Shown: positions 1-40,935 of the stretch, piece by piece
Layout: each line of letters starts with the position of its first letter
Numbering within the stretch: the first letter of the stretch is position 1
Assembly (NCBI GenBank): GCA_018304985.1
Contig: JAGVWP010000030.1
Coordinates: 1-40,935 of the forward strand
DNA length: 40,935 bases
Direction: 5' to 3'
DNA from: Candidatus Pacearchaeota archaeon
Lineage (GTDB): Archaea > Nanobdellota > Nanobdellia > Pacearchaeales > GW2011-AR1
Notes under the pieces: model-generated
Seen by the model: the letters and a program-made list of their open reading frames with translations, nothing else
Databases searched by the model: none
Told to the model about the DNA's origin: nothing
Position numbers and translations under genes: made by a program

Positions 1-171
1 CATCCATTCCGGTTCATTCTTGTCTTTTGAGATTTGCCTGACTAATTCTTCGCTAACTCCGGGCTGGGCTTTGAAATTAAGATTTTCTTCATTATAATGG
101 TCATAATTATCTCTGTTAATATCAATATTTTGATCCTTTTGTTGTTCTTGGATTACTTTTAATTCAGACAT
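1..171 (-). CDS. sufB: SufB, Fe-S cluster assembly scaffold (N-terminal 57 residues, runs off the window)
   Basis: This is the 5' end of a minus-strand gene that continues past base 1. It starts with ATG at 171-169. The 57 visible residues have an acidic, Asn-rich leader and then PGVSEELVRQISKDKNEPEW, the conserved opening of SufB (typically G-SEE-VR-IS--K-EPEWM). SufB is the scaffold of the SufBCD complex, which builds Fe-S clusters in the cytoplasm. On the minus strand a TATA-like stretch at about 205-193 is followed by a near-palindrome at 192-177, five bases before the ATG, so transcription is probably repressible there. The neighbour on the other side is the MraZ-like gene, transcribed divergently. 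The name rests on a short but characteristic segment; SufD shares the fold but usually lacks this opening. Confidence 0.87.
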   Translation of the reverse strand, partial: MSELKVIQEQQKDQNIDINRDNYDHYNEENLNFKAQPGVSEELVRQISKDKNEPEWM

Positions 172-176
172 AGAAA

Positions 177-192
177 CTTAACTATTGTTAAG
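177..192. promoter_or_regulatory. Near-palindromic operator in the sufB promoter (CTTAAC-N4-GTTAAG)
   Basis: The 16 bases have 6-bp inverted arms, CTTAAC and GTTAAG, around four central bases. Read on the minus strand, it lies between the TATA-like stretch (about 193-205) and the sufB ATG, that is over the expected transcription start. Fourteen bases in a row (CTTAACAATAGTTA) recur at 37707-37720 in the same position of another promoter. Placement suggests a repressor site; the regulator is unknown. Confidence 0.5.
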
Positions 193-307
193 TATATAAA
201 GTTTTTCATTTATTTTTAATAAGAAAGGTTTAAAAACTTTGATTTTATGAGATTTAATTTCAAAATAAAAATTTAATGATTTAAATAAAATTAAAGGAAA
301 AGACAAT

Positions 308-763
308 ATGATACAAAGACAAGAATATGCTGAAGTTCCGGTTTATATGGGACAAGCTTCTGCAAGTCTGGATAAAGGAAGATTTTTAATGCCTGAAAAA
401 TACAGAAAGGTATATGAAGAAAGAAACGGCAAAGGACAGCATTTTTATTTAGGAATATTAGCTCATACTGATAATGATAATGGATTTGATTATTTTGTGA
501 TTCATGATAGATTATCTTTTTCTTCACAATATACTAAATTGGAACATAATCCTTCTCTTGTTGGAGTTACACTCGATGAAGTTGATAGGTTTTTAATTCC
601 AGCAAATATAAGAGAAAGTCTTGGACTTGAAAATGATATAAAACTTATTGGTCCTGGAACAGGAACACTTGAAATCTGGAATCCGGAAACTTTTGCTTCT
701 TATTTGGAAGAGCAGAGTAAAAAAAATGATGAGCATAAAGAATTTTTTGCAAGTCTTTACTAA
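308..763 (+). CDS. MraZ-like protein with two SpoVT/AbrB-type repeats
   Basis: This 151-residue protein has two swapped-hairpin AbrB-type halves. Around residues 18-32 is ASLDKGRFLMPEKYRK, and around 85-120 is VTLDEVDRFLIPANIRESLG followed by LEIWNPETF. Both halves match the MraZ pattern (DxKGR-xxP-xxR, then an E-I-W tail), and the length is right for MraZ (about 140-150). In bacteria MraZ is a DNA-binding regulator at the head of the dcw cluster; here there are no cell-wall genes nearby. The gene is divergent from sufB and has its own AT-rich leader. In an archaeon this is either an acquired MraZ or an independent double-AbrB protein, so no gene symbol is given. Confidence 0.72.
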   Translation: MIQRQEYAEVPVYMGQASASLDKGRFLMPEKYRKVYEERNGKGQHFYLGILAHTDNDNGFDYFVIHDRLSFSSQYTKLEHNPSLVGVTLDEVDRFLIPANIRESLGLENDIKLIGPGTGTLEIWNPETFASYLEEQSKKNDEHKEFFASLY

Positions 764-775
764 TAGTCCTATATT

Positions 776-1486
776 TTAATCATACTTCTCGCTGAATATA
801 TTTTTCATTTCAATGTCATTATTAACTAAAATTGCCCTTACAGAATCAACCATTTCTTTCAAGCCGCAGAGGTAATAATGGGCTTCCTTGTTAATGTTGT
901 TTTTAACTAATTGCTGAACTCTTCCAATTTCATTATTTTCTGTATTATTTATTGGCTCACTTAGTATGCTATAATATTTGAAATTTTTATATTTTTTTTC
1001 TAATTCTTTAAATTCATCATTATATAAAATTCTTTCCTCCTCTTTATACCCGGTTAGGAGAGTTACTTTTGCTTGATGCCCATATTCAAGGATATATGGA
1101 ATCATGCTTCTAAACGGTGCTATTCCAACCCCGTGTGAAATGAAAATTAGATTTTTATTTTTTGATTCGTCACTTATTTTGAAAAATCCTAGAGGCCCTA
1201 AAAAATTAATTTTATCGTTAGCTTTAAACTTGTCAATTATAGGAGAAGCTAGACCATTTTCAAGAATTTTTATGCATAGTTCTGCGTATCCTTCATTGGC
1301 TTTTTCTGGGATTGATGCTAATGAATAGGGTCTTCTAATTTTTTCATTTTCTTTTTCCAATATCATTGATATATACTGCCCGGGGATAAAATTAAAATCT
1401 TTTGGGATAGAAATTTTCAGATGCTTTACACTATTGCTTAGCTGCTTTATTTCTAATATTTCTGATGTAAATTTTAATGGGGACAT
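776..1486 (-). CDS. FAD/NAD(P)-binding oxidoreductase, ferredoxin-NADP reductase family
   Basis: The 236 residues show the two-domain FNR layout. The FAD domain (about 1-100) contains PGQYISM and RRPYSLAS, the RxYS flavin-binding motif. The nucleotide-binding domain (about 105-236) contains ISHGVGIAPFRSM, matching the GxGxxP signature, then YYLCGLKEMV, and the protein ends in FSEKYD, close to the usual aromatic C-terminus. It probably moves electrons between NAD(P)H and a ferredoxin or other Fe-S protein; the ferredoxin at 7938-8231 is one possible partner, by inference. It lies one base after the stop of the upstream gene (1488-1826), so the two are likely co-transcribed. The exact electron acceptor cannot be told. 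Confidence 0.85.
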   Translation of the reverse strand: MSPLKFTSEILEIKQLSNSVKHLKISIPKDFNFIPGQYISMILEKENEKIRRPYSLASIPEKANEGYAELCIKILENGLASPIIDKFKANDKINFLGPLGFFKISDESKNKNLIFISHGVGIAPFRSMIPYILEYGHQAKVTLLTGYKEEERILYNDEFKELEKKYKNFKYYSILSEPINNTENNEIGRVQQLVKNNINKEAHYYLCGLKEMVDSVRAILVNNDIEMKNIFSEKYD

Positions 1487-1487
1487 G

Positions 1488-1826
1488 TTAGTTTAATTTC
1501 CCTTCACTTTTTATTTTTTGATAGATAAATTCAAAAAACTGATAAGTTTTATCTAAAAGGTCTACTGCAGGACTTGAAAGATTTATTTGTGTTCCAGGAT
1601 TATATAAACTATCACAATATCTTAGAACTAAGACCTGTTTTACTATTTTATTATCTATTGATATTTTTAATGTTTTTATTATTGCAGGAATTCCTCTAAA
1701 ACTTAAGTTGCATCCTTTTAATTCACCTATTGTCATTTTTTCTAAGTCTTTGTAGGATATGGGACTTCTGTCTCTGACTACTAGTATTCCCTTTGGATCT
1801 TCTTCAAGTATTTTTTTTAAGTTCAT
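1488..1826 (-). CDS. Hypothetical protein upstream of the FNR-family reductase
   Basis: The 112 residues match no family I recognise. There is no signal peptide or membrane segment. Two Cys residues are present (in KGCNLSF and RYCDSLYN) and the C-terminus is a Lys-rich helix. The ATG at 1826 has a good TATA box on the minus strand (TATTTAAATC, about 25 bases upstream), so this gene probably heads a two-gene unit with the reductase. The divergent HTH gene at 1908 shares the intergenic region. A role linked to the reductase is only suggested by position. Confidence 0.7.
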   Translation of the reverse strand: MNLKKILEEDPKGILVVRDRSPISYKDLEKMTIGELKGCNLSFRGIPAIIKTLKISIDNKIVKQVLVLRYCDSLYNPGTQINLSSPAVDLLDKTYQFFEFIYQKIKSEGKLN

Positions 1827-1907
1827 ATTATACCGGCTTGATTTAAATATTTAAAAAGATATTCATAAGCCTTAAATACTTAACTATCTTAAACTTTTTT
1901 GTCTAAA

Positions 1908-2276
1908 ATGCTGAAATTAATGCCCCAGGAGCTTGAAGTTTGGTACCTTCTTCCTTCATTAAGGAAAGAACTTGCGAAGTTATTTATTAAGGATTATGCC
2001 TTGAGTCAGAGAGAAGTTTCTGAAATTCTTGGAATAACTGAAAGCGCTGTTTCCCAGTATTTAAAATCTAAAAGAGCTAAGAAAATGAAGTTTTCAAGCA
2101 TGGAAATGGGAGAAATAAAGAAGACAGCTGGCAAAATTGTTCATGATAAGAAAAATTCCAGAATATACCTTTATGATTTGTCTAAGAAGTTGAGGGGGAG
2201 TGAGTGTATGTGTATAGTTCACAGAAAACATGATAAAACCCTGCCTGAAGATTGCAGAATGTGCAGGGAGAGATGA
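1908..2276 (+). CDS. HTH transcriptional regulator with a C-terminal cysteine cluster
   Basis: I place the start at ATG 1908 rather than an in-frame TTG at 1899, because a TATA box (TTAAATAC, about 1872-1879) lies the right distance upstream for a leaderless message. The 122 residues carry a helix-turn-helix of Xre/sigma type, ALSQREVSEILGITESAVSQ (about 32-51), and end in a cluster, CMC-(16)-CRMC. That pattern resembles archaeal predicted regulators with an HTH plus four Cys (COG2522-like). The Cys residues could hold an Fe-S cluster or zinc, which would make this a redox or metal sensor. Its own promoter has a half-conserved CTTAACTATCTTAA site (1879-1892) like the sufB operator, so it is a candidate for the regulator of that site; this is inference. 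Confidence 0.75.
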   Translation: MLKLMPQELEVWYLLPSLRKELAKLFIKDYALSQREVSEILGITESAVSQYLKSKRAKKMKFSSMEMGEIKKTAGKIVHDKKNSRIYLYDLSKKLRGSECMCIVHRKHDKTLPEDCRMCRER

Positions 2277-2326
2277 TTTTAGTATATAATATTAAGATAT
2301 TTAATTATTAATGGATAAATGGTTAG

Positions 2327-2420
2327 TAGCTTACTCATTAAAATTAGGTAAGAATATGGTATGATATCAAGAAAGTTCTGAAAATACTGCAATAACTTTA
2401 CATGATTTATTGGCTTGATA
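2327..2420 (+). repeat. Interspersed intergenic element, copy A (degenerate)
   Basis: This is the main content of the 306-base gap 2277-2582. It opens with TAGCTTACTC, shared with copy B at 8255, followed by AAATTAGGTAAGAATATG, then TTCTGAAAATACTGCAATAA, which matches copies E and I. The hairpin found in other copies is decayed here. The rest of the gap is AT-rich and ends in a TATA box (TTTAAAAG, about 2553) 25-30 bases before the next gene. I see no reading frame in the gap. Confidence 0.5.
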
Positions 2421-2582
2421 TGTTAATCTTTATAATTTAAATGATTTTAACTTGGTTTTATGAAATATTTTACTTTTTTATTTATAAATTGGGTTTTTAT
2501 TTAATTTTATTGCTGCTTGATTATTTTAAAATATATCTTTAAGTGAATAAGTGTTTAAAAGTCCAGTTTTAATCATCTATTT

Positions 2583-4250
2583 ATGCCAACTGAAAAATAT
2601 GTGTCAATAGATGAACTTCCAGAGCATCTTATTACAGCTCTTTCAAAATATGTTTCTAGTGTTGATGATGATGTTTTTGTTTTAAGAAATCTGCCTCCTG
2701 AGTTAAAGGGAGGATTATTAGCCAGGTATTCTCGTGCACCTACTGGATTAAGACTTACACTTGTCAATGAATTTCTTGATGAAAATGGAGAGCCTATTGC
2801 TGCTAAAGGCACGGAGCTATTAGAGAGGGTTCTTGTTGGTTTTGGTGATGATTCTGTTGGTGAGTTAGAGGGAGCGCATGTTGGCTTGGAAAATGTTTCA
2901 CAGTTATTTACTAAAGATATTGAGGATAGAAGAATTGGCGGGTCTCCAATAGAACAATCAACAAGATATGTAAAATATGATCAAAAGGATTCAAAAGGAA
3001 GATGGAGATATATACGCCCTGTTGAAATTATTGAATCTGGTTTGCTAGAAAAATTTGAAAGTGTAACTGATAGAGCTTTTGAAGTTTATAGTGAAGGAAT
3101 AAAAAGATTGAGCGATTATTTTAAAATTCAGTTTCCTAGAGATCAATTTAAGATTTCTGTTGAGAGAAATGGAAGTGTTGTTAAACTTGGGGAAGAAGAT
3201 TTAAATGATAATGAAAAAAAAGCATTTGGAAATGCATATAATTTCACTGTAAGATGCGCAGCGCTTGATGTGGGGAGATGTGTTCTGCCGTCTTCAACAT
3301 TAACCCAAATCGGATTATTTGGCAATGGAAGATTTTTTACTAATATAATAACTTTTCTTAAAAGCACTGAATTAGCAGAATCTAATAAAAAAGGAGTTGA
3401 ACTTGAGCAGGCGTTAAGAACAGAGATACCGACTTTTATTAGGAGAAATAAAATTGACCCAAGAATTAAAGAAATTAATTCAAAAATGCGTAACCTATCT
3501 GGAAGATTATTTTCTGGAGTTGTTCCTGATGATAATCATGTTACTTTAGTTCCGAGATCAGAGTATATTGATGAAGTTGTTTCTTCAATTTTATTTTCTT
3601 ATACTAATGTTTCCTTGCAACAAATTTTACTTGAAGTTACAAAAATGCCTTTGCAGAATAAATTAAAAATTTTTGATACTTACAAAGGAATTAGAAAAGA
3701 AAGAAGAGATAGAACTGGGAGAGGTTTAGAAGCAGGTTATCCAATTGTTTTTGATTTAGTTGGAGGATTTGCAGAGTATAGAGATTTAGAAAGACATAGA
3801 ATGCTAACACAGCAAAGACAGAGATTGTCTCCTGATTTTAGATTTATTATCCCTTCAGAAATTATAGAAGTTGGCTTGGAAAATGCTGTTGTTGATATTG
3901 AAGGAAGAATGTCTGATTTATACAATGATTTAAGGTATGCTGGATTAAATGAAGCTTCACAATATGCGACTTTATTTAATCATAAGATGAGATTTATGCT
4001 AGGAATGAATTTAAGAGAGTTTCAACATCTTTCAGAATTAAGAACAACACCTGCAGGACATTTTAGCTATAAGGAAATGGTTCAGGAAATGACAAGGCAA
4101 TTAAAAGAAAGAGAACCTTGGAGTGAGAGATTTTATGAATTTGTGGATTATTCTGATTCCAGCAATAAGATATCCAGAGCTAATGAACAATCAAGAATTG
4201 CCGGAAAGAGTTTGCAGCAAAGATTGGATATGAGTGGAGATTTAGATTAA
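2583..4250 (+). CDS. Tandem ThyX-like protein (FAD-dependent thymidylate synthase superfamily)
   Basis: The 555 residues look like two ThyX-type halves fused in one chain. The first half has YSRAPTGLR (about 50) and EDRRIGGSPIEQSTRY (about 115-130), similar to the ThyX signature RHRxxSxNExSxRY. The second half has FAEYRDLERHRMLTQQRQRLS (about 400-420), which holds the RHR part. Each half keeps only part of the canonical motif, so the catalytic site, if active, may be built from both halves. Normal ThyX is about 220-250 residues and works as a tetramer. The start follows a TATA box by about 25 bases. The fold call is fairly secure; true dUMP methylation is not shown. Confidence 0.72.
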   Translation: MPTEKYVSIDELPEHLITALSKYVSSVDDDVFVLRNLPPELKGGLLARYSRAPTGLRLTLVNEFLDENGEPIAAKGTELLERVLVGFGDDSVGELEGAHVGLENVSQLFTKDIEDRRIGGSPIEQSTRYVKYDQKDSKGRWRYIRPVEIIESGLLEKFESVTDRAFEVYSEGIKRLSDYFKIQFPRDQFKISVERNGSVVKLGEEDLNDNEKKAFGNAYNFTVRCAALDVGRCVLPSSTLTQIGLFGNGRFFTNIITFLKSTELAESNKKGVELEQALRTEIPTFIRRNKIDPRIKEINSKMRNLSGRLFSGVVPDDNHVTLVPRSEYIDEVVSSILFSYTNVSLQQILLEVTKMPLQNKLKIFDTYKGIRKERRDRTGRGLEAGYPIVFDLVGGFAEYRDLERHRMLTQQRQRLSPDFRFIIPSEIIEVGLENAVVDIEGRMSDLYNDLRYAGLNEASQYATLFNHKMRFMLGMNLREFQHLSELRTTPAGHFSYKEMVQEMTRQLKEREPWSERFYEFVDYSDSSNKISRANEQSRIAGKSLQQRLDMSGDLD

Positions 4251-4310
4251 TTCGGCATGATTGCTTTGCTGTAATAATAATCTTTAAATATGCTTTTTTA
4301 ATATTTTATA

Positions 4311-4676
4311 ATGAATAAAAATTATGAATTTCATGGACCTGCTTTAGAAGGAGATTATATAATTGGATTATTTGTTACTAAATCTTTTGAAGATACGGAT
4401 AGAAAAAGAATATTAGAATATTATCATAGGATGAATTTTGAATTAGCCCATACATCTGAAGCTAATGGCAGCCAAGTTTTAATTCTTAAATTTTCTCCAG
4501 ATATTGTAATTAGAGATGATATTCTTGGAAGACCAATTGAATTTATGGGAGATTTAACAGGCGCTGCAATTAATGCTCTTGCTGAATATTTTGGTTTTGA
4601 TGTAAGACCTGCTGTTTATTTTAAGGGAAAAACTCTTGATGAAGTTGCACAAGAAGTTGCTGCAATGGATGCTTAA
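4311..4676 (+). CDS. Hypothetical protein, 121 residues
   Basis: No family is recognised. The protein is soluble, acidic and contains a mix of strands and helices, with a hydrophobic stretch VLILKFSPDIVI in the middle and an Ala-rich helical end. It has its own strong promoter: TTTAAATATG about 24 bases before the ATG. It lies downstream of the ThyX-like gene and converges on taw1. A gene is well supported by the promoter and coherent composition; the function is not. Confidence 0.7.
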   Translation: MNKNYEFHGPALEGDYIIGLFVTKSFEDTDRKRILEYYHRMNFELAHTSEANGSQVLILKFSPDIVIRDDILGRPIEFMGDLTGAAINALAEYFGFDVRPAVYFKGKTLDEVAQEVAAMDA

Positions 4677-4690
4677 GCTTTATTTATTTT

Positions 4691-5767
4691 TCAATTTCCC
4701 ATAATTACTTTGCTGCAATAATCTTCTGCAGTAAATTCTTTATTTTGTTCTATTAACTGGAAGAATTTTGGAAAATTAATCCAGGATTTCTTTTTTAGGG
4801 ATTTTTTAATTAGTAAAACAACACGTGATGGAATATGCTCACGCATTAACTCGTATTCTGGCATGTATTCTAATAGTTCCTTGGAGAAATTTCTTACATC
4901 ATCCATAAAAGGCATATTGCTTGGCTTGTAATTTCTTTGAGACTCTCCAACCCACATATAGCTTTTTAGTTCTATAAAATTAGGATCTCCTCTATGAATT
5001 AAATCTGCATAACCTTTTAGGTCTGTCATGTTTTCATCTTTAATTAAAGTTAATCTAATGCAGGTTCTGTAATCTCGGGTTTTTAGCAGATCTAAACAAT
5101 CTAAGGTTCTTTGCCAAAAATCTTTGAATAAAGGACGATCAATTTTTTTCATCAGTTTTTTATTTGGAGCATCAATACTTAGGTATAATTGGGTTACTTT
5201 ATCAATTTTCTTTATTTGTTCCGGGTATTGAGCATTTGTTACAAGAAATGTTGAGATTTTTCTTTTGTGAAATGCTTTTATTATTTCATTGATTAAAGGA
5301 TATGTTATTGGTTCTCCTGTAAGAGAAAGAGCAACATGGCGAATATTTCCCATTTCTTTAATCCTTTTTTTATTCAGTTCTGAATTTCCTTTAAATCCCT
5401 GAAGCAATTTTATCTGAGCATCAATTGAATGATTAATAATATGTTCTGGAGAATCTATTGGACCATACCATTCTTTGTTTACTGGCGCTTTTAATCCTCT
5501 CCAGCAGAACTTGCATCTGCTTGCACAGAACATGGAAGTTGTCATCTGAAGGCACTGATGGGAGCGAATTCCATAGAAAACATATTTATAACAGCCTCCA
5601 TGGCCTCTTAACATTTTTTTTGTCCATTCACATACTTTTACAGCAGAATGATTTCCTATTTTTCTATAACCCTGTTTTTCTAATACATTCCATTGCCCGT
5701 TAGACATTTGAGATTTTTCTTTTTCTAATCCAATTTTTGGCTGAATAATATTTAATTTAAGAGTCAT
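4691..5767 (-). CDS. taw1: tRNA 4-demethylwyosine synthase (radical SAM)
   Basis: The 358-residue protein has the radical SAM motif CxxxCxxC as CASRCKFCW (about 82-90), preceded by SHQCLQMTTSMF, and a further upstream Cys pair (VCEWTK about 46, GGCYKYVF about 58) expected for the second Fe-S cluster of TYW1/Taw1. SLTGEPITYP and LVTNAQYPEQI are also typical. Taw1 condenses pyruvate with N1-methylguanosine-37 of tRNA-Phe to make the tricyclic wyosine base. The archaeal form lacks the flavodoxin domain, as here. It is transcribed alone, divergent from 5842. An in-frame ATG 20 codons in is an alternative start. Confidence 0.93.
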   Translation of the reverse strand: MTLKLNIIQPKIGLEKEKSQMSNGQWNVLEKQGYRKIGNHSAVKVCEWTKKMLRGHGGCYKYVFYGIRSHQCLQMTTSMFCASRCKFCWRGLKAPVNKEWYGPIDSPEHIINHSIDAQIKLLQGFKGNSELNKKRIKEMGNIRHVALSLTGEPITYPLINEIIKAFHKRKISTFLVTNAQYPEQIKKIDKVTQLYLSIDAPNKKLMKKIDRPLFKDFWQRTLDCLDLLKTRDYRTCIRLTLIKDENMTDLKGYADLIHRGDPNFIELKSYMWVGESQRNYKPSNMPFMDDVRNFSKELLEYMPEYELMREHIPSRVVLLIKKSLKKKSWINFPKFFQLIEQNKEFTAEDYCSKVIMGN

Positions 5768-5841
5768 TGTTATTTTTGTTATTTTTGTTATATAAATCTT
5801 TATATATTTACAATTTTAAATAAACATATTAAACTAATAAA

Positions 5842-6219
5842 ATGAAATTTAGGCATGATTATTCAGTAAAATTATTAGCCTCTCTTGTAAATTTTAGGAG
5901 ACACGGCTATAAAAAGGCTGTTAGTTTATTAGATAATATAAGTTTATCTCCTCAAGAAAGAGAGGAAATAAGAAATAGTTTGAGTAAAACAGAAAAATTA
6001 AGCAGAAAAAATAAATCTAATGGCCGTCCTGGATTTTCATGGGAGTTTGCCAGCTGTAAAATTCCAGTAACTTATGAAAGATTCCTAAAGGCTGGAAATT
6101 ATATCTCTGCTCAAATTTATGTTCTTTCATTTCCAGAGCATATAAGGGAAGCTGCTGAGGTTACTCTTAATCCCATTGATAGATCTTATTTAAAGGCATT
6201 AGAATATCTTTTAGAATAG
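5842..6219 (+). CDS. Hypothetical basic protein, 125 residues
   Basis: I do not recognise the family. The protein is predicted to be mainly helical, basic in the first 70 residues (RRHGYKK, RKNKSNGRP) and hydrophobic near the end. There is no signal peptide or membrane segment. A TATA-like TTTTAAATAAAC lies about 28 bases before the ATG, supporting a leaderless transcript. It is divergent from taw1 and upstream of the VIT-family transporter, with a separate promoter for each. Confidence 0.65.
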   Translation: MKFRHDYSVKLLASLVNFRRHGYKKAVSLLDNISLSPQEREEIRNSLSKTEKLSRKNKSNGRPGFSWEFASCKIPVTYERFLKAGNYISAQIYVLSFPEHIREAAEVTLNPIDRSYLKALEYLLE

Positions 6220-6267
6220 TTATAATGAATTAAAAACCTTTTTATAGGTGTTTAATTTTATATAAAT

Positions 6268-7002
6268 ATGAGGTTAAAAAGAGGGAAACATATTGAACTA
6301 CATCATAAAACAGTTAGCGGTACTGAAAAATACTTGAAAAGCATTCTTTATGGTGGGTTGGATGGCATTATTACTACTTTTGCAGTTGTTGCAGGAGTTG
6401 CAGGAGCTGCTCTTGGCTCTGGAATTATTCTTATTTTAGGTTTTGCAAATTTGATTGCAGATGGGATATCAATGGCAATTGGAGACTATCTTTCAACTAA
6501 ATCCCAGAATGAGTTTCATGAACGGGAAAAGAAACATGAGAAAGAAGAGGTGAAGAACTATCCTGAAGCTGAAAAAGAAGAAATGGTTGAATTTTATATT
6601 AAAAAAGGTGTAAACAGGCAGGATGCTATTAAACTTGTTAGTATTATTTTTAAAAATAAGAAACTAGCTGTTGAAACTTTAATTACTGAAGAACTTGATA
6701 TTCCTACAAAAGAAGAATCTCCAGTTAAAAATGCTGTTTTTACATTTTTATCATTCTCTGTTTTTGGGCTGATTCCTTTAATTGTATACATTATTCACTA
6801 TCTAAATTCCGGCTTAATTACTAATACATTTATTGTTACGATTGTTTTAACAGCTATTGCTCTTTTTCTTTTAGGATCATTTAAAGTTAGAATAACTGGC
6901 AAGAACTGGCTCTATTCTGGAATTGAAACCTTAGTTATTGGCGGAGTTGCTGCTGGCGCTGCCTTTGCTGTTGGAAAATTGCTGGCTGGAATGGCGGGGT
7001 AG
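6268..7002 (+). CDS. VIT1/CCC1-family iron/manganese transporter
   Basis: The 244-residue membrane protein opens with LYGGLDGIITTFAVVAGVAGAAL (about 28-50) and GFANLIADGISMAIGDYLSTKS (about 58-80), both hallmarks of the VIT family. A charged cytoplasmic segment with many Glu and Lys (about 80-150, the metal-binding domain) follows, then three more membrane helices ending GGVAAGAAFAVGKLL. Family members export or store Fe(II) or Mn(II). The gene has its own promoter (CTTTTTATAGG). Its presence fits the metal and Fe-S theme of the window; which metal it carries is unknown. Confidence 0.9.
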   Translation: MRLKRGKHIELHHKTVSGTEKYLKSILYGGLDGIITTFAVVAGVAGAALGSGIILILGFANLIADGISMAIGDYLSTKSQNEFHEREKKHEKEEVKNYPEAEKEEMVEFYIKKGVNRQDAIKLVSIIFKNKKLAVETLITEELDIPTKEESPVKNAVFTFLSFSVFGLIPLIVYIIHYLNSGLITNTFIVTIVLTAIALFLLGSFKVRITGKNWLYSGIETLVIGGVAAGAAFAVGKLLAGMAG

Positions 7003-7036
7003 AAAGATTTAAATATTAGTTATACATGTCTAATTT

Positions 7037-7285
7037 ATGGAGAGTATAGAAACCAAAGTTAAGAAATGGGGAAATTCCTTCGGGATAGTTATACCTAAAG
7101 AAGTTGTTGATAAGGAAAATCTTCGGGAGGGGGCAGAGATAACTATTACTATTAGAACAAATAAAGCTATGACAGTTGGCGAACTTATGGAACTTTCTAA
7201 AAAACTTGGTTTGCCTAAAAAATTAAAAAGAAACACCAAAGAGATACTTAATAAAACAAATAAAGAATTCTGGGGGGAAGATTAG
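7037..7285 (+). CDS. AbrB-type antitoxin (VapB-like)
   Basis: The 82 residues begin with an AbrB/MazE-type DNA-binding domain, KVKKWGNSFGIVIPKEVVDKENLREGAEI, and continue with a Lys-rich tail that probably wraps the toxin. The stop codon overlaps the GTG start of the following PIN gene by one base, the usual antitoxin-toxin arrangement. A TATA box (TTTAAATATT) sits 25 bases upstream of the ATG. The pair probably represses its own promoter through this protein, as is usual for VapB. Confidence 0.87.
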   Translation: MESIETKVKKWGNSFGIVIPKEVVDKENLREGAEITITIRTNKAMTVGELMELSKKLGLPKKLKRNTKEILNKTNKEFWGED

Positions 7286-7647
7286 TGAACTACTTTTTTG
7301 ACTCTTATGCAATTATAGAAATATTCAAGAATAATCCTGCTTATGATAAATACAAGGAGTTTATCATCTTAACAACTTCCTTAAATCTAGCTGAAGTATT
7401 TTATTCTTTACTTAATGAATTAGACAAACAATCTGCAGATTATTTAATAAATAATGCAAATTTTGAGTTTATTGAGATTACTCCTGAATTGGCCTTAGAA
7501 TCTTCATATTTTAGATATAAAAATAAGAAATTAAATTTGTCTTATGCTGATTGTTTAGGGTATATTGTTGCTAAAACAATGGATATCCCGTTTCTTACAG
7601 GAGATAGAGGATTTCAAAATATGGAAAATGTTGAGTATATCAAATAA
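7285..7647 (+). CDS. PIN-domain ribonuclease toxin (VapC-like)
   Basis: The 120-residue protein has the PIN-domain acidic residues in order: FFDSYAIIE at the N-terminus, SLNLAEVFYSLL (about 32-43), SYADCLGYIVAK (about 90-101) and FLTGDRGFQNM near the end. VapC toxins are Mg-dependent endoribonucleases that cut tRNA or rRNA. The GTG start overlaps the antitoxin stop (TAGTG), so translation is coupled. All catalytic positions appear intact, so the pair is probably active. Confidence 0.88.
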   Translation: MNYFFDSYAIIEIFKNNPAYDKYKEFIILTTSLNLAEVFYSLLNELDKQSADYLINNANFEFIEITPELALESSYFRYKNKKLNLSYADCLGYIVAKTMDIPFLTGDRGFQNMENVEYIK

Positions 7648-7684
7648 TAGGAAAATACTTATATTTCTTTGACTTCTATTTTAA

Positions 7685-7906
7685 ATGGAAAATAATTTAG
7701 TAAAACTTACAGAGTATAGAATTGTAGATTTTTTAAGGCATAATCCTACACATGGAATAAAAGTTTCTGGACTGCATAGAAAATTAAGATTTTCATATGA
7801 ACAGCTTAATCCTGCTTTAGATAATCTTGTAATGCGGGGAATTATTAAAAGAGATAAAAAATATTACAGACCAGATAATTTAAGTGCTTATCATGCCATG
7901 CATTAA
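7685..7906 (+). CDS. Small winged-helix DNA-binding protein
   Basis: The 73 residues form a compact winged helix: LTEYRIVDFLRHNPTHGIKVSGLHRKL, then a second helix pair (YEQLNPALDNLVMRGIIKRD) and a wing ending YYRPDNLS. It has its own TATA box (ACTTATATTTC). The domain resembles the DNA-binding part of archaeal MarR/ArsR-like regulators without any sensor domain. It could regulate the toxin-antitoxin pair before it or the ferredoxin after it; the sequence does not say which. Confidence 0.72.
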   Translation: MENNLVKLTEYRIVDFLRHNPTHGIKVSGLHRKLRFSYEQLNPALDNLVMRGIIKRDKKYYRPDNLSAYHAMH

Positions 7907-7937
7907 TGTTTAAATATGGTCTTTTTCTGGTCTAATA

Positions 7938-8231
7938 ATGGCAAAATTAGTTAAAATTGATACTGATGCTGATGGTAATGAGGTAGAGGAAGTAAAAGAA
8001 GTTAAGGATAATGATAATTTTGATCTGGTAGACAGAGCAGAGGAACTTGGAGTTGCATTTGGATGTCAGGATGGCAGATGCGGCAGCTGCAGAGTAGAAA
8101 TTGTTGAGGGAATGGAAAACTTAACAAAAAGAACACAGAATGAGTTTGATGCCGGCTTGATGGAAGACGAGCCATTTAGGCTAGCATGCCAGTGCAAAAT
8201 TAAGCAGGGATTGGTGAAGGTGAGAATATAG
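7938..8231 (+). CDS. 2Fe-2S ferredoxin (plant/adrenodoxin-type fold)
   Basis: The 97 residues hold the classic cluster-binding pattern: CQDGRCGSC (Cys at about 43, 48 and 51, spacing C-x4-C-x2-C) and the fourth Cys near residues 84-86 in RLACQCKI. It is a small soluble electron carrier. The promoter TTTAAATATGG lies about 25 bases before the ATG. Its most likely electron donor in this window is the FNR-family reductase at 776-1486 or thioredoxin reductase, but no direct link is visible. Confidence 0.92.
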   Translation: MAKLVKIDTDADGNEVEEVKEVKDNDNFDLVDRAEELGVAFGCQDGRCGSCRVEIVEGMENLTKRTQNEFDAGLMEDEPFRLACQCKIKQGLVKVRI

Positions 8232-8254
8232 ACGGTTAATTAAGAACTTATTTG

Positions 8255-8365
8255 TAGCTTACTCTAATAAATTAGTTAAAGATATTGGGTGTTTAGAAAA
8301 TCTTTTTTTGAAACTATGTAATACTGAATTTCTCTTCTGCGAAAAATTTAAGATGATTTTAGATT
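8255..8365 (+). repeat. Interspersed intergenic element, copy B
   Basis: The copy lies just after the ferredoxin stop. It begins TAGCTTACTCTAATAAATTAG, nearly the same as copy A, and contains AAATTAGTTAAAGATATTG (8269-8287), identical over 19 bases to copy D at 17676. It ends with GAAAAATTTAAGATGATTT, the right half of the family hairpin; the left arm is imperfect here. Confidence 0.6.
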
Positions 8366-8462
8366 GATTAATTTATTTAGCCTTTTTTTGACATTGATTT
8401 ACATATATTTTAGTAATTATTGCTTCAATAATCTTTATAAAGTGCTTTTTTCTAGATTGGAT

Positions 8463-8756
8463 ATGGATAAAGATATTGGAAAGATAAAGAAGAATGATAA
8501 TACAGAAATAATTGTCAGAATTGATGATTTTGGAGGCAAAAGGGGAGTAACCATCAGAGAATTTACTACAAGTGATAGATATACAGGTTTTACAAAATCA
8601 GGAACAAGAATACCTGTTGATAGTTTTCTTGAGTTCAGGGAACTTGTGAATAAAATAAGTCTTGATGACCTTAAAACTTCTGATACTGAGGAAAAAGCAG
8701 GAAAAGAATCAAAAACTAGTTCAAATGAAGAAGAGGAAGAAGTTGAGGATTACTAA
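8463..8756 (+). CDS. PC4/p15-like single-strand DNA-binding coactivator
   Basis: The ATG at 8463 is preferred over an upstream in-frame start at 8364, because CTTTATAAAG lies about 24-30 bases before it. The 97 residues carry a PC4-like core: KKNDNTEIIVRIDDFGGKRGVTIREFTT then GFTKSGTRIPVDSFLEFRELV. PC4 family members bind single-stranded DNA and melted promoters as dimers. The C-terminal 30 residues are an acidic low-complexity tail (EEEEEVEDY), whereas in eukaryotic PC4 the acidic Ser-rich part is N-terminal. The gene is followed by a convergent secreted-protein gene. Confidence 0.78.
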   Translation: MDKDIGKIKKNDNTEIIVRIDDFGGKRGVTIREFTTSDRYTGFTKSGTRIPVDSFLEFRELVNKISLDDLKTSDTEEKAGKESKTSSNEEEEEVEDY

Positions 8757-8789
8757 GTTAATTTAAACAATTTACTTTAATCTATTAAT

Positions 8790-8885
8790 AAATAAGGCAT
8801 AAATTTTCTTTGAAAATTTACTATTGCAATGATTCAAGAATAGAAGACACCAATGGTTTCTTCTATAATAACTTCCCTTAATTTT
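8790..8885 (-). repeat. Interspersed intergenic element, copy G (minus orientation)
   Basis: Read on the minus strand, the copy has AAATTAAGGGAAG, TTCTTGAATCATTGCAATAG and then a hairpin, AAATTTTC-TTT-GAAAATTT (8801-8819), followed by ATGCC. TTCTTGAATC and the hairpin match copy E on the plus strand. It lies directly after the minus-strand gene 8912-9577, as other copies lie after plus-strand genes. Confidence 0.6.
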
Positions 8886-8911
8886 GGAATATAATAATAT
8901 CCTTGCCTGAG

Positions 8912-9577
8912 TTATTTGTTGGAATTATTTCCCCTATCTTGATTTTTATATTCTGGAGGGATATATTGATCAGCATTCCTATCTTTCGGAGCATTTACCA
9001 AATCATCAATTGTCCTATAATTAACATTAGGATTTTCCCAGGGCAATATTTCAGAATTTAATAATCCTTTAAATTCCTGCAGAATAGTTATTTTATTCTT
9101 ATTAGCAAAACGAACAATCTCTTTTTGTCTGCCTAATAATACATAATGAAAAGGATGATTACCAAAAACTTTTTTCACTTCCTCTAAAATGAGTAGAGAA
9201 TCTGAAATTACATCATTAAAACCAAAAAAATTAACATCTCCATGAACAGCAGTAACTAAACTTCTAGTTCCTAACCTTAAATTTGCCTGAACCTGGTCCT
9301 CCTCAGATCTAGCGGGATAGATTTTTGATAAATCATATTTTTTAGCATAAGCTTCTTGTAAACTTTTTTTTAATGAGTCTCTAAGGTCCCAATAATGTGT
9401 AGAAGTATTAGGATACGTCTTTTTCCAATTAACATCGTCTTTTATTTGACCGCTGTTCTTATCTTCATAAGTTGTTTTTGTTGTATCATTATTATGAACA
9501 GCAGCATTAGCATTAAATAATGTAGTTATGGTTATTAATCCTGTTGCTAATACTTTGGTTAGATTTTCAAGCCCCAT
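8912..9577 (-). CDS. Predicted secreted protein of unknown function
   Basis: The 221 residues start with a likely signal peptide: a short polar start, LTKVLATGLITITTLFNANAA, and a plausible cut after ANA (about residue 25). The mature part is hydrophilic and starts with a Thr/Asn/Asp-rich linker; it contains a folded-looking core with many aromatic residues (THYWDLRDSL, FNDVISDSLLILEEV, HPFHYVLLGRQKEIVRFANK). No family is recognised. The C-terminus is polar and unstructured. It is flanked by element G at its 3' end. Confidence 0.7.
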   Translation of the reverse strand: MGLENLTKVLATGLITITTLFNANAAVHNNDTTKTTYEDKNSGQIKDDVNWKKTYPNTSTHYWDLRDSLKKSLQEAYAKKYDLSKIYPARSEEDQVQANLRLGTRSLVTAVHGDVNFFGFNDVISDSLLILEEVKKVFGNHPFHYVLLGRQKEIVRFANKNKITILQEFKGLLNSEILPWENPNVNYRTIDDLVNAPKDRNADQYIPPEYKNQDRGNNSNK

Positions 9578-9641
9578 TTTTCTTATTTCATAGATAAATC
9601 TAGTATAAAAGGTTTTATATATTAAATTATATTAAGTATTT

Positions 9642-10388
9642 TTATCCTATTTCTTCCAGGGCTTTTATAGGATTAATAGCTTCTCTTAAGTTGATCATTG
9701 GCTGTCTTATTGTTGTTATATCATCAGTTCCGATTCTTGGGCAGGCTGTATTAACCCATGCTTCAATAAAAGGATAATTTTCTAATGCCCTTAAATCTAG
9801 AGTATCATCAATGAAAATAAATGCTTTTTTATCTTCTCCTTGCGATTCAATTAATGATTTTAATTTTAGTGCTGAATTAAGATATTGCTGTCCGGGTTTT
9901 ATTGTTACAAGTATGCCAATTTTTCTTGCATTAATATATCGTTTTATATTTGCTTTTGTTTTGTTTACTTGTTTTTCAATGTCTTTTTTGTCCAAGATAC
10001 TTAGCTTTTGCAGCATTGGGTCCCAGATTATTATTGGTTTAATATTTTTATTTTTAATTTGTGCTAAAAGTAATGCTTTTGGGTGAAATAATCCATCTCC
10101 AATATAAAGAATTGCATCAGCTTCCTGAATAATATTATCTTTAAAGCTGCTATTATAACAGTCACAACCTAGAATCTGCAATGGTGTGCTTGTTCGCTTT
10201 GCTTTTGTTATTCTCGTTTCAATATTCACTGATTTTAGCTGATCAAGTATTTTTCCAATTTTGCTAAATTGAACACTTGCAAATAAAGCCAGAGAGTTTA
10301 TCTTTTTTTCTTTAATATAGTCTAGTGCTTTCTTGCTTAACTGGATTTCTCCTTCATATTTTGAATCAATAAAAACTATTTGGGTCAT
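9642..10388 (-). CDS. dph2: Diphthamide synthase Dph2, C-terminal two domains (split gene)
   Basis: The 248 residues match domains 2 and 3 of archaeal Dph2. ILGCDCYNSS (about 72-81) gives the second cluster Cys and VNTACPRIGTDD (about 212-223) the third. DAILYIGDGLFHP and ILVTIKPGQQ are further family features. Dph2 is a non-classical radical SAM enzyme that transfers the 3-amino-3-carboxypropyl group of SAM to a His of elongation factor 2, the first step of diphthamide. The N-terminal domain with the first Cys is a separate gene at 10874-11158. Together the two parts total 342 residues, the usual length. The ATG overlaps the stop of the interposed gene (ATGA), so translation is coupled. Confidence 0.88.
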   Translation of the reverse strand: MTQIVFIDSKYEGEIQLSKKALDYIKEKKINSLALFASVQFSKIGKILDQLKSVNIETRITKAKRTSTPLQILGCDCYNSSFKDNIIQEADAILYIGDGLFHPKALLLAQIKNKNIKPIIIWDPMLQKLSILDKKDIEKQVNKTKANIKRYINARKIGILVTIKPGQQYLNSALKLKSLIESQGEDKKAFIFIDDTLDLRALENYPFIEAWVNTACPRIGTDDITTIRQPMINLREAINPIKALEEIG

Positions 10389-10873
10389 GATTTTTCTCCA
10401 TCATCTTTAATTTTTAGTATTAATGAGAATGGTTTGACAAAAACATCAAATTTCTTTTCTTTTAACTGTTTAACATAAAGTTCTTTTGGGAAACTAATTT
10501 TAATGCCTTCATTATTCCAACCAACTAGGTCTTCTGCATAAATACTTACTACTTTATCTTTCATATCAGAAGAATCTCTATCATTTGAATTATCTGTGAC
10601 TGAAACATAATCAAATTTAATTTTATTATTCCATAATTTAATATTTGGAAAATTTCTAACTAATTCTCTTGTTTCTTCACATTTATCTTCTAGTTCTTCT
10701 GAACCAAAACTTGTACTTTCACATTCGTCTCCAACCACTCTATCTATTGCAAATATTTTAGCTAATTGAAGAATTGACATTTTCATAGGTATCTTATATC
10801 CAAAAGCTTCACCAATTATAATAACTGTTATCTCGTCTTCTTCTAATTTCATTTCTTTAAAAATTATTTCCAT
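10385..10873 (-). CDS. Unknown protein encoded between the two halves of dph2
   Basis: The 162 residues show no resemblance to Dph2 or to an intein. The protein is acidic (many Glu and Asp, for example DECESTSFGSEELEDKCEET about 50-69) with beta-rich ends. It starts immediately after the TAA of the N-terminal half and overlaps the C-terminal half by four bases, so the three genes form one tight operon. There are two Cys residues in the acidic stretch. It may be a partner of the split enzyme or an inserted unrelated gene; nothing in the sequence decides this. Confidence 0.75.
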   Translation of the reverse strand: MEIIFKEMKLEEDEITVIIIGEAFGYKIPMKMSILQLAKIFAIDRVVGDECESTSFGSEELEDKCEETRELVRNFPNIKLWNNKIKFDYVSVTDNSNDRDSSDMKDKVVSIYAEDLVGWNNEGIKISFPKELYVKQLKEKKFDVFVKPFSLILKIKDDGEKS

Positions 10874-11158
10874 TTACCACTCCTCCTTCCAGAAGCGGTT
10901 ATGGCCAAACTGGATCATTAAGTCTATTTTAAGAATATCAAGACCTAGAGGCAGATCACAAGCTCCAAAACAACTTGTAAGCCAGAGAAAGATTTCTACT
11001 TTTTCTTTGTTATTTTGGTTATTATTAATGTTGTTTTCAATATAATCAACAATTTCTTCAGCTCTTGTTTTCAGGCCATCTGGCAACTGAATTAAAACTC
11101 TCTTAGCTTTTCTCTGCTTAATTTCCTGAACACATTTATCTAATTCTAACGAGTACAT
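10874..11158 (-). CDS. dph2: Diphthamide synthase Dph2, N-terminal domain (split gene)
   Basis: The 94 residues match the first domain of archaeal Dph2: RVLIQLPDGLKTRAEEI near the start, then WLTSCFGACDLPLGLDIL (about 60-77) with the first cluster Cys region, and DLMIQFGHNRF at the end, like the family's D-hvHfGHsC. The reading frame then stops; in normal Dph2 it would run on into domain 2. The three Cys needed for the 4Fe-4S cluster are all present when this protein is combined with 9642-10388. The promoter includes the palindrome at 11182-11206, whose inner arm forms the TATA box. Confidence 0.85.
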   Translation of the reverse strand: MYSLELDKCVQEIKQRKAKRVLIQLPDGLKTRAEEIVDYIENNINNNQNNKEKVEIFLWLTSCFGACDLPLGLDILKIDLMIQFGHNRFWKEEW

Positions 11159-11181
11159 TATAATCCCTATTTATAAGGCAT

Positions 11182-11206
11182 TTTAAATGTTTCTGAAACA
11201 TTTAAA
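11182..11206. promoter_or_regulatory. 25-bp perfect palindrome over the dph2 promoter, copy 1
   Basis: The arms are TTTAAATGTTTC and its complement around a single central T. The arm nearer the gene supplies the TATA box (TTTAAAAT) 25-30 bases before the ATG at 11158. The same 25 bases occur once more at 11641-11665, again over a TATA box. A dimeric repressor bound here would block TBP, so both genes are probably controlled together. Confidence 0.65.
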
Positions 11207-11274
11207 ACTTAAAATATAAGAATAAGTTAAAAAAATAAAATAAAAAAATAATTGTTAGTAATTAAAAAGCCAGA

Positions 11275-11475
11275 TTAGAATCTTGGCTTTTTCTTAGCGT
11301 AACAATCTCTGCAAAAAACCGGTTTTCCTTCAGTTGGCTTGAATGGAACTTCACATTCTTTCTTGCATTCGTCGCAAACTGCTTTATGCATTTCTCTTGG
11401 TCCAAAATTACTTCTAAATCCACGATTAAAGCCGCCAGTTCTTGGCCCGCTGTTTCTATTGTCAAATCTTCCCAT
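11275..11475 (-). CDS. Small CxxC zinc-ribbon protein
   Basis: The 66 residues have a basic Gly/Arg/Phe-rich N-terminal region (RTGGFNRGFRSNFG) and then a zinc ribbon, CDECKKECEVPFKPTEGKPV followed by CRDC. This CxxC...CxxC form is common in small archaeal and CPR-bacterial proteins. The N-terminal RGF/RGG-like tract suggests RNA binding. It has a strong ribosome-binding site (AAGGAGG), unlike most leaderless genes here. Another ORF on the same strand (11262-11465) is a shadow of it. Confidence 0.8.
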   Translation of the reverse strand: MGRFDNRNSGPRTGGFNRGFRSNFGPREMHKAVCDECKKECEVPFKPTEGKPVFCRDCYAKKKPRF

Positions 11476-11640
11476 TGTATTTTTCCTCCTTGTAGTTATA
11501 TGTTTGTTTTGTTTTAAAAGTTGGAATCAAGAAGAAATTTTTATTTTCAATCTTAATTAACGTTTTAATAAATCTTAGAACTGATGTTATAAGATAATAT
11601 TGGCAATAAATATGAGTTTAAAAACCTATCTAATGTGTTT

Positions 11641-11665
11641 TTTAAATGTTTCTGAAACATTTAAA
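11641..11665. promoter_or_regulatory. 25-bp perfect palindrome over a TATA box, copy 2
   Basis: This copy is identical to the 25 bases at 11182-11206. Its right arm (CATTTAAATT) is the TATA box of the gene starting at 11694, about 28-30 bases downstream. The two copies face divergent genes that flank the zinc-ribbon gene. Confidence 0.65.
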
Positions 11666-11693
11666 TTCTAAGCTTTTATCTTATGTTGGAAAA

Positions 11694-12032
11694 ATGATAA
11701 AGAAAATAGACCTTGCTTACATCAGCAGTTTAGCGCTTGATTATTTGGATGAAGCTGAAAAAGCCAGGCAAAAAGGAAATAGAGAAGAGCAAATCAGTAG
11801 CCTTTCTATAGCATATGCTTTTAACAAATTACAGAAATATGAAGATGGAATTAATATGTTTACTAGATTCATGGAATCAATAGTTAAAGATAGAAAAGAG
11901 CTTGAAAAATGGTATGAATTCGGGGACGTAATGGCGAGAGCCATACTTTTAAAATTGCTTCCAACACTAAATGAAAGTTTAATTCCCAATAGAAATTTAA
12001 CTGTTAGAGTTTTAGAAGCAAAACTTAACTAA
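11694..12032 (+). CDS. Hypothetical helical protein (TPR-like), 112 residues
   Basis: The ATG at 11694 is preferred over an upstream ATG at 11646, which lies inside the palindromic operator and before the expected transcription start. The protein is mostly helical; ALDYLDEAEKARQKGNREEQISSLSIAYAF and EDGINMFTRFMES look like helix pairs of a TPR-like repeat. No Cys-metal motif or membrane segment is seen. Its 3' end overlaps the 3' end of the convergent A-type carrier gene by eight bases. It shares its operator with dph2, so it may act in the same response. Confidence 0.68.
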   Translation: MIKKIDLAYISSLALDYLDEAEKARQKGNREEQISSLSIAYAFNKLQKYEDGINMFTRFMESIVKDRKELEKWYEFGDVMARAILLKLLPTLNESLIPNRNLTVRVLEAKLN

Positions 12033-12645
12033 AGCTCTTGCCACACCCGCATGATTTTGTGGCATTTGGATTTTGGAATTTAAATCCAGATTCATTTAAG
12101 GTATCTATAAAATCAATGCTTGTGCCATTCAAGAATTCAGCGCTTTCAGTATCTACAAGGACTTTTATTCCTCCCTGATCAAATTCTATATCTCCATTAG
12201 CTTTCTTCTCAACAATTTCTAGATCATAAGTATATCCAGAGCATCCTCCTGCTAGAACAGTGGCTCTTAGATAACTGCCTTGCTTATTTTTATCGCTTAT
12301 TATCTGATTTAGTTTTTTAATTGCCTTTGATGTAAGAATTAGAGAAAAATTACTTGAATTAATCGTGTTTTTATTTGTATTTTTACTTTTTGCCTTTGAA
12401 TTTGCTGCTTTATTTAGATCAACTAATAATCTATTAAGGTCTTTTTCAGAATAACCATGACCCAAAACTCCCTGTTCTAATGTTTCAAATGCGTTTGCTC
12501 CACAGCCAACACAATGAATTCCAAATTCCATCATTATCTCTGAAAGAAGTATTGCTTTGTCTGGATGCATCTCCAAAATATCTGCAATTATAGTGTCTTT
12601 TGTGATTCCTGTATTTTTTACTTGTTTTGTTATTTGTTTTTGCAT
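12025..12645 (-). CDS. DUF1858 domain fused to an A-type Fe-S carrier (IscA/SufA family)
   Basis: The 206 residues contain two domains. Residues about 17-82 match DUF1858: ILEMHPDKAILLSEIMMEFGIHCVGCG with its CVGC pair, then GHGYSEKDLNRLLVDLN. After a Lys/Asn linker, residues about 100-206 are an A-type carrier: LTSKAIKKLNQII, VLAGGCSGYTYDL and SCGCGKSF with the three conserved Cys. A-type carriers pass Fe-S clusters to apo-proteins. The joined DUF1858 Cys pair may supply a redox or cluster-docking function; that is inference. The ATG directly follows the stop of 12647-12943. sufB at the window start belongs to the same pathway. Confidence 0.9.
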   Translation of the reverse strand: MQKQITKQVKNTGITKDTIIADILEMHPDKAILLSEIMMEFGIHCVGCGANAFETLEQGVLGHGYSEKDLNRLLVDLNKAANSKAKSKNTNKNTINSSNFSLILTSKAIKKLNQIISDKNKQGSYLRATVLAGGCSGYTYDLEIVEKKANGDIEFDQGGIKVLVDTESAEFLNGTSIDFIDTLNESGFKFQNPNATKSCGCGKSFS

Positions 12646-12646
12646 T

Positions 12647-12943
12647 TTAGTTTTGATTAGATAATCTTACTCTACTTTCTTCTATTGATATTTTTTCTAT
12701 TAATTCAGGTATTCTTTCGAGGGTTTTATTAAACATTAACTCTGCTACTATTGTATTTTTATTTGGTGTAAGCTCTAAAAGGGTATAAGCATATCTTGAT
12801 CTATCTTTAGCTTCTTCTTCAGATATTCCATCGCTGCTTTGTATACCTCTAAGTATATACTCTGCTATTCTATCTAAACAGCTTAGATTAAATTCTTGGC
12901 GCTTATATGCTTCAAGACCTTGTTCAAATTCTTGCCTGTTCAT
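12647..12943 (-). CDS. Hypothetical helical protein in the A-type carrier operon
   Basis: The 98 residues appear all-helical and acidic (GLEAYKRQEFNLSCLDRIAEYILRG, then SDGISEEEAKDRSRYAYTLLEL). There is a single Cys. No family is recognised. The gene starts two bases after the stop of 12946-13104 and ends one base before the DUF1858/A-type carrier gene, so all three are co-transcribed. A role near Fe-S delivery is suggested only by that context. Confidence 0.7.
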   Translation of the reverse strand: MNRQEFEQGLEAYKRQEFNLSCLDRIAEYILRGIQSSDGISEEEAKDRSRYAYTLLELTPNKNTIVAELMFNKTLERIPELIEKISIEESRVRLSNQN

Positions 12944-12945
12944 TT

Positions 12946-13104
12946 TTAGTTTAAATTTGGTTTGTAATTTATATAATTATCGTTATCTGGCAATTTTATA
13001 ATTTTTATTCTTATTCCATGCCAAATTTCATCAATGATTTTTTCTCTTTTATCATTTTCATCTTTTGTTTTATCTTCATCACTTTGCTGATAATTAAGGT
13101 TCAT
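12946..13104 (-). CDS. Small hypothetical protein, 52 residues, first gene of the A-type carrier operon
   Basis: This short frame begins with ATG at 13104 and ends with TAA at 12948-12946, two bases before the next start. It encodes a charged N-terminal half (SDEDKTKDENDKREKIIDEI) and a C-terminal half WHGIRIKIIKLPDNDNYINY. No family is recognised. It is supported by tight spacing with the downstream gene and by lying in an otherwise empty 160-base stretch. It could instead be leader sequence, so confidence is moderate. Confidence 0.5.
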   Translation of the reverse strand: MNLNYQQSDEDKTKDENDKREKIIDEIWHGIRIKIIKLPDNDNYINYKPNLN

Positions 13105-13141
13105 TAATTATCTGGATTTTTCTTATTTATAAATTATTGCC

Positions 13142-13762
13142 TTACTTATTATTAGTTTCATTATATAACTCTTCAACTTTTTTCCAGTTAACTATATTCC
13201 ACCATGCTTGAATATAATCGGCTCTTTTATTCTGGTATTTAAGATAATAGGCGTGTTCCCATACATCCAAACATAAAATTGGGGTTTTATTATCCATTAA
13301 AGGAGAGTCTTGATTTGAAGTTGAGATTATTTCTAACTCTTTATTTTCATTAATAACAAGCCATGCCCATCCGCTTCCAAACCTGTTAATAGCTGCATTT
13401 GAGAATTGCTCTTTAAACTTATCAAAGCTTCCAAATTGTGCCTCTATTTCTTCTAATAAAATTCCTTCTGGTTTTTCTTGAGTTTCGGCTGCCGGAGAGA
13501 GGATTTGCCAGAATAGGCTATGATTTGAATGCCCGCCACCATGATTAATCACAGCTGTTTTAATGCTGCTTGGAATGTTATCAATATTTTTAAGAATTTC
13601 ATTTATTTCCATATTTTCAAATTCCGTGCCTTTTACAGCTGCATTTAACTTGTCAACGTAAGTCTGATGGTGTTTTGTATGATGCAGTTCCATGGTTTTG
13701 GCATCTATAAATGGTTCAAGAGCATCATATTCATATGGCAGTTTTGCAAGTGTAAAAGTCAT
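13142..13762 (-). CDS. sodA: Iron/manganese superoxide dismutase
   Basis: The 206 residues carry all family landmarks: [20 protein letters not shown] at the start, [14 protein letters not shown] (first ligand region), [11 protein letters not shown], then [24 protein letters not shown] with the DxWEHAYY ligand signature. The Gln in NQDSPL and the GGGH motif suggest the Mn-type, though metal preference cannot be settled by eye. It detoxifies superoxide in the cytoplasm. The region directly upstream of the ATG is the repeated element described at 13763-13850, so expression probably depends on it. The name sodA is used for the Mn/Fe family generally. Confidence 0.95.
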
Positions 13763-13850
13763 TATAAAGACAACCCCTGGTTTTCTTTATCAAACTTTCC
13801 TCTTACATGCCCAAGATTTTCTTTATGAAACTTTCCTCTTAAATGCTGGC
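13763..13850 (-). repeat. Tandem promoter-like element, copy 1 (sodA upstream region)
   Basis: About 88 bases directly upstream of the sodA ATG consist of two similar units of about 36 bases, each with GGAAAGTTTSATAAAGAAAA on the minus strand, preceded by TTTAAG or TGTAAG. A short inverted repeat, AACC-AGG-GGTT, lies next to the gene. The same layout, roughly four of five bases identical, occurs at 33919-33998. The units probably hold the core promoter and repeated regulator sites. Confidence 0.6.
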
Positions 13851-13907
13851 ATATTTCTATGTATCTAGTAACCGATTTATTATTTATCATTTTTCTTTAA
13901 ATTTAAT

Positions 13908-14237
13908 TTAGCTCTTTTTAATTGTTTCCCATAATCCAAGTATATTTCCTTCTGTATCCTTAAAATATGCCACAAAACCCATATCACCAACTTGAGTTTT
14001 TTCTTTAACTATAGTTATAACTGGAGATGTTATTTTATCTGTTTTTTTCATTATGCCTCCATTAATTGCTCCAACTTCTTTTGGCATGAATTTTTCATCA
14101 ACTTCAACCGTATGGACAATATTATAATTCATTTCAGGAATGCTTGTAATATTCCAGCTGAAAATTTCTTTATAAAACTCTTTAGCTCTTTCAACATCTT
14201 CTGCAGGTATTTCAAAATGTACTACTTTATCTGGCAT
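13908..14237 (-). CDS. VOC (glyoxalase/bleomycin-resistance) family protein, shortened
   Basis: The 109 residues start with VVHFEIPAEDVERAKEFYKEIFSWNI and end with MGFVAYFKDTEGNILGLWE, both standard VOC sequence. The usual middle part after SPVITI (about 20 residues, including the helix with the aGG-kv motif) is missing; SPVITI joins straight to VKEKTQVGDMGF. The frame is open throughout, so this looks like an in-frame deletion rather than decay. VOC proteins bind metals and act in many small-molecule reactions; the substrate is unknown. A palindrome lies upstream at 14294-14307. Confidence 0.78.
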   Translation of the reverse strand: MPDKVVHFEIPAEDVERAKEFYKEIFSWNITSIPEMNYNIVHTVEVDEKFMPKEVGAINGGIMKKTDKITSPVITIVKEKTQVGDMGFVAYFKDTEGNILGLWETIKKS

Positions 14238-14293
14238 TTGTATATTATAGGATTAGATTTAATTTTGTTTTGCAACTGTTTTTAAAAGGTTTA

Positions 14294-14308
14294 TTAACAA
14301 TTGTTAAG
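14294..14308. promoter_or_regulatory. TTAAC-type palindrome upstream of the VOC gene
   Basis: TTAACAATTGTTAA is a perfect 14-bp palindrome, extended to CTTAAC on the minus strand. Just upstream on that strand is a TATA-like ATTTATATACTT, as at the sufB operator. The following ATG (14237) is about 55 bases away, so the start site would give a short leader. Confidence 0.4.
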
Positions 14309-14333
14309 TTTTGAAGTATATAAATATTTCCAT

Positions 14334-14720
14334 TCAGAAAAACAAACTATTTTCCATGGATCTTATATGCAATTTTTCATCAATAATTTCTTCCATTGTT
14401 TCATTTGCAAGCTCAATTTCACCCTTAAAATCTAAATTCCGCAGATATTCATAAACACTTGATTCTTTGTAAATACAAATATTTTTTTGCCTTATTCCCT
14501 GGCCTTTGACTTCTATTCCTAATTCAAGAAGGGATAATTTTGATCTTCTTAATTCTCGATTTACTTTTCCTCTAAGGGATACTTCTTTGAACTCTTTCTT
14601 TTTTAATCCGAGATGATATATTATTCTGGTTACTTCCCAATTGTAAAAACATCTTTCGTTTATAACTTTTTCAACTTTTTTCTTCAGTAAATCATAATCT
14701 GGCAATAAATAGGCGTGCAT
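14334..14720 (-). CDS. Hypothetical basic protein, 128 residues
   Basis: No family is recognised. The protein is rich in Lys, Arg, Glu and Leu and appears helical, with LLKKKVEKVINERCFYNWEVTRIIYHLGL, then a basic stretch LRGKVNRELRRSKLSLLELG and an acidic end. A winged-helix or RNA-binding role is possible from composition but unsupported by a motif. It is alone, with a 480-base gap upstream. Confidence 0.6.
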   Translation of the reverse strand: MHAYLLPDYDLLKKKVEKVINERCFYNWEVTRIIYHLGLKKKEFKEVSLRGKVNRELRRSKLSLLELGIEVKGQGIRQKNICIYKESSVYEYLRNLDFKGEIELANETMEEIIDEKLHIRSMENSLFF

Positions 14721-15204
14721 ATTTCCTAAGATAATAAGAGATATATAAATTTAACTTCAATTGTGTATTGTCCACTTATCAGGATATACTTATTTTTCAA
14801 TGAACGAGATATATTAATCCAGAACAATCATAGATTGCAGATCATATTAATTTTAGAAATAGCAACGATATATTTATTTAATTTTGAATTTAACAAACAA
14901 CTTAATTTCATATGTTTCAGCTTTTAAAGATAATTTATTATTACGTCACGTTAACTTGACAGTATCCTTCAATTGTTAAGCTATATGTAAAGTAAACCTT
15001 TCTTCTTAACATTACTTTCGCCTCACTTATCCTCTGCTTAACTTATTCTTGCTCAATCTTCTCCTTTAGCCCGAAGATTTCATTGATATTTATTAATAAT
15101 GATATGATTAATTTCAATATTGTTAAATGGAGAGTAAATGTTAAGTTTGATATTTTACTTAACACTATAGAAAAACTTATATACCTGAAGATTATGTACT
15201 TTAT
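14721..15204. other. 484-base gap with no gene seen; operator-like repeats near its right end
   Basis: No frame longer than about 25 codons has gene-like sequence. Bases about 14997-15072 are strongly pyrimidine-rich on the plus strand, unlike the surroundings, and could be a decayed gene or a structured transcript. At the right end TGTTAAGT (15139-15146) and ACTTAACA (15157-15164) form an 8-bp inverted repeat with a 10-base spacer, just before the TATA box ACTTATATACC (about 15173) of the protease gene. The arms resemble the CTTAAC/GTTAAG operators elsewhere. Confidence 0.45.
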
Positions 15205-16080
15205 ATGAAAAAAGCTGTTATTTTATTCAGTATTGGTTTAGTTTTATTAGTAGGTTTGGCTGTTTTAGCCAGTTCGGTTCTTGCTGCCAAGCCAAGCCTT
15301 GTTCAAGCAAGTGTTGTTCCTTCTAAAAATAATATCTATGTTGTTATTCCAGAAAATGTTGTTGAGGTTGCTCCGGGAGTTTTTAGTTTAGGAACAGCAA
15401 TAGATAGTGATGGAAGTGTTGTTGAGGGGTATGCAATTGTTCATTATAAGAATAGAAATGCAAAACCTCCTTGGGCTGGGGGAGGTGGTGGAAGCACTTG
15501 TTATGGATTTCTTGCAAGCGGGGCAAAATGGAAAAATGTTGAACCCTATATAGTTGATGCTGCTAATACAGAAGGATTAAATGAAAGTTTTGTTAAGAGC
15601 AATATTGCTAGTGATATCAACACATGGGAAGATGCAGCAGATGGCGTAGTGGATTCAGCTGTAACAAAAAATATTTTAGGAGATGAAAATCTTTCAGGAC
15701 TGGTTGACGGTGCTGATACTTCAAGCCCTGATGGAAAAAATGAAGTGTATTTTGGAAGCATTTCTGAGTCAGGAGCCATTGCTGTTACAATTGTTTGGGG
15801 ATATTTTTCAGGTCCTCCTAGTACAAGAAGATTGGTTGAATGGGATCAGGTTTATGATCAAGTTGATTTTGAGTGGACAGAAAATGCTTTATTAGAACCA
15901 AGCAAAATGGACTTTTGGAATATTGCAATTCACGAGCTCGGACATAGCTTTGGGATGAATGACCTTTACAATTCTGAATGTTCTGAAGAGACAATGTATG
16001 GATATGGAACTGAAGGCGAGACAAAGAAAAGAGACTTAAATTCAGGAGATATTGTGGGAATTAAGAAGTTGTATGCTTAA
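15205..16080 (+). CDS. Secreted metzincin-type zinc protease
   Basis: The 291 residues begin with a signal peptide (MKKAVILFSIGLVLLVGLAV, cleavage likely after VLA near residue 27). Near the C-terminus is the zinc-binding motif HELGHSFGMND (about 243-253), followed by SEETMYGYG, where the Met sits where the metzincin Met-turn is expected, and DLNSGDIVGIKKLY, typical of matrixin (M10) ends. The third ligand is Asp (HExxHxxGxxD), as in snapalysin-like enzymes, rather than His. The Gly-rich WAGGGGGSTC segment may separate a prodomain. It probably degrades proteins outside the cell, useful for a small archaeon that scavenges. Confidence 0.82.
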   Translation: MKKAVILFSIGLVLLVGLAVLASSVLAAKPSLVQASVVPSKNNIYVVIPENVVEVAPGVFSLGTAIDSDGSVVEGYAIVHYKNRNAKPPWAGGGGGSTCYGFLASGAKWKNVEPYIVDAANTEGLNESFVKSNIASDINTWEDAADGVVDSAVTKNILGDENLSGLVDGADTSSPDGKNEVYFGSISESGAIAVTIVWGYFSGPPSTRRLVEWDQVYDQVDFEWTENALLEPSKMDFWNIAIHELGHSFGMNDLYNSECSEETMYGYGTEGETKKRDLNSGDIVGIKKLYA

Positions 16081-16176
16081 TTATTTATTCTATTAAATTT
16101 AATTAACTGGCAGGATATAGCTTATAAAAATAAAAGCAGCCTTTATTTCATATAAGCATCAGCAACTTTTTGATAT

Positions 16177-16270
16177 AAATTAGGAAAAGCTAGGGCATAT
16201 TTTCAAAACTTCTGAAATCAGTACAACACCAAATTTTTCTATGTGAAAAATTTAACTTAGTTTGTACCTA
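16177..16270 (+). repeat. Interspersed intergenic element, copy C
   Basis: The copy lies in the gap after the protease gene. It has AAATTAGGAAAAGC, then TTCTGAAATCAGTACAACAC and a perfect hairpin AAATTTTTC-TATGT-GAAAAATTT (16231-16253). A TATAGCTTA box further left (about 16117) resembles the TAGCTTACTC start of copies A and B. The rest of the gap (16081-16176) shows no gene. Confidence 0.65.
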
Positions 16271-16378
16271 TTTAAATTGATTATTATTCTGTTAAGCTGG
16301 TTTAATATGTAATTTTATTACTTATTTCTAATGAAAATCCGTCGATATTTTTATATACATGCTATTTTATGTATTTAT

Positions 16379-16630
16379 ATGAAATTAAGAGTGAAGAAAT
16401 TGCATGAAAATAAAGTGTTAAGGTTTGAGGCTGGTGGAGAGGTAAAAGAAATTCTGATTAATGAAGATTTACTGCATCCGGACAAAGAGTCTGTCTCATT
16501 ATGTTTTAAAAGCCATAATTCTTCGGGGATTATTGATTTAACGCCTAGAGAAGTAGATCGGCTTTACAATTCCATTAAAAATAAGAAACAACTGATTAAA
16601 GATATTAAAATAATGCAGTTTGAGAAGTAA
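16379..16630 (+). CDS. Small hypothetical protein, 83 residues
   Basis: The ATG at 16379 is chosen over 16331, because a TATA box (TTTTTATATAC, about 16349) lies 25-30 bases before it. The protein is basic with alternating strands and a helix at the end (TPREVDRLYNSIKNKKQLIKD). It has one Cys. No family is recognised. It is convergent with thioredoxin reductase. Confidence 0.62.
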   Translation: MKLRVKKLHENKVLRFEAGGEVKEILINEDLLHPDKESVSLCFKSHNSSGIIDLTPREVDRLYNSIKNKKQLIKDIKIMQFEK

Positions 16631-16656
16631 TTTTTTCTAATACTTTCCTTTAGCCT

Positions 16657-17592
16657 TTAACTTCTCTTCTCGAGATATTTTTCAGCTTGAAGCGCTGCCT
16701 GGCATCCTGCGCCAGCAGAAGTAATTGCCTGCTTGAAAATTGGATCTTGAACATCTCCTGCTGCATAAATACCTGGGATGCTTGTGTTTGAAAATTTATC
16801 TGTTACGATATACCCATGTTTATCAAGGTTTATCTTTTTTTTGAAAATTCCAGTATTTGGGGTATGGCCAATGGCTAAGAAAACGCCATCTGTTTTAATT
16901 TCTGATATTTTCTCTGTTTTGAGGTTTTTTACTTTTATTCCAGTAACTAATTTTCCATTTCCTAAAACTTCTGTAACTTCTGAATCCCGGATAATATTAA
17001 TTTTATTTTTTAGCTTAAAAATTCTATCCTGCATTATTTTGCTTGCTCTGAACTCATTTCTTCTGTGAATTATTGTAACTTTTTTTGCGAATTTATATAA
17101 TGCCAGAGATTCTTCCATTGCAGAATCTCCTCCGCCAACGACAATTGCATTTTTGTTTCTGTATAAAGCTGCATCACAAACAGCGCATGTCGAAATTCCT
17201 CTTCCAAAATATTTATTCTCTCCTGGAATACTCAGTTTTTTTGCAGAAGCGCCGGTTGCAATAATTAATGTTCTTGTTTTAAATGTTTCATTACCTGCTT
17301 TAATTTCAAAATATCCTTTTTTTATATTAAATGATTCAGCAGCTTCCTGGATGCATTTTGCTCCAAACTTTTCAGCTTGTTTTTTTGTGTTTTGTATTAG
17401 CTCTGGGCCTTGGATTCCATCTTTAAATCCTGGCCAGTTTTCAACCAAAGTTGTGAGGCTTAACTGATCTGGTTCTATTCCACATAAAATAATGGGCTTT
17501 AGATCAGCCCTTGCAGTATATAATGCTGCTGTGTAAGCAGCTATTCCTCCCCCAATTATTATTATGCCATGAATTTGCTCTTTTTTAGCCAT
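16657..17592 (-). CDS. trxB: Thioredoxin reductase (FAD, low-molecular-weight type)
   Basis: The 311 residues show GIIIIGGGIAAYTAALYTAR (FAD-binding Rossmann, about 9-28), the redox site STCAVCDAALYRN (CxxC, about 134-146), the NAD(P) site VVGGGDSAMEESLAL (about 152-166), HRRNEFRA (about 176) and the second FAD motif GIYAAGDVQDP (about 274). All are canonical. It reduces thioredoxin or glutaredoxin-like proteins in the cytoplasm. No thioredoxin gene is in the window. A TATA box (ATTTAAATAG) sits about 25 bases before the ATG. Confidence 0.95.
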   Translation of the reverse strand: MAKKEQIHGIIIIGGGIAAYTAALYTARADLKPIILCGIEPDQLSLTTLVENWPGFKDGIQGPELIQNTKKQAEKFGAKCIQEAAESFNIKKGYFEIKAGNETFKTRTLIIATGASAKKLSIPGENKYFGRGISTCAVCDAALYRNKNAIVVGGGDSAMEESLALYKFAKKVTIIHRRNEFRASKIMQDRIFKLKNKINIIRDSEVTEVLGNGKLVTGIKVKNLKTEKISEIKTDGVFLAIGHTPNTGIFKKKINLDKHGYIVTDKFSNTSIPGIYAAGDVQDPIFKQAITSAGAGCQAALQAEKYLEKRS

Positions 17593-17662
17593 TTTATACT
17601 AAATCTCCAATACTATTTAAATTATTTGAAAGTTAAATTATAATATAAAAGGACTAGATTAA

Positions 17663-17765
17663 GTAACTTTCATTTAAATTAGTTAAAGATATTGTTACAT
17701 TTTCAATATATTTGAATCATATAATATAAACTTTTTCATTTAGAAAAATTTGGTATGGTTTATCA
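17663..17765 (+). repeat. Interspersed intergenic element, copy D
   Basis: The copy lies between trxB and the insertion sequence. AAATTAGTTAAAGATATTG (17676-17694) is identical to copy B. The hairpin is AACTTTTTC-ATTTA-GAAAAATTT (about 17729-17751), with one mismatch, followed by GGTATGGTTTAT, like copy E (AGTATGATTTAT). It is not part of the insertion sequence, which begins at 17819. Confidence 0.6.
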
Positions 17766-17861
17766 GTTGATTAAACTTATGGATAGTTATTCATTTAAAT
17801 TCTTCTTTTTTATAAAGCGATTCTGTTAACTTAAAAGGTGATAAATAATAATTTACAATAT

Positions 17862-18686
17862 TTATTTTCTCATAATTGATTCCACCATTTCCCACTCTAC
17901 TTTTGGTTTTTCTTTTGATGGATGTTCCATCAAATAATTATAATTAATCACAAAAAATTCAATAAATAATATCGCTCTGTCTAATCTCTTAAATCCTCGG
18001 CAAACATGCAACCATAAAGCTGGAAATTCATTTATTCTTTCAGCACGATTATTGCTTAATTTCATTAATTTTTTATTGTGAACAATCCCAACTGCTTCAA
18101 AATGTGCGATAACATGCCTTGTTTTTCTCCCAAAAACTTTTTTACATGCTCTTTTATATCCTTTTAATCCGTCGCTGATAATTATTTCAGGAGAAAAACC
18201 CGATATTTCTTTCGCTTTTTGCAAAACAATTTTTGCATTATTGCAATCTCTTTCAAAACTTACATGAATTGCAATGATATTGCTATTGGAATCAGATACA
18301 ATCCAAAGATAAGCATGTGGATCTTTGCTTCCTTTAACATGAATAAATTTTTCATCAACATGCCAAATAGATGAAAAATTTATTGGTTTTATCAATGATA
18401 ATTTAATTAAATATGGGGCAAATTTAACAACCCAATTGTAAATTGAAACATGGCTTACTTTAACAAATTCAATTTTCTTTAAAATTCTTTTAACATTTCT
18501 CGTCGATAAGGGAAATGATCTTAGAAATATAGCATTGATTATAATTTCTTTAGAAAATCTATGCCTTACAAATATTCCTTTCTCACAGAATCTTCTATGG
18601 CAATCGTTACATTTATATCTTTGAACTCCCTTGTTATCATGTCCGTTGAGGACGATGTAAGAAGAGGAGCAGTATATACAAATCAT
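17862..18686 (-). CDS. DDE transposase with N-terminal zinc ribbon (IS6/ISA1214-like)
   Basis: The 274 residues begin with a zinc ribbon (CIYC and CNDC, about 3-29), then an HTH-like region and the catalytic core. The acidic triad is visible as WHVDEKFIHVKG (first Asp, about 109), IIISDGLKGY (second Asp, about 169) and NNRAERINEF (Glu, about 215). The gene starts about 14 bases after the DUF2080 gene, with a GAGGAG ribosome-binding site. The frame is intact. Confidence 0.92.
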   Translation of the reverse strand: MICIYCSSSYIVLNGHDNKGVQRYKCNDCHRRFCEKGIFVRHRFSKEIIINAIFLRSFPLSTRNVKRILKKIEFVKVSHVSIYNWVVKFAPYLIKLSLIKPINFSSIWHVDEKFIHVKGSKDPHAYLWIVSDSNSNIIAIHVSFERDCNNAKIVLQKAKEISGFSPEIIISDGLKGYKRACKKVFGRKTRHVIAHFEAVGIVHNKKLMKLSNNRAERINEFPALWLHVCRGFKRLDRAILFIEFFVINYNYLMEHPSKEKPKVEWEMVESIMRK

Positions 18687-18700
18687 TTCTCCTCTTCTTT

Positions 18701-18856
18701 TTATTTTACAATTATTAAGTAAACTTTTTTACCCATATGTTCTTTAGGGCAATCTACTTTGGCACTATTGCCGAAAGGAGTTACTTTTCTCTTGTAAAAA
18801 CCTTCTATATCTTCTAAGATAAGCTTGTTTTTAGTTTCTATTTTTATTCTTTTCAT
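18701..18856 (-). CDS. DUF2080-like transposon-encoded protein
   Basis: This 51-residue gene precedes the transposase inside the insertion sequence. Its centre, RKVTPFGNSAKVDCPKEHMG followed by KKVYLIIV, matches DUF2080 (putative transposon-encoded protein), an AbrB-like small domain (the usual pattern is ..FGNSAHV-xPKexxGkkV). It is probably a DNA-binding accessory or autoregulator of transposition; that role is inferred from fold and position. The ATG at 18856 directly follows the double GGATATCC site. Confidence 0.8.
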   Translation of the reverse strand: MKRIKIETKNKLILEDIEGFYKRKVTPFGNSAKVDCPKEHMGKKVYLIIVK

Positions 18857-18877
18857 AGGATATCCTAAGGATATCCT
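18857..18877. promoter_or_regulatory. Double palindromic site upstream of the IS genes
   Basis: Two copies of the palindrome AGGATATCCT lie at 18857-18866 and 18868-18877, one base apart, between a TATA box (CATTTAAATATT, about 18890-18879 on the minus strand) and the ATG of the DUF2080 gene. The position over the transcription start suggests an operator, most simply for the DUF2080 protein itself. Confidence 0.55.
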
Positions 18878-18985
18878 AATATTTAAATGTTTTTATGGCT
18901 TTATAGTTTTATTTCCATCACCCGTTTACTTTACAGAATCTATAAAGCTTACTTTTAAAAACATTCTTTCCTTATTTTCTGAGTT

Positions 18986-19708
18986 ATGATGGGCAGTTAT
19001 ATAAAAAGAGGGCTTGAAAGAAGAAAAGTTATCTTTAATGAAGCAACGAGAAGAGATAAAGTTAATTTTGTTATTTTTATCTTATTAATCTTATTTTTTA
19101 TATGGATTTTATACTATCTGGATGTAATTGATTATGCTTCTTCAAGCAAAATACGGGAAGAAATTAATGATTTTGGTATTCTTGTTCCAATAGTATTTGT
19201 TATTTTTTATTCAATTGCGACAGCAGCATTACTTCCTTCAACTCTTCTGATTATAACTGGCGGCGCTTTGTTCGGAACATTTGAAGGCATGGCTTATGTT
19301 TTAATCGGTTCGATACTTGGAGCTTTATTATCTTTTTCTATTGCAAAATATCTTGGAAAGTCTTTTGTCGATAGGGTTTTGTACAAGAATTTTGAGATAT
19401 TAAGAGTTTATAATGAACTGCTTAAAAAAGGAGGTATTTTAGCAACGGTTATATTAAGACTTGCTCCGTTTCATTATTCTGGAATAAGCTATGCTTTAGG
19501 CTTGACTGATGTAAAAGTAGCTCATTATTTTATTGGAACTTTTATTGGAATTCTGCCAAGCATCATTATACTAACTTATTTTGGAGATTCTTTGGCGAGA
19601 TTTGACTGGATTGGAATTGTTATTTCAATTATTCTTATTGCCTTGCTTGCATTGGTTTATCCGATTTATATAAAGAAAGTTAGAAGAGAGATGAAAGGGA
19701 AGAAATGA
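18986..19708 (+). CDS. DedA/VTT-domain (TVP38/TMEM64) membrane protein
   Basis: The 240-residue protein has five or six membrane helices. The VTT core is clear: FYSIATAALLPSTLLIITGGALFG (about 72-95) with the following GxxxG-rich helix (LIGSILGALLSFSIAKYLG) and later LRLAPFHYSGISYALGL (about 161-177). Family members act in lipid movement or membrane homeostasis. The insertion sequence ends 37 bases upstream of the ATG plus its duplication; the TATA box ACTTTTAAAAAC (about 18951) remains between, so expression is likely kept. Confidence 0.87.
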   Translation: MMGSYIKRGLERRKVIFNEATRRDKVNFVIFILLILFFIWILYYLDVIDYASSSKIREEINDFGILVPIVFVIFYSIATAALLPSTLLIITGGALFGTFEGMAYVLIGSILGALLSFSIAKYLGKSFVDRVLYKNFEILRVYNELLKKGGILATVILRLAPFHYSGISYALGLTDVKVAHYFIGTFIGILPSIIILTYFGDSLARFDWIGIVISIILIALLALVYPIYIKKVRREMKGKK

Positions 19709-19813
19709 ATTTATCTTTTAAGATATGGGACAAAATGCAGCTATCCTTATAAATAGTTCCATTCATTTAAAAATAGCAAGATTTAATAATTAGATTGCAT
19801 TATTTATACCAAG

Positions 19814-20842
19814 ATGGTGAACAAACTAAAATTTATTGATTTATTTGCAGGAATTGGAGGGTTTAGGATTGCTTTAGAAAGTCAAGGAGCAGAATGTGTT
19901 TTTTCTTCTGAATGGGATAAATATGCGCAAATAACCTATAAAGAAAATTTTGGAGAAATACCTGCAGGAGATATTACAAAAATAAATGAAACAGACATTC
20001 CAGAACATGATATTTTATGCGGAGGTTTTCCTTGCCAAGCATTTAGCATTTCGGGAAAACGAAGAGGATTTAATGATACTAGGGGAACACTTTTCTTTGA
20101 TATTGCAAGAATAGCAAAATATCACAAGCCAAAAGTATTATTTTTAGAAAATGTAAAAAACTTAACGAAGCATTATAATGGCAATACTCTTAAAATAATC
20201 TTAAGGACTCTTGAAGAAATTGGATATGATGTTTATTATAATGTTTTAACAGCAAGTCATTACGGCGTTCCACAGGCAAGAGAAAGGATTTATATTATTG
20301 GATTTAGAAGAGATTTAGGAATAACTAATTTTGCTTTTCCTAAACCAAATTATAAAAAAATTTATGTTAGAGACATACTTGAACAAAAAGATAATATGCA
20401 AGAATATATAATTAATAGGACAGATTTAAAATTTTGGGATAGGCATGAAACACCATCACTTAAACCTATCCAAATTGGACAAATAAATAAGGGGGGGCAA
20501 GGGGAAAGAATTTACAGCATAAATGGCCATGCAATTACTTTATCCGCATATGGCGGAGGGGTTGCTGGAAAAACGGGAGCTTATTTAGTTGACGGAAAAA
20601 TAAGAAGATTATCTCCAAGAGAATGCGCAAGAGTTCAAGGATTTCCAGAATGGTTTAAAATTCCAGTTACTAAATTTGAAGCATATAAACAATTTGGAAA
20701 TAGTGTTTCTATTCCAGTTATTGGCACAATATTTAATCAAATAAAAAATGCTTTAAATTTTAATAAATCAACTATCACAATGACCTCTGATATTGGAAGG
20801 GAATATGATTATACAATTCAGAAAAAATTTATCAATGCTTAA
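19814..20842 (+). CDS. DNA (cytosine-5) methyltransferase of a type II restriction-modification system
   Basis: The 342 residues have the ordered C5-methylase motifs: FIDLFAGIGGFRIAL (I, SAM binding), CGGFPCQAFSISG (IV, catalytic Cys), FLENVKNL (VI), QARERIYIIGF (VIII), and RLSPRECARVQGFPE with QFGNSVSIPV (IX-X). The methylated sequence depends on the target region around residues 185-260 and cannot be read. It protects the host from the endonuclease that follows. The first motif is complete and the frame is intact, so activity is likely. Confidence 0.95.
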   Translation: MVNKLKFIDLFAGIGGFRIALESQGAECVFSSEWDKYAQITYKENFGEIPAGDITKINETDIPEHDILCGGFPCQAFSISGKRRGFNDTRGTLFFDIARIAKYHKPKVLFLENVKNLTKHYNGNTLKIILRTLEEIGYDVYYNVLTASHYGVPQARERIYIIGFRRDLGITNFAFPKPNYKKIYVRDILEQKDNMQEYIINRTDLKFWDRHETPSLKPIQIGQINKGGQGERIYSINGHAITLSAYGGGVAGKTGAYLVDGKIRRLSPRECARVQGFPEWFKIPVTKFEAYKQFGNSVSIPVIGTIFNQIKNALNFNKSTITMTSDIGREYDYTIQKKFINA

Positions 20843-20843
20843 A

Positions 20844-21599
20844 ATGAAGGATAAAGAATTATTTGGTTCAGAAACTGCAAAGGATGGTTTTCGGAATGAG
20901 GAAGAGGTTATTGTTAAATTTAACAATTGGAAAAAAGATAAAATTGCTCAAGAATGGCTTGTAATTATGGGTTATGTTCTAAATAATATAGAATATGTTA
21001 AAGCAGTTAAAATAACTGGAAATTATAAAACGGATGTTCAGGTTCAAGTAACTATTAAACTTAAAGAAGCAATAGATTGTGAAAATTTATCCATAAAATT
21101 AGCAAGCAATCCTCGAGGTTTTAATCAAATTGATAAAAGAGAAATAGAGAAATATGTTAAAATGTGGAGAATACCTAAAGATATTGAAGAAATATTAAAA
21201 TTATTTACTGGCAAAAAAACTCCGCAAAAAACAAAGGGATTGAATGATGCTAGAAGAATGTTATTAACTGAAATGCCAAAAAAAGACCAATTAAGAATTA
21301 TAAATTTCTTTGATAAAAATAAGATTCTTATTATATCTGATATTTTAAAAGGAAGAGAAAAATTCACTGCCGATTGGATGTTAGTAATTCTAAAAAAAGA
21401 TGAGCAAAGTTATGAATGGGCGTTAAAAGATATTAATGTTGTTATGAATATTTTTGGGCAGGGAGATGTGAGAATTACTGAACAAGGAAGTTTAAAGATT
21501 GGGCAAATTGGAATGCAAAGAAAGGGAGGAGATGGAGGGAGAGAATCCGCTAAGATGTTGCAATTTAAAATAAATCCATGTTTATTATTTAAAAGTTGA
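20844..21599 (+). CDS. Type II restriction endonuclease
   Basis: The position directly after the methylase (start one base beyond its stop) and the sequence support a restriction enzyme. An earlier in-frame ATG at 20835 overlaps the methylase and is an alternative. Motifs include YKTDVQVQVTIK (about 61-72) and LSIKLASNPRGFNQIDKR (about 80-97), which could be the Asp and Lys of a PD-(D/E)xK site, and the C-terminal MQRKGGDGGRESAKMLQFKI, a block seen in some type II enzymes. The family subtype and cut site are not determined. The protein is about 251 residues. Confidence 0.82.
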   Translation: MKDKELFGSETAKDGFRNEEEVIVKFNNWKKDKIAQEWLVIMGYVLNNIEYVKAVKITGNYKTDVQVQVTIKLKEAIDCENLSIKLASNPRGFNQIDKREIEKYVKMWRIPKDIEEILKLFTGKKTPQKTKGLNDARRMLLTEMPKKDQLRIINFFDKNKILIISDILKGREKFTADWMLVILKKDEQSYEWALKDINVVMNIFGQGDVRITEQGSLKIGQIGMQRKGGDGGRESAKMLQFKINPCLLFKS

Positions 21600-21603
21600 A
21601 AAA

Positions 21604-22041
21604 ATGCCGGATACTTTTTCTAAAAAGAAAAGAAGCCAAATAATGTCTAAAATTAAAGGCAGGAATACTTCTCTTGAACTTAATTTTAAAAAGTTGATAA
21701 GAGGATTAAAACTTGAATATCAACCCAAAATCTTTGGAAATCCCGATTTTACTTCAAAAAAATTGAAAATAGCCATTTTTATTGATAGTTGTTTTTGGCA
21801 TAAATGTCCTAAACACTTCAGAAAACCAACAGCAAATAGCATTTATTGGACACAAAAAATAAATCGCAATGTTGAAAGAGCGAAAGAAGTTAATAATTAT
21901 CTTAAAAAACAGGACTGGAAAGTTGTGAGACTTTGGGAACATGATATAAAAAATAATACTAAAAAGGCTTTAACAAAAATACAAAAAATTATTCAAAAAA
22001 GAAATAATTTCGTCTTGTTAAAAACGCCTTCTCCGCTCTAG
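21604..22041 (+). CDS. vsr: Vsr very-short-patch repair endonuclease
   Basis: The 145 residues match Vsr: TFSKKKRSQIMSKIKGRNTSLE at the start, FIDSCFWHKCPKHF (about 58-71) with the metal-binding Asp, Cys and His residues, and YWTQKINRNVERAKEVNNYL, then WKVVRLWEHD. Vsr nicks next to T:G mismatches that arise when 5-methylcytosine deaminates, which is why it accompanies C5-methylases. Together with the methylase and endonuclease this completes a three-gene cassette, probably acquired. Confidence 0.93.
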   Translation: MPDTFSKKKRSQIMSKIKGRNTSLELNFKKLIRGLKLEYQPKIFGNPDFTSKKLKIAIFIDSCFWHKCPKHFRKPTANSIYWTQKINRNVERAKEVNNYLKKQDWKVVRLWEHDIKNNTKKALTKIQKIIQKRNNFVLLKTPSPL

Positions 22042-22118
22042 GGGCAGATGGTTGATGGGAATTCAGTTCATTCTGATTGAACCTAATGCTATTTATAATT
22101 TTGTATTAAATTATATAA

Positions 22119-22661
22119 TTACAACCTGCAAAACTCTTCAATTATAGTTTTATTTCGCACTTCGGGGTGGAATAAAACTCCGTAATATGGCATTGTTTTA
22201 TGCTTTATTGCCTGGGGGCATTGTTTTACTGCAAAAATTTCAAAATCTTTTAAATTTGGAATAATATACCTGCTATGCAATTCATAAACTTCTACTCTGC
22301 CTTGCAAACCAAAAAATTCTTTTTCAAAATCAACTCCATACATCCCAATTTGTTTTTTCTTTTCCAAATGTGTATTTCTAAAAGACATTCCAATAATTTG
22401 CATTCCCCCGCAAATGCCAAGTATTGGCTTATTACACCCAGTTATCCAGGAAAAAGACTTCATATTTTTAAGAAAATTATTATCTTTAATAGAAGTGCCA
22501 CAAATTATTATTCTTTTGGCATTATCAATATCAATTTTCTTGAGTTCTTTATAATGAACAATTTTAAATTTAATTCCCCTGCTCATTAAGATATCTTTAA
22601 TTGGCCTTACAAATTCCAGCTCATGGAATATTTCTTTACATATATTCACTAAGAGTATCAT
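22119..22661 (-). CDS. Class I glutamine amidotransferase, next to dph6
   Basis: The 180 residues form a stand-alone class I glutaminase like the GuaA amidotransferase subunit. The nucleophile elbow is GICGGMQIIG (Cys about 84), and the His-Glu pair is FHPEV near the C-terminus. It releases ammonia from glutamine for a partner synthetase. There is no GMP synthetase in the window; instead the gene overlaps the stop of dph6 by four bases. The obvious inference is that it feeds ammonia to Dph6. Confidence 0.85.
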   Translation of the reverse strand: MILLVNICKEIFHELEFVRPIKDILMSRGIKFKIVHYKELKKIDIDNAKRIIICGTSIKDNNFLKNMKSFSWITGCNKPILGICGGMQIIGMSFRNTHLEKKKQIGMYGVDFEKEFFGLQGRVEVYELHSRYIIPNLKDFEIFAVKQCPQAIKHKTMPYYGVLFHPEVRNKTIIEEFCRL

Positions 22662-23326
22662 TCCACGTCAACCTCCATTTTCCATGAATTGCCTTCTCCG
22701 TAGATTTTTTTGTTAATTATATTTAATTTTCTCTTGAATAAAGGGCAGTTTAGAACAAGTGACTCAAATTCCCCACCTTCACCAGCAGGGTTTATTTTAT
22801 ATTTTTCACTTAAAATTTTTATTTCTTTAATGAAGGTATTATCAATTTTTCTGCCTAGCCATGATTTATCTAATGGATAAGCTGCAACCTGAGTAATGAT
22901 TATATTAAATTTATTTTTTATTAAATCTTCTAGAATCTCATTTTGATCTTTTTGCCATAGCGGATTGAAACATTCTAATTTTAATTTATCACATATTTTT
23001 TGTATTCTGCTGGCCTGATATACAGATGCAACAGCTCCAGTAACTATGCCTTGAATTTTGTACTTCTGCTTTGCAATTTTTATTGCTTTTTCAAGGTCTT
23101 TTAACTCTATTTCTTTTTCACCTTTTGTTTTCTGCAGAATTATTGGCAGGTTCATTGCAGCTGCTTGAATTTTGGCCAATTCAATGCTTGGAGTGTGAAA
23201 CATAAAACTATCTTTGTTTTCAGAAATAATGCTGATTAAACAAGCTAATTTGTGATTATGCTTCTTTGCCAAATAAGCGGCATATGTAGAGTCTTTCCCG
23301 CCTGAGAATAAAATGCAAAGTTTCAT
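22658..23326 (-). CDS. dph6: Diphthine-ammonia ligase Dph6 (ATP-binding amidase step of diphthamide)
   Basis: I start at ATG 23326; a longer frame to 23389 would overlap the divergent promoter. The 222 residues start with CILFSGGKDSTYAAYLAKKH, the PP-loop ATP-pyrophosphatase motif, and later show GIVTGAVASVYQASRI (about 96-111) and AGEGGEFESLVLNCPLF (about 186-202), the Dph6 signature. Dph6 uses ATP to amidate diphthine on elongation factor 2, the last step of diphthamide. dph2 lies 12 kb away in this window. The next gene is a glutaminase, overlapping by four bases. Confidence 0.92.
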   Translation of the reverse strand: MKLCILFSGGKDSTYAAYLAKKHNHKLACLISIISENKDSFMFHTPSIELAKIQAAAMNLPIILQKTKGEKEIELKDLEKAIKIAKQKYKIQGIVTGAVASVYQASRIQKICDKLKLECFNPLWQKDQNEILEDLIKNKFNIIITQVAAYPLDKSWLGRKIDNTFIKEIKILSEKYKINPAGEGGEFESLVLNCPLFKRKLNIINKKIYGEGNSWKMEVDVE

Positions 23327-23397
23327 TTTTCTTGTTTTTGTAATTTCACATATAAGAATAGAAACACTTTTAAATACTGCTTTTATCAAAAAGAGGG

Positions 23398-24219
23398 ATG
23401 GAATTAGTAAAAGGCGATTGGGATAATTTAGAAGGAAAAGTAATGGTTTATGGTAAACTGGATCTTAGCGATAATGAAGACGTCTCTGAAGGATTGCGCG
23501 AGAGTGGAGCTTTGGGAGGTTCTTATGCTACAACTGACGCTGTTGATTACATGAATTTTCTTAAGAAGCTTGGGGCTTCATCAGACCTGATTAATGAATT
23601 AAGTGAAGCTGAATTTAAGATTGATAAAGAAGTAAAAAAGATGGAGATGGAAGGCAAAATGTTTATGGTAAGATGTATTTCTGGAATACATATACCAAAC
23701 GAAGAAGATATTTTAATTAAAGATCATGATGTTTTGAAAATTGGCACGTATTATCGTCTTAGTAATTTTGCTAATGCTGAAGATTTTGCAGTTAAATATT
23801 ATATGATGAGATTTGAGGATCAGCTAATGGATAGGCATAATATTGGAAATATTCTTAATGGAAAAACCGAGAGGGATAAAAATAATGTTAAAGAACATGA
23901 ACTTCAAACTTATAAAGATGTTGATTCTGCAAAAATTGGATGGTATTTATTTAATACATTTGTAAATCCTTTAATGTATTTATATAAATCTGGGGAATCA
24001 GAAAAAGCCGATTCAATTGCTAAAGATGCAATGACATTTAGTAGTGGCTCTTTATTTATGCCAGAGGTTCTGAAACTTTTAGAAATTATGAAAATTGGAG
24101 GGGCTAATCCAAATAAAAGATTAATCGAGTGTTATGTTGAGGAAATTGATGCTATTTCAAGAGAAGATTATGAAACTGCTGCAAGAGTAAGAAACGAGAT
24201 TTTAGCTATGAAAGGGTAA
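23398..24219 (+). CDS. Unknown protein with a C-terminal UVR-like motif
   Basis: The 273 residues match no family I know. The last 30 residues, VEEIDAISREDYETAARVRNEI, resemble the UVR helix pair of UvrB/UvrC and Clp-associated proteins (ED-Y--AA-lR-ei). The rest is mixed with an acidic N-terminus. A TATA box (TTTTAAATAC, about 23370) sits 24 bases before the ATG in the region shared with dph6, which is divergent. The start is therefore well supported. Confidence 0.72.
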   Translation: MELVKGDWDNLEGKVMVYGKLDLSDNEDVSEGLRESGALGGSYATTDAVDYMNFLKKLGASSDLINELSEAEFKIDKEVKKMEMEGKMFMVRCISGIHIPNEEDILIKDHDVLKIGTYYRLSNFANAEDFAVKYYMMRFEDQLMDRHNIGNILNGKTERDKNNVKEHELQTYKDVDSAKIGWYLFNTFVNPLMYLYKSGESEKADSIAKDAMTFSSGSLFMPEVLKLLEIMKIGGANPNKRLIECYVEEIDAISREDYETAARVRNEILAMKG

Positions 24220-24240
24220 GTTTTATTCTATTTAAAACAA

Positions 24241-24444
24241 TTAATCTCTCCAAAAACTTACCTCAATTTTTCCTTCATGAGTCTCTTGATTAAATACAAT
24301 CATATCCACAATATAATAATTTATTTTTTTATTTTCTTTTAATCTTTCCATCATCAGAATTATCTTAGACATATCATTATTTGTTATTTTTCCAACTTTT
24401 TTCAAATTATTCAGTTGCGCATATGATTTTGTTATTTGTTTCAT
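24241..24444 (-). CDS. Small hypothetical protein, 67 residues
   Basis: The protein is basic (LNNLKKVGKITNNDMSKIILMMERLKENKK) then ends with a strand-rich part (YYIVDMIVFNQETHEGKIEVSFWRD). It follows htpX on the same strand with a 17-base gap. No family is recognised; probably co-transcribed with htpX. Confidence 0.55.
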   Translation of the reverse strand: MKQITKSYAQLNNLKKVGKITNNDMSKIILMMERLKENKKINYYIVDMIVFNQETHEGKIEVSFWRD

Positions 24445-24461
24445 AGTTATTTTCTTATTAT

Positions 24462-25361
24462 TTACATCCTTTGCAGAATCTCAATCCTTCTTTCTATTGG
24501 AGGATGTGTAGAGAAAAGATTTTGAATCTTGCTTTTAAAAGGATCGCTGATAAATAAAGGGGCAACTGCCTTATTGATTTGATGTTTATTTGCCGGAGCA
24601 TGTTCGCTATGAATTTTTTTCAAAGCTGCAACTAAACCTGTTGGAGTTCTTGTAAACTTAACAGCTGTCGCATCTGCTGTGTATTCTCTTTTTCTTGAAA
24701 CAGCTAACTGAATTAGCGAAGTTACTAAAGGAGCAAGAATTGCTAAGGCAATCCCAATAATCATAAAAATAATGCTTGCTCTGTTATCTTTATCACTATC
24801 TGATTTAAACCATAAACTTCTTAAAAATATTTCAGAGATAATTGCAACCATTCCAACAAGAACTGCAATTAAAGTCATGAATCTTATATCAAAGTTAGCA
24901 ATATGCCCCATTTCATGAGCAATAACTCCTTCTAGTTCTCTTTTATCTAATTTTTCCAAAGCTCCTGTTGTTACACAAATAACTGCATTTTTTGGATCTC
25001 TGCCTGTTGCAAATGCATTAATCTGCGAGTTTTCCATTACGTAAACCCTTGGCATTGGCAAACCCGATGCAAGAGACATTGATTCAACATTGTTTAGTAA
25101 TTGTTTATGCTGTATTTTATCGGCAGGCTTTGCATTTACAGATGCAAGTGCAATTTTATCAGAGTAATAATATCCTGCCCAGATATAGGCAAGTGAAATA
25201 ATTATTGATAAAATCATAACAATTGTGAAATACTCGGGGCCTAGAACAATTCCAATTATATACCCAAGAACCATAAGCACTGCTAGAACAAGAATTATTA
25301 AGAATATTGAATTTCTTTTGTTTCTTGAAATTTGATCGTAAAACGATATTCTTTCTGCCAT
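24462..25361 (-). CDS. htpX: HtpX-like membrane zinc protease (M48)
   Basis: The 299 residues have two N-terminal membrane helices (about 18-60), the zinc-binding motif VIAHEMGHIANFD (about 144-156), two more membrane helices (161-180 and 195-220), RKREYTADATAV with the third zinc ligand Glu, and LFSTHPPIERRIEILQRM at the C-terminus. HtpX degrades misfolded membrane proteins. The TATA box CTTTATAAATCCC lies about 27 bases before the ATG. LemA, its common partner, is at 26159-26716. Confidence 0.95.
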   Translation of the reverse strand: MAERISFYDQISRNKRNSIFLIILVLAVLMVLGYIIGIVLGPEYFTIVMILSIIISLAYIWAGYYYSDKIALASVNAKPADKIQHKQLLNNVESMSLASGLPMPRVYVMENSQINAFATGRDPKNAVICVTTGALEKLDKRELEGVIAHEMGHIANFDIRFMTLIAVLVGMVAIISEIFLRSLWFKSDSDKDNRASIIFMIIGIALAILAPLVTSLIQLAVSRKREYTADATAVKFTRTPTGLVAALKKIHSEHAPANKHQINKAVAPLFISDPFKSKIQNLFSTHPPIERRIEILQRM

Positions 25362-25433
25362 AATATAATATATAGTAAGGGATTTATAAAGCTTAACTAT
25401 AGATAATTTTTTAAACCTCTTTTTTCAAGAATT

Positions 25434-25979
25434 ATGATGCGAACTCAAAAATTAAACATTCAGAGAATTAAATTAGAAGTAAGAGTTGGAAGTTTAATTC
25501 CACAAGCTGTTAAGCCACATTTTATCGCTCCGCCAAAAGGCCAGTTGCAGGCATGCCTTGGATTTTATTTAGAAGATTCAGCAAGTGGAGAGGTTTTTAC
25601 AGGGTATCTTAGAGAGGTAAACCAAAGAGATATTTCCTTAGACAAGGAATTTAAATTAATTGTTAGAGGTATTGGAGGAATAGTTGATAGAGATAAAACA
25701 AGACTTGCTTTTCTTGAGCAGTATTTAATGCCAGGAAATCAAGTTCATGTTCAGGCAATTGATGAAGGAAAAAATTCTGGTGTATTAATTGGGAATTTTA
25801 TGAAATATAAAGCTTTTATTGACAAAAGAGATAGAGAAAAGAAATTATTTGTTAATGTCGAAGATTATGTTTTTGGAAATGTGTCTTGGGTTAGCGAAGA
25901 TCATTATAAATTTAATTTATCTCCGACATCTGTTGTAAGCCAGGATAGATATGAAAAATGGAGAAATGTTATATTGTGA
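25434..25979 (+). CDS. Hypothetical protein, 181 residues
   Basis: The protein appears beta-rich and soluble. It has no recognised domain, no signal peptide and no Cys cluster. It lies divergent from htpX and convergent with lemA, between those two genes that are neighbours in many genomes. The promoter (TTTTTTAAACC, about 25409) is at the usual distance. Interposition between htpX and lemA suggests possible membrane-quality-control context, but nothing in the sequence shows it. Confidence 0.62.
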   Translation: MMRTQKLNIQRIKLEVRVGSLIPQAVKPHFIAPPKGQLQACLGFYLEDSASGEVFTGYLREVNQRDISLDKEFKLIVRGIGGIVDRDKTRLAFLEQYLMPGNQVHVQAIDEGKNSGVLIGNFMKYKAFIDKRDREKKLFVNVEDYVFGNVSWVSEDHYKFNLSPTSVVSQDRYEKWRNVIL

Positions 25980-25984
25980 GATGT

Positions 25985-26040
25985 TTTTGAAAATATTGCA
26001 ATATATAAATTTTCTTGATAAAAATTTATACCTAATTTAA
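25985..26040 (+). repeat. Interspersed intergenic element, copy I (3' half only)
   Basis: Directly after the stop at 25979 are TTTTGAAAATATTGCAATAT and the hairpin AAATTTTC-TTGAT-AAAAATTT (26007-26027), followed by ATACC. These match copies A (GAAAATACTGCAATAA) and G (TTGCAATAG, hairpin, ATGCC). The left half of the element is missing. Confidence 0.55.
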
Positions 26041-26158
26041 AGTATTAATCTAATTTTTTATTTAATTAACCTATTAGTTTTAACATTTCAAATTATTTCC
26101 AAATTTAGCTGGACTACGGACGTTAAATTTTTATTAGAATACAATCTTTCGTTATTAA

Positions 26159-26716
26159 TTAAAAACTAACTTTCACAGGCTTTTTTTCAGCTTCGGTTAT
26201 TTGGATAAAAGGCCTTTCTTTAACACTATATAACTTGGCAAATAATGTTCCTGGAAAGACTTTTATTGAGTTATTGAAATCAAGTATGCTGTCATTGTAA
26301 TACTGCCTTGAATAAGCTATCTTGTCTTCTGTTGAGGATAATTCTTCCTGTAGCTGCTTGAAATTTTCATTAGCTCTTAAATTTGGATAGTTTTCAGCCA
26401 AAGCAAAAATTGATTTTAATGCTGATTCCAATTGGTTATCGGCTTTTATTCTTGCTGGAAGGCCTTTTGCTGAAAGCAATGCTTTTCTTGCTTTTGTAAC
26501 ATCTTCCATAATGCTTTTCTCATGCTTGGCATATCCTTTAACTGTTTCAATTAAATTAGGGATAAGATCAGCTCGCCTTTTCAGCTGAACATCTATCTGA
26601 GACAAAGCATTGTCTATTCTATTGCCTTTTACTACAAATTTATTGTAATAAGCAATAAATATAATTACAATTAGCGCAATTAGCGCAAGAACAACCCATA
26701 TAATCCATGCTACCAT
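26159..26716 (-). CDS. lemA: LemA family membrane protein
   Basis: The 185 residues have one N-terminal membrane helix (WVVLALIALIVIIFIAYYNKF) and a long helical domain: VKGNRIDNALSQIDVQLKRRADLIPNLIETVKGYAKHE (about 29-66) is the LemA signature, followed by LRANENFKQLQEELSSTEDKIAYSRQYYND. LemA is often found next to htpX and is thought to act at the membrane surface; its exact job is not settled. Family match is clear. Confidence 0.93.
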   Translation of the reverse strand: MVAWIIWVVLALIALIVIIFIAYYNKFVVKGNRIDNALSQIDVQLKRRADLIPNLIETVKGYAKHEKSIMEDVTKARKALLSAKGLPARIKADNQLESALKSIFALAENYPNLRANENFKQLQEELSSTEDKIAYSRQYYNDSILDFNNSIKVFPGTLFAKLYSVKERPFIQITEAEKKPVKVSF

Positions 26717-26766
26717 ATCAGTAATGAGAGTTATTTATTTATAAAGTTATCTAAAGATTGTAATTA

Positions 26767-27225
26767 TCAATGCCAGTTTATCCTACTTAATATATAATCT
26801 AAAAGTACTAAGTCTGATCTCCTTATATCATTAATATCTGTTATCCAAGGGAAATATTTTATTAAATCAATAGAATTCTTGTATTCTTCAGTTTCTTTAA
26901 ATGAGGTATTGTCTAAATTCTTAAAAAAATCACTTATTATCTCTTTCTTTTTACTATCTAGCTTAGTATATTCTTCTTCAGGATTCTTATATATTTCTCT
27001 AAATTTTTTTCTTTCTTCTTCATCTAATTCTTTATCCCAAAATTCTATTGTTTTTCTTTTATTTTCATAAGATATATTCTTCCATCTGCCCCTTAAAGCA
27101 TATTTTAATTCGGCGTAATTATCTTTTCTTGAATCAGTAACACAACTTTCTAAAGAAACAAATAAACTGGTAACTCCGGTTATTTTTGCTGCGGTTTTCA
27201 AAAATTCTCTTCTTGTGGTTCTCAT
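26767..27225 (-). CDS. Tat-exported putative lipoprotein
   Basis: The start is placed at 27225 (MRTTRREFLK) rather than 27237. The signal carries the twin-arginine motif TRREFLKTAAK, a hydrophobic stretch ITGVTSLFVSL and a lipobox-like SLESC (Cys about 28). This predicts Tat export and lipid anchoring. The mature part of about 125 residues is highly charged and helical, with no known domain. Tat translocase genes are not in the window. Confidence 0.72.
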   Translation of the reverse strand: MRTTRREFLKTAAKITGVTSLFVSLESCVTDSRKDNYAELKYALRGRWKNISYENKRKTIEFWDKELDEEERKKFREIYKNPEEEYTKLDSKKKEIISDFFKNLDNTSFKETEEYKNSIDLIKYFPWITDINDIRRSDLVLLDYILSRINWH

Positions 27226-27266
27226 TTTTGTCTCCAAATAGTCAAAATCTATTCTTTATAAATTCA

Positions 27267-27392
27267 TGCCCCCACGAGGATTTGAACCTCGGTCTTCTCC
27301 TATTCACAAGCTCACTCATTGTGATTGTTCACGATTGTCTCGTGAACTTGCTCACCGCAAGGAGAAATTCTATCCAGCTAAACTACGGGGGC
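27267..27392 (-). tRNA. tRNA-Arg (anticodon GCG) with a 53-base intron
   Basis: On the minus strand the acceptor stem is GCCCCCG/TGGGGGC, the D arm GTTTAGCTGGATAGAAT, the anticodon stem TCTCC/GGAGA and the T arm CGAGGTTCAAATCCTCG. The loop is TTGCGG then A, giving anticodon GCG (Arg), with A20 (D loop) and C35 as expected for Arg. The intron lies between positions 37 and 38, the usual archaeal site, and contains an internal 8-bp hairpin, GTTCACGA/TCGTGAAC. CCA is not encoded. Mature length is 73 bases. A reading as Ala (TGC) leaves too short a variable loop. Confidence 0.85.
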
Positions 27393-27489
27393 TATATGAA
27401 TATAAAGATAGGAAGTTTTAAAATTTTTGCTTTTACTTGTATTTTTTGATAATAGTAAATAATAAATAGATCCTTTTGCCTAGTAATAT

Positions 27490-27996
27490 ATGGCAAAAAT
27501 ACTGCAGTTAAAGATATTTCTTGAAGATATTGACCCAAAAATTTGGCGGAGATTTTTAGCAAAAGACTCTATCTCTTTTCATCAGCTACATAATATTATA
27601 CAGGGAGTTATGGGATGGAAGAATTATCATCTATATTACTTTAATATAAATAAAAAAAGAATTGAATTGCCAGATAAAGAAGGATATGCTGCATATAAAA
27701 TAGAAAATTCAAAGAAAGTTAAACTTCGAGACTATATAATAAAAGAAAAACAGGGGTTTGTGTATGAATATGATTTTGGTGATTCATGGAGGCATATTAT
27801 TATTGTCGAAAGAATATTAAATTCTTTGCCTATAGATGTTACAAGTGTTCCCTATTGTTTAGAAGGTGAAAGGGCTTGTCCTCCCGAAGATTGTGGTGGA
27901 ACTGGAGGGTATGAGCGATTTATAAAAGTGTTAAATACTGGAAAAGACCCATGGAAAGAGAACATTAAAGAACTTAAAAAATGGCTTGGGGACTAG
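27490..27996 (+). CDS. pRiA4b ORF-3-like protein
   Basis: The 168 residues match the PRiA4_ORF3 family: LKIFLEDIDPKIWRRFLAKDS at the start, FHQLHNIIQGVMGWKNYHLYYF (about 30-51), YEYDFGDSWRHII (about 91-103) and PPEDCGGTGGYERF (about 137-150). The family was named from a plasmid gene and has no settled function; a nucleic-acid role is often guessed. The next gene has a C-terminal zinc ribbon and may be its partner. Confidence 0.9.
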   Translation: MAKILQLKIFLEDIDPKIWRRFLAKDSISFHQLHNIIQGVMGWKNYHLYYFNINKKRIELPDKEGYAAYKIENSKKVKLRDYIIKEKQGFVYEYDFGDSWRHIIIVERILNSLPIDVTSVPYCLEGERACPPEDCGGTGGYERFIKVLNTGKDPWKENIKELKKWLGD

Positions 27997-28040
27997 GAAC
28001 CTGAAAAATTTAATGTTAATATAATAAATAAAAAATTAAA

Positions 28041-28862
28041 ATGAATGATAATAAAATTGAAAAGTTAGATCAAATTGGATTTATTCCGTTAAAAGAACAT
28101 CTATTGCTAGATAATCAAAAAATAAAAGAGATGAAAAGCATTTATCAAAAAGAATTTGAATATGCTGAGTTTTTAGGTCCGCTTGAATTTTTTATTGCTA
28201 ACTATGGGTTATATAATACTGAACTTAAAGATGAAGATATTGTAAAAGCATTGAATAATATAAGAAACAATTTGGACAAGGATATTAGTTTTTTTAGTAG
28301 TGATTTGGAATATAATTTAATGATGACAATTAGTGTCAGCTTACAAATTAATAGAAAAATAACTAGACATGAGTTGTTATTAGTGATTAAATATATTTTG
28401 TGGTCTATAGAAAATAGAAAGTGGATAATGAATGATAGAGGTTATTTTAATTGGGTCGCTAATTTCTTCGATCTTCTAAATAAAGAGAAAAAGAAAAACT
28501 TTAATAAAGAATATAGTAAATTGGGTGAAGAAAGGGGAATTAGTAAGGAGCAAATAGAGTCTTTAAAAACCGGAGATGGTAAAGAACCTTTAGTTAAGGA
28601 TATTATCTTAAGTAAATTAGATAGTGAAAATTTTAATGAGAGTAATAATAATGAAGAGTCCTTATGGGGTGAGGGAAGTTATATACAATCTATTGATTCT
28701 AAAGATCCAGAGCATACTAAAAAAATGAAATATTTTGAAGAAAAGCCTGATGATAGGAAAGAATATAATTGCAAAAAGTGCAATAAGTTAATAGGAAAAC
28801 ATAATCTATATTGGCATGAAGGGATGTGTAATGATTGTTTCTTTGATGAATATAACTTATAA
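28041..28862 (+). CDS. Hypothetical protein with a C-terminal zinc ribbon
   Basis: The 273 residues appear helical for about 200 residues. The end has CKKCNKLIGKHNLYWHEGMC followed by NDC, a two-CxxC zinc ribbon with an inserted His-containing loop. The first 200 residues match nothing I recognise. It follows the pRiA4b-like gene by 44 bases on the same strand, so co-transcription is likely. Confidence 0.7.
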   Translation: MNDNKIEKLDQIGFIPLKEHLLLDNQKIKEMKSIYQKEFEYAEFLGPLEFFIANYGLYNTELKDEDIVKALNNIRNNLDKDISFFSSDLEYNLMMTISVSLQINRKITRHELLLVIKYILWSIENRKWIMNDRGYFNWVANFFDLLNKEKKKNFNKEYSKLGEERGISKEQIESLKTGDGKEPLVKDIILSKLDSENFNESNNNEESLWGEGSYIQSIDSKDPEHTKKMKYFEEKPDDRKEYNCKKCNKLIGKHNLYWHEGMCNDCFFDEYNL

Positions 28863-28958
28863 AATAATTCATTATATTGTCAGAATAGACAAGGGTTATA
28901 ATTTATATGTTTATTTATATTTCATAAACTATTTAAATTGTGTTTATGTTTGATATAT

Positions 28959-29165
28959 ATGGATCATACCAAAATAAAAGAGACATTGAAAAATCTAAGG
29001 GCTGCTTTAACTGATGAGCTAAAAGGCCATAATTTCTATATTAAAGCTGCCGAAATTGCAAAATCAGATGGAGTTAACGAGGCTGCGGAGTTTTTCAGAA
29101 ATGCTGCAAAAGTTGAGAAAGGGCATGCAAACGAGGTAGAAGAGATTCTTAAAAAATTGAGATAA
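28959..29165 (+). CDS. Half-length rubrerythrin/ferritin-like protein
   Basis: The ATG at 28959 is chosen over 28938, as ATTTAAATT lies about 25 bases upstream. The 68 residues form two helices, ALTDELKGHNFYIKAAEIAKSD and EAAEFFRNAAKVEKGHANEVEEI, that look like half of a four-helix ferritin-like bundle. The expected metal-binding residues are present once: Glu in DELKGHNFY and the ExxH in EKGHANE. A dimer would rebuild a diiron site. No rubredoxin domain is attached. It probably handles peroxide or iron. Confidence 0.77.
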   Translation: MDHTKIKETLKNLRAALTDELKGHNFYIKAAEIAKSDGVNEAAEFFRNAAKVEKGHANEVEEILKKLR

Positions 29166-29224
29166 AATTAATTAAAACATATGCCTTGCAATAAATAGAT
29201 TAAAGATCAATAGAATAAACGAGA

Positions 29225-29325
29225 AAATTAGGTAAAAATATGTGATATTTCATGAATTGTTCTTGAATCTGTACAATAATAAATTTTTCACAAGAAAAAT
29301 TTAGTATGATTTATATTTGGTTAAG
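29225..29325 (+). repeat. Interspersed intergenic element, copy E (best preserved)
   Basis: The copy lies in the 274-base gap after the half-rubrerythrin gene. In order it has AAATTAGGTAAAAATATG, TTCTTGAATCTGTACAATAA, a perfect 9-bp hairpin AAATTTTTC-ACAA-GAAAAATTT (29281-29302) and AGTATGATTTAT. I use it as the reference for the family. The rest of the gap holds the promoter of the next gene. Confidence 0.65.
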
Positions 29326-29439
29326 TCAAGGTTTTATTGTTACGTTTTAGTAGCTGGTTTTTAATTCGAAAGCTTTAAAAAGTATATGTATTTAGCTTTC
29401 ATATGATAAACCGTTACATATACTTAACATAATAATAAA

Positions 29440-29925
29440 ATGGAAAATAGAAATGTTGGATTTTTAGTTATTGGAATATCTCTATTAATAATTGGGATAG
29501 TATTTATCTTTAATAATGCTTTAAAAAACATTGTGGGAGCCAGTTGCAGCGCTACACATGGTGCACAAGTTTGCCCAATGTATGATACTATAACAACCCA
29601 AACTTATCTTGCTATTGCCATTGTTGGAGTGTTAATTATTATAGGTTTGGTTTTAATTTTCACAAAGCCAGATGAAAGAATTGTTGTGAGGAAAATTAAA
29701 GAGAAAAAGCTCGAGAAGAAAATAGATTTATCCGGATTAAAACAAGAAGAGAAACAGGTTTTTAAGTTAGTTCAAGAAAACGATGCTGTTTTTCAGGCAG
29801 ATCTGATTGAAAAAACAGGATTTGGAAAAGCAAAGATGTCAAGAATAATTGACAGATTAGAAGGCAGAGGATTAGTTGAAAGAAAAAGACGTGGAATGAC
29901 TAATATTGTTGTGCTGAAGGATTAA
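29440..29925 (+). CDS. Membrane-anchored MarR-like HTH regulator, paralogue 1
   Basis: The 161 residues have two membrane helices (about 8-28 and 56-76) separated by a short external loop with Cys residues (SCSATHGAQVCPMYD). After a charged linker, residues about 98-160 are a winged helix: LKQEEKQVFKLVQENDAVFQ and KAKMSRIIDRLEGRGLVERK. It is a paralogue of 37728-38225. Being a membrane regulator with two loop Cys, it may sense redox or metal outside the cell and control the downstream Cys-rich genes. CTTAACAT between the TATA-like CATATAC and the ATG resembles the operator of the paralogue. Confidence 0.8.
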   Translation: MENRNVGFLVIGISLLIIGIVFIFNNALKNIVGASCSATHGAQVCPMYDTITTQTYLAIAIVGVLIIIGLVLIFTKPDERIVVRKIKEKKLEKKIDLSGLKQEEKQVFKLVQENDAVFQADLIEKTGFGKAKMSRIIDRLEGRGLVERKRRGMTNIVVLKD

Positions 29926-29971
29926 TTATTCTTTATTATTTACACTTTCTATCAAGTTTATTATAAATTTC

Positions 29972-29993
29972 TTTGTGAAACTAGTTTCACAAA
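29972..29993. promoter_or_regulatory. 22-bp perfect palindrome upstream of the Cys-rich cluster
   Basis: The two arms are TTTGTGAAAC and its complement around TA. It ends just before the TATA box ACTTATATAATT (about 29998), which lies about 25-30 bases before the ATG at 30028. The position upstream of TATA/BRE would suit an activator or a repressor. The adjacent membrane regulator is a candidate ligand. Confidence 0.6.
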
Positions 29994-30027
29994 AGCACTT
30001 ATATAATTTTATTTTCCTGAAAATGCT

Positions 30028-30747
30028 ATGGAAAATAAAAACCAAACAAATCAAGAAGAACTGAAAGGAGGAAAAAAGACCAACTACGAAACCGTAGCGC
30101 AAGTAGTTATAATTGCTGTTCTTGCAATTTTGCTTGTATATAATGGAGCAAAGATTTACGGAGCTGGCAATGGGAGAAGTATAACAGGCAATGCTGTAGC
30201 AACAGGAATTGGAACTGTTTCAGCTTTAGATGTATTGCCAAAAGGAACTCCAGATATTTACGGAAGTAAATTGGGAGTTGAGTATGATGATGTAAGTGCA
30301 AGCAACCCTACATCAACAGAAGCAGCGATACAAAAATTATCTGCTTATGAAGATAAACAGTTAAACAGCGAGCAAATGGCCCGTTACATAAAAATTGGAA
30401 GTTCAATTGCATGTGAATATTGCTGTGGCGCTAAAACACTTGTTTTTAGTAATGGAGAACGCGCTTGTGGATGCGCCCATAGTTATGCAATGAGAGGTTT
30501 AGCAAAATATTTGCTAACTAATAATCCTGAAATGACAGATTTAGAGATTCTAGAAGAATTGGCAAAATGGAAAGTTTTATTCTTTCCAGGAGTTCATGAA
30601 CAGAAAGCTGAAGCATTGAAAGCAAATGGCGTTGATTATACAAATTATGTCAACCTTGCTTCAAACCTTTACAGAGGCGCCGAAAATCAGGTAACTGCAA
30701 CAACTACAAGTGCAGGCGGAAGTGGTCAAATGGTTGGTGGATGCTAA
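30028..30747 (+). CDS. Membrane-anchored Cys-rich exported protein (PCYCGC-like) ending in MVGGC
   Basis: The 239 residues have a short cytoplasmic N-terminus, one membrane helix (about 24-44), the sequence SITGNAVATG, then a large external domain. Around residues 128-165 is ACEYCCGAKTLVFSNGERAC followed by GCAHSYAMRGLAKYLL, with the CGCxH core like the PCYCGC family (PF13798-like); this suggests metal or thiol binding. The protein ends GGSGQMVGGC, sharing MVGGC with the next two proteins. It is transcribed from the palindromic promoter at 29972. Confidence 0.77.
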   Translation: MENKNQTNQEELKGGKKTNYETVAQVVIIAVLAILLVYNGAKIYGAGNGRSITGNAVATGIGTVSALDVLPKGTPDIYGSKLGVEYDDVSASNPTSTEAAIQKLSAYEDKQLNSEQMARYIKIGSSIACEYCCGAKTLVFSNGERACGCAHSYAMRGLAKYLLTNNPEMTDLEILEELAKWKVLFFPGVHEQKAEALKANGVDYTNYVNLASNLYRGAENQVTATTTSAGGSGQMVGGC

Positions 30748-30837
30748 ATGAGAGATTTATTTTTTTATTTTACTTATTTAGCTTATATTCATAAATAAAA
30801 CCTAAAATAAAGACTTAAAAATAAAAAGAAAAATAAA

Positions 30838-31089
30838 ATGGACTGCTGCAAAACAAAAAAACATAATGATTGTTGTAAGGATTTAGAGAAAATGGAAGAA
30901 TTGAAAGGAGGTTATAGCAAAATGCAGATAAGAAAGAAAACTTTAATGTGGATTGTAATAGGAGTTTTATTCCTGGCGGTATTGTTTCTAACATTTAAAG
31001 TGTCTGGAAATACTTCAGCTGTACAGACTGCAGGACAGGTTGTAAAAAGTGCAGCACCTGCTGGAGCAGGAATGGTCGGAGGCTGCTGA
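30838..31089 (+). CDS. Small Cys-rich membrane protein ending in MVGGC, paralogue A
   Basis: The 83 residues have a Cys-rich head (MDCCKTKKHNDCCKD), one membrane helix (TLMWIVIGVLFLAVLFLTFKV) and a short external tail ending AGAGMVGGC. ACTTAAAAATAA about 25 bases before the ATG supports the long start; an internal ATG at 30922 has an in-frame GGAGG before it, so a second, shorter product starting MQIRKK is possible. The membrane helix is nearly identical to that of the next protein, a tandem duplication. Confidence 0.72.
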   Translation: MDCCKTKKHNDCCKDLEKMEELKGGYSKMQIRKKTLMWIVIGVLFLAVLFLTFKVSGNTSAVQTAGQVVKSAAPAGAGMVGGC

Positions 31090-31108
31090 TGATCTGCTAA
31101 TAAAAAAT

Positions 31109-31369
31109 ATGAAAATGAACAAAAAAACATTTATGTGGATTATTATAGGCATACTTTTTTTAGCAGTGCTCTTTTTGACATTTAAAGTATCAAGCCTAAC
31201 TGGAAACGCAGTTGCCGGGCAAACCAGTACTGGAAAACTTGATACAACTGGATGGACAGAAAATGAAATAATGAATTATGAAATGCACGGAACAGTTCCA
31301 GCAAGGGCTCAAGGAAAAGTAGCGCCAGTTAGTGCCTCAAGCGGAGCAGGAATGGTCGGTGGATGTTAA
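31109..31369 (+). CDS. Small membrane protein ending in MVGGC, paralogue B
   Basis: The ATG at 31109 is preferred over the upstream 31049, which overlaps the previous gene. The 86 residues have a membrane helix (FMWIIIGILFLAVLFLTFKV), SLTGNAVAGQ as in the 30028 protein, then WTENEIMNYEMHGTVPARAQ and the end ASSGAGMVGGC. The helix is a duplicate of that in paralogue A, but the tail carries an extra segment. It follows paralogue A by 20 bases, so they are likely co-transcribed. Confidence 0.75.
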   Translation: MKMNKKTFMWIIIGILFLAVLFLTFKVSSLTGNAVAGQTSTGKLDTTGWTENEIMNYEMHGTVPARAQGKVAPVSASSGAGMVGGC

Positions 31370-31442
31370 GAAATTTAATTTAAATTTATTTTTACTTTTT
31401 TAATTTTATGGTTTTAGAATGTTGTAAATCTAATATAAAAAA

Positions 31443-32015
31443 ATGATAAAAACAAAAATACAAGGTAAACAAAGAAAGAAGAGTAAAAGAAACAGCCGGG
31501 CTTATAAAACATCTATGTTTTTATTAACAGCTATATTAATTGTGGTTGCAGTTATACCCAGTGTTATGGCGCATTGCCCTCTTTGCACTGCAGCCACAAT
31601 TGTTGGAGTTGGGGTAACTAGGTCTCTTGGCTGGGATGATTCTATCGTGGGCATTTTTGTTGGAGCCATGATTGTTTCTTCAGCATTATGGATGAATAAC
31701 ATTCTAAAGAAAAGAAATATTGGGGGCAACGCCTTCTTAAGAATAGGCAGCATAACTATTGCTACTTTTGTTCTTACCATCTTAAGCTTTTACTATGCAG
31801 GCATATTTGGCCCGGCAAACACCTATAGGATATTTGGCATGGAGAGCATAATCTTTGGCTCAATTTCAGGGGCTGTTGTATCATTTGTTACTTTTTTTGT
31901 TAGCAATGAACTAAAGAAAAAGAATAACGGGAATGTTTTATTTAACTATCAAACTATGGTTCTTACATTTGGATCATTAATATTAAACGCATTATTATTT
32001 TGGATGGTGTTTTAA
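31443..32015 (+). CDS. Multipass membrane protein with an exported CPLC motif
   Basis: The 190 residues have a basic start, a helix acting as signal anchor (SMFLLTAILIVVAVIPSVMA), then HCPLCTAATIVGVGVTRSLG, where a CxxC with an adjacent His would be just outside the membrane. Four to five further helices follow (VGIFVGAMIVSSALWM, ITIATFVLTILSFYYAG, IIFGSISGAVVSFVTFF, LILNALLFWMVF). Families with HCPLC after the first helix occur in archaea; I recall no function. Metal or thiol chemistry is suggested by CPLC and the neighbours. Confidence 0.72.
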   Translation: MIKTKIQGKQRKKSKRNSRAYKTSMFLLTAILIVVAVIPSVMAHCPLCTAATIVGVGVTRSLGWDDSIVGIFVGAMIVSSALWMNNILKKRNIGGNAFLRIGSITIATFVLTILSFYYAGIFGPANTYRIFGMESIIFGSISGAVVSFVTFFVSNELKKKNNGNVLFNYQTMVLTFGSLILNALLFWMVF

Positions 32016-32017
32016 TA

Positions 32018-32491
32018 ATGGCTGAAATAAACTTTATAATATATGGAATTATAGGTTTATTTTTTGTACTTTTAGCTGCTAAAAATGTTATTGAAAATAT
32101 TAGAAAAAATAAAGGTAAGAATCTTAAAGGTAATTTCTGCGTTATTTGTATATCTATAATCTTGACATGGTTAGGTTTATTGGTTTTATACTGGTATGGC
32201 TTATTTGACAATATTTTAGCAATTTCGTTATTAATGGGCATGTCTCTTACAGGCATTTATTATTTTATTGATAAAAAAATTGGAAAGAAAAATAAAAAAC
32301 TCAAGATATTCAGGCTTCCATTTATTTTAACTCTAATAATTATTGCTTATTATGTTATCAATTTTAAAGGTTTTGAAAATATTATCAAAAGCGCCTTAAT
32401 ATTTATTATTTTATGGGCATTGTTTGTTTTAATTTATTTTTATAATAATACGAAATTTATAAAAAAATTAATTGAATGTTGTAAAGGATAA
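32018..32491 (+). CDS. Hydrophobic membrane protein with Cys pairs, 157 residues
   Basis: The ATG at 32018, two bases after the previous stop, is preferred over 32000. The protein has five membrane helices. A CVIC motif lies in the second helix (NFCVICISII), and the C-terminus ends KLIECCKG. There is no recognised family. Tight spacing with both neighbours places it in the same operon. CxxC inside a helix could form part of a metal or electron path, but that is inference. Confidence 0.68.
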   Translation: MAEINFIIYGIIGLFFVLLAAKNVIENIRKNKGKNLKGNFCVICISIILTWLGLLVLYWYGLFDNILAISLLMGMSLTGIYYFIDKKIGKKNKKLKIFRLPFILTLIIIAYYVINFKGFENIIKSALIFIILWALFVLIYFYNNTKFIKKLIECCKG

Positions 32492-32493
32492 AA

Positions 32494-32958
32494 ATGAAAG
32501 AATATCATTATAATTATTTGTGGATTGGAATACTTATTATTTCTATATTTGGAACTTTTTTTATAATTAAAATGGCTTATGCAAATCCTTTAGGCCTTCC
32601 AGATTACGCTTTTACTAAGCCTGGAATAAAAGAGGCATATTCTTTTGCTAAATTAGGTAGTGATAAGTTAACAGGTTTACCATGTAACTGCGGTTGTATG
32701 TCTGATGCTGCAAATCATGGAGGTAGATTGCACTCAAGAGGCTTAATTGATTGTTTTATGCAGGGTAATGTAAATAATGGCGGGCAATGGGATGGACATG
32801 CAAGTGAATGCGGGTTATGTTATGAGGATGCATTATTAGCTAAGAAATTATATGAAGAAGGCAAACTAAAGCAAGAAATAAAATTAAGTCTAGAGGCAAA
32901 ATACGCAACTCAAATAATAAGCAATTCTACGGTATATGGAAAAATAGAGGTGAATTAA
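32494..32958 (+). CDS. Exported PCYCGC-motif protein
   Basis: The 154 residues have an N-terminal membrane anchor (about 8-28), then a domain with LPCNCGCMSDAANHGGRLHS, GLIDCFMQG and DGHASECGLCYEDALLAKKL (about 63-120). The order PCxCGC...H...DCF...H-x-xxCGxC matches the PCYCGC family, known in Bacillus and archaea; the function is unknown. Six Cys and several His would suit metal binding outside the cell. Its downstream neighbour overlaps with no gap. Confidence 0.82.
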   Translation: MKEYHYNYLWIGILIISIFGTFFIIKMAYANPLGLPDYAFTKPGIKEAYSFAKLGSDKLTGLPCNCGCMSDAANHGGRLHSRGLIDCFMQGNVNNGGQWDGHASECGLCYEDALLAKKLYEEGKLKQEIKLSLEAKYATQIISNSTVYGKIEVN

Positions 32959-33405
32959 ATGAAAATAAATGGCAAGGCATTAACATATGGAATATTAGCA
33001 GGAATAGGAATTTTGTTATTTTATATTTCTGTTCTTACTATCTTTCAAAGCTATGGGTTTGCTTTATCAGAATTTAGAAGATTGTGGCTGTGGATTGTTC
33101 CATTAGCTCTAGGATTTGGAATGCAAATAGGGCTTTATACTTCAATAAAACACGATGCAGCTATAAATACAGGAATGGCTGCTTCTGGAGGAGTTTCCGG
33201 AGGATCAATGATTGCATGCTGCAGCCATTATTTATTGAATATTATTCCATTAATAGGGATTACAGGATTAAGCGCATTTACTTCTTTTTTAATGGCATAT
33301 CAAAAAGCATTTTTTTCAATAGGAATTGCTTCAAGTATTCTTGGAATTATTTTAATGCTAAACCATAAATCAAAAATGAAAATAATGAAAGGAGGATTAG
33401 ATTAA
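32959..33405 (+). CDS. Membrane protein with a conserved CCSH-type motif
   Basis: The 148 residues have four membrane helices. The middle helix pair is SGGVSGGSMIACCSHYLLNI followed by IPLIGITGLSAF, and then MAYQKAFFSIGIASSILGI. I recall bacterial membrane proteins with a similar ACCxHhL...lPllGlsg...YQ arrangement in metal-related clusters; no name or assay is known to me. Adjacent Cys and His in a helix suit a metal path. The gene overlaps the next by one base. Confidence 0.73.
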   Translation: MKINGKALTYGILAGIGILLFYISVLTIFQSYGFALSEFRRLWLWIVPLALGFGMQIGLYTSIKHDAAINTGMAASGGVSGGSMIACCSHYLLNIIPLIGITGLSAFTSFLMAYQKAFFSIGIASSILGIILMLNHKSKMKIMKGGLD

Positions 33406-33650
33406 TGGCTGAAATAAACGGGAAAATGTTAATTTACATCGTTATTATAGCTGTTATAGTATTGCTCCTGTTAGTAAGTTTTGGTATTATAAAAATTGGA
33501 AATGCAAAAATTGTTAATGTTGCAAATAGCGTTAGCAATAGCAATATCCCTGAAAAATGCAGAATACAGCAAGGTTATACTGAACAATCATGGAAAGAGC
33601 ATCTAGGACATCATGCTGAAACACGAGATTGTTTGCAATATTTTCCTTAG
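33405..33650 (+). CDS. Small membrane-anchored protein with Cys and His
   Basis: The 81 residues have one N-terminal membrane helix (LIYIVIIAVIVLLLLVSFGI) and an external tail with CRIQQGYTEQSWKEHLGHHA and a final RDCLQYFP. Two Cys and three nearby His could bind a metal. A strong GGAGG ribosome-binding site precedes the ATG, which overlaps the previous stop by one base. The first residues MAEING echo MAEIN of 32018. Confidence 0.7.
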   Translation: MAEINGKMLIYIVIIAVIVLLLLVSFGIIKIGNAKIVNVANSVSNSNIPEKCRIQQGYTEQSWKEHLGHHAETRDCLQYFP

Positions 33651-33685
33651 ATGTCATAGCTATATATTAAAATTAAAATAATAAA

Positions 33686-33883
33686 ATGAGCTTATTTAAG
33701 AAAAAATGTGAATACTGCAAAAGTAAAATAGAGAAAAATGAAGAAGTATTCAGAGATGTTAAAGTTCCTGGTTTTATTGGAACAAGAAAGAAGGCATTTT
33801 GTAGTAAGGAACATGCTGATAGTTATGAAACTGAAATTGCAGGGCATTGCAAAAGTTCAAAGGGAGGAAGTTGCTGCGGCTAA
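33686..33883 (+). CDS. TRASH/YHS-like small metal-binding protein
   Basis: The 65 residues have CEYCKSKIEKNEEVFRD then AFCSKEHADSYE, the Cys-x2-Cys...Cys-x2-(H) arrangement of TRASH/YHS domains, and end with GGSCCG. TRASH domains are found in archaeal metal sensors and carriers, for example near copper genes. It lacks a signal or membrane helix, so it is probably the cytoplasmic member of the cluster. Confidence 0.75.
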   Translation: MSLFKKKCEYCKSKIEKNEEVFRDVKVPGFIGTRKKAFCSKEHADSYETEIAGHCKSSKGGSCCG

Positions 33884-33887
33884 TAAA

Positions 33888-33904
33888 AAGAACCAATGGT
33901 TCTT
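33888..33904. terminator. Hairpin after the TRASH-like gene
   Basis: AAGAACC-AAT-GGTTCTT is a perfect 7-bp stem a few bases after the stop codon at 33883. It probably ends or protects the upstream message; no long T-run follows on the plus strand. Confidence 0.5.
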
Positions 33905-33918
33905 CTTATGACATCTCC

Positions 33919-33998
33919 TATAAAGACAACCAAAGGTTTTCTTTATCAAACTTTCCTTTTAAATGCCAATGTTTTTTATGAAACTTTCCCTTTAAATA
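33919..33998 (-). repeat. Tandem promoter-like element, copy 2
   Basis: This resembles the sodA upstream element (13763-13850): TATAAAGACAACC, then two units each ending in the reverse of GGAAAGTTTSATAAA, with AACC-AAA-GGTT in place of AACC-CCT-GGTT on the plus strand. The strand is given as for copy 1. On the plus strand its end (CTTTAAATATT) serves as a TATA box 26 bases before the ATG at 34017, so this copy may act as a promoter for the small genes there. Confidence 0.6.
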
Positions 33999-34016
33999 TT
34001 AATAAAATTAAAAATA

Positions 34017-34079
34017 ATGGAGGTAAAAATTAAATTAAATTGCTGCGGATCAGGAAAGAAGAAAGGAAAGAAAAAGTAA
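34017..34079 (+). CDS. Tiny CCGSGKKK peptide, 20 residues
   Basis: The short frame encodes MEVKIKLNCCGSGKKKGKKK. A TATA box 26 bases upstream and a CC-Gly motif like that ending the TRASH-like protein (SCCG) support it as a gene. It would be a small soluble basic peptide with adjacent Cys. Very short frames can arise by chance, so confidence is limited. Confidence 0.4.
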   Translation: MEVKIKLNCCGSGKKKGKKK

Positions 34080-34097
34080 TATTTTGGATAATAAAAA

Positions 34098-34235
34098 ATG
34101 GATTGCTATCAAAATGATCTTTTAAATAACAAAAGTATTGAAGAAAAGAAAAAAGTATCTTGGAGAACTATAATAGGAGTACTTGTTATTTTAGCCTTGC
34201 TTATTTTTAGCTCGTTAAGTTTAATGATACATTAA
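34098..34235 (+). CDS. Small single-helix membrane protein, 45 residues
   Basis: The protein starts MDCYQNDLLN, has a charged stretch and then one membrane helix (TIIGVLVILALLIFSSLSLM). The MDC start followed by a helix resembles paralogue A of the MVGGC proteins (MDCCKTKK), without the external tail. Spacing of 18 bases from the previous frame suggests co-transcription. Confidence 0.5.
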   Translation: MDCYQNDLLNNKSIEEKKKVSWRTIIGVLVILALLIFSSLSLMIH

Positions 34236-34310
34236 AATGAAATAGTAAGAACAATTAAAAAGATATAAAAACAATATTTACTAAATAATCTTAAATAAAA
34301 AGAGGTAAAA

Positions 34311-34353
34311 ATGAGTGGATGGTATTGAATATATTTAATGAGTGGATGGTATT
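34311..34353 (+). repeat. 16-base direct repeat at the start of the lycopene-cyclase-like gene
   Basis: ATGAGTGGATGGTATT occurs at 34311-34326 and 34338-34353, 27 bases apart, so the start codon region of the next gene is duplicated in frame. A GAGGT ribosome-binding site precedes the first copy. The start at 34319 adds nine residues compared with the start at 34346. Confidence 0.7.
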
Positions 34354-35011
34354 TTCATCTAGTTTATTATTAATTTGGATTGTCATTTTTATTTTTAGAA
34401 AAAAGGTTAGAAAAGAGATGTTTTATGTGAGCTTATTTACAATGCCTTTCGGCCTTACAGAGCCTTTATTTGTTCCGGAATACTGGAATCCTCCCTCACT
34501 TTTTAACTTAGCTGCAACAACAGGTTTTGATATTGAAAGCCTGATTTTTAGCTTTGCTATTGGTGGAATTGGAAGTGTAATTTACGATGCTATTTTTAAG
34601 GCAAGGCATAAAAAAATGCCAAAAGCTGAAATAAAAAGGCATAGGTTTCATTTATTAGCTTTATTCTCTCCAATAATTATATTTTTGATTTTATATTCTC
34701 TAACTGAACTAAACCCAATTTATTCAGCAAGTATTGTGATGTTTGTAGGAGGAGTAGCTGCTGTTTTCTGCAGGCCTGATCTTCTTAAAAAGACTTTTAT
34801 TGGAGGATTGTTATTTCTTGCTTTATATTTTTTATTCTTCCTTAGTTTTAATCTGATTTACCCTTATGCTATTGAAAGTTTCTGGAATTTAAAGGCAATT
34901 TCAGGGATATTACTTTTAGGCGTTCCTCTTGAAGAATTAATATTTGCATTTACATTCGGCATGATGTGGAGCGGTGTTTATGAGCATGTTATGCACTATA
35001 AATTAAATTAA
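34319..35011 (+). CDS. Lycopene-cyclase-domain-like membrane protein
   Basis: The 230 residues have about seven membrane helices. GVPLEELIFAFTFGMMWSGV (about 198-217) contains the PxEE motif of heterodimeric lycopene cyclases (CrtYcd/CarR type), and MPFGLTEPLFVPEYWNPPSLF lies in the first part. No other carotenoid gene is present, so a different isoprenoid or membrane role is possible. The start may be 34346 because of the local duplication. The next gene starts five bases after the stop. Confidence 0.65.
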   Translation: MVLNIFNEWMVFSSSLLLIWIVIFIFRKKVRKEMFYVSLFTMPFGLTEPLFVPEYWNPPSLFNLAATTGFDIESLIFSFAIGGIGSVIYDAIFKARHKKMPKAEIKRHRFHLLALFSPIIIFLILYSLTELNPIYSASIVMFVGGVAAVFCRPDLLKKTFIGGLLFLALYFLFFLSFNLIYPYAIESFWNLKAISGILLLGVPLEELIFAFTFGMMWSGVYEHVMHYKLN

Positions 35012-35015
35012 AAAA

Positions 35016-35456
35016 ATGAAAGAGATAAAAATAAGGCCCATTGGTATTGTAAAAAATAATGTGAAACAGCATAAATATGGAGGATTTCTCAAAGAAGTTT
35101 CAGAGATAATTTTAGATAAGAGATATGCTAAAGGTTTAGACAATATAGAAGATTACTCGCATGTAGTTGTGGTTTATTGGATGGACAAAGTTAAGAATTA
35201 TGTAACAAAACACAGACCGCAAGGAAACAAGGAAGTTCCGGAAGTCGGGATTTTTGCGTGCAGGTGCCCTGCCAGGCCTAATCCGATTGCTATCACAACT
35301 GTTAAATTAATTAAAAGAAATAAAAACAAGATAATTGTTGAGGGATTAGATGTTTTAAACAATACACCAGTATTGGATATAAAACCTTATTGGTCACAAT
35401 ATGATTTAGCTGAAAATGCCAAAGTTCCAGAATGGGTTTGCAAATTAAAATTTTAA
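35016..35456 (+). CDS. trmO: tRNA m6t6A37 methyltransferase TrmO
   Basis: The 146 residues show the UPF0066/TrmO fold: IRPIGIVKNNV at the start, FACRCPARPNPIAITTVKLI (about 78-97) with the family RPNPIG-type motif, and GLDVLNNTPVLDIKPYW (about 110-126). TrmO uses SAM to methylate the N6 of t6A at position 37 of a threonine tRNA. It lies in a row with DUF302 and DUF5676, with no visible functional link. Confidence 0.92.
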   Translation: MKEIKIRPIGIVKNNVKQHKYGGFLKEVSEIILDKRYAKGLDNIEDYSHVVVVYWMDKVKNYVTKHRPQGNKEVPEVGIFACRCPARPNPIAITTVKLIKRNKNKIIVEGLDVLNNTPVLDIKPYWSQYDLAENAKVPEWVCKLKF

Positions 35457-35484
35457 TAAATGTTAAATAAAAAATAAATATAAA

Positions 35485-35874
35485 ATGAGAATTGAAGATT
35501 TTGCATATATTGTCGAAACAGAAAAGAGTTTTGATGAAGCAATTGTATCTGTTTTAAAAGAAGTTGAACAAAAAGGGTGGACTTTATTTCAAATCTATGA
35601 TGTAAAAGAAAGGCTGGCTGCAAAGGGTTTTGAGCAAAAGCCATTAAAGATAATTGAAATTTGTTTGGGTAAATATGCAAATAATTTCTTGAATAAAAAT
35701 CGGCTAATTTCTCTTTGTATGCCCTGTAAAATTAATATTTTTGAAGAAAATGGGAAGGTTAAAATAGCAGGCATGAAACCAACCATGATTTCGCAATTCT
35801 TTCCGGAAATCAACAAAGAAGAAACTGAAGAAGTAGAGAAATATATTAAAGAGATTATCAATAATTCAAAATGA
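35485..35874 (+). CDS. DUF302 domain protein
   Basis: The 129 residues match DUF302: TEKSFDEAIVSVLKEVEQKG (about 12-31), IYDVKERLAAKGF, and SLCMPCKINIFEENGKVKIA (about 76-95) with the typical CxPC-kI-v-e. The family is common in redox and heavy-metal loci; its function is unknown. The gene follows TrmO and precedes a DUF5676 membrane protein, a pair I recall from copper-resistance clusters. Confidence 0.9.
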   Translation: MRIEDFAYIVETEKSFDEAIVSVLKEVEQKGWTLFQIYDVKERLAAKGFEQKPLKIIEICLGKYANNFLNKNRLISLCMPCKINIFEENGKVKIAGMKPTMISQFFPEINKEETEEVEKYIKEIINNSK

Positions 35875-35887
35875 AAGGAGGTGAAAA

Positions 35888-36151
35888 ATGGCAGAAAAAT
35901 TAAATCCTAAGAAAGTTGCTTTAAGTTTAGCAAGCGTTTCAGGAATAATATCTATAGTATGTGCTTTGCTGATATTTATTGCACCAGAAACTATTACAAA
36001 GTTATTCGGAGCAATATTCCATGGAATTGATGTATCTAAAATTGCAACAACACCAACATTAACTGGAGCTATTTTAGGGATAATAGAAGTTATTGTGATA
36101 GCTTTAATAGCTGGATGGCTTTTTGCAGTTATTTATAATAAGATAAAGTAG
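35888..36151 (+). CDS. DUF5676 family small membrane protein
   Basis: The 87 residues have two membrane helices (about 15-32 and 60-82). The middle part PETITKLFGAIFHGIDVSKI matches DUF5676 (P--...lFhgid). It has a textbook GGAGGTG ribosome-binding site. It is often near metal-handling genes; function unknown. Confidence 0.85.
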   Translation: MAEKLNPKKVALSLASVSGIISIVCALLIFIAPETITKLFGAIFHGIDVSKIATTPTLTGAILGIIEVIVIALIAGWLFAVIYNKIK

Positions 36152-36175
36152 AAAAAGAAATTACCTCTTCACTAA

Positions 36176-37372
36176 TTAGGAATTTTCACTAATCTTAATT
36201 CCATTTATGGCCATTTGAACTTGGTTTTTAATTTCATTTTTTAAATTTTCTTTTGTTGCTTGCAATTTTTCTATTTTTCTATTTTTCTCATCAATTTCTT
36301 TAGCTGTCTGGGAATTAAAGATATTTATATTTTTAAGTTCATTTTCTAAAACAGCCAATTTTTTATCAGATTCTGTAATAATCTCATTTTCAAACTTGAT
36401 TATTTTTTCTTGAATTTTGCCAAATAATGTTAAATCAATATCGCCATTTATTTTTGCTTCACCTAAAATTGCAACTATATCAAGGGTTTTATCTTCTATA
36501 AGGGATCTTTTGAAATTAGAAGAATATTTTTTAACAATATCAAATTTTTCATTATTTACATGATAAATTTCTGCAAGCAGCTTGAAATTTATTTTTTCTT
36601 TTATGGTTCTTATTTCAGATTCTAATCTTTGCTTTTCAGTGGCAAATTTGTCTCTTTTCTCTAAATCCTGAGCATACTCTAAATTATTTTTAATAGCAGT
36701 TATTTGATTATTTATATGTTTTAATTGGTCCTTATTTTTAATAAAAATCTCATTTAATGACTTAACTTCTTTATTTAGCAATTCTTCAAAATGCAAAGAT
36801 TCAGAAAATTCCATTAGCATTTTTTTAATCATCTTAAGCTTTTCGTTTTTATTATTTAATCTATTATATTCATTAAAAATAAAATTACATTTTGCCAGAA
36901 AGCTCTTAATAACGTCTTCTGTTTCTTTAATCTCTTTTCCTATAAGGATAGTAGCTTTTTCTCGTGCTTTTATTGAATTTCTGCTAAAAACCTGTATTGC
37001 TGATAATAATTTTCTGAAATAGTCCTCTGTCTTCAGAGAGCTTAGTATTTTTAGATTAATAATTAATTCATTAATGCAATAAATGTATAAATCAAGCCCG
37101 TCTTTTACTATGTTTTTTAATTTTTCTTCTTCTTTTTTAGAGTCTATATTAATTAGGTTAAGAACCTTAATTTTCCCCTCTGCTTCATTAATGAAAACAT
37201 CTGAAATTGATATTACTTTGTTTTTTAACTCATTTCTTTCTTTTTCTAAGTTTATCTCTTCTAGATTAATTTTTTGGTCAAGCTCTTTAAAAGTAATCCT
37301 TTCCACTTCTATCTGCTTTTGCTCCTCTCCATTTTTTTCAAAAAACTTTTTTATTTTTGATAGTAGTGGCAT
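36176..37372 (-). CDS. Long coiled-coil protein of unknown function
   Basis: The 398 residues are almost entirely Lys/Glu-rich helix with heptad-like leucines, strongest at about 20-70, 180-280 and 340-390. One region, TLDIVAILGEAKINGDIDLT (about 297-316), is less charged. No signal or membrane segment is present. It could be a structural or SMC-like scaffold. The gene is alone, convergent with DUF5676 and divergent from the second membrane regulator. Confidence 0.72.
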   Translation of the reverse strand: MPLLSKIKKFFEKNGEEQKQIEVERITFKELDQKINLEEINLEKERNELKNKVISISDVFINEAEGKIKVLNLINIDSKKEEEKLKNIVKDGLDLYIYCINELIINLKILSSLKTEDYFRKLLSAIQVFSRNSIKAREKATILIGKEIKETEDVIKSFLAKCNFIFNEYNRLNNKNEKLKMIKKMLMEFSESLHFEELLNKEVKSLNEIFIKNKDQLKHINNQITAIKNNLEYAQDLEKRDKFATEKQRLESEIRTIKEKINFKLLAEIYHVNNEKFDIVKKYSSNFKRSLIEDKTLDIVAILGEAKINGDIDLTLFGKIQEKIIKFENEIITESDKKLAVLENELKNINIFNSQTAKEIDEKNRKIEKLQATKENLKNEIKNQVQMAINGIKISENS

Positions 37373-37510
37373 AAAAATATTGATTTTCTCCCATAATTTA
37401 AGCTAATTTTCCATTTAATTATGTTTGCTTTTTTCGTTTCTGTTAATGCCATGTGCTTTTGGCATAGGGATAAAACCATAACGTGTAAAAATATACAATA
37501 ATAAAGGGTA

Positions 37511-37590
37511 GTTTAGCTACAAATTAAATATTAATGAATGTAAAATAAAGCTAAATTTTCTCAAGATGAAAATTTAATATGGCATGTTTT
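37511..37590 (+). repeat. Interspersed intergenic element, copy F
   Basis: The copy lies in the 355-base gap 37373-37727. TTTAGCTACAAATTAAATATTAATG resembles the start of copies A and B but is altered. The hairpin AAATTTTC-TCAAGAT-GAAAATTT (37553-37575) is followed by AATATGGCATG. Apart from this and the promoter at the right end, the gap shows no gene. Confidence 0.5.
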
Positions 37591-37706
37591 CAAAATTAAG
37601 CAATAGAATTAAATATTAAGTCTAGGTAATTCTTGGATGTCCTATTATCTTGTTATAGAGAGGTTTACTTTTGTTAGTGTAATCAAAACAACGATAAACT
37701 TAAAAA

Positions 37707-37720
37707 CTTAACAATAGTTA
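37707..37720. promoter_or_regulatory. CTTAAC-type operator before membrane regulator 2
   Basis: CTTAACAATAGTTA is identical to 14 bases of the sufB operator (minus strand 192-179). It lies between the TATA box (ACTTAAAAACTT, about 37698) and the ATG at 37728, again over the expected transcription start. Confidence 0.55.
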
Positions 37721-37727
37721 TTTTTTG

Positions 37728-38225
37728 ATGGAAAATAAAAAACTTGGTGTTATGCTTATTATTATTTCACTGCTAGTCGGAGGCATTTTATTCTATTATA
37801 ACAACAGGCTTGCAGAACAATCGCGTGAATTAGGATGTTTTCCGAATGAAAACTGCTTTGCACTTGAAAAGGGGCTTTCAGTAACTCATTTTGCCATAGG
37901 TGTTTTCTCATTTATTCTTGCTCTTGGGTTCTACCTTTTATTTTTCAATAAAACCGAGAAAGCTATTTTAAAAAAACTTGAGGATGAAAAAAATAATAAG
38001 ATAGAAGACTCAAAATTCTCCATTATTATGAAAGCGCTTGATCCTTTTGAGAAAGAGGTTGTAAAAGCTGTTAGAGAGCAGCCTGGAATAACACAGAATA
38101 CTTTGAGATTAAGAGCAAATATGTCTAAAGCAAAGCTAAGTTATGTTCTTCAGGAATTGGAAAGAAGAGGCCTGATTAAAAGAATAAAAAAGGGAAAGAC
38201 TCTTGCAGTTTATTTGAGAGTGTAA
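37728..38225 (+). CDS. Membrane-anchored MarR-like HTH regulator, paralogue 2
   Basis: The true start is ATG 37728; a TTG one codon earlier is unlikely. The 165 residues have two membrane helices (about 7-25 and 52-74) with an external loop containing Cys (LGCFPNENCFALEK), a charged linker and a winged helix (QNTLRLRANMSKAKLSYVLQ then ELERRGLIKRIKKGK). It has the same layout as 29440-29925. The paired loop Cys suggest sensing of redox or metal. It carries the sufB-like operator, possibly as autoregulation. Confidence 0.8.
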   Translation: MENKKLGVMLIIISLLVGGILFYYNNRLAEQSRELGCFPNENCFALEKGLSVTHFAIGVFSFILALGFYLLFFNKTEKAILKKLEDEKNNKIEDSKFSIIMKALDPFEKEVVKAVREQPGITQNTLRLRANMSKAKLSYVLQELERRGLIKRIKKGKTLAVYLRV

Positions 38226-38330
38226 GAAACTAAAGAAAATTTCTACTTTTGTGTAAACAAATGTATCCTAAAGGTAACCTTTTGTAACGAACTACTTGTT
38301 TTCTTGAGTTTTAGCCCAATTTAGTTTATA

Positions 38331-38365
38331 TGGTCCCACGAGGAGTTGAACCTCGGAATACTCGG
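38331..38365 (-). tRNA. Orphan tRNA 3' half (T arm and acceptor strand)
   Basis: On the minus strand CCGAG (39-43 of an anticodon stem) and TATTC are followed by a perfect T arm CGAGGTTCAACTCCTCG, then TGGGACC and discriminator A. No matching 5' half (expected GGTCCC(A/G) and D arm) is found upstream or elsewhere in the window. A TATA-like GTTATAAT lies about 60 bases upstream. It may be the 3' half of a split tRNA, or a fragment left by integration or recombination. Confidence 0.5.
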
Positions 38366-38428
38366 TGTAAAATAATATATCCTAAAGGATATACTGTCTT
38401 TTGGAAAAGATTATAACTAATAAAAATG

Positions 38429-39391
38429 TTACTCGTCTCTGAAAAATTCATGATTAAGATTAAATATCAACTCGCCTATTTTATATAGCTCAAGGAAGAT
38501 TGAGTATACATTGTGTGAAACAAGACTGTTCTTTAGTTTGTTTTTTCTTAATTTATCTTTATATTCATCAATTGTTTCATAAACTTCGTTTGTTAATTGA
38601 ATAAGTTTTTCAAAATCAAATTTCCTATACAAAGAAGAAGAGCGTTCAATAAAATCATTGGCTTTTTTAAGATATTTTACTGTTTCAGAGTTTATTATCT
38701 CTTTATTTTTATGATAATTTTTAGCTATATCAAAATATCTATCTCCAATAGACTCTAATATTAAAATAAACTCATGATAATTAAGAGTTTTTTTAGGATC
38801 TTCATGCCCAAAGGAGATTAATATTTTTATGCAAAAATCATTGGTTTGATTTATTAATCTTTCAACAAGATAAGCTTCATCAAATATATCTTTGTTTTTT
38901 GAAAGAGCTTCATAAATCTGCTCTGACTGATGCATTAAATGAAAGTATAATTTATTAAAAACATTATCGAATTCTTTTGGATTTAATTTAGTGCTTTCAA
39001 TTACTGTAGCATAATTTTCATTCTTATCTTTTCCAATTTCCCAAAGCTGCATTCCAATCAAATGATCAAATGTATTTTTAATCATATCAAGCTCTTTTAT
39101 TTCTTTCCCTCTGTGCAAGACTACATGATTGGGGGTGTAGATTACTTTTATATTTTTATAACCCATTCGGTAAAGCATAGCTATTATTTTTGTTGAAAGA
39201 GGATAGAGTTCAGTTATATTCAGTTTTGCACTTTCTTCTTTAATTAGGAGAGATGTTTTTATTTTTATAGAATCTCCTTGTTCCTCAACATTAACTTCTT
39301 GGCCTTTTATCAGCTTAAACTTCTTAACCCAATTCATTGGAAGAGAAACAGAAAGTGTTGCAGGACCTGATCGAATTATTTTTCTTATCAT
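38429..39391 (-). CDS. AbrB-PhoU phosphate uptake regulator
   Basis: The 320 residues begin with an AbrB-type domain, RKIIRSGPATLSVSLPMNWVKKFKLIKGQEV (about 2-32), followed by two PhoU-like helical repeats (about 120-220 and 220-310). This fusion is typical of archaea and controls phosphate uptake genes. Its promoter is shared with the divergent gene at 39522. No Pst genes are in the window. Confidence 0.87.
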   Translation of the reverse strand: MIRKIIRSGPATLSVSLPMNWVKKFKLIKGQEVNVEEQGDSIKIKTSLLIKEESAKLNITELYPLSTKIIAMLYRMGYKNIKVIYTPNHVVLHRGKEIKELDMIKNTFDHLIGMQLWEIGKDKNENYATVIESTKLNPKEFDNVFNKLYFHLMHQSEQIYEALSKNKDIFDEAYLVERLINQTNDFCIKILISFGHEDPKKTLNYHEFILILESIGDRYFDIAKNYHKNKEIINSETVKYLKKANDFIERSSSLYRKFDFEKLIQLTNEVYETIDEYKDKLRKNKLKNSLVSHNVYSIFLELYKIGELIFNLNHEFFRDE

Positions 39392-39521
39392 CTTAACATA
39401 AAACCTCTATTCTATCATGAAAAACAAGTATATAAATTTTATCAATATATCGTCTGTATATCTATATGTATATCTATTATACTTTAAAAATAATTATATA
39501 GTATTGATGATTATTATTAGT

Positions 39522-40067
39522 ATGGACACTAAATTAGAACAAAAGCTTAAAGATTTTTTGAAATCAATAAATGAGCATGGTGATAGTTATAGGGGCGATC
39601 CTGATATGGACTATGACCGGATTGGACTTTATTGCGGATGGTTAGGTGAAATCAACTCTAGCATGAGAGAATTAGCAGAAAGATTAAATAAAAAAGAATT
39701 ATCCTGCTTATTAGATGCTGTTGAAGGTGTGTCTTCAATAAAATATTTTGTATTTGGGACTCCTTATGGAAGCGGATATGGAATAAGGCCTGTTCTTGAA
39801 ATTACAAGAAATGTTTTTGAAAGGGGGGATAGGCTGGGAAGTGAAGAAAATAGAGTTGCATATGTTTCTGCTTTAGGCGAGATTTATAAAAAAACAAGAG
39901 AACAAGCAGATCCCAAATATTATTATAATGGTGAAGAAGACAAGAAAATTAATGGATATGTTCGGGAATTAAATCAAAACCTTGATGAAAAAAGATCTTC
40001 TGAAGTTTTGAGGATTATCGAGGAATTTATGAGAAAAAACTTTAGTAAAGAGGAAAAAAATGAATAA
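39522..40067 (+). CDS. Hypothetical protein upstream of a HAD hydrolase
   Basis: The ATG at 39522 is preferred over 39417, because TTATATAG lies 25-30 bases before it. The 181 residues are helical and charged, with FVFGTPYGSGYGIRPVLEIT (about 75-94) as the most distinctive stretch. No family is recognised. The end overlaps the HAD gene by eight bases, so the two are translationally linked. Confidence 0.65.
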   Translation: MDTKLEQKLKDFLKSINEHGDSYRGDPDMDYDRIGLYCGWLGEINSSMRELAERLNKKELSCLLDAVEGVSSIKYFVFGTPYGSGYGIRPVLEITRNVFERGDRLGSEENRVAYVSALGEIYKKTREQADPKYYYNGEEDKKINGYVRELNQNLDEKRSSEVLRIIEEFMRKNFSKEEKNE

Positions 40068-40935
40068 AATACTAACTGACTTTGATGGAGTTCTCTTAAG
40101 AACTGAATTTGCAAAAGCTGCAGAATGGTTTATAGCATCTTTAAGAATACAAAGCAGAATTTCAGATGATTTTATTAAAGAATTGGAAGAAAAGAGACAA
40201 GATGTTCTTGCTAAAGTCAAAGAAACATGCAATCAATATCAAGAGGAATTTGAAAGAGTAACTAATCTAGCAGGAATGTCAAGAAAAGATACCAGAGATG
40301 CTGTCTGGAAATTAACTTGCTATAATGGTAAGAATTATACTCCTAAAGATTTAGAAAGAATTAGAGGAAGTATAAAAAATCCAATTGAAGGTTATTATTC
40401 TGAAAGAATTGAAGGAAATATAAGATTTTTCCAAAAAGCTAAGCAGAGTGGATTAGAATTGGGATTAATAACTCAAGCAAGAAAAGAAGAGATTAAAGGG
40501 CTTTCAGGTGAACAAAGACTTTCCCTTAATGATTTGTTTAGAAGATTAGAATGCACTGGAGATGATTTTTACAAAGAAATGGGAAAGAAAGATGATCCTT
40601 ATGCCCTGTATGTAGATAAAAAAGTAGTTGGTTATGGATGTTTATGTAGCTCTCTGAGTGTTAATCCTTGGGAAACAATTACATTTGAAGATTCTGAAAG
40701 CGGGGTTAGTGCTGCAAATTCTGCAGGGGTAGTTTGTGTTGGTGTTAAAGATGAACACAATAAACAGAACTTATCAAAATCAGTTTTAGTTGTTCCTTGT
40801 GATTTAGATGTTTTAACCAATAATGAAGCAATGAGTGTTCTTAGAAACGAAAGTCCTAAAGAATTTATATTGTATGCTAATGATTATCTTAGAAGAACAG
40901 GTTTGCAGCCTGAACTAAGGGAGGATTATAAAAAA
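40060..40935 (+). CDS. HAD-superfamily hydrolase (3' end beyond the window)
   Basis: The 292 visible codons begin MNKILTDFDGVLLRTEFAK, with HAD motif I DFDGV. LGLITQARKEEI (about 146) gives motif II, KKDDPYALYVDKK (about 176) the Lys of motif III, and TFEDSESGVSAANSAGVVCV (about 207-226) motif IV. It looks like a phosphoglucomutase/phosphatase-type enzyme; the substrate is unknown. No stop occurs before the end of the window, so the gene is incomplete. Confidence 0.85.
   Translation, partial: MNKILTDFDGVLLRTEFAKAAEWFIASLRIQSRISDDFIKELEEKRQDVLAKVKETCNQYQEEFERVTNLAGMSRKDTRDAVWKLTCYNGKNYTPKDLERIRGSIKNPIEGYYSERIEGNIRFFQKAKQSGLELGLITQARKEEIKGLSGEQRLSLNDLFRRLECTGDDFYKEMGKKDDPYALYVDKKVVGYGCLCSSLSVNPWETITFEDSESGVSAANSAGVVCVGVKDEHNKQNLSKSVLVVPCDLDVLTNNEAMSVLRNESPKEFILYANDYLRRTGLQPELREDYKK

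Follow-up and report, generated by a model that had tools for sequence, protein, structure and literature searches.

Protein A of a Candidatus Pacearchaeota genome and the two small membrane proteins encoded beside it end in the same five residues, MVGGC. We find that this tag marks a widespread DPANN operon built around an undescribed family with an apparently new fold, and that the terminal motif changes jointly in the two types of protein that carry it. Few cells are as poorly understood as DPANN archaea, and very little is known of their envelope chemistry. The common end and its joint change point to a shared mechanism outside the membrane, probably a copper- or thiol-handling one. Our preferred reading, to which we give a probability of about 0.45, is that the products of this locus form a membrane-tethered thiol relay outside the cytoplasm, probably one for Cu(I), with protein A as receptor. 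With one peptide and one receptor, such a system would give a short handle on extracytoplasmic copper and thiol handling in anaerobic cells.

The features of the locus within the window, the whole 40,935-nucleotide stretch that was analysed, are collected in Table 1. A first-pass annotation had noticed that three adjacent proteins end in MVGGC. Their ends are SGQMVGGC, GAGMVGGC and GAGMVGGC, and the genome has no further copies: ATGGTNGGNGGNTGYTRR, the coding pattern, has exactly three matches in its 972 kb, all at the window locus, and the reversed control has none. The same annotation proposed a scan of DPANN proteomes with a list of neighbours. In our genome scan the pattern is carried, much more often than by chance, by 16 of 92 relative genomes and by 99 of 371 genomes of the phylum (about 3 genomes for the reversed-pattern control), mostly as pairs or triplets a few hundred bp apart, and the neighbours were catalogued in 152 loci. 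Among 148 Bacteroidota genomes there are four pattern matches, of which two have no stop after them and one lies on a protein A contig.

Table 1. Features of the tagged locus in the window
Feature	Coordinates	Strand	Evidence or remark
Membrane-anchored winged-helix (MarR/DUF7343-like) regulator, probable regulator of the locus	29440..29925	+	Pfam PF24034 E=1e-10, MarR_2 6e-8
Protein A: N-terminal TM anchor, helical domain with CxxCCG...CGCxH, flexible tail ending GQMVGGC	30028..30747	+	
MVGGC tag codons of protein A and stop (ATGGTTGGTGGATGCTAA)	30730..30747	+	Sequence, genome pattern match
Arm protein 1: Cys-rich N-terminus MDCC..DCC (longest start), TM helix, low-complexity linker, GMVGGC end	30838..31089	+	Tag at 31072-31089
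Arm protein 2: TM helix, linker with DTTGWTENEIMNYEMHGTVPAR element (His/Met, short helix), GMVGGC end	31109..31369	+	Tag at 31352-31369
Polytopic membrane protein, N-terminal AHCPLCT; conserved neighbour (C3)	31443..32015	+	79/152 A loci
Membrane protein ending ECCKG; conserved neighbour	32018..32491	+	Cluster in 31/152 loci
Exported PCYCGC / CYCXC-family protein	32494..32958	+	PF13798 E=9e-14, NF041379 E=5e-12; 11 loci
Polytopic membrane protein with GGSMIACCSHYLLN; conserved neighbour	32959..33405	+	Cluster in 45/152 loci
Single-TM protein with YTEQSWKEHLGHH..C element, resembling the arm 2 linker element	33405..33650	+	Related cluster, 31 loci
Small FCS/treble-clef-like Cys protein ending GGSCCG, possible metal binder	33686..33883	+	Weak zf-FLZ E=0.002, below cut-off

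The tag and protein A occur together. In the 371 genomes the tag is never seen without A (99 of 99 pattern genomes encode it; Fisher 1e-87, the genomes being MAGs and phylogenetic dependence being ignored here as in the other tests). A profile of A has matches in 102 of these genomes, namely all 99 that are pattern-positive and three of the remaining 272, two of which have QVGGC tails and one IVGEC. This profile was seeded from tag-positive loci, and a tail-independent sample gives the same picture. Scanning GTDB contigs by core-domain patterns yielded 80 loci from Pacearchaeota, Woesearchaeota, Aenigmatarchaeota, Micrarchaeota, Diapherotrites and one bin labelled Bacteroidetes; here A ends in MVGGC in 75 loci, is tailless in four and has a variant end in one, and a tagged arm lies within 2 kb of A in 77 of the 78 loci with room for one. 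All 21 tailless A proteins sampled have tagged arms nearby; one of the 21 is a short second A ORF, and its neighbour is tagged. In a Micrarchaeota-centred sample A is found in 9 of 146 genomes. The bin labelled Bacteroidetes (genome G418) has one contig, L256, with protein A and MVGGC, most likely a misbinned DPANN contig. Protein A is absent from the plasmids and viral contigs searched, so we discarded a plasmid or virus origin of the locus.

The first-pass annotation claimed a conserved extreme C-terminal Cys on membrane-anchored proteins and made its conservation among orthologues decisive. The claim holds: the Cys is terminal in 136 of 136 tailed A proteins and in 178 of 179 unique arms, the single exception ending in Cys-Gly. 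Within the tag, G(-3) and C(-1) hardly ever change, substitutions at V(-4) and G(-2) are rare, and Q can replace M(-5). The 15-nt tag is identical in only 8 of 124 A/arm pairs; synonymous codons otherwise vary freely, and therefore selection acts on the peptide. Given this conservation and the concerted change described next, we regard the MVGGC tag as almost certainly a functional, selected feature.

The most informative result is that in five independent clusters the motif is altered alike in A and its arm. Both proteins end in QVGGC in L122, L184 and L293 (one of them from the Micrarchaeota set), both end in MAGGC in L180, and the A and arm ends in L232 are MAGACG and MAGSCG; the single discordant variant is L109, with MVGAC in A and MVGGC in the arm. 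Among about 131 pairs there are 6 variant A and 5 variant arms with an overlap of 5, for a hypergeometric probability of 2e-8 that ignores relatedness. Recent gene conversion is unlikely as the source of the common tails because the tag codons differ between the A and arm genes; for instance, in L122 they are CAG GTA GGA GGA and CAA GTA GGA GGC, respectively. Linker type (LPxMVGGC versus other) agrees in 121 of 129 A/arm pairs, which partly reflects lineage. Three lineages have Gln in place of Met, which is therefore not an obligate metal ligand; this pattern argues that M belongs to a recognition surface and that Cys carries the chemistry. Two further ORFs ending in LVGGC, both in L120, were judged to be chance out-of-frame ORFs.

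In protein A, an N-terminal TM anchor is joined by a linker to a domain of roughly 150 residues bearing CxxCCG...CGCxH, and a tail follows. CxxCC and CGCxH are both present in 155 of 157 complete sequences. Pfam has no family for the window protein or 79 relatives (only scattered noise at E>0.01), NCBIfam gives no match, and a PDB sequence search returned nothing better than E=0.11. The AF2 model is mainly helical with a mean pLDDT of 84.8 and most of the domain above 90; a Foldseek comparison of this model with the PDB gave 44 matches, none at E<=0.001. By these searches and the model, protein A is an undescribed family with an apparently new fold. Confidence in the model falls below 50 in the linker of A and recovers to a mean of 65 in the last residues, compared with 55 for an arm predicted alone. 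This recovery weakly hints at docking in cis, with the proviso that column conservation itself raises the score.

Two sets of possible relatives or fusions were seen among these loci. Tailless A proteins of the LEAQ type in L057:352-1560, L061:12007-13245 and L137:5502-6719 carry an N-terminal fusion to a polytopic membrane domain with GAICPVCQS or GICPVCQS, a domain encoded by its own gene in L119 and L176. In one genome of the Micrarchaeota set, L291:8881-9879, close to the A locus, encodes a distant second protein (CCDNPTFFPDCNHGMAALGLAELLASQ..., ending EASGC) with a weak match to the A profile, which may be a remote relative of A.

The arms, one to three of which lie beside protein A, are mostly 50-110 residues long and consist of an N-terminal TM helix, a disordered linker rich in Ser, Gly, Ala, Gln and Pro, and the tag. 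They were found by motif with limited variants, a search that would miss strongly altered ends. Across 43 arms from the named loci and the window, the sole invariant columns are M, V, G, G and C, as is also the case within the family of arm protein 1 (A5), and the sequences are otherwise diverged (mean identity 21%). Exactly one Cys follows the TM helix in 179 of 179 unique arms. A linker element W[TS]xxxxMxYExHG is present in 46 of the 179 and an MHP element in others; in the AF2 prediction of arm protein 2 a helix spans residues 51-60. A positive-inside bias around the TM helix is weak for both A (+0.85 versus +0.35) and the arms (+1.07 versus +0.46). Together with the exported neighbours, it suggests that the tails of both proteins project outside the cell.

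According to the first-pass annotation, homology between A and the next two proteins was limited to an EELKGG segment and a membrane anchor. The anchor stands (hhalign probability 70%, 30 columns) and is all that A and the arms have in common besides the tag, which makes it possible that the arms are "headless" relatives of A. The annotation also asked whether the motif was confined to one duplicated gene family: it is confined to one locus type, but it has two carriers that share only this anchor. EELKGG, on the other hand, is weak evidence of homology and likely a ribosome-binding-site effect. Its coding sequence is AAAGGAGG, and 14 of 179 arms have this 7-20 nt before an in-frame ATG, where it looks like the ribosome-binding site of an internal start; the same 8-mer is also present in some A genes where no start follows. 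Because AAAGGAGG precedes an in-frame ATG in arm protein 1, the true start of this arm may be the ATG just after it. MDCC starts are conserved in 12 arms, which suggests that the longer form is also real. In the window (30838-30924) and in homologous arms (for example L188:7019 and L211:7028) an N-terminal MDCC...CC extension stands before AAAGGAGG and the in-frame internal ATG. Such arms may have a dual start, with one product that is long and bears a cytoplasmic Cys-rich head and another that is short.

Genes of copper and thiol chemistry are associated with the locus. In the 152 loci the commonest companions of A are arms (141), the winged-helix regulator family (95) and the AHCPLCT membrane protein, followed by a three-repeat Trx_3-like protein (56), DsbD_TM/CcdA-like proteins (44), cupredoxins (36), DsbA-like proteins (23) and HMA P-type ATPases (23). 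In one relative the AHCPLCT protein is fused to a rhodanese domain, PF00581 (L056:7234-8109). A DUF411/CopG protein is present in 50 of the 152 loci at a median of 0.4 kb from A, and in 50 of 102 genomes with A versus 3 of 269 without (p=2e-29), several of them on a contig other than that of A. CopG, a periplasmic protein of thioredoxin fold, has a tetranuclear copper cluster and takes part in copper resistance under anaerobic conditions (PMC7558416). A copper ATPase scores above the TIGR01511 cut-off in 14 of 16 tag-positive relatives versus 26 of 76 tag-negative ones (p=1e-4), and in 8 relatives it is on the A contig, within about 11 kb of A. COX1 is above cut-off in 0 of 371 genomes; heme-copper oxidase being absent, assembly of cytochrome oxidase copper centres is ruled out as the role.

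Starting from the observed tag and its concerted evolution, we infer the following relay chemistry. On tails that project outside the cell, the terminal Cys would move about as a soft ligand or thiol and dock at the CxxCCG...CGCxH site of A, acting in cis when it comes from the tail of A itself and in trans when a headless arm supplies it. Metal or electrons would pass between A, CopG-type proteins, a Trx/CcdA chain and membrane Cys proteins, with MVGG as the recognition part and Cys as the chemistry. The most uncertain step is the cargo, copper or reducing equivalents, and a putative Cu(I)-handling class for A and the arms is drawn from the genomic association. Several points count against the relay: the Met to Gln change in three lineages, the modest gap in tail pLDDT (65 versus 55), a topology that rests on a weak charge bias, and the half of A-positive genomes without DUF411. 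The window's own genome is among the latter; it has its copper ATPase on another contig, and PCYCGC and Cys-rich membrane proteins as neighbours. Somewhat more tentatively than the relay itself, we propose a DPANN-specific system in which a C-terminal pentapeptide combines a docking motif with a reactive thiol, Cu(I) or electrons are exchanged, through the terminal Cys, between the new-fold receptor A and headless arms tethered to the membrane, and receptor and tags co-evolve by lineage.

The single Cys of each arm and the presence of several arms per A would also fit cross-linking, in which the terminal Cys residues of A and arms join through disulfides or a metal-thiolate cluster into a hetero-oligomer around A, with no shuttling. 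That tailless A is always accompanied by arms, and that both partners carry the same motif with concerted variants, is likewise as expected. However, a simple disulfide needs neither MVGG nor its concerted change, and these loci also contain disulfide isomerase and reductant genes (CcdA, Trx), whose products would favour the reduced state of the Cys. We therefore consider cross-linking unlikely.

A processing or attachment signal, an archaeal equivalent of sorting tags read by a hypothetical transpeptidase or acyl or prenyl transferase that modifies the Cys or cuts before it, would account for five near-invariant residues at the extreme end of a variable linker, and a co-evolving reader enzyme would fit the concerted variants. 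We judge it a little less probable again. No other gene is as constant as A (the next are the winged-helix family at 95 and the AHCPLCT protein at 79 of 152 loci), and the carriers are limited to A and arms while sorting tags are usually found on many proteins; moreover, a TM anchor is already present, and the Cys is followed by Gly in L232. Known signals differ in architecture. LPXTG, PEP-CTERM and archaeosortase signals precede a C-terminal TM helix and a basic tail. MVGGC resembles these in being a short C-terminal signature common to otherwise unrelated exported proteins, but here the TM helix is N-terminal and nothing follows the last five residues, which rules out a sortase or archaeosortase signal. 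CaaX/Rab-type prenylation places Cys at -4 or in a CC/CXC end of a cytoplasmic C-terminus; the tag has a single Cys at -1 (-2 in L232), no CC or CXC, and a tail that is probably extracytoplasmic. The lipobox Cys of lipoproteins comes directly after an N-terminal signal peptide, and a lipobox is ruled out by the C-terminal position of the conserved Cys. Ubiquitin-like and ThiS-MoaD sulfur carriers have a beta-grasp fold ending in GG, and they too were rejected: the model of A is helical, the arms have no fold, the end is GGC rather than GG, and there is no Pfam match. Thus, among the functions offered by the first-pass annotation (lipid attachment, cross-linking, metal relay, sorting signal), the neighbours favour a metal or thiol relay and the architecture speaks against lipid attachment and a known sorting signal. 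Its remark that no archaeal signal of this form has been described is borne out: this type of C-terminal Cys motif is absent from the existing family libraries and the literature searched, where "MVGGC" appears in unrelated papers only and neither a matching signal nor a matching paper was found.

Being short, terminal, invariant and preceded by a disordered linker, the tag behaves like a linear motif, as would a regulatory peptide or degron bound outside the membrane by a protease or sensor that sets the stability of A and the arms. We find this improbable, since such recognition needs no absolutely conserved Cys and no protease is constant at the locus, even the M56 peptidase being found at only 16 of 152. 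Least probable is that the arms are recently duplicated, truncated copies of A with the tag as a passive relic, despite the faint similarity of the anchors and the similar linkers before the ends (LP-type agreement as above), because a relic would decay first whereas the tag is the sole invariant part of the arms, its codons differ between A and arm in 116 of 124 pairs, and it is kept across several DPANN phyla.

The working principle of the proposed relay has a counterpart in DsrC, in which a penultimate Cys on a flexible end delivers sulfur to a partner, DsrC-Cys111 being persulfurated by DsrEFH (PMC3397948). Like DsrC/TusE (TIGR03342), A and the arms have one conserved, putatively functional Cys at or next to the C-terminus of a flexible arm, which in DsrC/TusE enters the partner's active site; the analogy is one of working principle only. 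DsrC is soluble and cytoplasmic and has a fold of its own, whereas the arms are membrane-anchored, probably exported and without a folded domain. For the DsrC fold there is no Pfam or NCBIfam match of A or the arms, and no PDB fold match of A at E<=0.001. CopG/DUF411 proteins (PF04214) are partners at the locus, extracytoplasmic, Cys-rich and tied to copper export genes, but they lack a terminal-Cys tag, and A and the arms have no DUF411 match, the DUF411 proteins being separate neighbours. The PCYCGC/CYCXC proteins are also exported and carry CxCGC and CxxC motifs, and they are found in the window operon and at other A loci; in the literature searched PCYCGC is mentioned only incidentally. 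A relationship of A to these proteins, suggested by the Cys pattern, was rejected (hhalign probability 3%, no Pfam match).

Elsewhere in the window, positions 37725-38225 encode another membrane-anchored protein of the winged-helix family to which the probable regulator belongs. A DNA cytosine methyltransferase, a companion ORF and a Vsr-like endonuclease at 19814-22041 form a probable restriction-modification set. Lastly, a zinc-ribbon and DDE-type transposase-like ORF on the minus strand at 17862-18686 may belong to an insertion element.
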